Shown here: piece by piece, positions 1-64,000 of the stretch | Numbering within the stretch: the stretch's first letter is position 1 | How the letters are laid out: every line of letters starts with the position of its first letter | Made by a program: the position numbers and the translations under genes | The notes under the pieces: generated by a model | Told to the model about the DNA's origin: nothing | The model's database searches: none | What the model saw: the letters and a program-made list of their open reading frames with translations, nothing else | Assembly (NCBI GenBank): GCA_963728475.1 | Contig: CAVSKL010000001.1 | Coordinates: 1,550,001 to 1,614,000, forward strand | Length of the DNA stretch: 64,000 bases | Source of the DNA: CAVSKL01 sp963728475 [NCBI: Candidatus Eiseniibacteriota bacterium] | Lineage (GTDB): Bacteria; Eisenbacteria; RBG-16-71-46; JABDJR01 | Reading direction: 5' to 3'

Positions 1-564
1 GCCCCGGAGCGGATCCTCGCCGAGCGGCATCTGGGCGCCTGCCCCCGCTGCCGCCGGGAGGTGGATTCCTACCGGGCGCTCTTCGCCGACCTCGACCGGC
101 TGGAGGCGGCGGCCCCCCCCTTCGGTTTCGATCTGCGCATCCTTCAGGCGGTGTTCCCGCGCCCCAGCGAGAACGCGGTCCTCCTCCGGCTGGCCACCCG
201 CGCCTACGCCGTCCTGGCGGTGATCCTGGCCGCGGTCGCCGGCGGGGTGCTCCTCGTCGCCGGGCCCGCCCCCTTCGAGAACGCGGTGGCCGGCGGCATC
301 GCCAAGGGGGTGAACGGCATCCTGAATCTCTTTCACCTGGCCGGGGTGGCGGTGGGGAGCGTGTTCAAGTTCGTGATCGACCTCCTGTCGCTGGCCGACG
401 CGGCCCGGGCCTTGGCCCGCGGCCTCGAGGCGGCGGCGGTCTCGCTGGCGCCCCAGGTCGTTTTCCTGGTCTTCCTCACCGTGACCTTGGCCGCGCTGGT
501 GCTCGTGTGGGCGCTGAAGCCGGTGCGTGAAAGGGGTGTTCCTCATGTCTCGCTCTCTCTCTAA
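1..564 (+). CDS. Anti-sigma factor-like zinc-finger membrane protein (5' partial)
   Basis: The frame is open from the first base, so the N-terminus lies outside the window. The visible start contains His10-Leu-Gly-Ala-Cys14-Pro-Arg-Cys17, the H-x3-C-x2-C pattern of the zf-HC2 zinc finger found in anti-sigma factors that hold ECF sigma factors at the membrane. About 50 residues later there is a clear transmembrane segment (LAVILAAVAGGVLLVAG), then a second hydrophobic stretch, and a strong C-terminal one (VVFLVFLTVTLAALVLVWAL). The end overlaps the next gene by 20 bases, so the two are probably translated together. By context the missing upstream neighbour may be an ECF sigma factor; that is inference. 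The family assignment rests mainly on the His-Cys-Cys motif. Confidence 0.75.
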   Translation, partial: APERILAERHLGACPRCRREVDSYRALFADLDRLEAAAPPFGFDLRILQAVFPRPSENAVLLRLATRAYAVLAVILAAVAGGVLLVAGPAPFENAVAGGIAKGVNGILNLFHLAGVAVGSVFKFVIDLLSLADAARALARGLEAAAVSLAPQVVFLVFLTVTLAALVLVWALKPVRERGVPHVSLSL

Positions 565-2050
565 GCGGATCGGGGACCGCGCGGCGAGGGCGTTCCTCCT
601 GGGCGGGGCGGCGGTGATGGTGGGGTTCCTGCTCCCGGTGGGGAGCGGGCCCGGCGCGACCCCCGCTGAGGCGCTCATCCGTCCCGAGGCCCCACCGGAG
701 GGGGACTCCACCGGAGGCGGCGGCGCCCCGGCCAAGCGGCGCATCACCTTTCCGGACAGCGCCGCGCCCGACACCGCCGGCCGGCGGCCGACCGCCGGCG
801 GCCGGCTCAAGCACCTCACCGTCAACATGGACGACGACTCGACCCGCGCCCACATCACCATCGACCTCGACCAGGGCCGGGTGACCAAGGCCTCGGACAA
901 GGTGCGTTTCGGTGAGAGCGTGCACGTGGGCCCCGGCGAACGCCAGGCCGGCGACGTGGTGGCGATCGGCGGCTCGGTCACCGTCGAGGGCGAGGTGAGC
1001 GGCGACTGCGTGGCCATCGGCGGGAACATCGAGCTGAAGCCGGGCGCCTCGGTGGTGGGGGACGCGGTCGCGGTGGCCGGCAACGTCACCCTGGACGACA
1101 GCACCGAGGTTCTCGGCGACGCGGTGAGCGTGTGGGGGAACCTGGACCGGGCTCCCACCGCGCACATCGGCGGCCAGCCGGTGGAGGTGAGCGGGCTGGG
1201 TGGAATCAGCCTCCCCGGGAACATCGTCCTGGGCGGCGGCCGGCACGGTTTCGTCCACGACTTCTGGCGGTTCGTCCGCCGGCTGATCTGGGTGCTCATC
1301 CTGGGCGGGCTCGGGGTGGTCGCTTTCCAGATCTTCCCCTCGCGGATGGCGCGGCTCTCGATGACCGCGCACGACCGGGGCCTGGTCGCCTTCCTGGCCG
1401 GGTTCGCGGGGTGGATCCTGTGGCTCCCCGCGTTCATCCTGCTGCTGGTCACCATCATCGGGATCCCCGTCGCCATCCTTCTCATCTTCCTCACTCCGGT
1501 GGTGGCGCTCTTGGGCTACCTGGGGGTGGCCGAGTCGGCGGGACGGAAGGTGGGCGCCCGGTTCGGCCGCTCGGGCGCGGGATCGGCGGGCACCGTCTTC
1601 CTGGGCGTGCTGGCGCTGGAGGGAGCGCTCCTTCTCGCCCGCTTCTTCGGGATCTTCGGCTCGGTGTTCGATTTCATCGGCTGGATCCTCTCGGTGATCG
1701 GTTACTGCGTGATCTTCATCGCCGCCACCATGGGGTTCGGCGCCTTCCTCATGTCCCGGTTCCGCCCGGCGGAAACGGCGGGGCCCTCCTCCGGCGCCCC
1801 GGGCCCGCCGTCCGGAGGACCGGGATCGGTTCCGCCCCCGGTCTCGCCCTGGGGCGCGCCCAGCCATACCGCGAGCACCGCCCCCGGTCCGGCGATCCCG
1901 GCGCCGGTGCATCCGGGGTGGAATCCACCCCCTCCGCCCTCGTCGACGCCGCCCCCCCGGGAGACGCCGCCTCCGCCTCCGGAGGCGCCCCCGCCGCCGG
2001 CAGCGCCGCCCCCTCCGGGGCCGACGCCCCCGCCTCCCGAGCGGACGTGA
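545..2050 (+). CDS. Bactofilin-like polymer-forming membrane protein with proline-rich tail
   Basis: 501 residues from ATG 545, chosen because AAGGGG lies about 8 bases upstream; an in-frame GTG at 527 is less well placed. After an N-terminal hydrophobic segment (about residues 16-38) comes a low-complexity linker, then short repeats of the type GDVVAIGGSVTVEGEV, GDCVAIGGNIELK, GDAVAVAGNVTLDD, which are typical of bactofilin-like beta-helical polymerising domains. Four or so transmembrane helices follow (for example LIWVLILGGLGVVAF and IILLIFLTPVVALL-like stretches). The last 60 residues are almost only proline with Ser, Thr and Glu. It overlaps both neighbours, so it sits in an operon with the anti-sigma factor and the beta-helix protein. 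A role in envelope organisation is plausible but not shown. Confidence 0.7.
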   Translation: MSRSLSKRIGDRAARAFLLGGAAVMVGFLLPVGSGPGATPAEALIRPEAPPEGDSTGGGGAPAKRRITFPDSAAPDTAGRRPTAGGRLKHLTVNMDDDSTRAHITIDLDQGRVTKASDKVRFGESVHVGPGERQAGDVVAIGGSVTVEGEVSGDCVAIGGNIELKPGASVVGDAVAVAGNVTLDDSTEVLGDAVSVWGNLDRAPTAHIGGQPVEVSGLGGISLPGNIVLGGGRHGFVHDFWRFVRRLIWVLILGGLGVVAFQIFPSRMARLSMTAHDRGLVAFLAGFAGWILWLPAFILLLVTIIGIPVAILLIFLTPVVALLGYLGVAESAGRKVGARFGRSGAGSAGTVFLGVLALEGALLLARFFGIFGSVFDFIGWILSVIGYCVIFIAATMGFGAFLMSRFRPAETAGPSSGAPGPPSGGPGSVPPPVSPWGAPSHTASTAPGPAIPAPVHPGWNPPPPPSSTPPPRETPPPPPEAPPPPAAPPPPGPTPPPPERT

Positions 2051-2904
2051 CCGGGAGCCGCCGCCCGCGTTCCGCCGGGCCGGTCGCCGCGCTCTGCCTT
2101 CTCCTGGGCCTCGGTGCCGCCCGCACCGAGGCCGCGGTGATCGAGGTCCCCCGCCAGGAACGGAGCCTGCCTGCCGCCGTCTTCCGCGCCGGATACGGCG
2201 ACACCGTGCGGGTGGCCCCCGGCCGTTACCTGGGGCCGGTCTTCCTGAAGTCGGGAGTGCGGCTGGAGGCGGCGGCCGGACCGGGGGTGACCGAGATCAC
2301 CCTTCCCGCCGCCCGCGACTCGGTGGAGACGCGGGCGGTGGTGCTGGCGGTGGGCGGCGCCCCCGGCACCGCCCTGATCGGGTTTGCGATCCGGGGCGGC
2401 CGCTACGGGATCGAGGCCGGGAAGACCGTGCTCCAGCTCTACGACTGCCGGCTGGCCGGCTCGACCGGGGCCGGTCTCCATTGCGGCGAGGGAAGCCTGG
2501 TCCGGGCGTTCACCACCGTCTTCGACGCGCTCCCGGTGGGGGTTCAAGCCGCTCCCGGGGCCGACCTGCTCCTCATGCACGACACCTTCAGCGGGGATGG
2601 CGAGGGGTTGCGGGTGGAAGCGGCGGGAGTGCGCGCGTTCCGGAACACCTTCACCGGCAACGAGACCGCGGTGCGGGTCCTCCCCACCGGCACTGCCAAC
2701 CTGGGAGGAGCGCTTCGCGAAGCCAACGACTTCCTCGACAACCGTCGCGCGGTGGTAAACGAGTCGCCGGCGGCGGTGAGCGCGCGATTCAACTGGTGGG
2801 GGAGCGCGGAGTGCGACTCCGTCCGCGCCGGCTTCACCGGGCCGGTGGAGTTCCTACCCTTCTCGGACGCCGGCCACCGCGACTCGGTTGCCGTCTGCCC
2901 CTGA
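2047..2904 (+). CDS. Secreted right-handed beta-helix repeat protein
   Basis: 285 residues. The GTG start at 2047 overlaps the TGA of the preceding gene (GTGA), a typical translational-coupling overlap; the frame is open further upstream but that part is antisense-like sequence inside the neighbour. A signal peptide is visible (AGPVAALCLLLGLGAARTEA). The rest shows the imperfect 20-25-residue repeats of pectate-lyase or NosD-like parallel beta-helices, with segments such as VRVAPGRYLGPVFLKSGV, GFAIRGGRYGIEAG, LHCGEGSLVRAF and FRNTFTGNETAVRV, ending in FNWWGS. These folds bind or cut polysaccharide or serve as surface scaffolds; no catalytic residues can be assigned. Confidence 0.75.
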   Translation: MTGSRRPRSAGPVAALCLLLGLGAARTEAAVIEVPRQERSLPAAVFRAGYGDTVRVAPGRYLGPVFLKSGVRLEAAAGPGVTEITLPAARDSVETRAVVLAVGGAPGTALIGFAIRGGRYGIEAGKTVLQLYDCRLAGSTGAGLHCGEGSLVRAFTTVFDALPVGVQAAPGADLLLMHDTFSGDGEGLRVEAAGVRAFRNTFTGNETAVRVLPTGTANLGGALREANDFLDNRRAVVNESPAAVSARFNWWGSAECDSVRAGFTGPVEFLPFSDAGHRDSVAVCP

Positions 2905-3154
2905 CCGGATTCGTCCGAAAGCCGCCACGGGTGTGATAGATTTCAGGGACGCGGGCGCCGGGGACGCGGGCCCCGGGGACTTTGGGGGTTAGCACACCAA
3001 TTGCCGCCGATTTGGGGGAAATCCCCCGATCGCCCCTCCCGGCCGGCCCCGGCCGGCGGCCGCCGCGGATTCGACCGATCGTGCAACCTATTGCTCTGAA
3101 GCTAATTGAGCCCCGAGTCGAAATCGGCCGGGGGGGACGGAGGCGCTTCCCGTA
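2905..3154. other. Intergenic region with tandem repeat and inverted repeat
   Basis: About 250 bases without a gene lie upstream of the sigma-54 promoter at 3155. They hold a 15-bp direct repeat (2946-2960 and 2961-2975, GGGACGCGGGC followed by GCCG or CCCG, with a third partial unit to 2980). There is also an inverted repeat GGGGG-AAAT-CCCCC at 3014-3027, flanked by GAT and ATC-like bases. The inverted repeat is about 130 bp upstream of the promoter, where activator sites for sigma-54 promoters usually lie. That role is inferred from position only. Confidence 0.45.
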
Positions 3155-3169
3155 TGGCATGCCGCTTGC
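3155..3169 (+). promoter_or_regulatory. Sigma-54 (-24/-12) promoter
   Basis: TGGCAT-GCCGC-TTGC: the invariant GG and GC dinucleotides are 10 bases apart, as in the consensus TGGCAC-N5-TTGC, and the only departure from the core is T for C in the -24 box. Transcription would start near 3181, almost at the ATG (3183) of the following protease gene, so the message would be practically leaderless from this promoter. Confidence 0.6.
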
Positions 3170-3182
3170 CCAAGGGAAGGGC

Positions 3183-4223
3183 ATGTCGTTGAAGCGCGTC
3201 CCCAATCCCATCCTGCCGCCCCGGCGCGAGTCCCGTGTCCGCGGCCCCGTTTGTGGGCTGGTGACGCTCGCCGTGACCGCGGTCCTCGCGGCCTCTGCTG
3301 CCGCCGAAGTGACCGTTCACGCGCCGGGCGAGGTCCTGGCGTCGTGGACGCAGCGGAACGGGGACGCGCTCGTCTTCTCGAGCCCCGAAGGCCAGCGCTG
3401 GGACCTGGTCACCGACATCGACGATCCCGCCATCGCCAACAAGGGCGCGGGTTCGTTCTACCCGGTGGATTCGACCACGGTGCGGGCGGCGATCGAGGCC
3501 ATCACCTACCCCACCTCGGCGGTGGACGTCGACATCTTCATCCTGCCCTACCCGCGGCGGGATCTCCTTCCCTCCAGCGCCGGCGACCACTGCATCTATC
3601 TTTCTCCCGGCGTGGGCCCAATGTTGCCGGAGCAGGTGCACGCGCTGGTGGCCCACGAGTTCGGACACGTGGTGCAGCATGCGCTCTTCCCCGACGGGAG
3701 CACCGGGGCGTGGGCGAGCTACCGGGACCTGCGCGGGATCTTCAGCACCGCGGTCTACAACGAGAGCGCCGTTCACAAGAACCGGCCCCATGAGATCTTC
3801 GCCGAGGACTTCCGCTATCTCTTCGGGGGCGCCCTGGCCAACTACTCGGGAAGCATCGAGAACCCCGATATCGCGCTCCCCGACCGGGTGCCCGGGCTCC
3901 GCGACTTCTACCTCGCCCTCAACGGCACCGCCGCCACCCTCCAGGACTTCCCCGTCCGCCGCGACCTTCGCCTCTATCCCAACCCCACCGCGGCCGGCGT
4001 CCAGGTCGCCTTCGCCGATCCGCTCCCGGCCGCCGGCCCGCTCACCCTGAGCGTGTTCGACGTGAGCGGGCGGCTGGTGGCGCTCCGGCGGGACGGGTCG
4101 GCCTCGGACCTGCGCTGGGACGGGCGGGGAAGCGACGGCCTTCCCGCCGCCCCCGGCGTCTACTACGTGCGGGTCGACCGGGGCGGCCGGTCCTGGACCG
4201 GCAAGGTGCTGGTCGCGCGCTGA
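3183..4223 (+). CDS. Secreted HExxH zinc metalloprotease with FlgD/T9SS-like C-terminal domain
   Basis: 346 residues from ATG 3183, preceded by AAGGGAAGGG; ATG 3159 is an in-frame alternative but lies inside the sigma-54 promoter. A signal peptide with a long basic n-region ends near residue 40 (LAVTAVLAASAAA). The zinc site is HEFGHVVQH near residue 160, with a likely third ligand in the later segment HEIFAEDFRYLFGG. The last 90 residues (LRLYPNPTAAGVQVAF, LSVFDVSGRLV, LRWDGRG, APGVYYVRV) form a FlgD-Ig/type A sorting-like domain of the sort that directs proteins to the surface in FCB bacteria. The catalytic domain does not match a protease family I can name. It is convergent with the DUF4390 gene (6 bases apart). 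Confidence 0.75.
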   Translation: MSLKRVPNPILPPRRESRVRGPVCGLVTLAVTAVLAASAAAEVTVHAPGEVLASWTQRNGDALVFSSPEGQRWDLVTDIDDPAIANKGAGSFYPVDSTTVRAAIEAITYPTSAVDVDIFILPYPRRDLLPSSAGDHCIYLSPGVGPMLPEQVHALVAHEFGHVVQHALFPDGSTGAWASYRDLRGIFSTAVYNESAVHKNRPHEIFAEDFRYLFGGALANYSGSIENPDIALPDRVPGLRDFYLALNGTAATLQDFPVRRDLRLYPNPTAAGVQVAFADPLPAAGPLTLSVFDVSGRLVALRRDGSASDLRWDGRGSDGLPAAPGVYYVRVDRGGRSWTGKVLVAR

Positions 4224-4229
4224 CCGGGT

Positions 4230-4937
4230 TCACCGGCCGGGTCTGGGGACGAAGGTCAGGCTCCGGCCGAGCGCGCTCACGTCCCCCAGCCCGCTGAGAT
4301 CGATCACGAACCCGGCCAGGGCCTTGGGCACGCCCAGAAGGCCGCCGTTTCCGCTCCGCCGGGTCACGTCGCCGGAGAGCCAGGCGTCCACCGCCTCCAG
4401 ATCGTCCAGGTTCAGGGGCTGCAGCACCGCCTTCACCGTCAGGTAGTACCGCGACGAGGCCTCGAAGCGGGACGCCGGCCCCAGGGGGATTTCGTGGACG
4501 CGCTCCAGATAGAGGCGCAGGGCGTCGCGGTCGGTGAGGCGGGCGGTGGAGAGATCGGGGTCCACGATCTCATAGGCCCCGCTCCACACGTCGCGGCGGA
4601 AGCGATAGGTGTAGGACTGGCTGTGAACCAGCGCATCCCACCAGCCGCCGCGCTCCCGCCAGAGATCCACCACCAGGGTCAGGGTGGCCGGGATCCCCTC
4701 GCCCAGGGTCTCGTTCCCCTGGTCGAAGAGTCCGGTCAGGCCGAAGGCGGCGACCAGGGTATCGCCGGGGGCAAAGCGGGGAGCCGGCGCGGCTCGGGCG
4801 GAGTCGGCGGAGAAGGGCTCGCCGGGGGCGGCCACCCAGACCCCCAGATCCGCGCGCGCGGCCCCGGCGCCCAAGGTCAACGCCGCCGCGCAGAGCGCGA
4901 TCACCATCCTGGAAGGTCCCCGGTCCGCCGGCCCCAT
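4230..4937 (-). CDS. DUF4390 secreted protein
   Basis: 235 residues from ATG 4937, with AGGAG immediately upstream; Met11 is an alternative start that would give a tighter signal peptide (MVIALCAAALTLGAGAARA). The mature part matches the DUF4390 pattern: a beta-rich domain with ATLTLVVDLWRERGGWWD, SYTYRFRRDVWSGAYEI, LERVHEIPL, and YYLTVKAVLQPLNLDDLEAVDAWL. In beta-proteobacteria DUF4390 genes lie next to the NtrY/NtrX sensor-regulator pair. The same neighbourhood appears here, with the outer-membrane barrel in between, and supports the family call. Its stop lies 6 bases from the convergent protease gene. Its molecular function is unknown. Confidence 0.75.
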   Translation of the reverse strand: MGPADRGPSRMVIALCAAALTLGAGAARADLGVWVAAPGEPFSADSARAAPAPRFAPGDTLVAAFGLTGLFDQGNETLGEGIPATLTLVVDLWRERGGWWDALVHSQSYTYRFRRDVWSGAYEIVDPDLSTARLTDRDALRLYLERVHEIPLGPASRFEASSRYYLTVKAVLQPLNLDDLEAVDAWLSGDVTRRSGNGGLLGVPKALAGFVIDLSGLGDVSALGRSLTFVPRPGR

Positions 4938-4944
4938 CTCTCTC

Positions 4945-6351
4945 CTAGAAGGAATGCTGGAAGCGGACGAACGCCTTCACCCCGGACCCCGAGCGGTTGA
5001 GGCTCTTGCCGAGGAGAAAGGTCACCCCGTCCTCGCCCAGCCGGAACCCGGCCCCGCCGTCGACCGGAATGAACTGGTCGGCCAGCCCGCCCCGGTCCCA
5101 TGCCGTGCCGGCGTCCACGAAGACCAGCGCGGCGTCGGTGCGCGCCACGTGGAAGGCGTACTCCAGGTTGGCCAGCGCCACGTGGTCGCCGGCGAGGCTC
5201 CGGTACTCGTGCCCCCGGAGCGTTCCCATCCCCCCGATGGCGTAGCGGCGCTGGGGGGGAAGCACGCCGGAGACGACCGGGCCGCTCCCCAGCGACCACG
5301 CCGAGGCCTCGCCGCTTCCCGCCAGAACCCGGGTGGAGAGCGTCTGTCGCGCGGAGAGCCGGTAGTAGGTGCGGAGATCGGCGGTTGCCCGCCAGAGGTC
5401 GAAGTCGCCCCCCAGCCCCGCTCCCGCGCGCTCCCACTCGATCCGGTACCAGTGCTCCACCGCGCCCCAGCTCGAACGCGGGGCGGGGTCGGAGTCCGCC
5501 CACACCCCCTTGCGGGGGCGGCTGTCGTAGGCGAGGGTGGCGTCGAAGGCGCGGTAGTCGCCCGACGCCGCCGGCGGATCGGGACGGAAGTCCCAGCTCT
5601 GCCGGAAGAGCGACCAGTCGGTGTTGGCCGCCGCCGCCGACTCGGTGCGCGAGGTCAGTCCGGCGGTGAGAGTGAAGAAGGGGGAGGGATGGAGCCCCAC
5701 GAACGCGCGGCCCCCCTCCGCCTCGTACCAGTCGCGGTAGTCGCGGTGGAGGAAGAAGGCGCTGGCCGAGTTCTCGCCGTCTCCGATCACCTCGTCGCCA
5801 TAGAAGAAGGCGGCCAGCCGCCGGTAGGCGTCGACCCCCGCCGTGACCTTCTCCCGGGGGGCGACCGGCTGCTCGAAGCCCAGCTCGTAGGTGCCGCGGT
5901 GGGAGGAGAAGCCGTAGCCCAGGCTCGCGTGCCAGGCGGGAAGCCAGTCTCCGCGCACCAGCGGCCGCCGGAGTCCGGCGGCCAGCGAGATCCCCTGGAC
6001 CCGGTCGTAACTCGCCCGGCTGTGGAAGCCGGCTCCATCCGGATTCCGCCAGTCCCAGTGATCCTCCAGGGTGATGCGCCCGGAGCGCTCGCGGGGGCGG
6101 ATCTCCTCGCCGCCGGCCGCGCCCGCCTCGGGATAGAAGCTGAGCCGGACCCGCTGGGAAAGAGGCGGTAGGGTGGAGTCGGCGGCGGCGGGGACGGCGG
6201 TGGTGTCGGCCGGGGCCGCCGGCGCCGTTCCCGTCTCCGCGGCGCGGACGGCGGAGACCGGGGCGGCGAGGCCGCCCAGGACGAGGAGCGCCACCGGCGC
6301 CACCCGGATCATCCGGCTGACGCAAGAGGAAAGCGCGGCGATCTGCTTCAT
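4945..6351 (-). CDS. Omp85/BamA-type outer-membrane beta-barrel protein
   Basis: 468 residues with an N-terminal signal peptide (VALLVLGGLAAPVSAVRAAE). After a low-complexity Ala/Thr/Pro spacer the protein is a continuous series of amphipathic beta-strands. Near residue 370 it has GGMGTLRGHEYRSL, corresponding to the (V/L)RGY/F signature of the Omp85 barrel, and it ends in a beta-signal with terminal Phe (VRFQHSF). POTRA domains are absent, so this is a barrel-only member (Pfam bacterial surface antigen D15) rather than BamA itself. It is transcribed with the DUF4390 gene, whose start is 7 bases downstream. A role in exporting or inserting surface proteins is possible but inferred. Confidence 0.8.
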   Translation of the reverse strand: MKQIAALSSCVSRMIRVAPVALLVLGGLAAPVSAVRAAETGTAPAAPADTTAVPAAADSTLPPLSQRVRLSFYPEAGAAGGEEIRPRERSGRITLEDHWDWRNPDGAGFHSRASYDRVQGISLAAGLRRPLVRGDWLPAWHASLGYGFSSHRGTYELGFEQPVAPREKVTAGVDAYRRLAAFFYGDEVIGDGENSASAFFLHRDYRDWYEAEGGRAFVGLHPSPFFTLTAGLTSRTESAAAANTDWSLFRQSWDFRPDPPAASGDYRAFDATLAYDSRPRKGVWADSDPAPRSSWGAVEHWYRIEWERAGAGLGGDFDLWRATADLRTYYRLSARQTLSTRVLAGSGEASAWSLGSGPVVSGVLPPQRRYAIGGMGTLRGHEYRSLAGDHVALANLEYAFHVARTDAALVFVDAGTAWDRGGLADQFIPVDGGAGFRLGEDGVTFLLGKSLNRSGSGVKAFVRFQHSF

Positions 6352-6616
6352 GACCTGCCCCCTGAAACCGGCGCGGGACCCCTCCGGCGGTTTCTCGGAT
6401 GAGTGGACCGGCCGCGCGCGGTCGGCGCGACTTCTCCCTTCCCCGCGTCAAACAGCAAGAGGCGTTCCACTTCCCGGCTTCAGTCGCTACCGTAACGTGT
6501 TGTGCCACAATCGATTTCTTGGGCGGAGTCCCGGCCGGGGAACCGGGTCGGGCTCCGGCCCGGTCCATGCCGCTACAGGTGTGGCGCCATCGACCCACCC
6601 TGGGGCGCTCGCTCGC
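6352..6616. other. Gene-free spacer between NtrX-type regulator and outer-membrane barrel genes
   Basis: Both flanking genes are on the minus strand. The start of the barrel gene is preceded on that strand by CAGGGGGCAGGTC, a usable ribosome binding site. I saw no convincing -35/-10 pair, terminator or small gene. A TGGCAC on the minus strand (6502-6507) lacks a partner TTGC at the right distance. Confidence 0.4.
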
Positions 6617-8026
6617 TCACTTCCGCTCGATCCCCAGCCGCCGCAGCTTGCGATGAAGGTTGGCCCGGTCGATGCCCAGGTTCCGGGCCGCCTGGCTCAC
6701 GTTGCCTCCGGAGCGGTTGAGCTCCGCCTCCAGGATCTCCTTCTCCGCCGCCTCCATGAGCTTCCTGAGCGCTCCCTCCTCGCCCGCCTCCACGTCCAGC
6801 TCCAGGTTGAGGTTCACTGTGGTTCCCTCGGCCCCGGACCCGGTCCCCAGGAGGGCGGCCACCTCGCGCGGCCCCAGCCGGTCCCGCGACGCCATGATCA
6901 CCAGCCGCTCCACCAGGTTCCGCAGTTCCCGCACATTCCCCGGCCAGGAGTAGCGGGAGAGGATGGCGACGGCTTCCGGGGTGAGATCCAGCCCAGGACG
7001 GCCGTACTCGCGGCGAAAGTAGGTCAGATAGTGCTCGACCAGGAGCGGCACGTCCTCGGACCGGTCGCGAAGGGGCGGCACGGTGATCGGGAGCACGTTC
7101 AACCGGTAGAAGAGGTCGCGGCGGAAGCGCCCCTCCGCCACCTCCTTTCCCAGGTCCTTGTTGGTGGCGGCGATGATGCGGGCGTCGAAGGAGAGGGTGC
7201 GGGTACCGCCCACCCGCTCGAACTCGTTGGACTCGAGCGCCCGCAGGAGCTTGGCCTGGGCCTCGAGGTTCATGTCTCCCACCTCGTCCAGGAAGAGGGT
7301 ACCGCCGTGGGCCAGCTCCAGCTTCCCCTGCTTCAGCGCCGAGGCCCCGGTGAACGCCCCCTTTTCGTGGCCGAAGAGTTCGCTCTCCACCAGGTCGCGG
7401 GGAATTGCCGCGCAGTTGAGGCGCACGAACGGGCCGTCGACGCGCGGGCTCAGGTCGTGAATGGCGCGGGCCACCAGCTCCTTTCCCACTCCGTTCTCGC
7501 CCAGGATGATCACCTTGGCCGGGGTGGGGGCGGCCCGGCGGATGGCCCCCCGCAGCTCCTCCATGCCCGCGCCCTCGCCCACCAGGCGGTGGAGCGCCCC
7601 GTGCTCCTCCTTCAGCACCCGGTTCTGGCGGCGGAGGGCAAACATCTGAAGCGCCCGGTCCACGGTCAGGGCCAGCCGCTCCGGGGTGAACCCCTTCTCC
7701 AGGAAGTCGAAGGCGCCCAGGCGCACCGCCTCCACCGCGAGCTCGATGGTGCCGTGGCCGCTCATCATGATCACCGGGAGATCCTGCGCGATCTCGGGAC
7801 GCCGCTTGAGAAAGGCCACCCCTTCCTCGCCGGGCATCCGGACGTCGAGCAGCACCAGGTCCACGGTCGCCCCGTCCCGGGCCAGCGCCTTCTCGGCGGT
7901 GGCGGTATCGGCGGACTGGAGCACCCGGTATCCCTCGTCGGTCAGGAACTCGGCCAGCGACTTCCGGATCCGCTCCTCGTCGTCCACGATGAGCACGGTG
8001 CGTTTCGGTTCGTCGGTCCCGCTCAT
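6617..8026 (-). CDS. NtrX/AtoC-type sigma-54-dependent response regulator
   Basis: 469 residues; the ATG at 8026 overlaps the kinase stop codon (ATGA). Domain order: receiver (residues 10-125) with acidic pair Asp15-Asp16, phospho-acceptor Asp61 in LLDVRMPG and the Lys of FDFLEKGF; AAA+ domain with Walker A GENGVGKE near 172, the sigma-54 contact loop GAFTGA, and Walker B GGTLFLDEVGD; and a Fis-type helix-turn-helix at the C-terminus (NVSQAARNLGIDRANLHRKL). All catalytic motifs are intact, so it should activate sigma-54 promoters once phosphorylated by the adjacent NtrY-like kinase. Such pairs control nitrogen or envelope-related genes in proteobacteria; the targets here are unknown. Confidence 0.92.
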   Translation of the reverse strand: MSGTDEPKRTVLIVDDEERIRKSLAEFLTDEGYRVLQSADTATAEKALARDGATVDLVLLDVRMPGEEGVAFLKRRPEIAQDLPVIMMSGHGTIELAVEAVRLGAFDFLEKGFTPERLALTVDRALQMFALRRQNRVLKEEHGALHRLVGEGAGMEELRGAIRRAAPTPAKVIILGENGVGKELVARAIHDLSPRVDGPFVRLNCAAIPRDLVESELFGHEKGAFTGASALKQGKLELAHGGTLFLDEVGDMNLEAQAKLLRALESNEFERVGGTRTLSFDARIIAATNKDLGKEVAEGRFRRDLFYRLNVLPITVPPLRDRSEDVPLLVEHYLTYFRREYGRPGLDLTPEAVAILSRYSWPGNVRELRNLVERLVIMASRDRLGPREVAALLGTGSGAEGTTVNLNLELDVEAGEEGALRKLMEAAEKEILEAELNRSGGNVSQAARNLGIDRANLHRKLRRLGIERK

Positions 8027-9570
8027 CCCGGCTCCTTCCCGTTCCCGGCGCGCACCGGGGGGTCCCCGGCCAGGGGGAGGCTCAGGATCACCCGGGCGCC
8101 CCCGCCCGCCCGCTCGTCCAGTTCCAGCGTACCCCCATGTTGGAGCAGTGTGCGCTGCACGATGCTGAGCCCGAGGCCGCTCCCCTGGTTCTTGGTGGTG
8201 AAATAGGGCTCGAGCGCGGAGTCGCGGGCCCCTTCCGGCCAGCCCGGCCCGTCGTCCTCCACGATGACCCGGGCGAGGGTAGCGGTCGCCTCCAGTTCGA
8301 TCCAGATGGTTCCCCCTCTCTCCATCGCCTCGGACGCGTTCTTGAGCACGTTGCCCAGGGCCTGCCGGAGCAGCGTCTTGTCCGCGTCCACCATCACCGG
8401 CCGGGGAGGCGGTTTCCACAGGATCCTCGTCCCTTCCAGACCTTCCGCCGAGGCCTCGATCACGCCGCGCAGGTCGACCGGGGCGAACTCCGCCACCGGC
8501 AACCGGGCCAGCTCGCTGAAGGAGGCGGCGAGCCGCTGGAGCCCCTCCACCTCGCCGAGCACGGTCTCGAGCGAGGCCTGGGCGCGTCCGGGCTCGGGGA
8601 GTTCGGGGGCGAGCTTCTTCAGCCGGTGGAGCGAGAAGGTGATGGGGGTGAGCGCGTTCTTCATCTCGTGGGCCACCCGGCGGGCCACCTCCTGCCACCC
8701 GGTCAGGCGCTCGGCCCGGGCCAGCGCCCGGCGGGAGCGCGACAGCTCCGCGCTCATGGCGTTGAAGGTGCGGATGAGCGCTTCCACCTCGGCGCTCCCC
8801 TCGGGGCGCACCCGGACCGACTCCTCGCCCCGTCTCACCCGTTCCATGCCGCGTCCCAGGTTCTCCACCGGCCGGCTCACCCGAACCGCCAGGCGCCGGG
8901 CGATCACGGTGGCCCCCACCGCCAGCCCCACCACCACCAGCGCCAGCCCCACCAGCACCGCCTTCTGGTTGACCCGTTTCAGCACTCCGAGCTGGCGGTA
9001 ATAGGCCACCCCCCGGGAAAGATCCTCGAGCCGGTTGAACAGGGCGGGGTCGAGGTAGATTCCGCTCACCAGGATCCACTCCGACTTCCCCGGCTCGCCC
9101 GCGTAACCCACGTAGGCGAGAAGCCCCCGGGACGGATCCTGGTAGAACGGATTGTCGGACCGGGCCAGGGCGCGCACGCCGGGAAGCCGTCCGGGGGGAG
9201 CGAGCAGGGTGTCGCGGGTGGCCTGGAACAGGAGCGTTCCGTCCAGGTCGTAGAGCTGGACGAAGTCCAGGTTGTAGGCGGTGGCGAGCCGGTCGCGCAC
9301 CGCGTCCTTCCGGCGGGGAGGTTCCAGCGCCTCATCCGCCCCCAGGAGCTGCCCGCGCTGGCGGAGGTCGTTCCGGGTCAGGTTCATGAGGTCCCGCGCC
9401 ACCTCCAGGCTCCCCTCCAGGGCCCTCTGGACCCCGGGATTCTCCCAGCGCTCGAGCGCGGCCAGGAGCCGGTGGGTGGAGATCACGGTGAGGGTGAGGG
9501 AAGGGACCAGGGTGAGCGCGAGGAAGATGAGGGTGAGCTGACCCTTGAGCGTCCTGGGCGGGAAGGCCAC
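8023..9570 (-). CDS. NtrY-like membrane sensor histidine kinase
   Basis: 515 residues. There is a first transmembrane helix at about 12-32 (LTLIFLALTLVPSLTLTVI), a periplasmic sensing region of about 180 residues, a second helix (AVLVGLALVVVGLAVGATVI), a HAMP-like linker (RLAVRVSRPVENLGRGMERV), a phospho-acceptor box RRVAHEMKNALTPI with the NtrY-type HEMKN sequence, and the ATP-binding N, G1 and G2 motifs (LGNVLKNASEAM, VEDDGPGWP, GSGLGLSIV). It lacks an obvious PAS domain between HAMP and the histidine box, unlike classic NtrY. It is cotranscribed with the regulator downstream and divergent from the 9895 gene. Confidence 0.9.
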   Translation of the reverse strand: MAFPPRTLKGQLTLIFLALTLVPSLTLTVISTHRLLAALERWENPGVQRALEGSLEVARDLMNLTRNDLRQRGQLLGADEALEPPRRKDAVRDRLATAYNLDFVQLYDLDGTLLFQATRDTLLAPPGRLPGVRALARSDNPFYQDPSRGLLAYVGYAGEPGKSEWILVSGIYLDPALFNRLEDLSRGVAYYRQLGVLKRVNQKAVLVGLALVVVGLAVGATVIARRLAVRVSRPVENLGRGMERVRRGEESVRVRPEGSAEVEALIRTFNAMSAELSRSRRALARAERLTGWQEVARRVAHEMKNALTPITFSLHRLKKLAPELPEPGRAQASLETVLGEVEGLQRLAASFSELARLPVAEFAPVDLRGVIEASAEGLEGTRILWKPPPRPVMVDADKTLLRQALGNVLKNASEAMERGGTIWIELEATATLARVIVEDDGPGWPEGARDSALEPYFTTKNQGSGLGLSIVQRTLLQHGGTLELDERAGGGARVILSLPLAGDPPVRAGNGKEPG

Positions 9571-9894
9571 GTGATCTCCTCAGGTCCGTCCGGTGACCCG
9601 GCCGGGCCCCGGGATCCGGGACGGGGCGGTCGCGGAAGTGGGCATGGGCATGATTCAACCCCAAGGGGAGAGCAAAGGTCCACCCGCCGCGTCGCCCCCC
9701 CCAGGGCTGTCACCCTTCGCCCCGGTCTCCGTATCCCCCGTTTGGACGGTGAAAACCCGCGAAAAGCCGGAAGGGGAGCCGGCCGCTTGCAGTATGTACG
9801 AAATGGTTCCTATGATCCGTCTTTCCGTTTGCGCCCGTATCCCGGGGACCGTCCGCCTCCGGACGCGGGCGTCGCACCCCCAGGAGGTTCATTC
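9571..9894. other. Divergent intergenic region, kinase operon and 9895 gene
   Basis: 324 bases separate two divergent transcription units. The right-hand side carries a clear promoter for the plus-strand gene (9787-9816) and its ribosome binding site AGGAGG at 9882. I could not find an equally good promoter on the minus strand for the kinase operon. Confidence 0.5.
9787..9816 (+). promoter_or_regulatory. Sigma-70-type promoter of the small Cys-rich exported protein gene
   Basis: TTGCAG (9787-9792), an 18-base spacer and TATGAT (9811-9816). The predicted start near 9823 gives a 70-base leader ending in AGGAGG before ATG 9895. Confidence 0.6.
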
Positions 9895-10338
9895 ATGAAA
9901 AGGTTTCTGACCGCGCTCGTCCTTTCCTCCGCGCTCGTCGTCTCGGTGGCCGTCCTCGCCCTCGCCCAGGAGGGGGGCACGGCCAAGAAGGGCGAGACGT
10001 CCATGGAGAAGGACGCCCCCAAGACCATGACCTTGACCGGCGAGGTCGTGGACATGGGCTGTTACCTGGGTCACGGCGCCAAGGGCGAGGGCCACAAGGC
10101 CTGCGCGCTCAAGTGCATCGCCGGCGGAATGCCGATGGGACTTCTCACTTCCGACGGCAACCTCTACCTGCTGACGGTCAGCCACTCGGACGCCGATCCC
10201 TACACCAGCGCCAAGAGCATGGCCGCGGACATGGTGGCGATCACCGGCCCGGTGGCGGAGCGCGACGGCATCAAGTCGATCGAGGTCGACAAGATCGTCG
10301 CGGCCGCCCCCGACAAGGGCGACGCCAAGGGGAAGTGA
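9895..10338 (+). CDS. Small exported Cys-containing protein of unknown function
   Basis: 147 residues from ATG 9895, 8 bases after AGGAGG. There is a signal peptide (FLTALVLSSALVVSVAVLALA), a charged Lys/Glu spacer, then a compact beta-rich domain: MTLTGEVVDMGCYLG, HKACALKC, GGMPMGLLTSDGNLYLL, and ITGPVAERDGIKSIEVDKI. The three conserved-looking cysteines (one in CYLG, two in CALKC) could bind a metal or heme-related ligand. I recall similar short proteins in other environmental bacteria, but without an assigned function. It lies directly upstream of a diheme cytochrome c with two strong hairpins in between, so an electron-transfer or metal-handling role is a reasonable guess only. Confidence 0.7.
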   Translation: MKRFLTALVLSSALVVSVAVLALAQEGGTAKKGETSMEKDAPKTMTLTGEVVDMGCYLGHGAKGEGHKACALKCIAGGMPMGLLTSDGNLYLLTVSHSDADPYTSAKSMAADMVAITGPVAERDGIKSIEVDKIVAAAPDKGDAKGK

Positions 10339-10364
10339 TCCAATCCTGATCCGTCCGGTTTGAC

Positions 10365-10399
10365 CGAGGCCGGGAATCCCGTGGGGTTTCCCGGCCTCG
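10365..10399 (+). terminator. Strong intergenic hairpin, likely terminator or attenuator
   Basis: CGAGGCCGGGAA (10365-10376) pairs perfectly over 12 bp with 10388-10399 around an 11-base loop. No T-tract follows. A second hairpin, GTCGTCTC-N7-GAGACGAC (10399-10421), abuts it. The pair separates the 9895 gene from the cytochrome gene and may set their relative expression. Confidence 0.55.
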
Positions 10400-10447
10400 T
10401 CGTCTCCGGGAGCGAGACGACGCTCACGACTCGGAGGTTCACCGCGC

Positions 10448-11236
10448 ATGATCCGTGCCCGCACCCTGCTCATCCCCGCCCTCGGCGCCCTTCTCGTTCT
10501 GGCCACCGGGGCGGCGCTCTGGGCCGTCTATCTTCGCCCCGATCTTCCGCCGGCGGAGCGGGGCCGCCGCCTGGCCGAGAACCTGGGCTGCTTCGGCTGC
10601 CATGGTCCCGAGGGGAGCCTCGGCAGCCCCGACCCCGGGCGCGAGGACGGCGCGGTCCCGGGATTCGGCTCCGAACTCATGATGTTCGCGAGCGGCCCCG
10701 CCGAGATCCGCCAGTGGATCACCGACGGGGTCACCCGGTCCAGATCGAAGAGCATCAGCTTCAACGAGCAGCAGGACGCGGCCACCGTGGTCATGCCCGC
10801 CTTCGGCCGGCGGCTGGATCCCGGCCAGATCGACGACCTGGTGGTCTTCGTGCAGGCGGTCAACGGAGCCGCCGCCCCCGCCGATTCCCTGGCCGGGAGG
10901 GGGCGAAAGCTGGCCGCGGGCCTCGGTTGCTTCGGCTGCCACGGGCCGGGAGGGCGCTTCGCCCGCCCCAATGCGGGATCGCTCAAGGGTTACGTCCCCT
11001 CCTGGGACGGCGCGGATTTTGCCGAGGTGGTTCGGGACCGGGCCGAGTTCGAGGAGTGGGTGCGGGACGGCAAGAGCCGGCGGTTCACCCGGAACCCGCT
11101 GGCCCGGCGGTTTCTCGATCGGGCGGTGCTCCACATGCCCGCCTACCGGGACCATCTCGAAGCCGGGGATCTGGACGCGCTCTGGGCCTACGTCTCCTGG
11201 TTGCGGACCGAGGGCGCGGCGCCCACCGGGCGGTGA
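10448..11236 (+). CDS. Membrane-anchored diheme cytochrome c
   Basis: 262 residues. An uncleaved or signal-type N-terminal helix (LLIPALGALLVLATGAALWAVYL) is followed by two c-type cytochrome domains. Each has a heme-binding CFGCH (near residues 48-52 and 161-165) and a likely axial Met in MPAF (VVMPAFGRRLDPGQ) and MPAY (LHMPAYRDHLEAGD). The repeated plan LAxNLGCFGCHGP and LAAGLGCFGCHGP shows an internal duplication. It would shuttle electrons in the periplasm. GGAGG lies 11 bases before the ATG. It is convergent with rlmN, 15 bases away. Confidence 0.9.
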   Translation: MIRARTLLIPALGALLVLATGAALWAVYLRPDLPPAERGRRLAENLGCFGCHGPEGSLGSPDPGREDGAVPGFGSELMMFASGPAEIRQWITDGVTRSRSKSISFNEQQDAATVVMPAFGRRLDPGQIDDLVVFVQAVNGAAAPADSLAGRGRKLAAGLGCFGCHGPGGRFARPNAGSLKGYVPSWDGADFAEVVRDRAEFEEWVRDGKSRRFTRNPLARRFLDRAVLHMPAYRDHLEAGDLDALWAYVSWLRTEGAAPTGR

Positions 11237-11251
11237 CCCGGCATCATGCGG

Positions 11252-12313
11252 TCAGGCCCCGGCGGCGAGCTTCTGCTTCACCTGCTCGTAGCCGAGCTGC
11301 CCACAGGCGGCGAGGATGTCCAGCCCCTTGGAATAGCGCACGGTGACGGTGGTGCGGTAGGGCCAGAGCCGCCGGGCGAAGGCTTCCACCCGGCGCTCGG
11401 GGGGCCGGCGGTAGGGGAAGAGTTCGGAAGGGTTGAACGGGATCACGTTCACCTTGGACGGGAACCGCTCCGCGATCGCGCCCAGGCGGTCGGCGTCGGC
11501 ATCGGTGTCGTTGAGCCCGTCGATCAGCACGTACTCCAGGGTCACCCGGCGCCGGGAGACCGCGGCGTACTCCTCGATCGCGGGCACCAGCTCCTCGATC
11601 GGGTACTTGCGGGTGACCGGCATCAGCTCGCGCCGCACCTCGTTGGTGGTCGCGTTGAGCGAGAGCGCCAGCCCCACCGCGGGCTGCGCGGCGGCCAGCC
11701 GCCGGATCCCCGGCACCACCCCCACCGTGGAGACGGTGAGTCGCTTGCCGGCCACGTTCATCCCGAAGCCGTCCTGGAGGATCTCCAGCGCCCGCAGCAG
11801 CTCGTCCAGGTTGTCCATCGGCTCGCCCATGCCCATGGCCACCAGGTTCGCGGCTTCCCGGGGGGACTCGCGCAGTGCCTTGAGCCGGTGGATCTGGGCC
11901 ACGATCTCTCCCGCGGTCAGGTTCCGGATCCGGCCCATCATGCCGGTGATGCAGAACGAACACCCGAACGCGCAGCCGACCTGGGTGGAGAAGCAGATGG
12001 TGTCGCCGTAGTCGGCGCGCATGAGCACGCTCTCGATCTCGCGACCGTCCGCAAGCCCCCAGAGATACTTGACCGCCGACCCGTCCGGGCTGGCCAGCTC
12101 CCGCCGTGCGGGCGGCCCGGTCAAGCTGAGGAGTTCCGAGAGTTCGCCCCGGAGCCCCTTGGGGAGGTCGGTCATGACCCCGAAATCGTCCAGCCCCCGC
12201 TGGTAGACGTTGGCGAAGAGCTGGCGGGCCCGGTACCGGGGCTGGCCGCGCTCCTCGAACCAGGTCTCGAGGGCGGATCGGGTGAAGTTGTGGAAATCGA
12301 GTCGGGTGTCCAT
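11252..12313 (-). CDS. rlmN: Dual-specificity 23S rRNA/tRNA adenine C2-methyltransferase RlmN
   Basis: 353 residues, the usual length. The radical-SAM cluster motif Cx3Cx2C is Cys114, Cys118, Cys121 (CAFGCSFC). Other family hallmarks are GMGEPMDN, the SAM-binding region around STVGVVPGIRRLA, SLNATTNEVRRELMPV, and the C-terminal DILAACGQL with the second catalytic cysteine. RlmN methylates A2503 of 23S rRNA and A37 of some tRNAs. It stands alone on the minus strand, convergent with the cytochrome gene. Its start region faces the arsR-family gene, so the two may share a divergent control region. Confidence 0.95.
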   Translation of the reverse strand: MDTRLDFHNFTRSALETWFEERGQPRYRARQLFANVYQRGLDDFGVMTDLPKGLRGELSELLSLTGPPARRELASPDGSAVKYLWGLADGREIESVLMRADYGDTICFSTQVGCAFGCSFCITGMMGRIRNLTAGEIVAQIHRLKALRESPREAANLVAMGMGEPMDNLDELLRALEILQDGFGMNVAGKRLTVSTVGVVPGIRRLAAAQPAVGLALSLNATTNEVRRELMPVTRKYPIEELVPAIEEYAAVSRRRVTLEYVLIDGLNDTDADADRLGAIAERFPSKVNVIPFNPSELFPYRRPPERRVEAFARRLWPYRTTVTVRYSKGLDILAACGQLGYEQVKQKLAAGA

Positions 12314-12383
12314 GGATGGGCTCCGCGCCGACGCGGCGCCGGAAGAGCGTATCAGGCGGGGGGGGCCCGGTCAAAATCTCCGC

Positions 12384-12430
12384 TTGTCCCGCTGCCGGCT
12401 CCGTTGTATTAATAGCTGTGAATGTATTCA
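12384..12430 (+). promoter_or_regulatory. Promoter and overlapping operator of the ArsR-family gene
   Basis: TTGTCC (12384-12389), a 17-base spacer and TATTAA (12407-12412) form a sigma-70-like promoter with a predicted start near 12419. Exactly there is an inverted repeat TGAAT-GT-ATTCA (12419-12430), the right place for an autorepressor to block transcription. This layout also excludes ATG 12422 as a useful start codon. Confidence 0.55.
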
Positions 12431-12469
12431 TCCGGATCGGCGTCGCGGCGGCTCGCCGGGAGGGGCGAC

Positions 12470-12862
12470 ATGGACCGGGATCGAGCGGTACGGGAACTCA
12501 AGGCTCTGGGCGAGCCTCACCGGCTCCTCGTGGCGGCGCTCGTGGCCGGCCGGGAGCGGGGGACGGCCGAACTCCAGGAGCAGCTCGGCCTCACCCAACC
12601 CAACCTTTCCCGGCACCTCAAGGTGTTGCGGGAGGCGGGGGTGATCCGGGAGCGGCGGGAGGGGCGGAACGTCTTCTACCGCCTGGCGGAAGGCGGCCTG
12701 GCCGGCCTCGTGCTCGGTGCGTTGGCCCCCGAGGCTCCCGAGGCGGCGCCCTCGAGTGCCGGATCGCATGAAAATGTTAAAATGCAAATAGATGCATCTA
12801 ATTTGGAGCCGGAAGCGGACGATGACGGAAAATCCCGGCCTTTCGAGGAGTGGCTGCTCTAG
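12470..12862 (+). CDS. ArsR-family winged-helix transcriptional regulator
   Basis: 130 residues from ATG 12470, preceded by GGGAGGGG; an in-frame ATG at 12422 lies on top of the operator. The winged helix-turn-helix is complete: LGEPHRLLVAALV, a recognition helix in LTQPNLSRHLKVLREAGVI, and the wing RREGRNVFYRL. There is not one cysteine in the protein, and the metal-binding ELCVCDL stretch of ArsR is replaced by GTAELQEQLG. It is therefore probably not a thiol metal sensor of the classical type. The 40-residue tail after the wing is low in order and encoded by unusually AT-rich DNA (12766-12806). Confidence 0.85.
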   Translation: MDRDRAVRELKALGEPHRLLVAALVAGRERGTAELQEQLGLTQPNLSRHLKVLREAGVIRERREGRNVFYRLAEGGLAGLVLGALAPEAPEAAPSSAGSHENVKMQIDASNLEPEADDDGKSRPFEEWLL

Positions 12863-13199
12863 CCGCAAGCTGAAGAACCGGCTCGGGTCGCGCCGGCGGA
12901 AACCCCGGCGTACGTCGCCTGACGCGGCCCGCCTGCCGGCGCCGGGGATTGTTATTCGGCGCACCTCCCGACACTATGGAGAACGAATTTCGTAGTCTAT
13001 ACTGAGACCGAGTGGACGGAGATGGGGACTCTCGTGCCTCCAAATTCCTGTTTTCGAGCCGCTCGCACGGTCGTACGGGCCCTCATCGGTGGAAGGGTCC
13101 GGCTCCCTGGTTGAAGCAGGTACACCAGCCCCAAGGGCTGTCCGGCATCGCCCCCCTCGCCGGCGGTCTCTGCTCGGCTGACCTGAGGAGTTCGTCGTC
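12863..13199. other. Long 5' region of the small secreted repeat protein
   Basis: 337 bases without a gene. A possible -10 box TATACT lies at 12998-13003 with no good -35, next to an inverted repeat ACGAA-T-TTCGT. A weak sigma-54-like sequence, TGG-N10-GC, is at 13023-13037. A GAGGAG ribosome binding site occurs 10 bases before ATG 13200. The leader would be 150-190 bases long, which is unusual in this window. Confidence 0.4.
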
Positions 13200-13574
13200 A
13201 TGACCTCCAAGCGTCTCGGCTTCGCAATTTTCATCCTGGCAGCGGCCTGGAGCGTGGCTGGACTCAATTGGTTCGCTCCGGCGGTCGCGCATGCTCCGCG
13301 CTCGCCGCTCTTGATCGGCACCGCGCAGGCCGGTGAGGGGGACTGCACTTTCGGGTCCGTCTTTACCGTCAACTCGACGGGCGACCCGGACCAGTACGCC
13401 AACAGCGCCACCCCCGCCGGGGATCCCGATCAGTACGCAAACGGGGCCGATTCCACCGCCACGAACAGCGGATCGGGCTCCGGGGGCTCGAGTTCCAGGG
13501 GCGGCTCGACGATCAAGGTGGTGATTCAGATCGCCTCTTCCATCCTGGGAGGCGCATGCGGGTTCGTTCGCTAG
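13200..13574 (+). CDS. Small secreted protein with GDPDQYAN repeat, unknown function
   Basis: 124 residues. An N-terminal signal peptide (FAIFILAAAWSVAGL... ending at AVAHA) is followed by a short segment with one Cys (GEGDCTFG). Two exact copies of GDPDQYAN come next, separated by SATPA, then a Ser/Gly-rich linker (SGSGSGGSSSRGGS) and a hydrophobic C-terminal tail, TIKVVIQIASSILGGACGFVR without its last residues being charged except Arg. The two cysteines (one in each half) could form a disulfide. The plan of signal, repeat, flexible linker and amphipathic tail resembles small secreted or surface-anchored peptides. I do not recognise the family. It lies 76 bases before the TPR sigma-54 activator gene and may be its partner or target. 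Confidence 0.6.
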   Translation: MTSKRLGFAIFILAAAWSVAGLNWFAPAVAHAPRSPLLIGTAQAGEGDCTFGSVFTVNSTGDPDQYANSATPAGDPDQYANGADSTATNSGSGSGGSSSRGGSTIKVVIQIASSILGGACGFVR

Positions 13575-13650
13575 TGGGACCGATCGCTGGCATGGACGCC
13601 GTCGCTCCGCTCTCCACCGGGAGCGCGGACGCCGGCCGAGGGCAATCATC

Positions 13651-16600
13651 GTGAACCGTTCGAGCAAGTCGGAACGGCGGCCGCGCGGGGTGACCCGCGC
13701 CCGCCGGGACGAGGAGTGGCAGGAGTTGCCCGAAGCGGTGAAGTACGGCGACGTCTGCTATCAGGCGGAGCGCTATGCGGACGCCCTCGAGGCTTACACC
13801 CGGGCGGTGGAGGCGCCGTCCGCCCGGAAGCTCCCCCCCGAGCTGCGCGCCCGGCTCCACTACCGGCTGGCCAGCTGCTACCAGCGCCGCTCCAACTACC
13901 GTCTCGCCCTGGAGCAGCTCGACCTGGCCCGCCGCGTGCTTCCGCGCCACCTGGACAAGGTGCGGCTGGCCAAGATCTACGCCCGTCGCGGCAGCATCAT
14001 GCAGGAGATGGGGCAATACGACCGGGCCGAGCGGTATCTGCTCTGGGCGCGAAAGCTCCTGAGCGGCACCAACGAGCACGAGGAGCTGGCCGCGATCGAG
14101 ACCGATCTCGGCACCATCTTTGCCCGCCGCGGGCAGACCGTCGAAGCCCGGCAGGGCTTCCTGAACGCGCTGGCCACCTACCGCCGGATCGGCGACGTGG
14201 GGGGCGAGGCCAAGTCGCTCAATAACTTGGGCCTCCAGTACAAGAACGGCTGCGAATGGCGCGAGGCGGTCCGCTATCTGGAAGAGGCCCGGGGGCTGTT
14301 CGAGCGGATCGGCCACCGCCAGCACCTGGTCACCACCCATCTCAACCTGGGCATCGTCCACTTCAAGCTCGGCAAGTGGGAGCTGTGCGAGGAGAACCTC
14401 GCCGCCGCCGAACGGCTGGCCCGGGAACTCTCCTGGACGCAGGCGCTGGTCCGGATCCAGCTCGCCCAGGGGAATCTGAACCTTCGCCGGCGCGCCTGGG
14501 ACGAGGCCGCCCGCCTCTACCGCGAGGCGAGCAGGGTGGCCCGCGCCGAGGGCTTCGGCCGCGAGTCCATCCTGGCCCAGGAGTTCCTGGGCGAGCTCTC
14601 GGTGGACATGGGCGAGGCCGATCGCGCCGCCGAGATTCTCGAGGTCTGCCTGGAGGAGGCGCGTACCGTCGCCCCCGACGGCGACATGGTGAACGAGACC
14701 CTGCGGCGCCTCGCCGAGGCGCGACTGGCCCAGGGGCGGGCCGAAGAGGCGCTCCACTACGCCAAGGAGGCGGCGGCCTCGGCCAGCCGGATCGGCGACC
14801 GCTACGAAGAGGCGGTGGCGCTCCGGGTGGTGGGGTTGGCCATGCTGCGGATGGGGGATCGCGAGGAGGGCGAGCGTCTGGTGTCCATGAGCCTCGAGGC
14901 CCTGGGCGACATCGGCGAGTCCTACCAGAAGGGCGTGACCCATCTCGAGTACGGCCGCTTCCTGGCCGAGTCCGCGCGCGAATCCCGCGCGGTGGACGAA
15001 CTGGAACGCGCGGGGGTGCAGCTTCAGCGGGCCTACGGGGCCTTCCTGGACCTGGACGCCCGGGTCCAGGCCGCCACCGGCGCCTACGAGCGGGCGTCCC
15101 TGGAGGCGGTGTTCCAGCGATTCGAGGAGGCGGCGGCGTTCCGGGCCAAGGCCCGGCAGGTGCTTCCCGCCGGCCGGGATCCCGAACTCGAGCGTCGGTT
15201 GACCGCCCTCGGCGCCGAACTCGAGGACGCGTTCGCCGAGCGCTGGTCCTCGGGCGGGGACGTCCTCGCCTCCCTCCGCGAGATGAAGCGCCTGTTCCAG
15301 GGCGCCACCGACACCGAGGGGGTGCTGCAGGAGCTCATCCGCCTCGCCGCCACCCGCTCCGGATCCAGCCGGGGTTGCGTGGCCCACGCCACCGGAAACG
15401 GCGGCATCCGGGTGGTGGCCACCTTCGGCTGGAAGCAGGACGAGGCATCCGCGCTGCTCCAGACCATGGGCCCGGCGCTCTCGGCCGCGCTGGAGGAGAA
15501 CCGGCCGGTCTGGAGCAACAACGCGGCCGAGGACTCCCGCTTCAGCATGGTGAGCCGGGACCAGCGTTTCCGGACCCGGAGCTTCGTGCTCTTTCCGCTC
15601 ATCCTGACCGAGGAGAAGCCCGGACTCCTCTACGTGGACAAGACCCAGGACAACCTGGAAGGCGCCTATCACCAGGGCGAGTTCCATCTCCTCACCATCC
15701 TGGCCAATCTGGCCGGCCTCTCCATCATGGAGCGCTGGAACTCGCGGCTCATCCGCGAGAACGAGGAACTCCGCGCCCGCATCGCCCTCGGCGAGGGCGA
15801 GGACCGGTTCGTGACCGCCAATCCCCAGCTCAAGGAGACCCTGCGGCTGGTGAGCAAGGTGGCCAACAGCCCGGTGTCGATCCTCATCGAAGGGGAGACC
15901 GGGACCGGGAAGGGCCTGCTGGTCCAGGTCATCCACGAGGCCTCGAACCGGCGCGACAAGCCCTTCGTGCAGATCAACTGCGCCGCGCTCCCCGAACCCC
16001 TCCTGGAGAGCGAGCTCTTCGGCCATGTGAAGGGCGCGTTCACCGGCGCCACCTACAACAAGGTGGGCCTGTTCAAGGAAGCCGAGAACGGCACCATCTT
16101 CCTGGACGAGGTGGACAAGACCAGCCTGGCGGTGCAGGCCAAGCTGCTCCACGTGATGGATTCCAAGGAAGTGCGCCCGGTGGGGTCGGTCAAGCCCTAT
16201 CGCGTGGATACCCGGGTCATCTGCGCCACCAACTCCAACCTCCGGGAGCGCATCCGCTCCGGCGAGTTCCTGGAGGACCTCTACTACCGGCTCAACGATT
16301 TCATCATCACCGTGCCGCCGCTGCGCGACCGGCGCGAGGACCTTCCGCTTCTGATCGACTACTTCCTCAAGAAGTTCTGCCAGCAGTACGGGCGGAACGA
16401 GGTGGCGCTCACCGCCGAGGTGCGGAGGGTGCTGCTCGACCACCACTGGCCGGGCAACGTTCGCGAGCTGGAGAAGACCATCCGGCGCCTGGTGGTGCTG
16501 GCCGACGAGGAGCTGCCGGTGGGGCTCGACCTGTTGCCGGTGGAAATCCAGACCGAGAAGCCCAGCTTCCGCGGGCGGACCCTGCGCGAGGAGGTGGGGC

Positions 16601-16740
16601 GCACCGAGCGCCGGGTGATTTCCGATGCGTTGCGCGCCAACGGCTGGAACAAGGCGCAGGTGGCTCGCATCCTGAAGGTGTCCTACCCGTGTCTCCTGAA
16701 GAAGATCAAGGAATTCAACCTCGAGCGGCCTTCCGACTAG
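13651..16740 (+). CDS. TPR-GAF-AAA+ sigma-54-dependent transcriptional activator
   Basis: 1029 residues from GTG 13651 (GAGGG 9 bases upstream). Residues 25-530 are a run of about a dozen tetratricopeptide repeats (for example YQAERYADALEAYTRAVE, LNNLGLQYKNGCEWREAVRYL). A GAF domain lies at about 555-715. The AAA+ domain has Walker A GETGTGKG near 748, the sigma-54 loop GAFTGA near 794, and Walker B GTIFLDEVDK. A Fis-type HTH closes the protein (KAQVARILKVSYPCLLKKI). There is no receiver domain, so it is probably controlled through the TPR or GAF part by a protein or small-molecule signal. The next gene downstream has a near-consensus sigma-54 promoter with inverted repeats upstream, making it the obvious target. 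Confidence 0.92.
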   Translation: MNRSSKSERRPRGVTRARRDEEWQELPEAVKYGDVCYQAERYADALEAYTRAVEAPSARKLPPELRARLHYRLASCYQRRSNYRLALEQLDLARRVLPRHLDKVRLAKIYARRGSIMQEMGQYDRAERYLLWARKLLSGTNEHEELAAIETDLGTIFARRGQTVEARQGFLNALATYRRIGDVGGEAKSLNNLGLQYKNGCEWREAVRYLEEARGLFERIGHRQHLVTTHLNLGIVHFKLGKWELCEENLAAAERLARELSWTQALVRIQLAQGNLNLRRRAWDEAARLYREASRVARAEGFGRESILAQEFLGELSVDMGEADRAAEILEVCLEEARTVAPDGDMVNETLRRLAEARLAQGRAEEALHYAKEAAASASRIGDRYEEAVALRVVGLAMLRMGDREEGERLVSMSLEALGDIGESYQKGVTHLEYGRFLAESARESRAVDELERAGVQLQRAYGAFLDLDARVQAATGAYERASLEAVFQRFEEAAAFRAKARQVLPAGRDPELERRLTALGAELEDAFAERWSSGGDVLASLREMKRLFQGATDTEGVLQELIRLAATRSGSSRGCVAHATGNGGIRVVATFGWKQDEASALLQTMGPALSAALEENRPVWSNNAAEDSRFSMVSRDQRFRTRSFVLFPLILTEEKPGLLYVDKTQDNLEGAYHQGEFHLLTILANLAGLSIMERWNSRLIRENEELRARIALGEGEDRFVTANPQLKETLRLVSKVANSPVSILIEGETGTGKGLLVQVIHEASNRRDKPFVQINCAALPEPLLESELFGHVKGAFTGATYNKVGLFKEAENGTIFLDEVDKTSLAVQAKLLHVMDSKEVRPVGSVKPYRVDTRVICATNSNLRERIRSGEFLEDLYYRLNDFIITVPPLRDRREDLPLLIDYFLKKFCQQYGRNEVALTAEVRRVLLDHHWPGNVRELEKTIRRLVVLADEELPVGLDLLPVEIQTEKPSFRGRTLREEVGRTERRVISDALRANGWNKAQVARILKVSYPCLLKKIKEFNLERPSD

Positions 16741-16762
16741 GCTTCTTTCCCGCACGAATGCC

Positions 16763-16779
16763 TATCAAATGATTTGATA
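16763..16779. promoter_or_regulatory. Perfect inverted repeat, candidate enhancer site for the sigma-54 activator
   Basis: TATCAAA-TGA-TTTGATA, a 7-3-7 perfect dyad about 170 bp upstream of the -24/-12 promoter. The flanking CCTATCAA (16761-16768) also recurs as its complement TTGATAGG at 16840-16847. Bacterial enhancer-binding proteins of this class bind such dyads at this distance. Binding by the activator encoded just upstream is inferred. Confidence 0.5.
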
Positions 16780-16780
16780 C

Positions 16781-16814
16781 ACCCAACCCATTGAAATGAT
16801 TGGGTTTGGGTTTT
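16781..16814 (+). terminator. Rho-independent terminator of the TPR activator gene
   Basis: ACCCAACCCA (16781-16790) pairs with 16801-16811 with one bulged T around a 10-base loop, followed by TTTT. It lies 40 bases after the stop codon. Confidence 0.65.
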
Positions 16815-16942
16815 CCCACCCGATTCGCTGTGAACTCCGTTGATAGGTGCGGTTCCCAAGGTGCCTCCGCGCCGCCTCCATCCTGCCGACCCCCCCGCTG
16901 AAACGCAACGAGTTACAGCGATTTCGGGGCGATCCGCGTCTC

Positions 16943-16958
16943 TGGCACAAGGTCTGCA
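16943..16958 (+). promoter_or_regulatory. Sigma-54 (-24/-12) promoter of the AAA ATPase gene
   Basis: TGGCAC-AAGGT-CTGCA: the -24 box is a perfect consensus and the GG-N10-GC spacing is exact; only one T of the -12 box differs. Transcription should start near 16969, giving a 150-base leader before ATG 17120. Confidence 0.7.
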
Positions 16959-17119
16959 TTGGACATCCTGCGGAGGGGGGACCTCCAGAGCCGACTGCCG
17001 TCGGGTTCCAAGGACGACGATCCTGCTTCGTAGTTGACACCACCGGACTTGGAACCCGATGCGGCGGCTTCGCTGCCGAACCCGGCCGACGTCCGTCCCT
17101 AGTGAGGCAGAACGACACC

Positions 17120-18586
17120 ATGCGCCGCGAGTCGACTCAGGCCTACCGGGATCAGTTCGAGTATCTCGCGGACTGTTTCGACCTGGTGCGCAAGCGCGGC
17201 GACGCCTACAACATCCGGACCGAGGCGCTCGAGACCGAGCGGATGGCGCTCTACAGCGAGCGAAACGGGTTCGACTCCGACCGGAGCCAGCTTCTGGAGA
17301 TCTACCGCGGCATCGAAGGCGAGGTGGACCGGAAGCTCGGCCAGATCCAGGCGCGCCGGCACGACACCGAGGAGCTGGGAGCGCGATTCCCCCTCGATCA
17401 GTTCGCCGAACGGTACCGGCTCCATCCCGAGGAGGTCGACATCCTCCTCGTTCTTCTCTACAACGAGTCGGTGGGCCGGAGCCACGCCCGGTTCACCTCC
17501 GGCAACGAGATCCTCAACCTGCTTTTCCCCAACCCGGTGAGCGCGCTCAAGGCCTCCCGGTTCCTAGACGTGGGGGCGACGCTCCTACAGGAAGGGCTGA
17601 TCAGGTCCATTTCCGATGACGACGGCTCCAACTTCTTGAGGGCTGCCTACGAAGTCACGGAAAAGACCCTGCACGAGGTGCTGGGAGTTCGCGATCGCAG
17701 CTCCATAAGGGATCCGCAGCACGTCTCCCGCACTTCCAGCAGTCCTCTCGACAGCCCTTACCGGGTCGTCGCCCCCCGTATTCGCCTGGAGCAGGTGGTG
17801 CTTTCCCCCGCCATCCGCCGCCGCCTGGAGGAGGTCCTCTGGCAGGCGGACGAAGGCCGGACCCTGTTCGCGGAATGGGGTCTGGACGAGGTGGTGGAGA
17901 AGGGGAAGGGCACCGTCGTGCTCCTGTCGGGTCCTCCCGGGACCGGGAAGACCATGACCGCGGAGGCGGTGGCCGAGCGACTGGGCCGTCCGCTCTACAT
18001 CGCCGACTATGCCCAGCTCGAGAGCAAGTGGATCGGCGAGACCGAGAAGAACATCGTGAGCGTGTTCCGCTCCGCGGCCGAGGCCGACGCCGTCCTTCTC
18101 CTGGATGAGGTCGACGCCATCCTGGCCGCCCGGATGGACGGGGGTCATTACAACGAGCGCGCCTACAACCGGCAGGTGAGCATCCTGCTCGGCGAGCTGG
18201 AGGCGTTCGAAGGGACCTGCATCCTCACCACCAACCGCAAGGTTTCCCTGGACGAGGGGCTGGCGCGCCGGATCGCGGGGGTGTTCGAGTTCGAGATCCC
18301 CGGACCCGCGGAGCGCATACGGATCTGGGAACGTCTGGTGCCGGCCCGCATGCCCCTGGCCGGGGACGTGAACCTCGAGGAACTTGCCCGCTGCTGGCCC
18401 ATGGCCGGCGGGCACATCAAGAATGCCGTCCTCGGCGCGGTCCGCAAGGCCGCGGTTCGGGACGGCAGGCGCGCGCACGTGACCCAGCGCGATCTCATGG
18501 AGGCGGCGGCGGCCGAACAGGATAGCTTCCGCCCGTGTTCCCGACCCATCGGGTTCGGAGACTCTCCGGCCGTCTCCTATTCGTGA
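17120..18586 (+). CDS. AAA+ ATPase (single C-terminal AAA module)
   Basis: 488 residues from ATG 17120; the frame is open back to 16847 but that would include the promoter. The N-terminal 200 residues are helical and charged (RDQFEYLADCFDLVRKRGD, EEVDILLVLLYNESVGRSHARF) and match no domain I can name. The AAA module follows: Walker A GPPGTGKT near 270, KWIGETEKN pore-region segment, Walker B LLLDEVDAI near 325, sensor 1 TTNRK, and an arginine-finger-like ARRI. This resembles the FtsH/SpoVK/Cdc48-like remodelling class, and ATPases of contractile injection systems look similar, but no injection-system genes are nearby. Being alone behind a sigma-54 promoter suggests stress- or signal-dependent use. 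Confidence 0.8.
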   Translation: MRRESTQAYRDQFEYLADCFDLVRKRGDAYNIRTEALETERMALYSERNGFDSDRSQLLEIYRGIEGEVDRKLGQIQARRHDTEELGARFPLDQFAERYRLHPEEVDILLVLLYNESVGRSHARFTSGNEILNLLFPNPVSALKASRFLDVGATLLQEGLIRSISDDDGSNFLRAAYEVTEKTLHEVLGVRDRSSIRDPQHVSRTSSSPLDSPYRVVAPRIRLEQVVLSPAIRRRLEEVLWQADEGRTLFAEWGLDEVVEKGKGTVVLLSGPPGTGKTMTAEAVAERLGRPLYIADYAQLESKWIGETEKNIVSVFRSAAEADAVLLLDEVDAILAARMDGGHYNERAYNRQVSILLGELEAFEGTCILTTNRKVSLDEGLARRIAGVFEFEIPGPAERIRIWERLVPARMPLAGDVNLEELARCWPMAGGHIKNAVLGAVRKAAVRDGRRAHVTQRDLMEAAAAEQDSFRPCSRPIGFGDSPAVSYS

Positions 18587-18643
18587 GATCGCGCCGCGTC
18601 ATGCGTGTGCGCCTTGCTCCTGCTCCAAGTGAGCGACCGGCGT

Positions 18644-19016
18644 CGTGCCGGGGCACGGGCCCCGGCCGGCGGAGCCCGACGGGTCCGAGTGTCTGCGGAC
18701 GGTCGGGTCTCCTTCCCGGCGCCCGGGGGACGAAAGCCGGCCCCCTTGCGCCAGGTGGAGGTGCAAGAGAGGGGAAGAGGGTCATAACGAGCGCAGGCCT
18801 TCTTCTCCGGCTATCCCTCCCCGTCTCCGGACGGGGACTGAACGGGACGTGATGGACGTCCCGGCGGACAGGCGGAACCTGCAAAGGTTCCGTTCGCGAG
18901 ACCGGTTCCTGGTACGCAGACCATATATGGGGGATGTCCAGGCTCGTGCCATGGAGTTCCCGGTCTTTCGGACGAAAGGCGCGGCGCCGGACTTCAGTCC
19001 GGCGTCGCGTTCTTTT
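18644..19016 (+). ncRNA. Candidate structured RNA: array of hairpins ending in a terminator
   Basis: Successive inverted repeats are CGTGC at 18644 with GCACG ending 18657; CCCGA/GTCCG with CGGAC/TCGGG (18675-18707); CTTGCGCC with GGTGCAAG (18745-18767) inside a CCCC/GGGG clamp; CCCCGTC-TCCG-GACGGGG (18819-18836); GGGACGT-N5-ACGTCCC (18844-18862); CGGAACCT-GCAA-AGGTTCCG (18873-18892); CTTTCG-GA-CGAAAG (18965-18978); and CGCCGGACT-TC-AGTCCGGCG (18985-19004) followed by TTCTTTT. It does not show the conserved sequences of RNase P RNA, tmRNA, 6S or SRP RNA. The strand is chosen from the terminator. Chance hairpins are common at this GC content, so confidence is low. Confidence 0.35.
18985..19016 (+). 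terminator. Rho-independent terminator
   Basis: CGCCGGACT (18985-18993) and AGTCCGGCG (18996-19004) are perfect complements (effective stem 8 bp with a 4-base loop), followed a few bases later by TTCTTTT (19010-19016). It would end either the AAA ATPase message or an RNA from the hairpin region. Confidence 0.6.
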
Positions 19017-19213
19017 GAGCCGCAATCGCTTGAGCCGCGATCCCTGACCGCGTATCTCCCCACCGCGTTCTTCTGACCCGGCGCCCCGGCCGGGGGGGCT
19101 CCGGCGGGGAAATTGACCCGCCCCCGCCCGCTCCGGGGCCTCGCGCCGGCCGCACCGTCCCGCGGCGCGGGGCCGGAACTTCGACCGCCCTCGAATTCCG
19201 GCCCCGCCGCCGC

Positions 19214-19242
19214 TTGACCCACCGCACCCCCGCGCCGATAGT
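19214..19242 (+). promoter_or_regulatory. Promoter of the CPBP protease gene, leaderless layout
   Basis: TTGACC (19214-19219), a 17-base spacer and GATAGT (19237-19242), with only 6 bases to ATG 19249. The predicted transcription start coincides with the start codon. Confidence 0.6.
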
Positions 19243-19248
19243 TTCCGC

Positions 19249-20160
19249 ATGCAGGAACCGACCGCCGCGCCCCCAGCGCCTCCCCCCCGCAAGCCCTATC
19301 CCGGCATCGCCCAGGCCTTCCTGCTCCTTCTCTTGTTGTGGGGGGCCATGGTCGTCCTCCAGGCGGGGGTGATGGCGGTGCACCTGATCGGGCACCCGGA
19401 AGCGCTCCGCCACCTCTTGGAGCAGGGAGGGGACCAGGGGCTCCCGCTGGTGCCCATGCTCCTGATCGGGAACACCGGGGCGTTTCTTCTGGTGCTCTTG
19501 CTGGGCTCGAAGCTCAGCCGCTCGAGCCTGGCCGGGATCTTCCCCTTTCACTTCCGCGCCGGCTACGTCCTCGTCTTCCTCACCCTGATTCCCGCCTGCG
19601 CGGGAGGCGCCACCCTCATCTCCGAACTCGACAACGTGATCCGGACGGTCCTCCCCCCCGGGCTCCGCGACTTCATGGGGGCGCTCGACCGGAGCATGTT
19701 CGACATGATCCGCCACTCCTACTGGCCGGCGGTGGCGGCGCTGGTGATCATGGCTCCCCTGACCGAGGAACTCTTCTTCCGCGGGCTCCTCCTCCACGGG
19801 TTCCGGCTGCGCTACGGACGGACCAAGGCCATGGTCGCCTCGGCCGCGTTCTTCTCGCTCGCCCATCTCACCCCCAACCAGCTCATCCCCGCCTTCCTGG
19901 CCGGGATCTTCCTGGCCTGGCTCCTCCTCGAGACCCGGAGCCTGTGGCTGACCCTGTTCACCCACGCGGTCTTCAACGGCACCGCCGCCATCTCGGTGGG
20001 GCTCGCGCTCCGTTCCGGCCAGCTCGAACCCCCCCTCACCCCGGCCCTCAACCCCTGGTACGTGGACCTGGGGGCGCTGGTGGTGATGGGGATCGGGCTC
20101 GCGGCGACCGTCCTGGTGGTCCGCCGCCTCCCCTCCGAGGCCTCGGTGCGGGAGGTGTAG
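19249..20160 (+). CDS. CPBP-family intramembrane metalloprotease
   Basis: 303 residues with a proline-rich cytoplasmic start and about eight transmembrane helices. The three motifs of the CPBP (CAAX protease/Abi) family are present: EExxxR as TEELFFRG near residue 171, FxxxH as FFSLAH, and HxxxN as HAVFN. Bacterial members cleave within the membrane, process peptides or sense envelope state; the substrate here is unknown. It has its own promoter and no ribosome binding site worth the name, consistent with leaderless translation. Confidence 0.85.
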   Translation: MQEPTAAPPAPPPRKPYPGIAQAFLLLLLLWGAMVVLQAGVMAVHLIGHPEALRHLLEQGGDQGLPLVPMLLIGNTGAFLLVLLLGSKLSRSSLAGIFPFHFRAGYVLVFLTLIPACAGGATLISELDNVIRTVLPPGLRDFMGALDRSMFDMIRHSYWPAVAALVIMAPLTEELFFRGLLLHGFRLRYGRTKAMVASAAFFSLAHLTPNQLIPAFLAGIFLAWLLLETRSLWLTLFTHAVFNGTAAISVGLALRSGQLEPPLTPALNPWYVDLGALVVMGIGLAATVLVVRRLPSEASVREV

Positions 20161-20290
20161 CGAAGCCGCCACACCCGCATCCCCGCGGTCACGCCTTCCC
20201 GAGCCGCCGCGAACCCCCGCCCCGTCCCCCTGAAGGTCAAGCTCTCCCCCCACAACGGATTGCGCGCGCCCCTTCCGGTCCCGGGCTACC

Positions 20291-20306
20291 TGGCACCGCC
20301 CTTGCT
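20291..20306 (+). promoter_or_regulatory. Consensus sigma-54 (-24/-12) promoter
   Basis: TGGCAC-CGCCC-TTGCT matches the sigma-54 consensus at every conserved position with exact GG-N10-GC spacing. Transcription should start near 20317, 80 bases before ATG 20398, leaving room for the GGGAGG ribosome binding site. Confidence 0.8.
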
Positions 20307-20397
20307 CAATGGGAACGGTGAGCCCGCGGCCCGGCGATCGGACGATCCGCCGGGCAGCGCTCCCAGCCGGGAGCGCGGGGCGGAAAGGGAGGCGGCA

Positions 20398-21249
20398 ATG
20401 ACCCGGTCGACAAGGAACATGCGGCGCACACTGGGACTCGGCGCGGCGGCGGTGGGTTTGGCGGTGGGGCTGGCCACGCTCTCCGGCTGCGAGGACTGGA
20501 CGGTGCAGCCGGGTTGCGCCCAGGCCCCGCACGCCCCGGTGGACGTCTACTCGGTCACCGGTGACGGCGAGGTGTTCCTGTACTGGACGCCGGTGGACGG
20601 GGCACGGGTGGACTACTTCGTGGTCTATCGCTCTCCCCGGGCCAACGGCACCTACACCGAGGTCGGGCACAGCCGCGACGACGGTTTCACCGATCACGGG
20701 CTCGAGAACGGCCGCACCTACTACTACGCGGTGACCGCGGTGAACCGGTGCGGCGACGAATCGGACTTGAGCCGCGAGGTGGTCCACGACACCCCCCGGC
20801 CGGAGGGTTTCGGGGCGGTGATCCGGGATGCCGGTGGGCCCTATCCCGATCGGAGCGGCTGGCAGTTCAGCGACTACCGCGCGGTTCCCTGGGATTACGC
20901 CGGCGCCGACGTGTACTTCATCGTGTCGGACGGGACGCCCTATCTGGTGGCCACCGACACCGACACCGACATTCAGGATGCGGGATACGTGGACTTCGAC
21001 ACCGTGGACTGGGCGCCCGACGGGGGCTGGAGCCCCACCGGGACGGTGGAGGTGGTCCCCGGGCACACCTACGTGGTGTGGACTCGGAACGACCATTTCG
21101 CCAAGGTCCACGCGACCTCGGCGGACGGCGGGGTGTTGCGCTTCGATTGGGGCTACCAGGTGGACCGCGGGAATCCGGAGCTGGGCCCGCGGCCGCCCCG
21201 GGAGACCGTTCCCCAGGGGCTTCGCCCCGGAACGGGAGTGGTCTCGTGA
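20398..21249 (+). CDS. Lipoprotein with fibronectin type III domain
   Basis: 283 residues from ATG 20398, 7 bases after GGGAGG; the longer frame upstream would run through the sigma-54 promoter. The signal peptide ends in a lipobox LSGC near residue 31, so the protein is lipid-anchored. Residues about 47-130 are a fibronectin type III fold (PVDVYSVTGDGEVFLYWTPV, VDYFVVYRSPRANGTYTEVG, LENGRTYYYAVTAVN). The remaining 150 residues are a beta-rich Asp/Trp/Tyr-containing domain (YVDFDTVDWAPDGGWSPTG) I do not recognise. It is followed 65 bases later by the DUF4384 gene, probably in the same operon and therefore under sigma-54 control. Confidence 0.8.
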   Translation: MTRSTRNMRRTLGLGAAAVGLAVGLATLSGCEDWTVQPGCAQAPHAPVDVYSVTGDGEVFLYWTPVDGARVDYFVVYRSPRANGTYTEVGHSRDDGFTDHGLENGRTYYYAVTAVNRCGDESDLSREVVHDTPRPEGFGAVIRDAGGPYPDRSGWQFSDYRAVPWDYAGADVYFIVSDGTPYLVATDTDTDIQDAGYVDFDTVDWAPDGGWSPTGTVEVVPGHTYVVWTRNDHFAKVHATSADGGVLRFDWGYQVDRGNPELGPRPPRETVPQGLRPGTGVVS

Positions 21250-21314
21250 ACCGGACGGAAGACGTGATCGTGACTGGACAACCGACGCAGACTTCCCCAA
21301 GAAGGGAGACTCCC

Positions 21315-22070
21315 ATGAAAACCCGACGCATCTCCATCCTCGGCGGATCGGTCCTGGCGGCCTTCGCGCTCGCCTCCGTCGCTCTCGCGGTTCCCGCGTT
21401 CGCGGGGAGCGTGGCCCCGGCGGCGAGCCGGGTGGAAGCGACGGTGGTCCCGGTGGGGCAGGGCACCTACGCCCCCGACCTCGTCCGGGTTCCGGTCGGC
21501 CGCGACCTGGACGTGCAGGTGTGGACCGACGCCGGTGACGGCGGCCTGGTCCGGATCGGCGAGACCATGAACGTGAACTTCCGGACCAGCCGTGACGCCT
21601 ACGTGGCGGTCTACGACATTGATCCCGCCGGAAACGCCCGGCTTCTCTTTCCCGAGGATCCGCGTGACGACGGGTACGTGCGCGGCGGCCGCACCGTGAG
21701 CCTGCCCGGGCGCGGCGCCGGTTACCGGCTCATGGTGACCGGCCCCTCCGGCAGCGAGCGGATCGTGGCGGTGGCCTCCGACCGGCCGCTGGCCGGCCGG
21801 TGGCGCGAGTTCGCCGAGGAGGACCTCCGGGACGCCTCCTACCGGGGCGCGGACCGCGGTCGCCGCTCCTACGCGGTGGGCGTGGGCGCGGTGCTCGATT
21901 CCCGCGGCGGCCCCACCGTGAACGTCCACGGCGTCGTCCGCTCCGACTCCCGTCTGGCTCCGGTCTCGCCGCAGCTGGTCCGGGTGCCGGTTCGGGACGC
22001 GGTGTCCCGCGACGAGACCTGGTTCGAGGTCACGGCCTCCCGAGGCCGGGGCGGCCGGCACGGCCGGTAG
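21315..22070 (+). CDS. Secreted DUF4384 protein
   Basis: 251 residues from ATG 21315 with GAAGGGAG upstream. There is a signal peptide (SILGGSVLAAFALASVALAVPAFA), then a DUF4384 domain: VWTDAGDGGLVRIGETMNV, NFRTSRDAYVAVYDIDPAGNARLLFP and YRLMVTGPSGSERIVAVAS. DUF4384 domains often accompany bacterial signalling or caspase-like proteins but have no known activity. The C-terminal part is Arg-rich and ends in RGRGGRHGR. A strong terminator follows at 22192, closing the fn3-DUF4384 operon. Confidence 0.78.
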   Translation: MKTRRISILGGSVLAAFALASVALAVPAFAGSVAPAASRVEATVVPVGQGTYAPDLVRVPVGRDLDVQVWTDAGDGGLVRIGETMNVNFRTSRDAYVAVYDIDPAGNARLLFPEDPRDDGYVRGGRTVSLPGRGAGYRLMVTGPSGSERIVAVASDRPLAGRWREFAEEDLRDASYRGADRGRRSYAVGVGAVLDSRGGPTVNVHGVVRSDSRLAPVSPQLVRVPVRDAVSRDETWFEVTASRGRGGRHGR

Positions 22071-22191
22071 TTCCCGCGACTTCGGGGATCCCGGGGTCCG
22101 CCAACGCGCCTCCCCGGCGATGCGGCGGCGCCGGGATCCCTGAATGCCAATCGCCTTCCGTCGGGAGTTCGGCCCCCCCGGCGGTCGGCGG

Positions 22192-22220
22192 GGGGGCCCC
22201 ACGCTGGGGCCCCTTTTCTT
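22192..22220 (+). terminator. Rho-independent terminator of the fn3-DUF4384 operon
   Basis: GGGGCCCCA (22193-22201) pairs with TGGGGCCCC (22205-22213) around a CGC loop and is followed by TTTTCTTT, a textbook intrinsic terminator 120 bases after the stop codon. Confidence 0.8.
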
Positions 22221-22316
22221 TGGGCTGGCGCGCTCATCATTGAGCGGCTGCGGTCCGACGGGGCGCCTCGCCGCTCCGCGCTCGCTCGAACCGTCCACCG
22301 GACGGTTCTTCGCTCG

Positions 22317-22350
22317 CTCTTCCGGCGCGGCGGGGGCCGCGCCGGAAGAG
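22317..22350. repeat. 14-bp perfect inverted repeat
   Basis: Arms 22317-22330 and 22337-22350 are exact reverse complements around CGGGGG. There is no T-tract on either side, so it is not a simple terminator. It sits next to the 9-3-9 dyad at 22288-22308, suggesting a compound palindromic element. Confidence 0.6.
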
Positions 22351-22609
22351 TCGCGGCTCCGCTTCCCCGCCGGACCGCCGGGTTCCCGCCCGGCGCCCCA
22401 CCAAGCCAACTGGGGCGGGACCCGGGTCCGTGGCCGAACGTCCTGGGGGCCTGCCCGGGGTGATTTCCGGGAACCGGGGCCTCCTGCGGGGGGTCTAAGG
22501 TGCGGCTAACGCGCGCTTTGCCCCCCGGGGAAAATGCGTTACCGTGGTGCTTCATTTCCCTCCGGGGATCCCACCGGACCCGGCCCACCCCGAACCGAGA
22601 ACATCCAGA

Positions 22610-25600
22610 ATGAGTCTCCGGCGAAACGTCATCGGACTGGTGCTTGCCCTCCTGGCGGCCGGGGCGGCCACGGCGTACGGGCAGGCGGGGATCCCGGCCC
22701 GGTATCTGGTGCCTCACCCGTGCTTCGTTCCCGCCAATCCCCTGAAGAAGGGAATGACGCATCCGGTCCCGGAGAAGCTGGTCCGGATGACCCCCGGGGC
22801 CGTGCTCCATACCCTGGAAGGGGCGGGGACCCCGTACCACTCCGATCATCTGCGCGAGGACCAGGCGCCCCTGACCGGCCCCGCCTTCGCGAAGCAGGTC
22901 CACCTCATCGCCATCATGGTGGACTTCAGCGATCAACCGATGGGGTCGAGGTTCGCCGCCGACGCCCCCGACTCCGCCCGCCTCTACGCCGGCCGGGTGC
23001 TCGACAACCTCGCGTCGATGTACGACGAGATGTCGGGCGGCGCCTTCGAGATCCGGTGGGACCTGGCTCCCACCGTCTACCGCTTGCCGCAGACCATGGC
23101 CTGGTACGGGCTCGACGACTCCATCGGCACCCGGGAGGGAGCGCTTTGCCGGGACGCGGTCCGGGCCGCCGATCCGGACGTGGACTTCGGCCGCTACGAC
23201 CGGTTCCTCCTGATCCATGCCGGCGGAGGCCAGGAGGCGGACATCAACAACGACTCCCTGGAAGAGGTCTGGTCGGTGTTCTTCCGGCCAGCGGACCTGG
23301 CCTACTACCTGCCCGAGCCCGACGCCGACCGCGGGATCCGCACCGCCGACCGCACCGCCGCCGGCGACACGGTCTACGTGAACCACATGGTCATCACGCC
23401 CGAATACGAGAGCCAGGACGGGTACGACTTCGGCGAGCAGGGGGTGGTGTGCCACGAATTCGGGCACAGCTTCGGACTCCCCGATCTCTACGACACCACC
23501 GGCCCCGCCGACTTCATCTTCGCCGACAGCCAGGGGATCGGCGCTTTCGGGCTCATGGGTTCGGGGATCTGGAACGACAACGGCTATTTCCCGGCCGAAA
23601 TGTGCGCCTGGAGCAAGTACTACGTGGGATGGCTCCGCCCCACCGTCTACCGCCCCGACTCCCGGGACGGAGAGCAGGAGGTGGCGGTCAAGGCGGTGGA
23701 GCTTGCCCGGCGAACGGGGGCGGTGCGCATCCCCATGGGCGGGGACGAGTACCTGCTGATCGAGAACCGCAAGCACGACTACAACGGGAACGGGAAGTTC
23801 GACTTCCACGACGTCGACGGGGACTCCACCTTCGGGTTCTGGACCGACGATTACCAGGGGGCGGAGTACGACTGGTGGCTGCCGACCTTCCAGGAGCAGC
23901 ACGACGTGCGCTTCGACGGATCGGGGCTCCTGGTCTGGCACGTCGACGAATCGATCGTGCGCGATTATCTCCCGTACAACCTGGTCAATTCCGACGCCCT
24001 CCACAAGGGGGTGGACCTGGAAGAGGCGGACGGGATCCAGGACCTGGACAAGCTGGACTTCACCTTCGAGGCTTTCGGCGACCCGCGCGACTCCTACTGG
24101 GCGGGAAACGCCACCGAGTTCACCCCCGATTCCAATCCCAGCTCCGACGCCTACAACGACGCCCGGACCGGGATCTGGATCACCGGAATCTCGGCTCCGG
24201 ACTCGGTGATGACGTTCAAGCTCCGGTTCACCTCCCCCGGCGGAAACGGCCCCGGCGACTTCCGGCCGGGCTGGCCGCGCGATCTGGCCGGGGAGACCCG
24301 CGACTTCCAGCCGGTGGTGGGGGACCTGGACGGGGACGGCCGGAAGGAGATCGTGGTGGCCTCGGCCGACACCCTGGGCCTGGGCGGGGTGACGGTGTTC
24401 GAGCCCGACGGCTCCGGTTTCCGGACTGCGACCGCGGCCCCGCTCACCCGGGGAAACCTTCGTTCCGGGCCGATCCTGGCCAACCTGGATCCGCAGGTGG
24501 ATGCGCTCCCCGAGCTGATCTGGGTGAGCGGCGATACCCTCTACGCCTACAAGGGGACGGGGGTCTTCCTTCGGCAGGACGGGGCGCTCAGCCCGGCTCC
24601 CGCGCCCTTCTACCTGCTGGCGGGCGAACCGGGCCGCGTGCACCTCACCGCCGGCGACCTGGACAACCGGGACGGCCGCCCCGAGGTCCTGGTCTCCTAC
24701 CCCGCGCCCGACGCTCCGGGTTGGAGCGCGCTTCTGGCCGTGGCCTACCTTCCGGGCACCGGGACCTCGGTGCGCACCCTGGTCGACTATCCGGGATCCA
24801 TGCCGTACCCCGGGACCCTGGCCGACGTGGACACGGTGGACTCCGGGCTCAAGGAGATCGCGACCTCGGTCCGGACCGGCGCCGGCGGGTACCTGGCGGT
24901 GAGCCTCCTCGACGAAAGGCCCGTGAACGACCGTTTCGCGGTGAACCCGCTCTTCTACTCGGCGGGGGACTCGGTGTCGTTCACCCCTCCGGTGGTGGGG
25001 GATCTGAACCGGGACGGCATCGAAGAGATCGTGGTCGCCGATTCGCGCGGGTTCGTGCACGCCTTCGATCTCAGGATCGGAACCACCGACGGCGTCACCA
25101 AGCGGGTGGGGGGGTTCGCCTGGCCGCCCGCCGGCGGAGAGAACGGCGGGCAGCCGCCCGCCTTCAACAGCGACAAGTTCGCCGAGCTGTCCGGCTTCCC
25201 GGTCCAGATCGGCGCCCTGGGCGACGACGCCCTCAGCCTGGCCGACGTGGACGGCGACGGCTACCTGGAGGTGCTGGCCTTCGGTCCGGTCAACCAGCTC
25301 TACGTCATCAACTACAACGGGACCTTCGTGCTTACCCTGCCGGTGGGGGTGCCGGGAGAGGACCGCTTCACCGAGCCGTTCCTGGCGCCGCTGGTGGCGG
25401 ACGTGACCGGGACGCCGGCTCCCGAGTTCCTGCTGCCGCTGCCCGACGGGCAGGTCCGCGCGCACACCCTCCTCGGCCGGCCCATCGATCACTGGAGCTA
25501 TCTGGGGGGCGGGAACCAGGGGAGCTATCCCCAGGTCGCCGATCTGGACGGCGACGGAGATCTGGAACTGGTGACGGTCGAGGACGTGACCGTGAGCACT

Positions 25601-26071
25601 CCGGCCGCCCAGGCCCCCGGCGGTGACGACCGGCCCAACATCGTTCGCACCGGACGCGTCCTCGTCCGCGAAGTGGGCGAGGGCACCGGCGCCGGCCCAT
25701 GGCCGGTCTTCCGGCACGATGCCGCCCGTTCCGGGCGCTCGCCGGCCCCGACCGGGGCCCGGTCCGATCCCGCGGCGCTCCTCACCGAGGCCTTCGCCAT
25801 GCCGAACCCGGCGGTGGCGACGGATCCGGTCTTCCACTACCGGGTGCGATCCGACGTGCAGAGGCTCACCATCGAGGTCCGGGACCTGAGCGGCCGGGCG
25901 GTGCGGAGCCTGAACGGCAGCGTGGACCGTTCCACCGACAACGAGGTCCGGTGGGACCGGACCAACGACCGCGGGAACCCCGTCGCCCCCGGCCTGTATC
26001 TCGTCCGCTTCCGGGCGGAGGCGGGGGGGCGGGCCGAAGTGATGACCGCCCGCTGCGTGGTGGTGCGATGA
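22610..26071 (+). CDS. Secreted M6-family (immune inhibitor A-like) metalloprotease with FG-GAP-like repeats and sorting domain
   Basis: 1153 residues from ATG 22610, chosen for the immediate signal peptide (VIGLVLALLAAGAATAYGQA). The catalytic domain has the M6 motif HEFGHSFGLPDLYD near residue 282, with the HExxHxxGxxD zinc ligands. Downstream are several calcium-binding-like FG-GAP/VCBS segments (VGDLDGDGRKEIVVAS, VGDLNRDGIEEIVVADS, LADVDGDGYLEVLAFG, VADLDGDGDLELVTVE) that predict a beta-propeller. The last 90 residues (AMPNPAVATDPVFHYRV, IEVRDLSGRAVRSL, EVRWDRTNDRGNPVAPGLYLVRF) are a FlgD/T9SS-like C-terminal domain. It is presumably exported to the surface with PorV, encoded next. Confidence 0.88.
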   Translation: MSLRRNVIGLVLALLAAGAATAYGQAGIPARYLVPHPCFVPANPLKKGMTHPVPEKLVRMTPGAVLHTLEGAGTPYHSDHLREDQAPLTGPAFAKQVHLIAIMVDFSDQPMGSRFAADAPDSARLYAGRVLDNLASMYDEMSGGAFEIRWDLAPTVYRLPQTMAWYGLDDSIGTREGALCRDAVRAADPDVDFGRYDRFLLIHAGGGQEADINNDSLEEVWSVFFRPADLAYYLPEPDADRGIRTADRTAAGDTVYVNHMVITPEYESQDGYDFGEQGVVCHEFGHSFGLPDLYDTTGPADFIFADSQGIGAFGLMGSGIWNDNGYFPAEMCAWSKYYVGWLRPTVYRPDSRDGEQEVAVKAVELARRTGAVRIPMGGDEYLLIENRKHDYNGNGKFDFHDVDGDSTFGFWTDDYQGAEYDWWLPTFQEQHDVRFDGSGLLVWHVDESIVRDYLPYNLVNSDALHKGVDLEEADGIQDLDKLDFTFEAFGDPRDSYWAGNATEFTPDSNPSSDAYNDARTGIWITGISAPDSVMTFKLRFTSPGGNGPGDFRPGWPRDLAGETRDFQPVVGDLDGDGRKEIVVASADTLGLGGVTVFEPDGSGFRTATAAPLTRGNLRSGPILANLDPQVDALPELIWVSGDTLYAYKGTGVFLRQDGALSPAPAPFYLLAGEPGRVHLTAGDLDNRDGRPEVLVSYPAPDAPGWSALLAVAYLPGTGTSVRTLVDYPGSMPYPGTLADVDTVDSGLKEIATSVRTGAGGYLAVSLLDERPVNDRFAVNPLFYSAGDSVSFTPPVVGDLNRDGIEEIVVADSRGFVHAFDLRIGTTDGVTKRVGGFAWPPAGGENGGQPPAFNSDKFAELSGFPVQIGALGDDALSLADVDGDGYLEVLAFGPVNQLYVINYNGTFVLTLPVGVPGEDRFTEPFLAPLVADVTGTPAPEFLLPLPDGQVRAHTLLGRPIDHWSYLGGGNQGSYPQVADLDGDGDLELVTVEDVTVSTPAAQAPGGDDRPNIVRTGRVLVREVGEGTGAGPWPVFRHDAARSGRSPAPTGARSDPAALLTEAFAMPNPAVATDPVFHYRVRSDVQRLTIEVRDLSGRAVRSLNGSVDRSTDNEVRWDRTNDRGNPVAPGLYLVRFRAEAGGRAEVMTARCVVVR

Positions 26072-26096
26072 ACGGCCGCCTGCTCCCCCGGGCGGT

Positions 26097-26129
26097 TTTC
26101 GCGCCCCCGGGCGCGAAATGGGCTAGAAT
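26097..26129. promoter_or_regulatory. Near-perfect palindrome abutting a -10 box upstream of porV-like gene
   Basis: TTTCGCGCCC-CC-GGGCGCGAAA (26097-26118) is a 10-2-10 perfect dyad. Five bases later comes TAGAAT (26124-26129), a plausible -10 box; no -35 is visible because the palindrome occupies that place. An operator that blocks or recruits polymerase is a fair reading; it could also serve as the M6 gene's terminator. Confidence 0.45.
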
Positions 26130-26193
26130 GAGACCCCCGGTGCGGCCGGTCGCGGCGTCCCCCGCCGGCCCGGGGACAACTGGAGGCTTCGTC

Positions 26194-27132
26194 ATGAATC
26201 GACGCTTCGGGCTCTGCGCCCTCGGCATCCTGATCCTGGCCGCGACGGCCGCTCCGCCGGCGGCGCTCGCCGCGGACCCCGGCCTCACCGTCCTCTCCTT
26301 CCTCAAGCTGGGGGCGGGGGCGCGGGCGGCATCCATGGGCGACGCCTACGTCGCCGTGGCCGGGGACGCCACCGCCACCTACTGGAACCCGGCCGGGCTC
26401 CTGGAGATCGCCCACAACGACGCCTCCGGAACCCACAACGCCTGGATCCAGGATCTGCGCCACGAGTTCCTGGCCTTCGGCAACCACACCGGACGCCTGG
26501 CGGTGGGCCTGAGCTTCATCGGGCTCTACACCCCGGACATCGAGGGCCGCGACGCCACCGGCGCGGTCACCGGGCACTTCGGGTACTCCGACGACGCGTT
26601 CGGGGTGTCCGCCGCTTACCGGCTCTCCGAGGCTCTCGGGGTCGGCGGCACCGCCCGCTACGTGCGCGAGTCGATCGTGGGCACCGACAAGGGCGACTTC
26701 TCCCTCAGCGGCGCCGCCTTCGATCTTGGCGGCACCTGGCGTACCCCGGTGGAGGGGGTGACCGCGGCCGCCGTGCTGCGGAACCTCGGCGGGCAGATGC
26801 ACTACAACTTCTCCGGAGCGCAGAGCTTCGACCTCCCCACCACCTTCGACGCGGGGCTCGCCTACCGGCGCGCGGCGATGCCCAACGGCACCCTCACCGT
26901 CGCCGCCGACTTCCTGACCGCGCGGGGGGACAACGGTTCGATGCGGTTCGGGGCCGAGTACGCCTTCCACAACCAGTTCATGGTCGGGGCGGGCTACAAG
27001 AGCAACCTCGACAACGAGAACGTGAGCTTTGGGGTGGGCTACGAGAACGGCATCCGCATCCACTACGCCTTCACTCCGCTCTACAACGATCTGGGCAACA
27101 GCCACCGCATCTCCCTCGGCTACGCCTGGTAA
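26194..27132 (+). CDS. PorV/PorQ-family outer-membrane protein (UPF0164)
   Basis: 312 residues from ATG 26194, 8 bases after TGGAGG. A signal peptide (LGILILAATAAPPAALA) is followed by the hallmark start of this family, FLKLGAGARAASMGDAYVAVAGDATATYWNPAGL, quoted here in parts: LGAGARAASMGDAYVA and ATYWNPAGL. The rest is an FadL-like beta-barrel ending in HRISLGYAW. In Bacteroidetes PorV carries type 9 substrates to the attachment complex. Here it lies between two large proteases bearing FlgD/T9SS-like C-terminal domains, which suggests the same partnership. The core T9SS genes are not in this window. Confidence 0.85.
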   Translation: MNRRFGLCALGILILAATAAPPAALAADPGLTVLSFLKLGAGARAASMGDAYVAVAGDATATYWNPAGLLEIAHNDASGTHNAWIQDLRHEFLAFGNHTGRLAVGLSFIGLYTPDIEGRDATGAVTGHFGYSDDAFGVSAAYRLSEALGVGGTARYVRESIVGTDKGDFSLSGAAFDLGGTWRTPVEGVTAAAVLRNLGGQMHYNFSGAQSFDLPTTFDAGLAYRRAAMPNGTLTVAADFLTARGDNGSMRFGAEYAFHNQFMVGAGYKSNLDNENVSFGVGYENGIRIHYAFTPLYNDLGNSHRISLGYAW

Positions 27133-27154
27133 CCGGACGGGCCCGGACCGTCCG

Positions 27155-30100
27155 GTGAGGCCAGAGGGGGAGGGCGGCCGCAAGTCCGGTTCCAGGCGCG
27201 CCCCCGGCCGGCTCGTCTCCCGCCGGCCCGCGGCCGCGCTCCTCCTGGCGGTCGCGCTCCTCGCTCCGGTCCCGCCCCCCGTCGCAACCCGCGCCGAGGC
27301 CTCGAACGCGGTCCCACCGTTCCCAGGGGGGATCTCCCGCACCGCTCCCGGCCAGATCCTGGTGATCGGCCGCGCCCCGGCTGCTCCGGCGGGCCTTCCC
27401 GGCCGGGGTTCGCTCGCCCCGCTCGAGGCCCCCGGCGCGCTGTCCGGGCTCTCGGAGCGCGCGGGCCTGGGGGAGGGTCGTTGGCGGCCGCTGGCCGCGG
27501 GCTCGCGCACCGCCGCCCTCGCCTTTCCCGGAGGGGCGTGGGTCCTGAGCTACTCCGGCGGCGAGGATCCCGCCGCCGCCGCCTTCCGGGTGGCCGCCGA
27601 TCCCTCGGTGGCCTACGCCGGGCCCAACCACCTCATCCCGTTGGCGGCGAACGCCGCCGTCCGCGCCGCCGCATCCGGCGACAGCCTCTACGCCCGCCAG
27701 TACGCGCTGGCGGTAAGCCGGGTGCCCGCGGCGTGGGCGCGCACCCGGGGGGCGGGGGTGATGGTGGCGGTGATCGACACCGGGGTCCAGCTCGACCATC
27801 CCGACCTGGCCGGGCAGTTCGCGGTGAACGCGGCCGAGGCGAACGGCGCGCCCGGGGTGGACGACGACGGGAACGGCTACGTGGACGACGTGTGGGGTTA
27901 CGACTTCACCGACGCCCCCGATCTTCCCGGGGCCGGGGACTATCTCGGCCGCGACCCCGATCCCACCGACGACCAGGGGCACGGCACCGAGGTGGCGGGG
28001 GTGATCGCCGCCGCCGCCGGCAACGGCCGCGGGATCGCCGGGGTCGCCCCCGAGGCGAGGATCCTGGCGGTGCGGGCGGGGTTCCGGACCTCGGTGCCGC
28101 TTCTCCCCGCCCTCCTCGAGGAGGACGACGCCGCGGCGGGGATCCTCTACGCCGTCGACCGGGGCGCCCAGGTGATCAACCTCTCCTGGGGCGACGGGGT
28201 GCCGGCGGCGCTGGTGGAGGCGGCGGTGGCCTACGCCCAGTCCCGGGACGTGGTGGTGGTGGCGAGCGCCGGGAACACTCCGGGCGACCGCGACTTCTAT
28301 CCGTCGGCGCACCTGGGCGTGCTCTCCGCGGGCGCCTCCGACCGGTACAACCTTCGCGCCGCCTTCTCCACCTACGGCCAGGATCTGGACGTGCTGGCGC
28401 CGGGGGTGGCGGTGCTCACCACCGCGCTCGGCGGGGGATACACCGAGGCCTCGGGCACCTCGTTCAGCGCCCCCATGACCGCGGGGACGGCGGCCCTGGT
28501 GCGCAGCGCCTTTCCCGGCTGGAGCGCGGAAGAGACCGCATGGCGGATCCGGCTGGCCGCGAACGGGGCGGCGGACGGCTTCGACCCCCTCCGGGGGTAC
28601 GGCGCGCTCGACGCCGAGGCCTCGGTGGCCCCGGGGCCGCCCCCTCCGGTGGCCGGGATCGAGCGGATGGATCCGGCCCCCGGCGGCTGGACGGTCACCG
28701 GCACCGTCTCCGACCGGCGGCTCCTGCGGTGGTCGCTGAGCGCGGCGCCGGTGAGCGGGGCGTTGACGGCGGCGCCGGCGCCGCCCGGAGCGCCGCTTCC
28801 CGGCGAACGCGAGCTGGGGAGCGGGACCACCCAGGTCGTCGCGGAAAGCCTGGGGACGTTCACCGCCGCCCCCGGCGACACCGGTGAATGGGTGGCGCGG
28901 CTCCGGAGCTGGGGAGTGGGGCGGACCCCGGTGGAGAAGAGGGTGCGATTCCGGCCGCCGATCACCCCCGCCATTCCCGAAGACCTCGTCCTGGACCTTC
29001 AGGCCGCCGTCGACGGCGGCTGGGATCTCATGGCCACCTGGAGTTCCACCGCGGCCTACCAGGGAGGGGTGCGGCTCGACTTCGTGGGGGCGGCGCCGCG
29101 AACCGCCCGGGAGTACTCCTCCCGCACCAACCACACGGTGCGGGTGCCGGGGCCGCTTCCCGAGGGCACGGGGCGGGTCGTTCTCACCGCGCGGGGCGAC
29201 GGGCGGCCCCAGGACCAGGCGGTGGGGGTGTACGGCCTGGCCGTCCCCGCGGCCGTCGCGCGCTGGGGCGCGGAGTCCGCCGGCCCCGTCCCCGCCGGGA
29301 CCCCCATGGCCCGGACCGTGGACTGGAACGGCGACGGCCGGCCCGAGATTCTGCTCGAGGAGCCCGCCGGAGGCGACCTCTACGGTTCGGTGGAGCGGGT
29401 GGAGGCGGGGCCGGGCGACAGCCTCACCGTGCTCGATTCTTCCGAGGGAATCTTCCAGGGCATCCCCATCGACGCCGGGGACCCGGACGGCGACGGCCTG
29501 GCCGATCTCGCCGTCTACCGCTTCGACGGGTGGAGCGTGTGGGAGGCGCGCGCGCCGGGCGCGTTCCCGTCGCGACGGGTGGCCCACGCCGGTTCCGGGG
29601 ACGGCGTGCCGGTGGCCTTCGTCACCGTGGCGGGAGGTGGGCGGCTCCTGGTGGTGGCCGGCGGCGCCCTCCGGGTGTATCGCGCCGACCCGGTCCAAGG
29701 GTACGTGCTCGCGGGCAGCGCGGCGGACCCCGCGGGGGGCATCCTGAACCGGGGCGCCGCCGCTTCCGCGTCACCCCCGGGGACGGTGAAGGCCGCCTTT
29801 CCAACCGAAGCGGGGGCGGTCGCGCTGTTCGCGATCGACTCCACCGGCGTGCGTTTCCTCTCCGAGGCCCCGGCGCCGGAGTCGCCGGTGGCGGCCGCGA
29901 CGGTGCCGCGCTCCGACGGCGGCCGGGACCTGGTCACCGCCGGCCCCCACGACACCGGGAGCGACCTGAACTTGAACCGGGGCGCGGTGGTGGTCCGGCG
30001 ATGGCGGTGGAGCGACGACGGCGGGACCGCGGTCTCCGTCTCGCGGATCGCGTTCACCGGCTACACCGACGCCGGCGACCTCCAGCTCGTGCCGGGCCCG

Positions 30101-31369
30101 GGTCCGGACCGGCTGCTGCTCCGCCGGGGGGAGGGCTTCGACGCCCTCGCCGCCGCCGGCGACACCCTCCGATGGGACGGCCACCTCGCCGACGCCGCCG
30201 TTCCGTCGATCGGGGGGGCGGTCGCGTTCCCCGCCGCCGGCCGCGACTACCTCTGGGCGGGAGCCTCGGTCGGCCCCGCTCCGGGTGGGGATCGCCGCCG
30301 GGTCCTCCCCGCCGGGCCCCGGATCACCGCGCCTTCGGTGCGGGTGGTGGAGGCGGCGGAGACCGGGGCGGGCCTGGCGGTCCGCCTGGCCTGGGACGCC
30401 ACCCCCTGCGGCGACGCGCTGGTGCTTCGGAACGGAAACGTGCGGGGCGGGGGCGCCCCATCCCTCGACGGGACCTCGGCCCGGGACACGGTGGTGGCGG
30501 GGGAGACGGTGACCTACCGGATCCTCGTTCCCGGCTGCGTCGACCGAGAGCTGACGGTGACCGGGTCGCCGATCGCCCGGCCCTCTCCGGTTTGGGTGGA
30601 CCGCGACCGGGTGGCGCTGGACTTTCCCCGGCCGCTGGCCGCCCCCCCGGAGCGGGTGGAGGCGTGGGCCGGAGGGCGGGCGGAGCGGGCACGCGCGGCG
30701 CAACTCGACCGGGGCGGAACCCGGCTCCTGGTCACCCTGCCCGAGGCCCCGGCGGAGTCGCTCATCGTCATCCGGGCCTGGGACGTGGCGGGGCTCCCGG
30801 TGGGGGGATCGGTGCGCTGGGCGGCGGCGCTCCCGGCGGCTCCGGAGGCGGCGTCCCCGCTCCATCTTCTCGCCGCGGTCTACCGGAATCCCCCTGGGGC
30901 CGCGCCCTACCTCGCCATTTCCCTCTCCGGCCCGCTCCCCGACTCCTGCGAATCGCCCTTCCGGCTGGATCCGACCGGCTGGGACCTGGCCGCCACGCCC
31001 GATCCCGGGATCGGGCTCCGGCTCGAGCTTCCCCGGGCGCTGGAGGCCGGGGTCTACGCCCTGAGCCTGGACGGCGCCTGTGCCGGACTCTCCCCGGACG
31101 CCCCCGGCCTGGTCCTGGAGTTCCGGGTCGGCCTCGGGATCTATCCCAACCCGGTGGGGCCTTCCCAGCCCCTCACCGTGGAGAACGCTCCCGAGGGGGC
31201 GCGGGTGCGGCTCCTGGACCTGACCGGGAGGTTGGTGGCGGCGTGGGAGCCGGTGGGGGCCACCGACTCGCACCTCCTCCCCCCCCTGGCTCCCGGGCTC
31301 TACCTCCTCCGGGTGGAGGATCGGAACGGCCGCACGCTCCGGCTGGAAAAGGTCGCGTTGGTGCGCTAG
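27155..31369 (+). CDS. Secreted subtilisin-like (S8) serine protease with repeat region and sorting domain
   Basis: 1404 residues from GTG 27155; the start is uncertain because the ribosome binding site is weak and the n-region before the hydrophobic core (AAALLLAVALLAPVPPP) is long and basic. A fervidolysin-like or inhibitor-like propeptide (PGQILVIGRAPAAP...) precedes the S8 catalytic domain: Asp in AVIDTGVQLDHPD near 205, His in GHGTEVAGVIA near 274, Ser in GTSFSAPMTAG near 434. About 700 residues of beta-rich sequence follow, including FG-GAP-like DWNGDGRPEILLEEP and DPDGDGLADLAVY. The end (LGIYPNPVGPSQPLTV, VRLLDLTGRLVAAW, LAPGLYLLRVED) is a FlgD/T9SS-like domain. Confidence 0.88.
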   Translation: MRPEGEGGRKSGSRRAPGRLVSRRPAAALLLAVALLAPVPPPVATRAEASNAVPPFPGGISRTAPGQILVIGRAPAAPAGLPGRGSLAPLEAPGALSGLSERAGLGEGRWRPLAAGSRTAALAFPGGAWVLSYSGGEDPAAAAFRVAADPSVAYAGPNHLIPLAANAAVRAAASGDSLYARQYALAVSRVPAAWARTRGAGVMVAVIDTGVQLDHPDLAGQFAVNAAEANGAPGVDDDGNGYVDDVWGYDFTDAPDLPGAGDYLGRDPDPTDDQGHGTEVAGVIAAAAGNGRGIAGVAPEARILAVRAGFRTSVPLLPALLEEDDAAAGILYAVDRGAQVINLSWGDGVPAALVEAAVAYAQSRDVVVVASAGNTPGDRDFYPSAHLGVLSAGASDRYNLRAAFSTYGQDLDVLAPGVAVLTTALGGGYTEASGTSFSAPMTAGTAALVRSAFPGWSAEETAWRIRLAANGAADGFDPLRGYGALDAEASVAPGPPPPVAGIERMDPAPGGWTVTGTVSDRRLLRWSLSAAPVSGALTAAPAPPGAPLPGERELGSGTTQVVAESLGTFTAAPGDTGEWVARLRSWGVGRTPVEKRVRFRPPITPAIPEDLVLDLQAAVDGGWDLMATWSSTAAYQGGVRLDFVGAAPRTAREYSSRTNHTVRVPGPLPEGTGRVVLTARGDGRPQDQAVGVYGLAVPAAVARWGAESAGPVPAGTPMARTVDWNGDGRPEILLEEPAGGDLYGSVERVEAGPGDSLTVLDSSEGIFQGIPIDAGDPDGDGLADLAVYRFDGWSVWEARAPGAFPSRRVAHAGSGDGVPVAFVTVAGGGRLLVVAGGALRVYRADPVQGYVLAGSAADPAGGILNRGAAASASPPGTVKAAFPTEAGAVALFAIDSTGVRFLSEAPAPESPVAAATVPRSDGGRDLVTAGPHDTGSDLNLNRGAVVVRRWRWSDDGGTAVSVSRIAFTGYTDAGDLQLVPGPGPDRLLLRRGEGFDALAAAGDTLRWDGHLADAAVPSIGGAVAFPAAGRDYLWAGASVGPAPGGDRRRVLPAGPRITAPSVRVVEAAETGAGLAVRLAWDATPCGDALVLRNGNVRGGGAPSLDGTSARDTVVAGETVTYRILVPGCVDRELTVTGSPIARPSPVWVDRDRVALDFPRPLAAPPERVEAWAGGRAERARAAQLDRGGTRLLVTLPEAPAESLIVIRAWDVAGLPVGGSVRWAAALPAAPEAASPLHLLAAVYRNPPGAAPYLAISLSGPLPDSCESPFRLDPTGWDLAATPDPGIGLRLELPRALEAGVYALSLDGACAGLSPDAPGLVLEFRVGLGIYPNPVGPSQPLTVENAPEGARVRLLDLTGRLVAAWEPVGATDSHLLPPLAPGLYLLRVEDRNGRTLRLEKVALVR

Positions 31370-31468
31370 AAGCCGAACCCGTTTCAGTCATTGAAGTACG
31401 TCACATGTGCATTGAAGCATGCCGTCAAAATAAATAATCACATGCACATTGACTTAAGTGGCCTCGAG
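31370..31468. other. AT-rich island between convergent genes with stem-loop
   Basis: Roughly 31378-31456 is far more AT-rich than its surroundings. ATGTGCAT (31405-31412) and ATGCACAT (31442-31449) form an 8-bp stem around a 29-base loop that contains AAAATAAATAAT. Short direct repeats occur (CATTGAAG twice, TCACATG followed by TGCATTGA or CACATTGA). It may be a bidirectional terminator or the trace of an acquired fragment. Confidence 0.4.
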
Positions 31469-32242
31469 TCACTCGGGCAGGGGCCAGGAGAGCAGCTCGA
31501 ATCCTCCTCCCCGAAGCCGCGCGCAGGTGTAGCGGTGGAACCACTCGCCCAGGATGAGGAATTCGCCCTGAGGGTGCCGGTCGTGGAGGGGGAGGTGGTG
31601 GTGGCCCATGAGGACCGCGTCGGCCCCGGCCTCGAGAGCGGGGAGCGCCACGTGCCGGAAGAGGGACTCGGTGTCCACCCGGCGCTCGGCGGTGTGCTCG
31701 CGGGAGAGGTTGGAGCTTCCCAGGGCGAGGGGGATCCCCAGGTCGGGGTGGATCCAGCGGAAGAGGCCGATGGCGGCGGGATTCCGGAGCACCCGCTTCA
31801 GGATCTTGTAACCGGTGTCGCCGGGCCCGAGTCCGTCCCCGTGAAAGAGGCGAAGGCGCCGGCCCTGGGTCGTGACCAGGGGGCCGTCGGGGAGCACCTG
31901 CACCGCGGTCTCGCGCCGGAGGAAGTCGCACATCCAGAAATCGTGGTTTCCCCCCAGGTAGCGAACGGGGAGGCCGCTCCGGGCGAGGGAGTCCAGCCGG
32001 GCGAGCACCCCGAAGGCGGTCCGGGGGATCACGGTGCGATACTCGAACCAGAAGTCGAAAAGGTCGCCGAGAACGAAGAGCGCGGCCCGGTCCCGCTCCA
32101 CCCGGTCGAGCAGCGCGAACAGGCGCTCGCGCTTCTCCCGTTCCGCGTCCGGCGGAGCGCCGCCCAGGTGGACGTCGCTCACGAACCACGCGGTGTCCCG
32201 GGGCTCGGAAAGGGTGATGGGAGGGGAGGCGATGGCGCTCAT
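31469..32242 (-). CDS. lpxH: UDP-2,3-diacylglucosamine diphosphatase LpxH
   Basis: 257 residues. Calcineurin-like phosphoesterase motifs are in order: SDVHLGG (about 22-28), GDLFDFWFEY, GGNHDFWM, LFHGDGLG, and GHHHLPL. The combination SDVHLG, GDLFDFWFEYR and GNHDFW is specific to the LpxH-type branch, which removes UMP from UDP-2,3-diacylglucosamine in lipid A synthesis. Its presence supports an outer membrane with LPS. It stands alone on the minus strand. Confidence 0.88.
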   Translation of the reverse strand: MSAIASPPITLSEPRDTAWFVSDVHLGGAPPDAEREKRERLFALLDRVERDRAALFVLGDLFDFWFEYRTVIPRTAFGVLARLDSLARSGLPVRYLGGNHDFWMCDFLRRETAVQVLPDGPLVTTQGRRLRLFHGDGLGPGDTGYKILKRVLRNPAAIGLFRWIHPDLGIPLALGSSNLSREHTAERRVDTESLFRHVALPALEAGADAVLMGHHHLPLHDRHPQGEFLILGEWFHRYTCARLRGGGFELLSWPLPE

Positions 32243-32427
32243 GATCCGGCGGGGAGGCTAGCACGGATTGGGCGGCCTCCGGCACCGGGACGCCCCGGGG
32301 GAAGATCCTGGTACCGGAGCCTTCGCCCCCGTATCATGAAGAGGAACCGGATTCCCCCGAGTGGGAGCCGGAGCGCCGCAGCGTCACCCTCGCGCCGGCG
32401 GGGAACGGTGCGGCCGGAAAGCGCGGC
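32243..32427. other. Divergent spacer between lpxH and the 32428 gene
   Basis: 185 bases. The only promoter-like element is TATCAT at 32332-32337 with a poor upstream box TGGTAC (32309-32314), which would give the plus-strand gene an 85-base leader. Nothing else is distinctive. Confidence 0.3.
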
Positions 32428-32853
32428 ATGAGCGATCTTTGGGAAAGAGTCAAGAGGACGGCCGGCGAGATCTACCTCACCGCCACCGAGAAGACGGTGG
32501 AGGGAGTCAACCTGGGCGTGCGCCACCTTGACGTGGCCTCGATCCGCCGTGATCTGTCACGTGAATTCGCCGGCCTGGGAGGCCGGGTTTATCAATTGCT
32601 CAAGCGCGAGGAGCCCGACGCCATCCCCTCGGACCCGACCGTGCTCCATCACATGAATCGCCTTCGGGAGCTCGAGGAGCGCCTGGAAGAGCGTGAAGCC
32701 GAGATCCGCCGGCTCCGTGAGAGCGGCGTGCGGGCGGATCGCCGGGGCGGGCCCGTTCCCGGGGAACCGGGCGAGGGCGGCGCCGTACATTCAGAAACGG
32801 AGCCCGGAACCGCCGGCTCCGGGCAAGGCCCCGCGGAACCCCCGCGTAGCTGA
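32428..32853 (+). CDS. Hypothetical cytosolic protein with helical core and disordered tail
   Basis: 141 residues, no signal peptide or membrane segment. The first 65 residues look helical (LWERVKRTAGEIYLTATEKTVEGV, then LDVASIRRDLSREFAGLGGRVYQLL). Residues about 75-98 form a short heptad-like coiled coil (MNRLRELEERLEEREAEIRRL), and the last 40 are Gly/Pro/Glu-rich and disordered. I do not recognise the family; it recalls small YtxH- or gas-vesicle-accessory-like helical proteins only in general style. It is 33 bases upstream of an HtrA gene and probably in the same operon. Confidence 0.6.
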   Translation: MSDLWERVKRTAGEIYLTATEKTVEGVNLGVRHLDVASIRRDLSREFAGLGGRVYQLLKREEPDAIPSDPTVLHHMNRLRELEERLEEREAEIRRLRESGVRADRRGGPVPGEPGEGGAVHSETEPGTAGSGQGPAEPPRS

Positions 32854-32886
32854 GCATCCCAACCGGCCCCTCGTCCGGAGACGAAG

Positions 32887-34500
32887 ATGCGGGACCTCGA
32901 CGACATGCTCCGATCGGTCAAGTACGCCTTGATCGGCCTCACCCTGATCTCCATCGGCGTGGTGGCCGGGCTCGTCCTCTCCACCGCCCTTCCCGACGGC
33001 GTGCCGAGGAGCACCATCGGACTGGCCGCGCCGGAGTCCGCGCCCAACCGGGCGGCTCCGGGGGACCGCCCCTACGAGGTGCCGCAGTCGCTCCTGCCTC
33101 ACGGCGAGGACGGCATGGCCCCGCTCACCAGTCCTTTCACCGAGGTGGCGCGGAAGGTGGTGCCGGCGGTGGTGTCGGTGGAGAGCCGCCGCATGATCTC
33201 CCACCCGCCCCTGACCGGCCCCCACCAGGACCTGTTCCGGCGCTTCCTTCCCGATCCCGGCCAGGGCGGGGATCCGGGCGAGGGCCGGGACGGCGACGAC
33301 GGCGGCGACGACCAGATCGAGGTTCCCTCCTCGGGCTCGGGTTTCATCATCGATCCCGCCGGCTACATCCTCACCAACGATCACGTGGTCACCGACTCCG
33401 ACGGGCTCACCGTCCACCTGGCCGACGGCCGCACCTTCGACGCGTTCCTGGTCGGCACCGATCCCGGCACCGACGTGGCGGTGGTGAAGGTGGACGTGCC
33501 CGGAAACGGGAAGCCCCTCCCCTCGCTTCCTCTCGGCGACTCCGACGAGGTGCGGGTGGGCGATTGGGCCATCGCGGTGGGGAACCCCCTGGGCGAACTC
33601 GAGGGAACCCTCACTGTGGGCGTGGTGAGCGCCAAGGGGCGCAAGGACCTTCGCATCGCCGGAGGCGGCCCCGTCTACCAGGACTTCATCCAGACCGACG
33701 CCTCCATCAACTTCGGCAACTCCGGCGGCCCCCTGGTCAACGTCCGGGGCGAGGTCATCGGGATCAACTCCGCCATCAATCCCACCGGGCAGGGGCTGGG
33801 GTTCGCCATCCCCATCAACATGGCCCGCAAGGTGGGGATCGAGCTCATCCGGACCGGCACCGTCCGCCGCGGCTACCTGGGGATCGGACCGGAGGACGTC
33901 ACCGACGACATCCGCAAGGGTTGGGACATGAACAACCTCAAGGGGATCCTGGTCGGAAGCGTGGCCGACGACACCCCGGCGTCGAAGAGCGGGCTCAAGC
34001 CCGGAGACGTGATCGTCGACTTCAACGACAAGCCGGTCACCGACGTCTCCGACTTCCGGGTGCTGGTGGCGGAGAGCGGAGTGGGAGTGGATGTCCCGGT
34101 CCACTTCCTGCGGGACGGCAAGGATCACTCCATCCACGTGGTGCTGGAGGAGCGTCCCGACACCCCCGACCCCCCCGTGCCCCACGAGGAACAGCTTCCG
34201 GGCGCCGAGGGCCCGTGGCTGGGCGCCACCGTCCAGGACGTGACCGGCAAGCTGGCCAAGGACTACGCCCTTTCCGTGAGCCGCGGCCCCCTGGTCACCG
34301 GCGTGGCGGACGGCAGCCCCGCCGACCGGGGCGGCCTCCGGGAAGGGGACGTGATCCTGGAGGTCAACCGCCGCCGGGTGGAGGACACCGCTTCGCTCCA
34401 GCAGGAGCTGGAGCAGGTCGAGAAGACCGGAAAGCCGGCGGTGCTCCTGGTCCAGCGGGGGACCACCACCACCTTCGTGGCGATCCGATCCAGGGGTTAG
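32887..34500 (+). CDS. HtrA/DegP-family periplasmic serine protease, membrane-anchored, two PDZ domains
   Basis: 537 residues. An N-terminal signal-anchor (LIGLTLISIGVVAGLVLSTAL) is followed by a Pro/Asp-rich linker and a trypsin-like domain with the triad His in TNDHVV (near 162), Asp in GTDVAVVKV (near 195) and Ser in GNSGGPL (near 277). Two PDZ domains follow (GYLGIGPEDVTDDI and WLGATVQDVTGKL regions, each with a downstream GDVI). An unusual acidic insert (DPGQGGDPGEGRDGDDGGDD) precedes the protease core in place of the usual LA loop. It degrades or refolds misfolded envelope proteins. A second HtrA is encoded at 48447. Confidence 0.92.
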   Translation: MRDLDDMLRSVKYALIGLTLISIGVVAGLVLSTALPDGVPRSTIGLAAPESAPNRAAPGDRPYEVPQSLLPHGEDGMAPLTSPFTEVARKVVPAVVSVESRRMISHPPLTGPHQDLFRRFLPDPGQGGDPGEGRDGDDGGDDQIEVPSSGSGFIIDPAGYILTNDHVVTDSDGLTVHLADGRTFDAFLVGTDPGTDVAVVKVDVPGNGKPLPSLPLGDSDEVRVGDWAIAVGNPLGELEGTLTVGVVSAKGRKDLRIAGGGPVYQDFIQTDASINFGNSGGPLVNVRGEVIGINSAINPTGQGLGFAIPINMARKVGIELIRTGTVRRGYLGIGPEDVTDDIRKGWDMNNLKGILVGSVADDTPASKSGLKPGDVIVDFNDKPVTDVSDFRVLVAESGVGVDVPVHFLRDGKDHSIHVVLEERPDTPDPPVPHEEQLPGAEGPWLGATVQDVTGKLAKDYALSVSRGPLVTGVADGSPADRGGLREGDVILEVNRRRVEDTASLQQELEQVEKTGKPAVLLVQRGTTTTFVAIRSRG

Positions 34501-34521
34501 GCGGGGGGCTCCGGGTGGCGG

Positions 34522-34545
34522 GGGTTGCCCAAGTCCCGGCAATCC
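34522..34545 (+). terminator. Possible hairpin terminator after the HtrA gene
   Basis: GGGTTGCC (34522-34529) pairs with GGCAATCC (34538-34545), one G-U pair, 8-base loop; no T-tract follows. Confidence 0.3.
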
Positions 34546-34602
34546 ACCTCACAACCCGTTTAGTGATAAGCGCTTAGCGCGCGAGGTCGGCTGTTTTGCG
34601 GG

Positions 34603-34631
34603 TTGACGCGTAGGCCTCCGGCGGGTACGCT
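34603..34631 (+). promoter_or_regulatory. Sigma-70-type promoter of the M23 peptidase gene
   Basis: TTGACG (34603-34608), a 17-base spacer and TACGCT (34626-34631). A 10-bp palindrome TAAGCGCTTA (34567-34576) lies 27 bases upstream of the -35 and could bind a regulator. Confidence 0.45.
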
Positions 34632-34768
34632 TCCCAGGATTTTTGCGGGAGCCTCGGGCTGGCGCTCCCATCCGTCCGGTCGCCTGCGGACCCCGCCTCG
34701 GGCCCGCCGGCACCGGCTGGAACCATCGAGGACGGCCCCTCCGACCCCCGAACCTCCGAAAGAACCTG

Positions 34769-35692
34769 TTGGCCGCATCGTCGCACGACCACCATCACGT
34801 CCCGATCAGTCGCTCGGCCGCCCGTCTGGGGCGCCTGTCCGCGTGGGGGCTCAACCTGCTGGTGGTGTTCGGGGTGCTGGCGCTCATCGGCGGCGCGTTC
34901 ACCGTGCGCCGGCAGACCCGGAACCTGGGAAGCCCGGCCCACGTGGAGGCGGTCGAAGGCGGCCGCGCCGAGCTTCAGACCGAGCTCGTGAACCTGAACC
35001 AGAGCATGGAGAGCCTCTTCCAGGGGCTCCTGGAGGCGCAGAGCATCGCGGTCAAGGCGCGTTCGGTGGTGGGGCTCCATCCCACTCCCGCCGTGGCCGA
35101 CACTGCCGACCTCCTGCAGAGCGCCGAGGTCGCGGTGGCCGCCCTCGACGACACCGCCCTCGCCTCGGCCATGCTGAGCTCGGCGGTGCAGGTGGACGAG
35201 GCGCTGCACGAGGCCCGCGCGCTCAAGACCTCGTTCCGGGAGATCGTTCACAACATGGACGCCGAGGCCTCGGTGTGGGCGCGCATTCCCAGCATTCCAC
35301 CGGTGAACGCGCGCCGGATCTCCAGCGGGTTCGGGCTTCGCCGGGATCCCTTCACCGGCCAGCTCGCCTGGCACAAGGGGCTCGACCTCTCCTCGCCCAA
35401 GGGGACGCCGGTCCGGGCTCCCGCCGAGGGGCGGGTACTTCGCGCCGGGCGGTATCACGGGTACGGGCTCCTGGTCGAGATCGACCACGGCAACGGCATC
35501 CACACCCGCTACGGCCATAACTCGCGGCTGCTGGTGCATCCCGGCCAGATGGTGCGGCGGGGTCAGGTGATTTCCTACGTGGGACAGACCGGCCGCGCCA
35601 GCGCGCCCCATCTCCACTACGAGGTGCTCCTGCACGGCACCGAGGTCGATCCCCAGCCCTACGTCCTGCCCGATCTGCTCCCCGCCGATTGA
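34769..35692 (+). CDS. Membrane-anchored M23-family (LytM) peptidase
   Basis: About 307 residues if translation begins at TTG 34769; the start is uncertain (another TTG at 34643 lies almost at the predicted transcription start). A His-rich N-terminus and a transmembrane helix (LSAWGLNLLVVFGVLALIGGAF) precede a coiled-coil region (about residues 50-165, ELQTELVNLNQSMESLFQGLL). The M23 domain follows, with zinc ligands in LAWHKGLDLSS and HLHYEV, plus the typical GRYHGYGLLVEIDHGNG, TRYGHNS and GQVISYVGQTG. Such proteins cut peptidoglycan cross-links at division or elongation. The amidase gene follows directly. Confidence 0.85.
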   Translation: MAASSHDHHHVPISRSAARLGRLSAWGLNLLVVFGVLALIGGAFTVRRQTRNLGSPAHVEAVEGGRAELQTELVNLNQSMESLFQGLLEAQSIAVKARSVVGLHPTPAVADTADLLQSAEVAVAALDDTALASAMLSSAVQVDEALHEARALKTSFREIVHNMDAEASVWARIPSIPPVNARRISSGFGLRRDPFTGQLAWHKGLDLSSPKGTPVRAPAEGRVLRAGRYHGYGLLVEIDHGNGIHTRYGHNSRLLVHPGQMVRRGQVISYVGQTGRASAPHLHYEVLLHGTEVDPQPYVLPDLLPAD

Positions 35693-35717
35693 GTTCGCGG
35701 GCCGCCGGGTTTAGAGT
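35689..35717 (+). promoter_or_regulatory. Promoter of the amidase gene, near-leaderless
   Basis: TTGAGT (35689-35694), a 17-base spacer and TAGAGT (35712-35717), 10 bases before ATG 35728. The -35 overlaps the stop codon of the M23 gene, so the amidase can be transcribed separately. Confidence 0.5.
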
Positions 35718-35727
35718 AACCGGCGCC

Positions 35728-37005
35728 ATGTCCCTCCCATCTGCATCCCGGATCCGGCTGCCGCTCTGCCTGCTCGTCGTCTTGGCGGCGGCCGCCGCCG
35801 GCGTTCGCCCCGCCGCCGCTTCCACCATCACCGCGATCCGGTACTCCTCGAACGCGGCGCGGACGCGGGTGGTGGTGGACCTTTCCACCGCCTCCGAGTA
35901 CTCCCACCGCTCCCTCCCCGATCCGCCGCGGGTGGTGATGGAGCTTTCGGGGGCCGCTCTCGCCCCGGGGGTGGCGCCGCAGCCGGTGGGGGACGGCTAC
36001 GTGGCCCGCATCCGCATCAACGACCTGCAGAGCGGCCGGGTGCAGGTGGTGCTGGACCTGGAGAAGCCCCTCGACTACTCCACCTTCACCCTCGAGGACC
36101 CCTACCGCATCGTGATCGACGTCAAGCACGCCGGCCCCCCCGCCCCGGCCGGGCCCGCGAAGTCCGGGACCGGCGGAGAGCCGGGAGGAGGCGCCCCCTC
36201 CGTCCCGCCCCCGCCGCCGGTGGTCAATCCCATTCCGCCGCCGCGGGGGGACTGGGTGATCGCGGTGGACGCCGGGCACGGCGGCCAGGACGACGGCGCG
36301 CACTACCACGGCACCGACGAGAAGGACGTCACTCTCGAGCTGGCCCGCGAGGTGACCGCCGAGATCAACCGGCGTCCCGGCATGAAGGCGTTCATGGTGC
36401 GCAAGGGCGATTACTACATCCCGCTCTACACCCGCCGCGCGATCGCGGAGAAGGACAGCGCCGATCTCTTCGTGAGCCTCCACTGCAACGCGTCCTCCAA
36501 CCAGTCCGCCGCCGGCACCGAGGTCTACTTCCTCTCGCTCAAGGGCGCGAGCAACGAGGCGGCCAAGGAGCTGGCCAAGAAGGAGAACCAGGTGGACGAG
36601 CAGAACCAGGTCGCGCCCGAGTCGCAGGATCTGGACCAGATCCTCTTCGACATGACCCAGACCGACGTCCTGGCCAAGAGCCAGCTCTTGGCCGAGTCGT
36701 GTCTCAAGCATCTCTTCGACCTGGGCACGGTCTACGACCGGGGGGTGAAGCAGGCGGGGTTCGTGGTGCTGAAGTCGCCCCGCATTCCTTCCGTCCTGGT
36801 CGAGGCCGCGTTCCTCTCCAACAAGGGCGAGAACAAGCTCCTGCGAAGCGGCAAATGGCAGGGGTCGTTCGCCGAGTACCTCACCGACGGCATCCAGGCC
36901 TACTGCGGGAACGTGGACCGGGCGGAGCACACCAGCCGGGGCGGGGCCCGGGAGGAGCCCGGCAAAACCCGCTCGAATGTGATCCAAAATCCCCGCCGGC
37001 CTTGA
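35728..37005 (+). CDS. N-acetylmuramoyl-L-alanine amidase (AmiC type) with AMIN domain
   Basis: 425 residues from ATG 35728. A signal peptide (LPLCLLVVLAAAAAGVRPAAA) is followed by an AMIN septal-targeting domain at about 30-130 (ITAIRYSSNAARTRVVVDL, RIRINDLQSGRVQVVLDLE, PYRIVIDVKH), a Gly/Pro linker, and an Amidase_3 domain at about 172-405. Zinc and catalytic residues are visible in DAGHGGQDDGA, SLHCNAS and VLVEAAFLSN. It removes stem peptides from peptidoglycan, usually at the division site, and is normally activated by an M23-type (EnvC-like) partner. The M23 protein encoded just upstream is a good candidate. Confidence 0.9.
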   Translation: MSLPSASRIRLPLCLLVVLAAAAAGVRPAAASTITAIRYSSNAARTRVVVDLSTASEYSHRSLPDPPRVVMELSGAALAPGVAPQPVGDGYVARIRINDLQSGRVQVVLDLEKPLDYSTFTLEDPYRIVIDVKHAGPPAPAGPAKSGTGGEPGGGAPSVPPPPPVVNPIPPPRGDWVIAVDAGHGGQDDGAHYHGTDEKDVTLELAREVTAEINRRPGMKAFMVRKGDYYIPLYTRRAIAEKDSADLFVSLHCNASSNQSAAGTEVYFLSLKGASNEAAKELAKKENQVDEQNQVAPESQDLDQILFDMTQTDVLAKSQLLAESCLKHLFDLGTVYDRGVKQAGFVVLKSPRIPSVLVEAAFLSNKGENKLLRSGKWQGSFAEYLTDGIQAYCGNVDRAEHTSRGGAREEPGKTRSNVIQNPRRP

Positions 37006-37063
37006 TTCCCCGCCCTCTCCGTCTCAAGTCCCCCGGGCGCCGGGCCGATAGCAGGGCAACGAC

Positions 37064-37080
37064 GGGACCGCTCCGGTCCC
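37064..37080 (+). terminator. Short hairpin after the amidase gene
   Basis: GGGACCG-CTC-CGGTCCC, a 7-3-7 perfect dyad 60 bases after the amidase stop; no T-tract. It could be a terminator or a site controlling the STAS gene. Confidence 0.35.
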
Positions 37081-37107
37081 GGCCCGAACCGCCTCGGAGT
37101 GCCCCGG

Positions 37108-37449
37108 ATGAAGATCGAAGTCGAACGCCGCGAACCCTGGACCGTTCTCTCCCTGTCGGGGGACCTCGACCTGGAGGCCGGGCCCGGGGTCTACCTGCAG
37201 TTCCAGCGGGAGCTCCTCCAGGGGCGCACCCAGTTCCTGTTCGACCTGAACGGGGTGGCGTTGGTGGACAGCTCGGGATTGAGCGTGCTGGTGCGCTGCT
37301 ACCGGGACGCCCGGGGCCGGGGCGGCGAGGTCTGCCTGCAGAAGGTGCCGGGGCCGATCGAGAAGATCCTGGACTTCACGCGCCTGAGCACGGTGTTCCG
37401 GATGAGCGCCGGCGACCTGGCCGGCGCCGGAGAGATGAAGGCGGCCTGA
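37108..37449 (+). CDS. STAS-domain anti-sigma factor antagonist
   Basis: 113 residues from ATG 37108, with GGAG 9 bases upstream. It is a single STAS domain (LSLSGDLDLEAGPGVYLQF, TQFLFDLNGVALVDSSGLSVLV) with the phosphorylatable serine pair at residues 55-56. SpoIIAA/RsbV-like proteins bind anti-sigma kinases, and STAS proteins also work in partner-switching output of chemosensory systems. Its stop is separated by one base from the start of a CheW-like gene, so the two should act together. No RsbW-type kinase is in the window. Confidence 0.85.
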   Translation: MKIEVERREPWTVLSLSGDLDLEAGPGVYLQFQRELLQGRTQFLFDLNGVALVDSSGLSVLVRCYRDARGRGGEVCLQKVPGPIEKILDFTRLSTVFRMSAGDLAGAGEMKAA

Positions 37450-37450
37450 G

Positions 37451-37897
37451 ATGCACCCCGCCGTCTCCCGGATCAAGAATCCGGTCCTCGAGGTGCTGCT
37501 ATTCTCCGTCTCCGGAGTGCGCTACGGCGTGGAGCTGGGGCAGGTGGTGGGGCTGGTTCGCGATCTGCCCGCCGAGGGCGCGCGCTTCGAGGAAGGCCAG
37601 CTCCTGCTGTTCGAGGGCCGCGAGGTTCCGGTCTTTCCCGCCGAGGACTTCCTCCACGACCTCGGGCCGGGGGGCTGCGGCTCCCGGGAAGCCATCATCT
37701 TCGACGACGGCCGGGGATTCTACGGCATGGCGGTGGACGCCACCGAGTCGGTGCGCGAGATCACGGTGGGGGACGGCCTCTACGTCTTTCCGCCCCAGGA
37801 AGCCACCGACATCGCCCCCTGCCGCGCCTGGGGGCTCCTGAGCCTGGCCGAGCGCCCGGTGCTGCTCCTCGACATGAGCCGCGTCGCGGTCCACTGA
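37451..37897 (+). CDS. CheW-like chemosensory adaptor domain protein
   Basis: 148 residues consisting of one CheW domain: [61 protein letters not shown], and [17 protein letters not shown]. CheW domains link receptors to CheA kinase. No CheA, receptor or flagellar gene is present here, so it may belong to a dispersed chemosensory system or serve the adjacent STAS protein. The GLY-rich loop GPGGCGSR is slightly longer than usual. Confidence 0.8.
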
Positions 37898-37985
37898 TCC
37901 CCCGGCTCCCGTCACCGTTCCCCCCGATTCGCATCCATCCTCCCGGGCCCCCCTCGCGGGGGGAGCCGGCGGGAGCGGTGATACC

Positions 37986-40499
37986 ATGAGCGCCATGAAC
38001 GGAGAGAACGCCAAGGTGCGCATCCCGGTCACGGGGATGACCTGCGCCGCCTGTGCCGCCACCATCCAAAAGGGCCTTTCGGGGCTCGCGGGAGTGACGA
38101 GCGCGGCGGTGAATTACGCGACCGCCGAGGCCTCGGTGGAGGGAACCCCTCCCGGCGGGGTCGGCGCGGTGGTGGCCCGGGTCCGCGACCTGGGCTACGA
38201 CGTGGCCACCGAGACCCGGCGGTACGCGGTGGAGGGGATGCACTGCGCCTCCTGCGTGAACAAGGTGGAGGGGGAGGCGGCGCGGATTCCCGGAGTGCTC
38301 TCCGCCTCGGTGAACCTGGCCGCCGGGGAGTTGCGGGTCACCGCCCTGGCGGGCGCGGCCGTCGACCGGGCGGTGGAGGAGGCGGTGGAGCGCGCGGGCT
38401 ACCGGGTGACCGAAGCCGCCGCCGCCGGCGCCGCCGAGCGGGACGAAGGGGCTCCCTGGAAACGGCGGTTCCTCCTCGCCGCGGTCTTCACCCTGCCCAT
38501 CGTGCTCGAGATGTTCCGACGCTGGATCCCCGGCGCCCGGACGTGGCCGGCCGATACGGTGGCGTGGGGGCTCCTGGTTCTCGCCGCCCCCGTCTACCTG
38601 GGCGCCGGGCTCCCCTTCCACCGGGCCGCGCTCCGCGGGTTGCGCCACCGCGCGGTGGACATGAACACCCTGATCTCGGTGGGCACCACCGCCGCCTTCG
38701 CCTACAGCCTGGCCGCCACGGTGGCGCCGGGGCTTCTGGCCGCGCGCGGCGCCGCGCCCCACGTGTACTTCGACACCACCGCCGTCATCATCACCCTGAT
38801 CCTGGCCGGGCGCTGGATGGAGGCGCGCCAGCGCGACCGCACCCGCTCCGCCATGAAGTCGCTGATCGGGCTCCGCCCCGATACCGCCCACCGCCTGGTG
38901 GACGGAGTGGAGGAAGAGATCCCGGTCGCCCGGCTCCGGGTGGGGGACCGGGTCCGGGTGCGCCCCGGCGAGCGGGTGCCCGCCGACGGCGTGATCCGCG
39001 AGGGATACACCACCCTCGACGAATCCATGATCACCGGGGAGCCGCTGCCGGTGGAGAAGGAGGCCGGGGACGAGGTGACCGGCGGCACCCTCAACGGGTC
39101 GGGAGGCCTCCAGGTCGAGGTGGCGCGGGTGGGCGACGACACCACCCTGGCCCGGATCGTCCGGCTGGTCCGCGAGGCGCAGGGGGCCAAGGCGCCCATC
39201 CAGCGGCTGGCCGACCGGGTGGCGGCGGTGTTCGTGCCGGCGGTGATCGGGGTGGCGCTTCTCACCCTCCTCGCTTGGCTGGTGTTCGACCCCACCCACA
39301 GCTTCGCCCGGGCGCTCATCCCCTTCGTGGCCGTGCTCATCATCGCCTGCCCCTGCGCGCTGGGGCTCGCCACCCCCGCCGCGATCATGGTGGGAAGCGG
39401 GGTCGGGGCGCGCCACGGCATCCTGTTCAAGGGGGGCGACGTCCTGGAGCGCGCGGGGCGCACCCGGGTGGTGGTGCTGGACAAGACCGGCACCGTGACC
39501 GCGGGGCGGCCGGCGGTCGTGCGCCTGGAAGCGGCGCCGGCGCCGGTGGCGGCGGCGGTGAACGGGACCGGGTCTCCCGGCGGAAGCGGGAACGGCCCCG
39601 GGAACGCCGCCGCCGGCTCCCCCGAAGACCGGCTCCTGGCCCTGGCCGCCGCCGCCGAGCGCGGCTCGGAGCACCCCATCGCGCGGGCGGTGGTGCGGGC
39701 GGCCGAGGAGCGCGGGCTCGAGATTCCCGAGGGAAAGCTCTTCCAGGCCAGGCCCGGCCGCGGGGTGATCGTCTCGGTGGCGGGGCAGGACCTGCGGGTG
39801 GGGAACGAGGCCTACCTCCGCGAGGAGGGGATCGATCCCGGCCCGTGGGCGGAGCGGGCGCGCGAGGCCGCCGCCGGGGGGGTGACCCCGCTTTTGGTGG
39901 CGCTGGAAGACGCGCCGCTGGGGTGGATCGGGGTGTCGGACCCGATCAAGCCCGAGGCCCCCGAGGCGGTGCGCATGCTCGACGCCCTGGGGCTGGAGGT
40001 CCACCTGGTCACCGGCGACCGCATGGAGACCGCGAGCCGGGTGGCGGAGCAGCTGGGCATCCGGCACGTGCGGGCGGGGGTGCTCCCCGGCGACAAGGCG
40101 GGGGCGGTGCGTGAGCTCCAGGCCTCGGGACGGGCGGTGATGATGGTGGGGGACGGCATCAACGACGCTCCCGCCCTGGCCCAGGCCGAGGTGGGCATCG
40201 CGCTCGGGACCGGCACCGACGTGGCCCTCGAGACCGCGCCGGTGGCGCTGCTCTCCGAGGACCTGCGGGCGGTGCCGGCGGCGATCCGGCTCAGCCGCCG
40301 GACCCTGCGCACGATCCGGCAGAACCTCTTCTGGGCCTTCGCCTACAACGTGGTGGGCATCCCGCTGGCCGCCGGCGCGCTCTACCCGGCGTTCGGGATT
40401 CGTCTCGATCCCATGATCGCGGCCGCGGCCATGGCGCTGAGCAGCGTCTCGGTCCTGACCAACTCCCTGCGCTTGCGCGCCTACGATCCCTGGAAGTAG
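37986..40499 (+). CDS. copA: Copper-exporting P1B-type ATPase CopA
   Basis: 837 residues. Two heavy-metal-associated domains each carry CxxC (GMTCAAC, Cys20 and Cys23; GMHCASC near 81-87). The membrane core has the CPC metal site ([15 protein letters not shown], near 453). The catalytic Asp is in DKTGTVTAG near 498, with SEHPIARAV (nucleotide-domain HP motif) and [10 protein letters not shown]. The CPC and GDGINDAP context identifies Cu(I) transport. A Gly/Asn-rich insert of about 20 residues ([15 protein letters not shown]) sits in the nucleotide-binding domain. It is preceded by an 88-base gap without a clear copper operator. Confidence 0.93.
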
Positions 40500-40502
40500 G
40501 CT
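40473..40502 (+). promoter_or_regulatory. Possible leaderless promoter of the beta-CASP hydrolase gene
   Basis: TTGCGC (40473-40478), an 18-base spacer and TAGGCT (40497-40502) followed by TCGGGA-ATG. The six bases before the ATG are identical to those before the gene at 50044. It overlaps the copA stop codon. Confidence 0.35.
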
Positions 40503-40508
40503 TCGGGA

Positions 40509-41927
40509 ATGAAGATCTCATTCCACGGCGCCGCTCGCGGGGTGACCGGCTCGCGACATCTCCTCCAGGCCGCCGGCCACCGGATCCTTCTCGACTGCGG
40601 CCTCTTCCAGGGCCCCCGCGACGAGACCGAGCGGCTGAACCGCAAGTTCGGCTTCAACCCCCGGGAAGTGGACGCGGTGATCTCGAGCCACGCCCACATC
40701 GACCACTCGGGAGCGTTGCCGGGCCTGCTCAAGAACGGATTCGACGGACCCATCCACGCCACCTTCGCCACCGCCGACCTCCTCACCGTCATGCTCCGGG
40801 ACAGCGCCAACATCCAGGAGCACGACATCGCCTACGTGAACAAGCGCCGCAAGCAGCACGGCGAGCCGCCCAAGGAGCCGCTCTACACCATGGAGGACGC
40901 GGAGGAGGCGCTCGCCCACCTGGAGGGCCACCGCTACCACCGCCCGGTGCCGATCGTGCCGGGGGTGACCGCGACCTGGTACGACGCCGGGCACATCCTG
41001 GGCTCCGCGGTGGTGGAGATCCGGATCGAGGAGGGGAACGAGACCCGGGTGCTGGTGTTCTCGGGGGATCTGGGGAGGAAGCACCTGCCCATCCTCCGCG
41101 ACCCGGAGACCCCGCCCGAGGCCGACGCGCTGATCGTGGAGAGCACCTACGGCGATCGCGACCACGCTCCCATCGAGAAGATGGACGACGACCTTGCCGC
41201 GGTGGTGAACCGGGTCTACGCGCGCCAGGGAAAGCTCATCATCCCCGCGTTCGCGGTGGGCCGGACCCAGGAGCTGGTCTACGCCATGGCCCGGCTCCTC
41301 CGGGCCGGCCGGATCCCCCGCCAGGACATCTTCGTGGACAGTCCCCTGGCGGTGAACGTCACCGACATTTTCGCCCGCCATCCCGAGTGCTTCGACGCCG
41401 AGATCCGCAAGGTGCTCCGCGACACCGGCGACCCCTTCGGGTTCGATCTCCTTACCTACGTGCGCTCGGTCGACGAGAGCAAGGCGCTCAACTCCAGGAA
41501 GGGCCCCTTCGTGGTGATCTCGGCCAGCGGCATGGCGGAGGGGGGCCGCATCCTCCACCACCTGAAGAACGGGATCGGCGACAAGCGGAACCTGGTCCTG
41601 ATCGTGGGCTACCAGGGCGCCCACACCCTGGGCCGGCGGATCGAGGACCGGGTGAAGGAGGTCCGGATCTACGGCGAGCCCTACCAGCTCGAGGCCGAGG
41701 TCCAGGCCCTCCACGAGTTCAGCGCCCACGCCGACCGCAGCGACCTCCTGGCCTGGGTGAACGCCTTCAAGCGCAAGCCCTCCCGCGCCTTCGTGGTCCA
41801 CGGGGAGGAGGCGCAGAGCCTGGCCTTCGCCGAGCACCTCGAGAAGGAGGCGGGCATCGCGGAGGTGGTGGTGCCCCACCTCCACGAGACCTGCGAGGGA
41901 TGGCCCGAGGCTCCACCCCGGTCCTGA
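40509..41927 (+). CDS. Metallo-beta-lactamase fold / beta-CASP RNA-processing hydrolase
   Basis: 472 residues. The metal site HAHIDH is at residues 61-66, with the later ligands in YDAGHILGSAVVEI and SGDLGRKHLPI. The beta-CASP insert and the C-terminal RMMBL segment (VVISASGMAEGGRILHHL, YGEPYQLEAEVQALHEFSAHADRSDLLAWV, quoted in parts: EFSAHADRSDLLAW) are complete, and an RNA-specificity HGE motif (VVHGEEAQSLAFAEHL) closes the site. This is the YSH1/CPSF-73-like bacterial branch. It probably cuts or trims RNA, although some homologues have other phosphodiester substrates. Confidence 0.88.
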   Translation: MKISFHGAARGVTGSRHLLQAAGHRILLDCGLFQGPRDETERLNRKFGFNPREVDAVISSHAHIDHSGALPGLLKNGFDGPIHATFATADLLTVMLRDSANIQEHDIAYVNKRRKQHGEPPKEPLYTMEDAEEALAHLEGHRYHRPVPIVPGVTATWYDAGHILGSAVVEIRIEEGNETRVLVFSGDLGRKHLPILRDPETPPEADALIVESTYGDRDHAPIEKMDDDLAAVVNRVYARQGKLIIPAFAVGRTQELVYAMARLLRAGRIPRQDIFVDSPLAVNVTDIFARHPECFDAEIRKVLRDTGDPFGFDLLTYVRSVDESKALNSRKGPFVVISASGMAEGGRILHHLKNGIGDKRNLVLIVGYQGAHTLGRRIEDRVKEVRIYGEPYQLEAEVQALHEFSAHADRSDLLAWVNAFKRKPSRAFVVHGEEAQSLAFAEHLEKEAGIAEVVVPHLHETCEGWPEAPPRS

Positions 41928-42176
41928 CCCCGTCCAACCCGACCCCCTCGGAGGCCCTAAGCATTTGGCCTAGGGGAAGTTGGGCTTTCCCGGGAGGCCC
42001 GCGCTCCGGGGGCGCTTTTTTCCAAGGCGATAATTTTCTGGAGTATGATCGGGTCTCCGGGGGTGCCCCCCGCGATCCCCCGGACCGTGGGCAGAACTGC
42101 AGTTGGAATGAGTCCAGGGAGCAGGGATCGCCCGAAGCGGACGGCCGTGGCCGTCTCGGAGTGGGATCGTAGAGAC
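41928..42176. other. Terminator and leader region of the RRM gene
   Basis: 249 bases holding the terminator of the beta-CASP gene (41988-42021), a possible -10 box TATGAT at 42044-42049 with weak -35, and a 120-base leader. Long leaders before RRM-protein genes can be temperature-responsive in other bacteria; that is only an analogy. Confidence 0.4.
41988..42021 (+). terminator. Rho-independent terminator of the beta-CASP gene
   Basis: CCCGGGAG and CTCCGGGG arms pair imperfectly around GCCCGCG, followed by GCGC and a T6 tract at 42016-42021. Confidence 0.65.
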
Positions 42177-42473
42177 ATGGGCAAGAAGATCTACGTGGGT
42201 AACCTTCCCTACAGCGCGAACGAAGACGAACTCCGGGAGCTCTTCGAGCATTACGGGAGCGTCGAATCGGTGATCCTGATCACGGACCGGGATACGGGCC
42301 GCCCCCGCGGCTTCGGGTTCGTGGAGATGGAGGATGGGGGCGCCGACACCGCCATCTCCGCCCTGGACGGAACCGAGCTGAACGGCCGGAAACTTCAGGT
42401 GAACGAGGCCCGGCCCCGTCCCGCCGCTTCCGGGGCGCCCCGCGGGCGCGGCGGACCCCGCCGCCCCCGCTGA
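42177..42473 (+). CDS. Single-RRM RNA-binding protein
   Basis: 98 residues. An RNA-recognition motif fills residues 4-80: RNP2 KIYVGNLPY and RNP1 RPRGFGFVEM with the aromatic residues that stack on RNA. A short Arg/Gly/Pro tail (RGRGGPRRPR) follows and should add non-specific RNA affinity. Such small proteins are common in cyanobacteria and several other phyla, often cold-induced, and act as RNA chaperones. It is monocistronic, with a convergent oxidoreductase gene downstream. Confidence 0.93.
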   Translation: MGKKIYVGNLPYSANEDELRELFEHYGSVESVILITDRDTGRPRGFGFVEMEDGGADTAISALDGTELNGRKLQVNEARPRPAASGAPRGRGGPRRPR

Positions 42474-42578
42474 CCGCGCCCGCGGCCGGCTCCGCCGGCC
42501 CCCCCGGGGCCGGCGGGTTCCTCTCACCCGCCGGGCCCGGAAGCGGCGGATGCGCCCGGGTGTCCGCCGCCGAAAGGT

Positions 42579-44153
42579 TCAGACCCGCGATTCCACCCGT
42601 TCGGCGGCGCGCAGTCCGTCCGAGGCGCTGGACATGATGCCTCCGGCGTACCCCGCCCCTTCCCCCACCGGATAGAGACCGGCCAGGTTCAGGGACTGGT
42701 AGCTCTCCGGATCCCGGAGGATGCGCACCGGGGACGAGGTCCGGCTCTCCACTCCGATCAACGTGCCCTCGGGCCCGTCGTAACCGCGCACCAAGCGGCC
42801 GAAGTAGCGGATCGCCCGCCGCATGAGCGGGACCACGAACGGCGGGAAGAGCGGCTCCAGCTCGGTGGCGCGCACCCCCCGGCGGAACGAGGTCGCGATC
42901 TCGCCGCCGGACGGGCGGCCTTCGAGGAAGTCGGGGATGCGCTGGGCCGGGGCCACGTGGCCGCCGCCCCCGGCCCGATAGGCGGCGCGCTCCAGCGATT
43001 CCTGGAACACGAGCCCGGCCAGGGGGCCGTCCCCGCCGTAGTCCTCGGGGCGGACGGTGACCACCACCGCGGCGTTGGCGAAGACGTCGCCGCGATGGCT
43101 GTAGGACATGCCGTTCACGGTCAGCCCCTCGGGGTCGGTGCTGGCCGCCACCACCTCGCCTCCCGGGCACATGCAGAAGCTGTAGGCCGATCGACCGCGC
43201 TTGCGGTCGTTGTAGGCGAGCATGTAGTCGGCGGGTTCGATCGCCGCGACCTCGGTCCCCAGCTGGGCGCGGTTGATGAGCGCCTGCGGGTGCTCCGCCC
43301 GCGAACCCACCGCGAACGGGCGCGCCTCCAGGGCCACCCCCCGGCGGTGGAGCATGCGGTAGACGTCGCGGGCGCTGTGGCCGGTGGCGAGGAAGACGGT
43401 GTCGGATTCGAGGGTCTCACCGTTTACCACCACCCCGCGCACCCGCCCCCCCTCCACCACCAGGTCGTCCAGTCTCGCCCCGAACCGGAAGTCCACGGAG
43501 TCGCCGCTCAGCCGCTGGTGGAGCGCCAGGAGCGCGCGGCTCAGGCGGTTGGTGCCCAGGTGGGGCTTGCCCGCGGTGAGGACGTCGGGGGCATCGGCGA
43601 GTTGGGCGAAGGTGCGGAGGATCTGCGGATTGCGGGGGTCGTTGCGCCGGGTGTAGAGCTTGCCGTCGGAGAAGGTGCCCGCGCCGCCGTCTCCGAACAC
43701 CACGTTGGATTCGGGGTCGAGCTCGCCCCGGGTCCAGTAGGCGTTGACGTCCTGCCACCGCTCCCGCACCGGCTTTCCCCGGTCCAGGACCACCGGATGG
43801 TATCCCTTCTCCAGGAGGGCCAGGGTGAGAAAGAGGCCGGCGGGACCGGCCCCCACCACGATCGGCTGCGCTCCCGGGCGGGCCAGGGGACCCTTGTAGA
43901 TCGCGTCCTGGAGCTCGGGGGCGGGCCCCACCTGGGCGTCCCCCCGGAACCGGCTCAGCACCGCCTTGGGATCGTCCACCTCCAGGTCCAGGTTGTGGAC
44001 GCGCACCGGACGGTGGCCGCGGGCGTCCACCGAGGTCTTGACCACCTCCAGGGAATGGATCTCCTCCGCCGGAATACCCAGCCGGCGGGCGGCCAGGGCC
44101 CTGAGATCTCCGCCGGGGTCGTGAAGGCGCAGGTTGGTGAGACGGATCTTCAT
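42579..44153 (-). CDS. FAD-dependent oxidoreductase of the HI0933/uncharacterised flavoprotein type
   Basis: 524 residues from ATG 44153. An N-terminal 90-residue domain (IRLTNLRLHDPGGDLRALAARRLG, quoted in parts: ALAARRLGIPAEEIHSLEVV) precedes a Rossmann FAD-binding motif VVGAGPAGLFLTLALLEKG near residue 100. FGDGGAGTFSDGKLYTRRND and TGHSARDVYRMLHRRG, and the C-terminal LYPVGEGAGYAGGIMSSASDG, complete the flavin site. This layout matches the widespread family annotated as NAD(P)/FAD-dependent oxidoreductase (COG2509), whose substrate is unknown. The gene is divergent from the zinc transport operon. Confidence 0.85.
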   Translation of the reverse strand: MKIRLTNLRLHDPGGDLRALAARRLGIPAEEIHSLEVVKTSVDARGHRPVRVHNLDLEVDDPKAVLSRFRGDAQVGPAPELQDAIYKGPLARPGAQPIVVGAGPAGLFLTLALLEKGYHPVVLDRGKPVRERWQDVNAYWTRGELDPESNVVFGDGGAGTFSDGKLYTRRNDPRNPQILRTFAQLADAPDVLTAGKPHLGTNRLSRALLALHQRLSGDSVDFRFGARLDDLVVEGGRVRGVVVNGETLESDTVFLATGHSARDVYRMLHRRGVALEARPFAVGSRAEHPQALINRAQLGTEVAAIEPADYMLAYNDRKRGRSAYSFCMCPGGEVVAASTDPEGLTVNGMSYSHRGDVFANAAVVVTVRPEDYGGDGPLAGLVFQESLERAAYRAGGGGHVAPAQRIPDFLEGRPSGGEIATSFRRGVRATELEPLFPPFVVPLMRRAIRYFGRLVRGYDGPEGTLIGVESRTSSPVRILRDPESYQSLNLAGLYPVGEGAGYAGGIMSSASDGLRAAERVESRV

Positions 44154-44391
44154 GATGGTCTTTCCGCGAAGGAGGCGGGACGAAAGCAATGCGGCCGCCG
44201 GGCACGGCCCCGGCGCACAAACAAACCATTGTAGCAGCCCGTCCTGTCCGGGGAAGGGCAAGCCCGCGCCGGGACCGGGGACGAGGCGCCGAATCCCCGC
44301 CTCGCTCCCTTGGCAACCCGACCGGCGCGTCCTACGATGGCCGCCCGGCCCCGAGATCCCCGGCCCCGGCCGTCCCCTCAAGGAGGATTCC
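44154..44391. other. Divergent control region, oxidoreductase and metal ABC operon
   Basis: 238 bases. The plus-strand promoter is described separately. On the minus strand ATTGTA (44228-44233, read as TACAAT) could be the -10 for the oxidoreductase gene, without a good -35. I saw no Zur- or Mur-type palindrome. Confidence 0.4.
44310..44338 (+). promoter_or_regulatory. Sigma-70-type promoter of the metal ABC transporter operon
   Basis: TTGGCA (44310-44315), a 17-base spacer and TACGAT (44333-44338). The start near 44345 gives a 47-base leader carrying AAGGAGG at 44380, one of the strongest ribosome binding sites in the window. Confidence 0.6.
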
Positions 44392-45303
44392 GTGATCCGC
44401 CCAACCCGACCGAGCCCGGCACCCCGCCGTCCCCGGTTCCGGTGGGCGGCCGGCGCGATCCTGGCCGCGGCGTTCGGGGCGTTCGCCGGCGGGTGTTCCC
44501 CCCCGGCTTCCCGGCCGCCGCTGGTGGCGGCGAGCACCCCCCCCATGGCGGAGCTGGTGGAGATGGTGGCGGGAGACCGGCTCCCGGTGGTCTCGCTCCT
44601 CCCTCCCGGCCGGAGCCCCCACGACTTCGAACCCTCGCCGAGCGACGTGGACCGGATCCGGAGCGCGGTGATCTTCGTCTACAGCGGCTCCGATCCCGAC
44701 GGCTGGATGCGCCGCTCGGCGGTGGCGGTGGCGGGGGATCGCGCGTCCACCCTGGCCATGAGCGTGGTGGACCGCCGGCCCGAGGCCGATCCTCACCGGT
44801 GGCTGGACCTGGACCTGGTGCGGGCCTTCCTGCCGGTGCTCGCCGAGAGCCTGGCCGCGCGGGACCCGGAAGGGGCCTCGGGCTACCGCACCCGGGCCGG
44901 GGCCGCCCTGGACAGCCTCGCCGCCTTCGACCGCGAGACCCGGGCGCTCCTGGACCCGGTCCGCGGGGTCCCGTTCGCGATCCTCCACCCCGCCTTCGCC
45001 GCCTTCGCCCGCCGGTACGGACTGGACCTGGTGGCGGTGCTCCAGCCCCAGGCCGAGGGGGAGGCGCTCCCGCGATCGCTGGGGGACGTGACCCGGGAGC
45101 TCCGGCGGACCGGCGCCTTCGTGGTTTTTGCGGAGCCCCAGCTCAGCCGCCGCCTGGCCGACGCCGCCGCCGGCGAGATCGAGGGGCGGGTGGCGATGCT
45201 GGATCCCCTGGGCGGGGCCGGCGTCCCGGGCCGCGACACCTACCTGGGGCTCCTGCGCTGGAATGCGCGGAGCCTGGCGGAGAACCTCGGTCATGGCCGC
45301 TGA
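44392..45303 (+). CDS. Zinc/manganese ABC transporter substrate-binding lipoprotein
   Basis: 303 residues from GTG 44392, 5 bases after AAGGAGG. The signal peptide ends in a lipobox AGGC (GAFAGGCSPP). Likely metal ligands of the cluster A-I (ZnuA/TroA) family are His in GRSPHDFEPSPSD, His in EADPHRWLDLD, His in AILHPAFAAFARRYGL, and an acidic residue in FAEPQLS. The His-rich loop of ZnuA is missing, so metal choice (Zn or Mn) cannot be read. First gene of a three-gene importer; overlaps the ATPase gene by 11 bases. Confidence 0.87.
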   Translation: MIRPTRPSPAPRRPRFRWAAGAILAAAFGAFAGGCSPPASRPPLVAASTPPMAELVEMVAGDRLPVVSLLPPGRSPHDFEPSPSDVDRIRSAVIFVYSGSDPDGWMRRSAVAVAGDRASTLAMSVVDRRPEADPHRWLDLDLVRAFLPVLAESLAARDPEGASGYRTRAGAALDSLAAFDRETRALLDPVRGVPFAILHPAFAAFARRYGLDLVAVLQPQAEGEALPRSLGDVTRELRRTGAFVVFAEPQLSRRLADAAAGEIEGRVAMLDPLGGAGVPGRDTYLGLLRWNARSLAENLGHGR

Positions 45304-46055
45304 CCCGGGGGGGCGGGTGCCGGTCATCGAGGTGGCGGGGGTCAACCTCCGCCGGGGGGGCGCGAGATCCTCCGCGACGTCGGCTTCCGGATCGACGAGC
45401 GGGAGCTGGTGGGCCTGATCGGCCCCAACGGCGGCGGGAAGACCACGCTCCTCCAGGTCATCCTGGGGGTGGTCCGGCCCGACCGGGGGACGGTCCGGGT
45501 GTTCGGCCGCGAGGTGTCGAAGCCGGACTCGCTGCGCGGGGACATCGGCTACGTGGCCCAGTCCAAGCGGTTCGAGCGCGACTTTCCCGCCCGCGCCAAG
45601 GACGTGGTGCTGATGGGCACCTTTCCGGAGGTGGGGCTCTTCCGGTTCCCCGGCGCCGAGCACAAGAAGCGGGCGCTGGCGGCGCTGGAGCAGGTGGGCA
45701 TGGCGGGGCGCGCGGACCGACCCATCGGGCGGCTCTCGGGGGGGAGCAGCAGCGGGTGTTCATCGCCCAGGCCCTGGTCTCCCGCCCCCGCCTCCTCATC
45801 CTGGACGAGCCCACGGTGGGGGTCGATCGCGAGGGGGAAGAGGCGCTCATCCATCTCCTCCTCATGGGGCTGAAGCGAGAGCCGGGGCTCACCATCCTCA
45901 TGGTGAGCCACAACGTGAGCCTCATCCGCGCCCATACCGACCGCATTCTGTGCCTGAACCGGGAACTCCTCTATTCCGGGCCCTCGGGGGAGCTGACCGA
46001 CGAGATCATCGCCGGCGCCTACCACTCTCATCACGCCGAGGACGGCGATGGTTGA
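45293..46055 (+). pseudogene. Metal ABC transporter ATP-binding protein, interrupted by two -1 frameshifts
   Basis: Translation from ATG 45293 gives MAADPGGRVPVIEVAGVNLRRGG, quoted in parts (VIEVAGVNLRRGG), then leaves frame at a G7 run (45354-45360). The next frame reads REILRDVGFRIDE, Walker A GPNGGGKTT and the Q-loop VAQSKR up to a second G7 run (45738-45744). The third frame continues LSGGEQQRVFIAQALVS, Walker B LLILDEPTVGVD and the H-loop MVSHN to a stop at 46055. One extra G at each run would restore a 254-residue ZnuC/MntB-type ATPase with all motifs. The flanking binding-protein and permease genes are intact, so sequencing or assembly error, slippage, or a very recent inactivation are all possible. 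Confidence 0.85.
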
Positions 46056-46866
46056 GCACCTGCGGGAAATGCTCTCGCTGGGGTTCATGCAGCGCGCCTT
46101 CCTGGGAGGCGCCCTGGTCGGCGCCACCTGCGCCTTCCTCTCGGTGTTCGTGGTGCTCCGGAGAATGGCGTTCGTGAGCCAGGGAATCTCCCACGCCGCC
46201 TTCGGCGGGGTGGCCCTGGCCGTGCTCGTGGGGGTCGATCCGACCCTGGGGGCGGGGGTGTTCGCGGTGGGAACCGCGCTGGGGATCGGCACCGTGAGCC
46301 GCCGCCGCCGGGTGGCCGAGGACAGCTCGATCGGGATCTTCCTCGCCGCCTCCATGGCCCTGGGGGTGCTCTTCCTCGGGTTCAAGAAGGGAAGCACCGC
46401 CAACCTCTTCGGTTATCTCTTCGGGAGCATCCTCTCCATCCTTCCCACCGATCTCCCCTGGATCGTGGCCCTGGTGGGGCTGGTGCTGGTGCTGTTGCTG
46501 CTGTTCGTGAAGGAGCTCTACTTTTACGTCTTCGACGAGGACATGGCCCGGGTGGCGGGGGTGCCGGTGGACCTCCTCTACTTCGGGATCCTGCTCCTGC
46601 TCGCGCTCACCATCGTGGCCAGCATGAAGCTGGTGGGGGTGATCCTGGTCACCGCGCTCCTCATCATTCCCGGCTCGGCGGCGCGGCTCCTCACCACCAA
46701 CATCGTGCGGCTACTGGCCATCTCCGTCGCCATCGGGGTCCTGAGCGTGCTCGCCGGCCTCACCACCGCCTACCTGCTCGATCTGAGCCCCGGCGCCGCC
46801 GTCGTGCTCACCCTGTTCGCGGTGTTCCTGGCCTGCCTGGCGGTCTCCGGGCGTGGGAACCGCTGA
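46048..46866 (+). CDS. Zinc/manganese ABC transporter permease (ZnuB/MntC family)
   Basis: 272 residues with about eight transmembrane helices. Family landmarks are LVGATCAFLSVFVVLRRMAF, SQGISHAAFGGVALA, the coupling region DMARVAGVPVDLLYF, and SMKLVGVILVTALLIIPGSAARLL (quoted here: KLVGVILVTALLIIPGSAA). It overlaps the ATPase gene by 8 bases and completes the importer with the lipoprotein. Transports Zn2+ or Mn2+ into the cytoplasm if the ATPase is functional. Confidence 0.9.
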   Translation: MVEHLREMLSLGFMQRAFLGGALVGATCAFLSVFVVLRRMAFVSQGISHAAFGGVALAVLVGVDPTLGAGVFAVGTALGIGTVSRRRRVAEDSSIGIFLAASMALGVLFLGFKKGSTANLFGYLFGSILSILPTDLPWIVALVGLVLVLLLLFVKELYFYVFDEDMARVAGVPVDLLYFGILLLLALTIVASMKLVGVILVTALLIIPGSAARLLTTNIVRLLAISVAIGVLSVLAGLTTAYLLDLSPGAAVVLTLFAVFLACLAVSGRGNR

Positions 46867-46910
46867 GGCGGGTCCCGGCCCCCGCCCCGGTGCCTCCCGC
46901 GCCTCCGGGT

Positions 46911-46916
46911 TACAAT
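46911..46916 (+). promoter_or_regulatory. -10 box of a leaderless gene
   Basis: TACAAT lies 6 bases before ATG 46923; no -35 match is visible 17 bases upstream. The spacing is the same as at 19237 and 50032. Confidence 0.4.
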
Positions 46917-46922
46917 CCCCGC

Positions 46923-48164
46923 ATGACCCCCGCCGGCGTCCCCGAGTTTCCCGAGAAGGCCCTGGCCGAGGCCGCCCTGGCCTATTCCGGCGGCCGCCCG
47001 GGGCCGTTGCGCGAACTCGCCCGCTCCCGCGGCATCCAGAAGCCCGGGTTCCGGGTCGGGACCATGAGCGCGTCCGGGGTGGCCGACCTCCTGGCTGAGG
47101 CGGCGGGGCAGAGCGTCCCCGACCGCCGCGAGATCCTGGACGCCCTGCGGCGGGGCCTCGGGGACCCGCCCGAGGACCCGTCGGGGATGGCGCCGGACGC
47201 GCTCCGCGAACGGCTCCGGTCCCTGAAGCGGCCGGAGGCCGAAGCCCGCGCCCGGTGGATCGTGGCGCTCCTGCGCGATCCCCGCCCCGAGGTTCGGGCC
47301 CTGGCCGGGGAGATCCCCGCCCCCCGGGCGCCGCGCAAGCGCGCCGCCGCCCGCCCCGCGGCGGGGGCGCCGGCCAAGGCTCTGGACGACGCGCGCCGGC
47401 GGGCCGAGCGCGCGGCCGCCGACCTCCGCGCCCTTCGCGAGGAACGGGACCGGCTGCGCCGGGAGGTGCGCGATCTCCGGCGGAAGGTCGGACACGAGGA
47501 GAAGCTCCGGAAGGCGGCCGAGACCCGCGCCGAGGCCTCGGAGGGGAAGCGCGCGGCGGCGGAGGAGGCGCTGGCCGAGCGAACCCGGGAAGTGGCGCGG
47601 CTCCAGGGGCAGTTCCAGGTGAGCGACGAGGCGCGGGCGAAGCGGGAACGCCGCAAGCTCCGGGACCGGCTGGAGGAGGAGTCGCGCGGGGCGGCCCGGA
47701 CCAAGCGCGAGTACTCGGCGCTGCTCGGGAAAATCCGGCTCCTGGAGGACCAGATCGCCGAGGCCTGGAGCGCGGGGAAGCTGGAGCAGGGGGACTTCCG
47801 GCCCGCCGACGCCGGGGCCCCGCTCGCGGTGGAGCCGCCGCTCGAGACCGACGAGCGGCCGGCGGCGGAGAAGGTGCGGATGCCCGCCGATCCGCATCAC
47901 TGGCCGGGGGGCCACGAGGCGTTCCGGCGGTTCCTGGAACGCGTGGCCCGGAACCCCTACGTGCGGCGGATCGCTCCCCGCACTTTCCAACCGGTGCACC
48001 GGCACGAGATCGCGTCGGTCTCCGACGAGGGGTACCTGGTGGCCCTCGTCTCCGGCGGAAACTACGCCGCCCAGGTGCTCATCATCACCACCGCCACCCA
48101 TCGCGGTCAGGGCGAGTACGTGCGCCGCGAGCTGGCCGCGCTCTTCACCGGCGGCGGGGTATAG
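46923..48164 (+). CDS. Unknown coiled-coil protein with novel C-terminal domain
   Basis: 413 residues from ATG 46923. Residues 1-125 are a helical domain (FPEKALAEAALAYSGGRPGPL, quoted in part). About 145-280 is a highly charged coiled coil rich in Arg, Glu and Ala (ERDRLRREVRDLRRKVGHEEKLR, in part: DRLRREVRDLRRKV). The last 100 residues form a compact alpha/beta domain (HEAFRRFLERVARNPYVRRI, HRHEIASVSDEGYLVALVSGG, VLIITTATHRGQGEYVRREL). No signal peptide is present, so it is cytosolic. I do not recognise any part. The closing domain has a nuclease- or NTPase-like flavour but no motif that proves it. Confidence 0.65.
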   Translation: MTPAGVPEFPEKALAEAALAYSGGRPGPLRELARSRGIQKPGFRVGTMSASGVADLLAEAAGQSVPDRREILDALRRGLGDPPEDPSGMAPDALRERLRSLKRPEAEARARWIVALLRDPRPEVRALAGEIPAPRAPRKRAAARPAAGAPAKALDDARRRAERAAADLRALREERDRLRREVRDLRRKVGHEEKLRKAAETRAEASEGKRAAAEEALAERTREVARLQGQFQVSDEARAKRERRKLRDRLEEESRGAARTKREYSALLGKIRLLEDQIAEAWSAGKLEQGDFRPADAGAPLAVEPPLETDERPAAEKVRMPADPHHWPGGHEAFRRFLERVARNPYVRRIAPRTFQPVHRHEIASVSDEGYLVALVSGGNYAAQVLIITTATHRGQGEYVRRELAALFTGGGV

Positions 48165-48446
48165 CCACATAACTCGTTTTAAATCATACAATTACAGATT
48201 CGCGCCGCCCGGCCGGAGCCGGGGACCCGGGGTGCCGACCCCCGCCGTCCCCGCGCCCGCCGGCGGCCGGCCCGGTCGGGACTACACCCCCCGTTCCCGC
48301 GGTATGAACGATCGGAGCGCGGAACACGGAGAACTTGAGGATCAGAGGTCCGGACCCGGAGGGTTCGGACCGCCGTTTGCGGCGGCGATCGGCCGAGCCG
48401 GGGCCCCCCGAACGGACGGACTTGGTTTCCAGGAGGATCGACAACA
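48165..48446. other. Upstream region of the second HtrA gene
   Basis: 282 bases. An AT-rich patch (48166-48200) follows the previous stop codon without a hairpin. GGAAC (48321-48325), 16 bases and TCAGA (48342-48346) resemble a sigma-E-type envelope-stress promoter, which would suit an HtrA protease, but two boxes of five bases are weak evidence. A ribosome binding site AGGAGG is at 48432. Confidence 0.3.
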
Positions 48447-49931
<1,485 letters not shown>

Positions 49932-50003
49932 CGATTTCGACCGCCGGCGGCGGCGGCGCGCCATCCCCCCAGCGCCAGGGATCGCCGAGCGGGAACGAGA
50001 ACG

Positions 50004-50028
50004 GGGCTCCGCAAGCGGAGCCCTGTTT
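50004..50028 (+). terminator. Rho-independent terminator of the DegP gene
   Basis: GGGCTCCGC (50004-50012) and GCGGAGCCC (50015-50023) are perfect complements (tetraloop CAAG) followed by TGTTT. The -10 box of the next gene starts 4 bases later. Confidence 0.8.
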
Positions 50029-50031
50029 CCT

Positions 50032-50037
50032 TATACT
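50032..50037 (+). promoter_or_regulatory. -10 box of a leaderless gene
   Basis: TATACT, 6 bases (TCGGGA) before ATG 50044. The -35 position falls inside the preceding terminator stem and shows no match. Confidence 0.45.
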
Positions 50038-50043
50038 TCGGGA

Positions 50044-51237
50044 ATGACCTCTCCCCGGATTCTTCGAGGAGCGCGGCGCGGGGCGGCGGCGTCGCTTCTT
50101 CTCTTCATCGCGGGATGCGCGGCCGCGACCGCCGGGCGGGGCACGGCGGCGGCGCCGGCCTGGCCCTATGCCGGCATCATCCCCCAGACCGACGTTCCTC
50201 CGGTGCTCGCCGACCGGCCGGTCTTCGGGGGGCGCTGGATCGCCTCGTCCCCCGACGGTGCGTCCGTCTACACCGACGCCGCCGATCCCCGCTACCTGAT
50301 CCGCATACGCGATCTCCAGCGGCACCAGAGCGAGTTCTTCGATCTGGGAGACGGGGCCGTGGTGGAGAACGTCGGGTTCCTTCCCCAGGCGCGCGAGGCG
50401 ATCCTGGTGGCGGGGGTGATCTCCCCCCACTCCGGAGGTGCGGTGGTGGCGCGGGCGGTGCTCGAGATGGATCTCGACTCCAGCAGCATGACCGCGGCCT
50501 TCGCCCTCTCCCGGGACGGGGTTTCGCGGGGAATGGATCTCGACCCCTACCGGCGGCGGGTGTTCCTGCTGGACGAGGCGGGGGGGGGCGAGGGGGTGGT
50601 GCGGGTGCTCGATCTCTACCGGGGGGCGATCGTGCGGCGGGCGCCGGTGGGGCTGTTGCCGGTGGGGGTGGGGCGCAAGGGGCTGGCGGTGGACGAGAAC
50701 GTGCGCCGGGTCTTTTGCCTGAGCGGGGGAACCGATCTGCGGAGCGACTTCCAGCCGGTGGGGCCGGACACCACCACCCGGGGGCCCGAACTCCTGGTGC
50801 TGGACCCGGACAGCCTCATCGTGACCTCGCGGCTCACCCTCGACCGCGGTCTCGAACCGCGGGCGCTCGTCTACGACCGCGATCGCGCCCAGATGCTGGT
50901 GCTTCTCTCCAGTCGCGAGCGAAGCCGGGTCCTGTTCGTGGACGCCGCCTACAACACGGTGGAGGCGCGGGTGGATCTCCCCGCGGAGACCACCGATCTC
51001 GTGACCTCCTCCGGCTACGCGTTCTGTCCGGGTTCCGACGGCATCTACATCCTCGACCTCGCCGCCCGGACCTGGGCCGGCCGCTCGGCCCAGTTCTTCG
51101 ACCTCACCACCGAGATGGCGGTCTCCGCCGGCGACGCCCTCGCCTTCGTGCTCTATCAACCGGTGAGCGTGGCCGGAACCCCCACCGTGGGCGTGGTCGA
51201 CCTCCGGAGCGGCGCGCTCCTGGAAAACCTGAAGTGA
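50044..51237 (+). CDS. Lipoprotein with YncE-like beta-propeller
   Basis: 397 residues. The signal peptide ends in a lipobox IAGC (LLLFIAGCAAA), so the protein is membrane-anchored outside the cytoplasm. The remainder shows repeated blade-like units of about 45 residues (GRWIASSPDGASVYTD, VVENVGFLPQAREAILVAGV, RGMDLDPYRRRVFLLDE, RALVYDRDRAQMLVLLSS, VTSSGYAFCPGSDGIYILDL), typical of a seven-bladed quinoprotein-like or YVTN propeller. No catalytic residues can be named; such proteins often bind other envelope proteins or ligands. Confidence 0.72.
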   Translation: MTSPRILRGARRGAAASLLLFIAGCAAATAGRGTAAAPAWPYAGIIPQTDVPPVLADRPVFGGRWIASSPDGASVYTDAADPRYLIRIRDLQRHQSEFFDLGDGAVVENVGFLPQAREAILVAGVISPHSGGAVVARAVLEMDLDSSSMTAAFALSRDGVSRGMDLDPYRRRVFLLDEAGGGEGVVRVLDLYRGAIVRRAPVGLLPVGVGRKGLAVDENVRRVFCLSGGTDLRSDFQPVGPDTTTRGPELLVLDPDSLIVTSRLTLDRGLEPRALVYDRDRAQMLVLLSSRERSRVLFVDAAYNTVEARVDLPAETTDLVTSSGYAFCPGSDGIYILDLAARTWAGRSAQFFDLTTEMAVSAGDALAFVLYQPVSVAGTPTVGVVDLRSGALLENLK

Positions 51238-51256
51238 CCGGGAGGCGCCCCGCGCC

Positions 51257-52195
51257 ATGAGCGACGAACTCCTCCAGAACCTGGACCAGCTCCCCCGCGC
51301 CCTCGCCGACGCGGGGGTGGACGCCGGGGCCCATGCCGCGCTTCTGGCCCGGGTGGGGGCGTTCCTGGAGCGCTATGCCGACCTCGAGAAACGCCTTCTC
51401 GGCCACGTCTGGGTGACCCTGCCCGCCCACCTCCTCGAGCTGGAACCGTCCGGGGAGCCCCTGACCGCGGCCGAAAGCCTGGCCGGGCGCGAGCGGGAGC
51501 GCCTCGGGTTGGGGCAGGCCGAGGCGGGGGACGTGATGGCGCTCCTCGACCGGGAGGGGATCAAGGTCTACCGGCCGGAGTTTCCCCCGGGGTCGCCGCT
51601 CGCCGGGCTCTTCCTCTTCGACCGCGAGCGGGGGCCGTTGCTGGTGGCCGACGGCGGCCTCGCTCCCGAGGACGGCGACCACGTGTTCGCGCGCCTCTAC
51701 GCCCACTATCTCATGGATCACGATCCGTACCGCATCCGCCTGGTCCCACGCGAGCCGGGTGCCGCCACCGAAGCCTCCGACGTGCGCGCCGAGGCCTTCG
51801 CGGGGGCGTTCCTGGTGAGCCTGGAAGGGATGGCGGCGTTTCTGAAGGCGGCGGGGTGGAAGCAGGGGGAGCCGGTGCCGGCGGAGACGCTGGCCCAGCT
51901 CCGGGTCTACTTCGAGGTGGGCGCCCGGACCCTCCTGTCGCGGCTGGTGGCCCTCCGCCTGGTGAAGCCCGCGGACCTTCCCCGGCTGCTCCGGGAGCTG
52001 GAGCCGGCCGGCGGGGGCTCCACCATGGAGCGGAAGGCCGAGGCGATCCCGGAACGCTTCCGGCGCCTGGCCCTCGAGGCCCACGCGGTGGGCCTCTTCG
52101 ACGACCGGACCCTGGCCGAGTACCTGGAAACCGACCAGACGGCCGCGCTCCGCCTGGCCGCGCGGTTCGAGATGCGGGAGAAGGAGAAGCCATGA
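51257..52195 (+). CDS. Degenerate ImmA/IrrE-like protein (pseudo-metallopeptidase)
   Basis: 312 residues, cytosolic. The central part follows the ImmA/IrrE plan: LLDREGIKVYRPEFPPGSPLAGLFLFDRERGPLLVAD (in part: GIKVYRPEFPPGSPLAGLF), then a helix where the family has HExxH, then EAFAGAFLVS in place of EANxFAAxLLMP. Here the active-site helix reads FARLYAHYLMDHD: the first His and the catalytic Glu of HExxH are Arg and Leu, so a zinc-protease activity is unlikely. IrrE proteins control DNA-damage or mobile-element repressors. This one may have kept only a sensing or binding role. The stop overlaps the next gene (ATGA). Confidence 0.55.
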   Translation: MSDELLQNLDQLPRALADAGVDAGAHAALLARVGAFLERYADLEKRLLGHVWVTLPAHLLELEPSGEPLTAAESLAGRERERLGLGQAEAGDVMALLDREGIKVYRPEFPPGSPLAGLFLFDRERGPLLVADGGLAPEDGDHVFARLYAHYLMDHDPYRIRLVPREPGAATEASDVRAEAFAGAFLVSLEGMAAFLKAAGWKQGEPVPAETLAQLRVYFEVGARTLLSRLVALRLVKPADLPRLLRELEPAGGGSTMERKAEAIPERFRRLALEAHAVGLFDDRTLAEYLETDQTAALRLAARFEMREKEKP

Positions 52196-52845
52196 GTGAG
52201 CGGCGGATCCCGGTGCTGGGAGGGGGATCCCTCCCGGTGGGGAAGATCCTGGCGGTGGGCCGGAACTACGCCGACCACGCCGCGGAGATGAAGTCCCCTC
52301 CCGAGCCGATCTTCTTCATGAAGCCGTCCACCGCGGTGCGCCTTCCCGGGGAGGACGTGGTGCTCCCGCGCGGCCGCGGCTCCGTCCACCACGAGATCGA
52401 GATCGTGGTCGCGCTCGGGGACGGCGGCCGGAACCTGGACCCGGCCAAGGCGGCGGCCCTGGTGGCGGCGTACGGGGTGGGGCTGGACCTCACGCTTCGC
52501 GACGTGCAGAACGAGGCGAAGAGCAAGGGGCAGCCCTGGACCCTGGCCAAGGGGTTCGACGGGGCTCTCCCGCTTTCCCCCTTCGTTCCCGCCGGGAGCG
52601 CGGCCGACCCCGCCTCGCTCGCGTTCCGGCTCGAGGTGAACGGCTCGGTGCGCCAGAGCGGCCATGCCGGAAACATGATCCTGGGGGTGGGGCCGCTCCT
52701 GGCCCGGCTCTCGGAGTGGATCACCCTGGAGGCGGGGGACCTCCTCCTCACCGGCACCCCGGCCGGGGTGGGGCCGGTGGTGCCGGGGGACGAGGCGCTC
52801 ATGGCGCTGGAGGGGCTGGTCGAGGCCCGCGTCCACTTCCGCTGA
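52192..52845 (+). CDS. Fumarylacetoacetate hydrolase-family protein
   Basis: 217 residues, the size of the single-domain YcgM/FAHD1-type enzymes. Family residues: AVGRNYADHAAEM, FFMKPSTAV, metal ligands in VHHEIEIVVALG (HExE pattern) and GLDLTLRDVQ, then KGFDGALPLSP and GDLLLTGTPAGVGPV. FAHD1-like enzymes cleave acylpyruvates or decarboxylate oxaloacetate. It overlaps the IrrE-like gene by 4 bases (ATGA), so they are cotranslated, though no functional link is obvious. Confidence 0.9.
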   Translation: MSERRIPVLGGGSLPVGKILAVGRNYADHAAEMKSPPEPIFFMKPSTAVRLPGEDVVLPRGRGSVHHEIEIVVALGDGGRNLDPAKAAALVAAYGVGLDLTLRDVQNEAKSKGQPWTLAKGFDGALPLSPFVPAGSAADPASLAFRLEVNGSVRQSGHAGNMILGVGPLLARLSEWITLEAGDLLLTGTPAGVGPVVPGDEALMALEGLVEARVHFR

Positions 52846-52859
52846 TCGCTTAGGGGGGA

Positions 52860-52929
52860 GGCCCGGCCCGGCCCGGCCCGGCCTAACCCATGCCCTACCT
52901 TGATTCTCCGGCATCCGGAGCGATACACT
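52860..52929 (+). promoter_or_regulatory. Short tandem repeat and promoter with operator-like dyad before the TPR gene
   Basis: GGCCC is repeated four and a half times at 52860-52883. It is followed by TTGATT (52900-52905), an 18-base spacer and TACACT (52924-52929), a good sigma-70-type promoter. The spacer is almost filled by the dyad CTCCGG-CAT-CCGGAG (52906-52920), a position used by spacer-binding regulators. The leader to GTG 53007 is about 70 bases. Confidence 0.5.
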
Positions 52930-53006
52930 GCCGGGACCGCGCGGCCGCAGGAACCCTCGGATCCGCCGCGTCCGGCCCCGATTTTCAACAACACAGGCGG
53001 TCTCCC

Positions 53007-54329
53007 GTGAAGTTCTGGAACTCCCTCTTCGGCGGCGGCGCGCAAAAGCACGAGGACAAGGGCGACGAGCTTCGCCTGGACTTCGAATACCGGGACGCCG
53101 CCTTTCGCTACCAGCAGGCGCTGGATGCGCTGGAGGAGAGCGACGCCGCCGGCTCCGAGCGGTTGAAGCGCAAGCTTCGCGAGGTGCGCCGCCAGGCCCT
53201 CGACCAGCTGCTGGAGGAGTCCGAGGAACTCCTCGAGCACAAGGCTCCCGACCTCGCCCACGAGAAGCTCGAGATCGCGCTCAACTTCGCCGACGAGGAC
53301 GCCGCCCGGGAGGAGGTGGAGCGCCGCCTGGATTCCCTGGGCACCCGTGCCCCCGCTCCCCCGGCTCCGGAGGCCGAATCCCCCGACGTGGTCACCGGCA
53401 CCGAGGGCGACCTGTTCGAGCTGGCGCTCAGCGCCATGGAACCCGCGGACCAGGAACGCGCCCGCGAGCTGGGCGAGCCGTTTCGCGAGGCCTACGAGGC
53501 TTGTCAGAATGAGGAGTGGGAGGAGGCGCTCCACCGCCTGACCGACTTGGTCGAGTCCCATCCCGAGGACCCGTTGCTCCTGGAGATGACGGGGATGGCG
53601 GCGGAAAACCTGGATCGGAACGACGAGGCGCTGGCCTGGTTCCGGCGCGCCCGCGACGCCTCGCCCAACCGCCCCGCCACCGTGCAGGGGATGGCGGCGC
53701 TCTACCGCAAGCTCGACCGGCCCGCCGAGGCGCAGAACACCCTGAGCGAGGCCGCCGCCGAGCGGCCGCCGCGCCCGGGCCTTTCCGCGGCGTGGATCGA
53801 GATCCACATCGAGCACGCGCTGGCGCTCAGCGAGGCGGGCCACCACGAGGAGGCGCTGGGCGCGCTCACCGCGCTGATCGGGCTTCCCCAGGCCGACAAG
53901 GGATTCCTCCTCTACAACCTGGGCGGGGTGCTGGAGAAGGCGGGGAACGAATCCGACGCCCACGCCGCGCTGGAAGAGGCGGTGGAAGCGGCGCCCCGCC
54001 AGGCCCTCTACCGCGAGCGCCTGGCCGACTTCCTGCTCAAGCGCGGCCGGGATCTGGACACCGCGCTCCGGCTCCTGATCGGGGCCAACGAAATGGAGAC
54101 CACCTCCGGGGGCGCGCTCCTCGGAGGCGGGGGCACCCGCGTCACCATCAGCCCCAACCGCGCGCGCTATCTCTACAAGATCGCCCGGATCTACTTCCTG
54201 AAGGGCGAGGACCTGGAGGCGGAGCGCACCATCACCACCGCGCTCCACATCTCCAAGGACCCGGAGGTGAGCAAGGCCCTCCAGTCGCTCCGGGCGGAGC
54301 TGAAAGAGGTCCGCCAGCAGAACCCCTGA
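53007..54329 (+). CDS. Cytosolic tetratricopeptide-repeat protein
   Basis: 440 residues from GTG 53007 (AGGCGG 8 bases upstream). Residues 1-110 are acidic helices with TPR-like spacing (FEYRDAAFRYQQALDALEES, LLEHKAPDLAHEKLEIALNF). A Pro-rich hinge follows near 115, then at least five TPR units (WEEALHRLTDLVESHPEDPLL, NDEALAWFRRARDASPNRP, HEEALGALTALIG, and so on). A Gly-rich loop (GGALLGGGGTRVTISPNRARY) interrupts the last repeats. No enzymatic domain is present. It is a likely scaffold; partners are unknown. It precedes the YhaO/YhaN pair but is separated by a 256-base gap. Confidence 0.82.
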   Translation: MKFWNSLFGGGAQKHEDKGDELRLDFEYRDAAFRYQQALDALEESDAAGSERLKRKLREVRRQALDQLLEESEELLEHKAPDLAHEKLEIALNFADEDAAREEVERRLDSLGTRAPAPPAPEAESPDVVTGTEGDLFELALSAMEPADQERARELGEPFREAYEACQNEEWEEALHRLTDLVESHPEDPLLLEMTGMAAENLDRNDEALAWFRRARDASPNRPATVQGMAALYRKLDRPAEAQNTLSEAAAERPPRPGLSAAWIEIHIEHALALSEAGHHEEALGALTALIGLPQADKGFLLYNLGGVLEKAGNESDAHAALEEAVEAAPRQALYRERLADFLLKRGRDLDTALRLLIGANEMETTSGGALLGGGGTRVTISPNRARYLYKIARIYFLKGEDLEAERTITTALHISKDPEVSKALQSLRAELKEVRQQNP

Positions 54330-54585
54330 GGCCGGGGTGGGGGTCCTCTGCGGCAAGTCCTTGTCCTCATGCCCGATACCCCGGGACCGCCCCGGATCCC
54401 CTCCGGCCGGGGGATCCCGCCGATCTCCCGCCTCACCGGCGCTTCGAGGCCTTTCCCCGATAAACCCCGGCCTCCTCGGGACCGATAACCGGAACGAGGA
54501 CTGGAGTCTCCGCGGCGATCCTTCCCCCGATCGGGGCGATCTGCTTCGATCGCGGCGGCGCCCGCAATTCCAAGAGGCCGGACAC
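54330..54585. other. Spacer between TPR gene and YhaO-like gene
   Basis: 256 bases with one strong dyad, GGATCCCC-N8-GGGGATCC (54394-54417), possibly the terminator of the TPR gene although no T-tract follows. No promoter is evident for the downstream pair. Confidence 0.35.
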
Positions 54586-55737
54586 GTGAGGCTATTGCTC
54601 CTGGCGGACCTTCATCTGGGGGCCCGGCTCCCCGAGTGGGGAGCGCGGGCGCCGGGGCGTCGCGAGGATCTCCTTCGCGCCTGGAACGAGGCGGTGAACC
54701 TGGCGCTGGCCCCCGCCCGCGAGATCGGGGCGGTGCTGGTGGCCGGGGACCTCTTCGACCAGCCCGATCCCGCCCCCGAGCTTCTCGACGCGGTCGGCGC
54801 CGGGGTGCAGGAGCTGATCGAGACCGGGCGTCCGGTGGTCTTGCTGCCGGGGGCCTACGACGGGCTCGCCCATCCCGGGAGCGCCTATCTGACCGGCGCT
54901 TTCCCTCCCGGTGCGGTGGTGGTGGACTGGACCGAGCCTCGCCGCACCGCGATCCCGGTGGGGGAGGAACTGCTCCATCTCTACGCCCGCGCCGCCGTGC
55001 CCGGCCGCAACTCCGGGGACGCCCCCCAGGCGATGCGGCGCGAGCCGGCCGACGGGTACCACGTGGCGCTGGTCCACGCGTATCTTGAGACCGCGCCGCC
55101 CGAGGCGCCGTCCCCGTGGGGGATGCCGGTGCTCGGACGCGACGAGGTCGAAGGCTGGGGCCTTGATCTGGTGGTAGCGGGAGGCGGCCATCGCTACCGG
55201 GAACGGCTGTGGGGCTCGACCCTGGCGATCCAGCCGGGAAGCCCGGTGGGGTTGCATGCGGACGAGACCGGCGACCGCTATTTCGCCGTCGCCGACCTCA
55301 CCCCCGCGGGAAGCCAGGTCGCGCGTGAGGTGCGCGAGGTGGCGCCGGTGGTCGAGATCACGGTCGCGCTGGGGCCCGACCGCTCCGCCGAACCCCAGGC
55401 CCTGGCCGCGCGGGTGGCGTCGCAGGTGGGCGAGGCGGCCTACGCCCGCATCCGGCTGACCGGCGAGACCGACCACCCGGTGGACGCCCATCTCCTGGGG
55501 CGAACCCTTTCCGCGCTGCCCGCGGTGGTGGAGGTGGTCGACGAGACTGCGCCCGCCTCCGACTGGGGCGCCTTCCGGCGGCTGGGCGAAGAGAACTCGG
55601 TGCGCGGCGCGTTCGTGCGGGGGCTCCAGGAGCGGCGCGCCTCCGCCCGCGACGCCCGCGAGCGGCGGGTGATCGAGCGGGCGCTCTTGGCCGCGGCCGC
55701 CGAGTTCCACCGGCTGGAGGTCCGCCGTGTGGATTGA
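54586..55737 (+). CDS. YhaO/SbcD-like (Mre11-type) metallophosphoesterase with degenerate active site
   Basis: 383 residues from GTG 54586. The Mre11 fold is recognisable: motif I ADLHLG, motif II AGDLFDQ, motif IV VHAYLE, and IQPGSPVGLH near the capping domain. But motif III, normally GNHD, reads PGAYDG, losing the metal-bridging Asn and the catalytic His. Motif V, normally GHxH, reads GGGHRY, losing the last His. Nuclease activity is therefore doubtful. The gene overlaps its Rad50-like partner by 11 bases, the layout of Bacillus yhaO-yhaN and of mre11-rad50 operons. Confidence 0.75.
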   Translation: MRLLLLADLHLGARLPEWGARAPGRREDLLRAWNEAVNLALAPAREIGAVLVAGDLFDQPDPAPELLDAVGAGVQELIETGRPVVLLPGAYDGLAHPGSAYLTGAFPPGAVVVDWTEPRRTAIPVGEELLHLYARAAVPGRNSGDAPQAMRREPADGYHVALVHAYLETAPPEAPSPWGMPVLGRDEVEGWGLDLVVAGGGHRYRERLWGSTLAIQPGSPVGLHADETGDRYFAVADLTPAGSQVAREVREVAPVVEITVALGPDRSAEPQALAARVASQVGEAAYARIRLTGETDHPVDAHLLGRTLSALPAVVEVVDETAPASDWGAFRRLGEENSVRGAFVRGLQERRASARDARERRVIERALLAAAAEFHRLEVRRVD

Positions 55738-57928
55738 GAGCCTCCGGGTCCGGGGACTGGGCCGGTTCGGCCGCACCCTGGAGATCGACTTCGATCCCCG
55801 CCTCACCGTCGTGACCGGCGGCAACGAGTCGGGGAAGACCACCCTCACCGCCGCGCTGTTCGGCGCGTTGTTCGGCTTCGACGCGGAGGCCGGCGGGCTG
55901 GCCGCGCCCCCCTTCAGCGACGGCACCGCCCAGGCCGAGGTGCGGTTCCGGGTGGGGAAGCGCCGGTTCGGCGTGATCCGCGACTTCCTCCTGGAGCGGG
56001 CGACCCTGGCCGAGGCTCCGGCAACGGATGCCGGCGGGGGAGGGAAGCGCGGGAACGGCGCCCCCCGTGTCCTCTTCGAGGGACGGGTGCGCGAGCCGGC
56101 CGAGCGCGAGGCGTTCGGCGCCGCCCTGGAGGCGGTGCTGGGAGTGGCCGGCGGCGCGCCGTGGAGCCGGGCCGGGTTCGTGCTCGACGGAGCGATGGAC
56201 ACCACCCTCGACGAATCGGTCCGCGCGTGGATGAGCGGGAACCCGCGCGGCGAACACGAGACGGTGTTGGCGCGGCTCCGGGCGGAGCGGGCCCAGCTGC
56301 TGGGCGGACCGCCGGGACGCCCCGGAGCGCTGGACGAGGTGCGCGAGGAGCTGGCCCAGCGCCGCCGTGAGGCGGAGGCGTGGGATACCGAGGCCGCCGC
56401 GCTCCGCGACCGGTGGGAGACGCTGTCATCGAGCGCGATCGAGCTGGAGGCGCTCCGCTCCGACGCCCACGGCCACGAGGAGATGATCCAGAACCTGGAG
56501 CGCTTCGACGAACTCACCCGCGATCGCGCCCGGCTGGAGGAACAGCTCCTGGCCCTGCGCCAGGAGCAGGACCGCATTCGCAAGCAGGTGGAGGCGGCGG
56601 AGGCGGGGGAGGCGCTGCTGGAGCGCGACTTCATCGACTTCCTGGACGCGCCCGGCGACGTCGAGGATTGCCTGCAGACCTGGACCGAGGTCGCCGCCCG
56701 CCGGCGGGACCTCGAGCGCGACCTGGAAAACGCCGAGACTTCGGTGGCCGAGCTTCCCCGCGTCCGCACCCGCCGGAACGGTTCCATCGCGGCGGGGGCG
56801 GCGGCGCTCCTCGGCTTCCTGGCCTGCGTGGGGGCGGGGGCGCCGGTGGTGGGGCTCATCCTGCTCCCGGTCTTCGCCGGCGCCGCCTACGGCGCGGTGT
56901 GGTACCTGGACCGCAACGCCACCCGTCTCCGCATGAGCCGCGAGAACGAGATGGTGCGCCTGGGAGCGGAGATGGAAGAGGTGCAGGCCCGCGAACGCGA
57001 CGCCAAGGCGGGCCTGGGCCGGCTGGCCGGGTTCGGGGATCCGGCGACCCTCCGGACCGAGTTCAAGCGTTACGCCGAGGCGCGGGGCGCGATCGACCGC
57101 GCCCGCAGCGCGCGCGACAGCCACCGTCCGCTGAGCGAGGTGATGGAGGCCTACGAGCAGGTCTTCCGGGAACTCCAGGTGCTGGACACCCAGACCCGGG
57201 ACCTGGTCGCCCGCGCCCGCTACCTCTCCGGACTGGATGCCAACCAGCAGGTGCTGGCCGCGGAGCTGGAGGCGACCCGTACCCGGGCGGCCGCCGCCCT
57301 GGAGCGGCTCGACACGCGGGGTTCCGAGCTGGAGGAGATGCGGGCGGAGATCGCCCGCCGCGAATCCGGCCTTCCCTCGCCGGGCCGGCTGGCCGAGGAT
57401 CTCCGCAGGCTGGAGGCGCGGGAACGTGACCTGTCGGAGCGCGCCGAGGCGCTCGAACTCTCCGCGACCTCCCTCGAGGCCGCGGTGCGCGGCTACCAGG
57501 AGGGCCACCTGGACCGGGTGGCCGCCCGGGCGGGGGAAGCCCTGATGAGCTTCTCCCGCGGCCGCTACGACCGGATCCGGTTCGGGGCCGGCCTGGCCCC
57601 GGAGGCCCGCGCCGAGAACGGGGTCTGGGTGGAGGCGCTGGCGCTGAGCGCCGCCACCCGCGACCAGATGCTACTGGCCGTCCGCCTCGCGGTGAACGAA
57701 GAGGTGTCCGGCGACCGGGGGCTCCCGGTGGTCCTGGACGCGGTCTTCCGCGCCTGGGACGACGCCCGGCTGGAGGAGGCGCGGCGGGTGCTGGACGGAC
57801 TGGCCCGGAACGGCCGCCAGGTGGTGCTCTTCACCGCGGACCCGCGCCTGGCCGGGTGGGCGGAGCGGACGGTCTCGCTCGCGGATCCCCTGGAGGAGGG
57901 GCGCGACGCCCGGAGCCGCGCCGCCTGA
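55727..57928 (+). CDS. YhaN-like (Rad50/SbcC-type) ATPase with two transmembrane helices in the coiled coil
   Basis: 733 residues. N-terminal Walker A GGNESGKTT (residues 31-39), long coiled coils on both sides of a hydrophobic double segment (about 350-395, AAGAAALLGFLACVGAG and VVGLILLPVFAGAAYGAVWYL), and a C-terminal ATPase half. The membrane hairpin in place of the Rad50 zinc hook is characteristic of the YhaN branch. The ABC signature reads LSAATRDQ instead of LSxGTxxQ, and the Walker B region VVLDAVFRAWDD has Ala after the first Asp, where Rad50-like ATPases have an acidic residue. ATP hydrolysis may be weak. Probably forms a membrane-tethered complex with the preceding phosphoesterase. 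Confidence 0.78.
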   Translation: MWIESLRVRGLGRFGRTLEIDFDPRLTVVTGGNESGKTTLTAALFGALFGFDAEAGGLAAPPFSDGTAQAEVRFRVGKRRFGVIRDFLLERATLAEAPATDAGGGGKRGNGAPRVLFEGRVREPAEREAFGAALEAVLGVAGGAPWSRAGFVLDGAMDTTLDESVRAWMSGNPRGEHETVLARLRAERAQLLGGPPGRPGALDEVREELAQRRREAEAWDTEAAALRDRWETLSSSAIELEALRSDAHGHEEMIQNLERFDELTRDRARLEEQLLALRQEQDRIRKQVEAAEAGEALLERDFIDFLDAPGDVEDCLQTWTEVAARRRDLERDLENAETSVAELPRVRTRRNGSIAAGAAALLGFLACVGAGAPVVGLILLPVFAGAAYGAVWYLDRNATRLRMSRENEMVRLGAEMEEVQARERDAKAGLGRLAGFGDPATLRTEFKRYAEARGAIDRARSARDSHRPLSEVMEAYEQVFRELQVLDTQTRDLVARARYLSGLDANQQVLAAELEATRTRAAAALERLDTRGSELEEMRAEIARRESGLPSPGRLAEDLRRLEARERDLSERAEALELSATSLEAAVRGYQEGHLDRVAARAGEALMSFSRGRYDRIRFGAGLAPEARAENGVWVEALALSAATRDQMLLAVRLAVNEEVSGDRGLPVVLDAVFRAWDDARLEEARRVLDGLARNGRQVVLFTADPRLAGWAERTVSLADPLEEGRDARSRAA

Positions 57929-57993
57929 CCCGGGGGGGCCTCGGGTTTCCGCGACGGAATCGCCCGGAATCGCCGATTCCCTCCCGCCCCCGA

Positions 57994-58022
57994 TTGGCCC
58001 CCGCCGCCCGCGCGGCTACAAT
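57994..58022 (+). promoter_or_regulatory. Near-leaderless promoter of the ABC transporter operon
   Basis: TTGGCC (57994-57999), a 17-base spacer and TACAAT (58017-58022), 9 bases before ATG 58032. It would drive the four-gene run 58032-62613. Confidence 0.6.
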
Positions 58023-58031
58023 CGGGTTCCC

Positions 58032-58886
58032 ATGAACGTCTCGAAACCCGGCCTCGCCGCCCTCCTGCTCCCCGTGCTGCTCCTCGTCTCCTCCGGACCC
58101 GCCGGGGCCGCCGTCCTCGAGACCGTGCTCGACCTGGCCCCGGGAACGGTGCGGCTGGCTCTCCCCTCGCCCGACGGGACCCGGCTGGCGGTGCTGGGAG
58201 GGAGCGGCGACCCCGCCCGCGAGCACGTGGTGGAGGTGCTCGAGGTGGACTGCAAGGCGGACACCGTGCGCTCGGTCATGGTCTCGAGGAGCGCGCGCTA
58301 CCTGGCCGCCCCCGACTCGATCCCCGCGCCGTACCTACAGCTCCAGTGGTCGCCGGACGGGAGCCGGCTCTTCGCCGCCGGGGCGGTGTACGCGATCTCC
58401 TCCGCCGGAGACTCCCTCCGGAGCCGGCTCGTGCGCCGGGTGCCGAAGCCGGTCTTCGATTTCCGGTTCGGCCCCGGGGACCGGGCGGCGGGGGTGATGG
58501 TGGACGGCGCCCGCACGGTGGAGGTCACCCGCGGCCGGCGCGCCCTGGTCATCAGCCTCGCCTACGCGCTCTTCCCCCTCGATCGCCCGCTGGTGATGCC
58601 GATCGCCCCGCGCGAGCACTACGGCGGGGACTGGGTCCCCGCCGACTGGGAGGGCCCGCCTGCGGTGTCGTTCGACCCCGACGGAGCCCTGCTCATCTTC
58701 TATCCGTACCACCGGGTCACCGAGCGCTACCTTCCGGGCAAGGCGCGCGACGCGGTGGCCGGCCGTCGGCCCGCCCCCCCGGCCGAGGCGGGGACCGGTC
58801 CGTTCAGGATCAAGGGCTCCTGCGTGAAGTCGTGGACCCCCGAGTTCTCGGGAACCGGCGACCGGGTCCGGGCCGAGACCAGGTAG
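58032..58886 (+). CDS. Secreted protein, probable beta-propeller, unknown function
   Basis: 284 residues with a signal peptide (LAALLLPVLLLVSSGPAGA). The mature part has WD40-like PD40 units (VRLALPSPDGTRLAVLGG, LQLQWSPDGSRLFAAGAV, FDFRFGPGDRAAGVMVDG, AVSFDPDGALLIFYPY), pointing to a short propeller. It has one cysteine near each end of the mature chain. It ends directly at the start of the ABC ATPase gene (stop codon followed at once by ATG), so it is cotranslated and may be the extracytoplasmic component or a passenger of that transporter. Confidence 0.65.
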   Translation: MNVSKPGLAALLLPVLLLVSSGPAGAAVLETVLDLAPGTVRLALPSPDGTRLAVLGGSGDPAREHVVEVLEVDCKADTVRSVMVSRSARYLAAPDSIPAPYLQLQWSPDGSRLFAAGAVYAISSAGDSLRSRLVRRVPKPVFDFRFGPGDRAAGVMVDGARTVEVTRGRRALVISLAYALFPLDRPLVMPIAPREHYGGDWVPADWEGPPAVSFDPDGALLIFYPYHRVTERYLPGKARDAVAGRRPAPPAEAGTGPFRIKGSCVKSWTPEFSGTGDRVRAETR

Positions 58887-59675
58887 ATGCTCGAAGCGCG
58901 CGCGCTCACCCGGGACTACGGCTCGTTCCGGGCGGTGGATCGCCTGGATCTGCGGGTCGAGCCCGGCGAACTCTTCGGTTTCCTGGGCCCCAACGGGGCG
59001 GGAAAGACCAGCACGGTGAAGATGATGGTGGGGCTCCTCCGTCCCACCGGAGGGACCGCGCTGGTGGACGGGATCGACGTGCGGCAGGATCCCGTCGCGG
59101 TCAAGGCCCGGGTCGGCTACGTGGCCGAGGAACCGGACCTCTACGACAAGCTCACCGTGCGCGAGTTCCTGAACTTCTGCGGTGAGCTCTACGGGGTCCC
59201 TTCGCGGGAGGCGCGCCGCCGGGCGGAGGAGTGGATGGGGTTCATGGGGCTCGAGGATCGCGCCGACCAGCTGGTGGAAGGGCTCTCCCACGGCACCCGG
59301 CAGCGGGTGGCGCTGGGGGCGGCGCTCATCCACCGCCCGCGGGTGCTGTTCCTGGACGAGCCCACGGTAGGGCTCGACCCGCGGAGCGCCCGGCGGGTCA
59401 AGGATTACCTCCGCGACCTCTGCAACGCCGGCACCACCATCTTTCTCACCACCCACATCCTCGAGATCGCCGAGCGGATCTGCGACCGGGTGGGAATCCT
59501 CGACCGGGGGCGGCTCCGGGCGGTGGGAACCCTGGACTCGCTCCGGGGCGCCTCGCGGGGCCGAAGCTTGGAGGACATCTTCCTGGAGCTGACCGCCCAG
59601 ACCGAGTCCGAGGCCACCCTCCACGGGGAGCGGTTCCTGGGACCGCCGGACCCGGACGGAAGCCCCGCCCGGTGA
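58887..59675 (+). CDS. ABC transporter ATP-binding protein
   Basis: 262 residues, complete: Walker A GPNGAGKTST near residue 37, Q-loop YVAEEPDLYDKLTV, signature LSHGTRQRVAL, Walker B VLFLDEPTVGLD and H-loop TTHI. The sequence style (CcmA/NatA type, C-terminal extension RSLEDIFLEL) is that of exporters with a separate permease, here encoded next with a 1-base overlap. The substrate is unknown. Confidence 0.92.
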   Translation: MLEARALTRDYGSFRAVDRLDLRVEPGELFGFLGPNGAGKTSTVKMMVGLLRPTGGTALVDGIDVRQDPVAVKARVGYVAEEPDLYDKLTVREFLNFCGELYGVPSREARRRAEEWMGFMGLEDRADQLVEGLSHGTRQRVALGAALIHRPRVLFLDEPTVGLDPRSARRVKDYLRDLCNAGTTIFLTTHILEIAERICDRVGILDRGRLRAVGTLDSLRGASRGRSLEDIFLELTAQTESEATLHGERFLGPPDPDGSPAR

Positions 59676-61242
59676 TGCCGCTCCGCCGGCTTCTGGCCTA
59701 CCGGTTCCGCTCTCTCTGGAACGCCACCCTCTCCCGCCACGCCCGCAATCGCCGTCTCAACTGGGTGATGGCCCTGTTCGTGATCCCCTGGTCGTTCTTC
59801 TTCTTCGGCGGGGTGGGCTACGGGATGGGGCTCCGGGTCCGCCTCGCCGGCAACGGCGCCCTGGCCATGACCTGGATCGCCACCGCCCTCCTCGCCGGGG
59901 AGTTCCTGCTCATGCTGGTGGGGGAGGTGGGAGGATTCGCCAACCTCCTCTTCTTCTCCGGGCGCGGGGTGTGGCTGCGCCGCGCCCCCATCCCCGGCCG
60001 GCGGTTCCTGGCCTACCAGATCATCGAGGGATCGCTGGTCATGGCGGCGGTCCCGACGCTCTTCCTCCTGGCCATCTACCTGAGCGTCCTCATGGGTTAC
60101 CGGCCGGCGTGGAGCACGCTCGTCATGGGCCTGGCCACCTTCGGGTTGGTCCGGGTGCTGCCGCTCGGGGTCTCGCTGGTGGCGCTGTGGATCCTGGTCC
60201 CGCGCACCCATCGAGAGAGCTTCCGCTGGCTGGACGCCGCTCTCGGTATCCTCTTCGGCCTCCTCATGCTCGCGCTCTGGCGCCTGGAGTACCGGCCCGA
60301 TCTCATGGAACACGTGCTGCGCGGCGGCTTCCTCCCCGCGGTGCCCGGTTATCTCCGGATCCTCTTTCCCCCCGCGGCGCTGGGGATCCTCACCGGAGCG
60401 GTGCTGGAGGGGGGGCATCTGCCGCTCGAGACCCTGGTCCTGGCGTTGACCCAGGCCGCGCTCCTCATCGGGTTGCCGGTGGCGCTGGCGGCCCGCCTGA
60501 TCGAGACCGGACGGTTCCCCGAGGCCTCGGGTGGGTTCGCCCGGTCGCGGAGCTGGTGGACGGGTCCCTCCGGCCCGGTGGCGGCCATGGTGCGCAAGGA
60601 CCTCACGGTGTTCGCCCGCGAGGGGCGTCTGGGCCTGCGGTTGCTCTCCTCGGCCACCGTGACCTTCGTGGTGTTGTGGCTGGTGGTGGGGGCGTCCAGG
60701 GTCGGCGCGGTGGCTCCGGCGCTGCTCCTGGTGTTCATCCTCGCCTCGGAGGCGGGGACGCTGGTGATCCCGTCCGAGGGACGGGCGGTGGTGTGGTCGT
60801 CGATGGCTCCGGTCACCCCGCGGCGCTTCATTCTGGCCAAGACCGCTTCCGCGCTGATGCTCACGGTGACGGTGACCGCGCCTTTCGCCCTGGGCCTGGG
60901 CCTCTTCAAGCGCTGGTCCCCGGAGAGCTGGGGGCAGATGGCGGTGGCGGGCCCGGCGGTGGCGCTCTTCGGGGTGGCCATGGGATTGTTCCTGGCGGTG
61001 CGGTGGGGGCGGTTCGACTGGGACGATCCCCGGCGGATGCTCCAGCCCGCCGCCCATCTCGTTCACGCCCTGGTCATGCTCACCGGGTTCGTCCTGATGG
61101 CGGGGGCGGGGGCGGCGTTCGAGTTCGGCGCGTCCGGGTTCGCGCCGTGGGTGCTGGGGCTCCTCACCGCGCTCTGCGCGGCCGGGGCGGTGCTGGGGCT
61201 GGTGGACGCGGTGCGGATCGCGCGCGCGAAGGAGTGGGTGTT

Positions 61243-61246
<4 letters not shown>
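59675..61246 (+). CDS. ABC transporter permease
   Basis: 523 residues from ATG 59675, which shares its A with the TGA of the ATPase gene. About twelve hydrophobic segments are visible, in two halves separated by a cytoplasmic stretch near residue 290-310 (MVRKDLTVFAREGRLGLRLL, the coupling-type sequence also seen in ABC-2-like exporters). Long helices include VVLWLVVGAS and VMLTGFVLMAGAGAAF. It forms an exporter with the preceding ATPase. Its stop overlaps the next start (GTGA). Confidence 0.82.
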
Positions 61247-62613
<1,367 letters not shown>

Positions 62614-62663
62614 ACGCCCGGTTTCGCCGCCCGGCAGCGCCGGTGCGCCGCTCCCGGACGGGG

Positions 62664-62700
62664 CGCGGCCCGGGCCGGCTTGCGCCGGACCCGGGCCGCG
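62664..62700. terminator. Very stable hairpin between convergent genes
   Basis: CGCGGCCCGGG (62664-62674) pairs with 62690-62700. The stem continues CCGGC/GCCGG with one bulged A around a TTGC loop, for 16 base pairs in all. It sits between converging genes and probably acts as a bidirectional terminator; there is no T-tract. Confidence 0.55.
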
Positions 62701-62717
62701 GGGGGGATCGAACGGGA

Positions 62718-64000
62718 TCAGGCCGGCCGGATGTTCTGGTTCACCCGGAACACGTTCCCGGGGTCGTACTGCTGCTTGATCCGGGCCAGCCGTTCGTAGT
62801 TCGGACCATAGGCCGCCTTCACCCGGCCGGCCTCCTCGGCGGTCATGAAGTTCACGTACACGCTTCCCATGGCGTGGGGGGTGAGATCGTCGAAAACCTT
62901 CCTCGCCCACGTGATCACCTTGCCGTCGTCCTCCGGCAGGGTCCACCGGGCGTGCACGTTGACCACGAAATTGGCCGGGCGATGCGCGTAGGCGGTGGCT
63001 TCCACCGGCACCCGGGACGCGGCCCCTCCCAGCTGGCCGAGGAAGAGTTCGCACTGGGGGTCGGGAATGGTTCCGGCGCTGTCGATGAGCACGTCGATCA
63101 TCCCGTCGGAGATCTCGGCGAAGTTGTGCGACTTCCAGTAGTTCCGCGCTCCGGGGGTGAGAAGCGGGTCGAAGGTCTGCTGCCAGGCGGTGTAGGGGGC
63201 GGGACCGAGGTGCTCTCCCACCGCTTTCCCAAGGCCTCGGAACGGGGCGATTTCCTTCTCGGCGGCGGCCGGCGTCCCGGCGTGACAGACGGCCAGGGCC
63301 AGGATCAGGGTTCCGTGGACCGGCTCCGGCAGGAAGGGGAGCGGCGGGGCGTGCCGTAGCACCGCCCACACCGTCAGGTCATCGGAACTCGTCGCGGCCA
63401 GGTCCCGGTAGCCGCGGAGCACCTTTCGTGCCTCGGAGATGGGGAACACGACGAGTCCGGCGGTCACCTGAGGATCGCGCGGGTGGAGGTCGAACTCGAA
63501 ACGGGTCACCGCTCCGAAGTTGCCCCCGCCGCCCCGGAGGGCCCAGAACAGGTCCGGGTTCTCGTCCTTCGACACGTGCAACGTCTCGCCGCCGGCGGTG
63601 ACCAGGTCGGCCCCGGCCAGGCTGTCCACGGTGAGCCCGTGCTTGCGGGAGAGCCAGCCGAAGCCCCCGCCCAGGGTCAGCCCGGCCACCCCGGTGGTGG
63701 AGTTGATCCCGGTCGGCACCACCAGCGATTGGGCCTGCGCCGCCGCGTCGAAGTCCGCCAGCCGCGCGCCGGGGCCGACGAGGGCACGGCGGGTCTTTCC
63801 GTCGACGGTGACCGCGTTCATCGGCGAAAGATCCACCAGGACGCCCCCGTCGGTGAGCGAACTCCCCGCGATGTTGTGGCCGCCGCCGCGGACGCTCATG
63901 AGAAGTCCGTGGTCCCGGACGAAACGGATCACGTGGGCGGCGTCTCCGGCGGTCTTGCACCGCGCGATCAGGCCGGGCCGGCGGTCGATCATGGCGTTCC
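62718..64000 (-). CDS. FAD-linked oxidase, berberine-bridge-like (5' partial)
   Basis: The frame is still open at the window edge; the visible 427 residues lack only the N-terminus. PCMH-type FAD domain: the covalent-flavin His is in SVRGGGHNIAGSS, and GVAGLTLGGGFGWLSRKHG is the second flavin loop. The Cys that makes the second covalent link in berberine bridge enzyme is Asn here (TGINSTTGVAG), so attachment is probably through His only. The C-terminal BBE domain ends YDPGNVFRVNQNIRPA. Such enzymes oxidise sugars, alcohols or secondary metabolites. It is convergent with the sigma-54 activator gene. Confidence 0.9.
   Translation of the reverse strand, partial: NAMIDRRPGLIARCKTAGDAAHVIRFVRDHGLLMSVRGGGHNIAGSSLTDGGVLVDLSPMNAVTVDGKTRRALVGPGARLADFDAAAQAQSLVVPTGINSTTGVAGLTLGGGFGWLSRKHGLTVDSLAGADLVTAGGETLHVSKDENPDLFWALRGGGGNFGAVTRFEFDLHPRDPQVTAGLVVFPISEARKVLRGYRDLAATSSDDLTVWAVLRHAPPLPFLPEPVHGTLILALAVCHAGTPAAAEKEIAPFRGLGKAVGEHLGPAPYTAWQQTFDPLLTPGARNYWKSHNFAEISDGMIDVLIDSAGTIPDPQCELFLGQLGGAASRVPVEATAYAHRPANFVVNVHARWTLPEDDGKVITWARKVFDDLTPHAMGSVYVNFMTAEEAGRVKAAYGPNYERLARIKQQYDPGNVFRVNQNIRPA

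What the first reader, a model, noticed from the sequence alone, without database searches (positions are those of the whole stretch)
16740..17120. Complete sigma-54 control unit: activator gene, enhancer-like dyads, terminator and -24/-12 promoter
Seen: directly after the TPR-GAF-AAA+ activator gene come a 7-3-7 perfect dyad (16763-16779), a second copy pair CCTATCAA/TTGATAGG (16761, 16840), a terminator, and TGGCAC-AAGGT-CTGCA (16943-16958). An AAA ATPase gene follows as the only downstream gene. Established: enhancer-binding proteins bind dyads 80-200 bp upstream of such promoters. Inference: the TPR/GAF sensor switches on an AAA remodelling ATPase, a dedicated and possibly undescribed stress or signalling module. 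By rough count fewer than one such promoter match would be expected by chance in 64 kb, and there are three.
Basis: partly seen in the sequence, partly recalled or inferred. Interest (0 to 1): 0.8.

Follow-up and report, generated by a model that had tools for sequence, protein, structure and literature searches.

The report
Sigma-54 switch for structured regulatory RNA
Beside a sensor gene kept across an uncultured bacterial phylum lies a switchable promoter whose conserved product appears to be an uncatalogued structured RNA, rather than the ATPase gene that rides inside that RNA in this genome.

Summary
The observed parts are real: the 7-3-7 dyad (16763-16779), the activator gene (13651-16740) and the -24/-12 box (16943-16958). 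Comparison supports function. The dyad (8 of 10 or better) precedes the promoter in 39 of 45 loci, the window included, against 2.9 expected; 44 of 45 keep GG-N10-GC. But the AAA gene is not the conserved output: it lies there only in the window and L001. Of 40 relatives' activator loci, 38 have enough downstream sequence; in all 38 the promoter is followed by a structured RNA that begins near +4 with a hairpin, GGAGG-(G-rich)A-CCUCC in 35 and a changed form in 3. Many versions end in a terminator hairpin capped by UGGGGGAUGUCC, with strong covariation (18 of 28 pairs changed on both sides, 0 of 500 shuffles). The window carries both ends (16972-16986, 18899-18966) with the AAA gene between them. 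Rfam shows no match. The layout works like CbrB-CrcZ. That CsrA is the RNA's partner is a guess: 5 of 46 genomes lack the GGA-loop hairpin and all 5 lack CsrA (p=0.0009, uncorrected for descent). Hfq: 0 of 47.

The parts
13651..16740 (+). Activator: TPR repeats, GAF, sigma-54 AAA+ domain, Fis-type HTH
   Evidence: Pfam; near-full-length relatives at 33-43% identity in most of 47 phylum genomes; HTH helix SYPxLL or SYPTVL in 41 of 41 aligned, window included
16763..16779 (.). Perfect 7-3-7 dyad, predicted activator site 1
   Evidence: template TATNAAN5TTNATA matched 10/10 here; conserved upstream of the promoter
16782..16814 (+). Weak terminator-like hairpin after the activator gene
   Evidence: pairs in the fold; not listed by the scan
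16829..16845 (.). Imperfect 7-3-7 dyad, predicted activator site 2
   Evidence: 9/10 to the template; counterpart in L001
16943..16958 (+). -24/-12 (sigma-54) promoter; predicted +1 near 16969
   Evidence: GG-N10-GC in 44 of 45 loci
16972..16986 (+). P1: 5' hairpin GGAGG-GGGGA-CCUCC of the RNA
   Evidence: GGA-loop form in 42 of 45 loci, altered in 3 (loci were selected for a P1 form)
16988..17070 (+). P2: long leader hairpin
   Evidence: fold z -3.17; 7 of 34 pairs compensated between the window and L001 over the whole leader
17120..18586 (+). AAA ATPase gene with N-terminal winged-helix domain, carried inside the RNA unit
   Evidence: Pfam PF22977 + PF00004; L001 orthologue 58%
18899..18966 (+). 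3' domain: hairpin capped by AUGGGGGAUGUCCAGGCU
   Evidence: fold -31.0 kcal/mol; R1 match 18897-18968, 35.7 bits (the window sequence was in the model's training set); covariation
18980..19016 (+). Second GC-rich hairpin followed by TTCTTTT, likely terminator
   Evidence: sequence read; not tested by a tool
20291..20306 (+). Second sigma-54 promoter, upstream of the Fn3-domain gene
   Evidence: conserved position
20398..21249 (+). Fn3-domain protein with lipoprotein-like N-terminus, conserved neighbour
   Evidence: Pfam fn3; found downstream of the RNA in 37 other loci

Best explanation
The TPR-GAF enhancer-binding protein binds one or two TATnAA-N5-TTnATA dyads just behind its own gene and, on an unknown signal, drives sigma-54 RNA polymerase at TGGCAC-AAGGT-CTGCA. 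The conserved product is a structured regulatory RNA that starts near 16969 with the P1 hairpin (loop ending in GGA). In the window's lineage the RNA also carries the AAA gene as a passenger reading frame and ends at the capped terminator hairpin 18899-18966. Shown here by sequence: the conserved order, dyads, promoter, P1, compensatory changes in the 3' hairpin, absence of a shared reading frame. Inferred: that the activator binds these dyads, that the RNA is made from this promoter as one transcript, and that it acts as a regulatory RNA. Least certain: that its GGA loops act through CsrA (I put this at about 0.3).
For: Of 40 fetched activator loci, 38 have enough downstream sequence and all 38 show the hairpin after a -24/-12 box: 37 by pattern, L162 by eye. 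Dyads of 8/10 or better in 39 of 45 regions against 2.9 in shuffles, 10/10 in 12 against 0.0. Activator recognition helix SYPxLL/SYPTVL in 41 of 41. Essentially one P1 copy per genome at this locus. 3' hairpin: 18 of 28 pairs changed on both sides with all 27 sequences, 19 of 28 with 22, 0 of 500 shuffles in both. R1 finds one copy in each of 24 of 47 genomes, on the P1 contig. No shared ORF: at most 5 of 21 type-A RNAs share a start column. No Rfam match. CsrA link: [[33,8],[0,5]], p=0.00094; Hfq in 0 of 47.
Against: No transcript, footprint or mutant data. The first, untrimmed alignment of the 3' domain gave only 10 consensus pairs at -4.2 kcal/mol; the strong result needed trimmed ends and a structure I drew from member folds. 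The 3' cap is not universal: 27 of 45 loci by motif plus L148 by model; L170 is weak, L001 ends before it, 15 lack it. P1's stem hardly varies, so it gives almost no covariation. Against CsrA: GGA in loops is enriched in few of ten RNAs tested (0/30 and 2/30 shuffles for two; 6-23 of 30 for the rest); 8 genomes with P1 have no CsrA hit; P1's five-pair GC stem is stronger than most SELEX sites (PMC7652899); the association is not corrected for descent or incomplete assemblies.
Confidence: 0.85

Rival explanations
1. One reading: the unit is a dedicated stress or signalling module in which the activator switches on the AAA ATPase; the leader and 3' hairpin are just the mRNA's untranslated regions.
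For: In the window and L001 the AAA gene follows the promoter, and the leader is conserved between them.
Against: The same promoter and 5' hairpin occur in 44 other-genome loci counting L001, and only L001 has the AAA gene. Both RNA ends are kept where no AAA gene lies between them.
Confidence: 0.07
2. The RNA is a cis-acting leader or attenuator (riboswitch-like) controlling read-through into the neighbouring Fn3-domain gene.
For: The Fn3-domain gene follows the RNA in 37 loci besides the window; the RNA ends in a terminator-like hairpin; 7 of 38 loci have no detectable promoter of its own.
Against: 31 of 38 loci have a separate TGGCAY-N6-TGC box upstream of that gene (0.2 expected), so read-through is not needed there. 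In the window the gene is about 1.4 kb beyond the terminator with another gene between.
Confidence: 0.12
3. The transcript encodes a short conserved peptide rather than acting as RNA.
For: L148 carries a 125-aa reading frame inside the RNA, and the window carries the AAA gene.
Against: No start column is shared by more than 5 of 21 type-A RNAs; type-B RNAs are short and fold almost end to end; hairpin bases covary.
Confidence: 0.04
4. Chance: promoter-like and dyad-like strings without function.
For: The looser promoter consensus is no commoner than chance in the window.
Against: Conserved order and spacing across the phylum; dyads 39 of 45 against 2.9.
Confidence: 0.01

Closest known systems
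CbrB-CrcZ of Pseudomonas (activator gene followed by a sigma-54 RNA)
   Same: crcZ lies downstream of cbrAB as a separate unit, depends on sigma-54 and is activated by CbrB (PMC8871633, passages).
   Different: CbrB is a response regulator binding non-palindromic subsites (PMC6296734, passages); here a TPR-GAF protein and palindromic dyads. CrcZ acts on Crc/Hfq; Hfq was found in 0 of 47 genomes here. No reading frame inside CrcZ is known to me (recalled).
LuxO-Qrr1 of Vibrio
   Same: An enhancer-binding protein drives a sigma-54 small RNA (PMC10162802, one passage and listing); neighbouring genes (recalled).
   Different: Qrr RNAs pair with mRNAs through Hfq (recalled); no Hfq here and the RNA's structure is different.
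GlrR-GlmY of enterobacteria
   Same: Sigma-54 small RNA under an enhancer-binding protein encoded nearby (recalled).
   Different: Different RNA, different sensor; GlmY is a decoy for RapZ (abstract start).
Csr/Rsm sponge RNAs (CsrB, RsmZ)
   Same: Hairpin loops holding GGA; the 3' cap nACAyUGGGGGAUGU resembles the CsrA SELEX consensus RUACARGGAUGU (PMC7652899, passages).
   Different: Only one or two conserved GGA loops, not the many of CsrB; general enrichment not found; CsrA not found in 8 genomes that have P1.

Membership tests
Sigma-54 promoter with enhancer-binding protein | GG-N10-GC (-24/-12) element | tested here: met
   16943-16958; 44 of 45 loci, exception L178
Sigma-54 promoter with enhancer-binding protein | Upstream palindromic activator sites | tested here: met
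   39 of 45 at 8/10 or better against 2.9 expected
Sigma-54 promoter with enhancer-binding protein | Activator with sigma-54 AAA+ domain and HTH | tested here: met
   PF00158 and PF02954
Sigma-54 promoter with enhancer-binding protein | Transcription lost without rpoN or the activator | not testable with these tools
   needs a culture or a reporter
Activator-adjacent sigma-54 regulatory RNA (CbrB-CrcZ kind) | Noncoding transcript beside its activator gene | tested here: inconclusive
   Order and RNA-like conservation shown; transcript not measured
CrcZ family | Acts by binding Hfq/Crc | tested here: not met
   Hfq family PF17209 in 0 of 47 genomes
Csr/Rsm sponge RNA | Many GGA motifs in hairpin loops | tested here: not met
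   Loop-GGA enrichment not general in ten RNAs
Csr/Rsm sponge RNA | CsrA present in the same genomes | tested here: inconclusive
   34 of 47; [[33,8],[0,5]] with P1
Any Rfam family | Covariance-model match | tested here: not met
   No gathering-score match in the window or 7 loci; only weak, implausible ones at lax thresholds
IetA anti-phage ATPase | Match above curated score and partner protease IetS | tested here: not met
   NF042959 100 bits against cut-off 510; neighbours are the RNA 3' domain and an Rce1-like gene

The most novel reading that the evidence does not exclude
A phylum-wide, sigma-54-switched regulatory RNA, probably a CsrA antagonist in bacteria without Hfq, whose middle is an open slot between fixed 5' and 3' RNA domains: most lineages fill it with RNA structure, one with an AAA ATPase gene, another with a small membrane or secreted protein gene, so that one transcript would be both regulatory RNA and mRNA.
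Probability: 0.2. Interest if true: 0.85.

Novelty: new variant of a known kind. Interest (0 to 1): 0.7.

Why it matters
If true, an entire uncultured phylum keeps, next to one near-universal sensor, an RNA that is in no catalogue searched here. It gives Eisenbacteria a concrete, testable regulatory circuit (signal, activator, sites, promoter, RNA), shows that the activator-beside-its-RNA design arose outside proteobacteria, and offers a case of protein genes lodged inside a regulatory RNA unit. It also corrects a natural misreading: the gene after a promoter is not always what the promoter is for.

Tried and rejected
AAA gene as the purpose of the unit: rejected by synteny. Known RNA family: Rfam at gathering score gave nothing in the window and 7 loci; lax searches gave microRNA-like and similar chance matches. 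CsrB-like sponge with many sites: loop-GGA counting in ten RNAs, 30 shuffles each, showed no general enrichment. Hfq-dependent RNA: no Hfq in 47 genomes. Short peptide: no shared reading frame. Same activator also driving the Fn3-domain gene through the same dyad: 0 of 31 upstream regions reach 8/10, so that promoter may answer to another activator or to the distant dyads. Spread beyond Eisenbacteria: promoter-plus-P1 pattern in 0 of 395 genomes of the phylum of L061 (titled Gemmatimonadaceae), 0 of 5 other-phylum genomes (one of these five is again in the 395), 0 viral contigs; other phyla were not searched. A simple regular expression wrongly reported no P1 anywhere; it was mis-written and replaced. 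The first 3'-domain alignment (A2, 27 sequences) gave a poor consensus. I then trimmed ends and first used 22 of 27 (dropping L144, L169, L172, L176, L179 as hard to align), and later repeated the count with all 27. L170 was left out of A3 (20 of 21 type-A loci). L178 was left out of the 3'-domain set.

Papers: passages only for PMC6296734, PMC8871633, PMC7652899 and PMC10162802; other titles were seen as listings. Searches for Eisenbacteria with noncoding RNA, sRNA and sigma-54 gave 1, 0 and 0 papers; the one was not opened.

Full report
What was claimed and what is there. The finding reports an activator gene, dyads, a terminator and a -24/-12 promoter at 16740-17120, followed by an AAA ATPase gene. 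All named strings are at the stated coordinates, and Pfam confirms the activator's TPR, GAF, sigma-54 AAA+ and HTH domains and the AAA gene's winged-helix and AAA domains. Inside the window alone the promoter statistic is fragile: the strict pattern occurs 2 times against 0.09 expected, the looser consensus 4 times against 2.7. The terminator is weak.

Taking it to relatives. No genome is held for the window. One scan of 84,980 genomes with the AAA protein gave a close relative, L001, a 3,450-base contig titled Candidatus Eisenbacteria. It has the same order: activator end, two dyads, TGGCACAGGCTATGCA, then the AAA gene at 58% identity. The leader between promoter and start codon is unexpectedly similar and folds better than shuffles in both (z -3.17 and -2.17), with 7 of 34 consensus pairs changed on both sides between the two.

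The turn. L001's genome gave access to 47 genomes of its phylum. Near-full-length relatives of the activator at 33-43% identity are in most of them, but an AAA orthologue is in only one, L001's own genome. I fetched 40 activator loci. Two end within 77 bases of the activator (L143, L174). In the other 38 the activator is followed by a -24/-12 box and then the hairpin: 37 found by pattern and L162 by eye. Five more loci were chosen because they hold the hairpin pattern; four of these show part of the activator beside it and the fifth, L200, starts at a contig end. With the window and L001 this makes 45 loci. Of these, 44 have GG-N10-GC, with the hairpin starting 6-14 nt after the box; the exception is L178. 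The hairpin is GGAGG-(G-run)A-CCUCC in 42; in L152, L153 and L162 it is changed and its loop has no GGA.

Enhancer sites. A template read from the dyads (TATNAA-N5-TTNATA) was sought between the activator's stop and the promoter, or in the 170-220 bases before the promoter where the stop was not located. Of 45 regions, 39 match at 8/10 or more (2.9 expected from 50 shuffles each), 26 at 9/10 (0.24) and 12 at 10/10 (0.0). The template was derived from members of this set, so the size of the excess is somewhat favoured, but the shuffles get the same search. The activator's recognition helix reads SYP in 41 of 41 sequences.

The RNA. The hairpin pattern GGAGGGGGN{0,4}ACCTCC occurs in 42 of 47 genomes, nearly always once with the long G-run and at this locus; short-G-run extra matches exist, for example in a coding region of G002, and the reversed control matches sometimes. 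After the hairpin come clade-specific structured bodies: type A (21 loci), type B (8 loci, about 130 nt, folding almost end to end) and others. In 27 of 45 loci, plus L148 by model, the RNA ends in a long hairpin capped by UGGGGGAUG, usually followed by a T-rich stretch. Its stem covaries: with all 27 sequences 18 of 28 pairs changed on both sides, score 0.305 against 0.178 in shuffles, 0 of 500; with 22 sequences 19 of 28, 0.340 against 0.180. A model of it finds one copy in each of 24 of 47 genomes, always on the contig that carries the hairpin P1. The remaining loci lack the cap (type B, type C, L171, L175, L178, L202), show it weakly (L170, 22 bits) or end too early (L001). No reading frame start is shared by more than 5 of 21 type-A RNAs. 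Rfam has no match.

The window's version. Besides P1 at 16972-16986 the window has the 3' domain at 18899-18966, after the AAA gene, with the string AUGGGGGAUGUCCAGGCU shared with L159 and L169 and a -31.0 kcal/mol hairpin. The model match there, 35.7 bits, is partly circular because the window was in the training set. So the AAA gene lies between the two ends of the RNA. L148 shows a second case: a 125-aa frame with a ribosome-binding-site-like string lies between the type-A body and the 3' domain; Pfam gives only a sub-threshold match.

The neighbour. An Fn3-domain gene with a lipoprotein-like start follows the RNA in 37 loci besides the window. In 31 of 38 a TGGCAY-N6-TGC box lies upstream (0.2 expected), among them the window's 20291 match. 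None of those 31 has the activator's dyad within 200 bases upstream at 8/10, so whether the same activator drives it is open.

How it may work. The design matches CbrB-CrcZ, where an enhancer-binding protein gene is followed by a sigma-54 RNA that it activates (PMC8871633 and PMC6296734, passages). For the partner I considered Hfq, found in 0 of 47 genomes while the control genomes rang as expected, and CsrA, found in 34 of 47. Both conserved loops end in or hold GGA, and the 3' cap resembles the CsrA SELEX consensus (PMC7652899, passages). Five genomes lack the GGA-loop hairpin (G002, G013, G014, G015, G046; G011 could not be judged) and all five lack CsrA, while 33 of 41 with the hairpin have it (p=0.00094). 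G013 is a single contig of 2.69 million bases. Three of the five are one clade and two lack the activator orthologue altogether, so this is closer to two or three independent events than five. Against CsrA: no general excess of loop GGA, a strong P1 stem, and eight hairpin-bearing genomes without a CsrA hit. I put the CsrA step at about 0.3.

Verdict. The sigma-54 unit is real and widely conserved; its conserved output is an uncatalogued structured RNA; the AAA gene is a passenger in one lineage.

Noticed in passing
L148:6341-6718 (minus strand): A 125-aa frame with a hydrophobic N-terminus lies inside the RNA between the type-A body and the 3' domain, a second protein gene lodged in this RNA.
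   Followed up: partly
window 20291-21249: Sigma-54 promoter plus Fn3-domain lipoprotein-like gene, conserved downstream of the RNA in 37 other loci; its promoter lacks the activator's dyad.
   Followed up: partly
window 13200-13574: A 124-aa frame with a signal-peptide-like start and a repeated GDPDQYAN stretch just upstream of the activator; no Pfam, NCBIfam or PADLOC match.
   Followed up: no
47 genomes of the phylum of G001: No Hfq (PF17209) match in any of 47 genomes; CsrA in 34 of 47, absent from the single-contig genome G013.
   Followed up: partly
window 19249-20160: Rce1-like CAAX protease gene between the RNA's end and the Fn3-domain gene in the window.
   Followed up: no
window 6617-9570 (minus strand): What reads like an NtrC-type response regulator and a histidine kinase, another possible sigma-54 pair; judged by eye, no domain search.
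   Followed up: no
window 21339-22070: DUF4384 protein gene next to the Fn3-domain gene.
   Followed up: no
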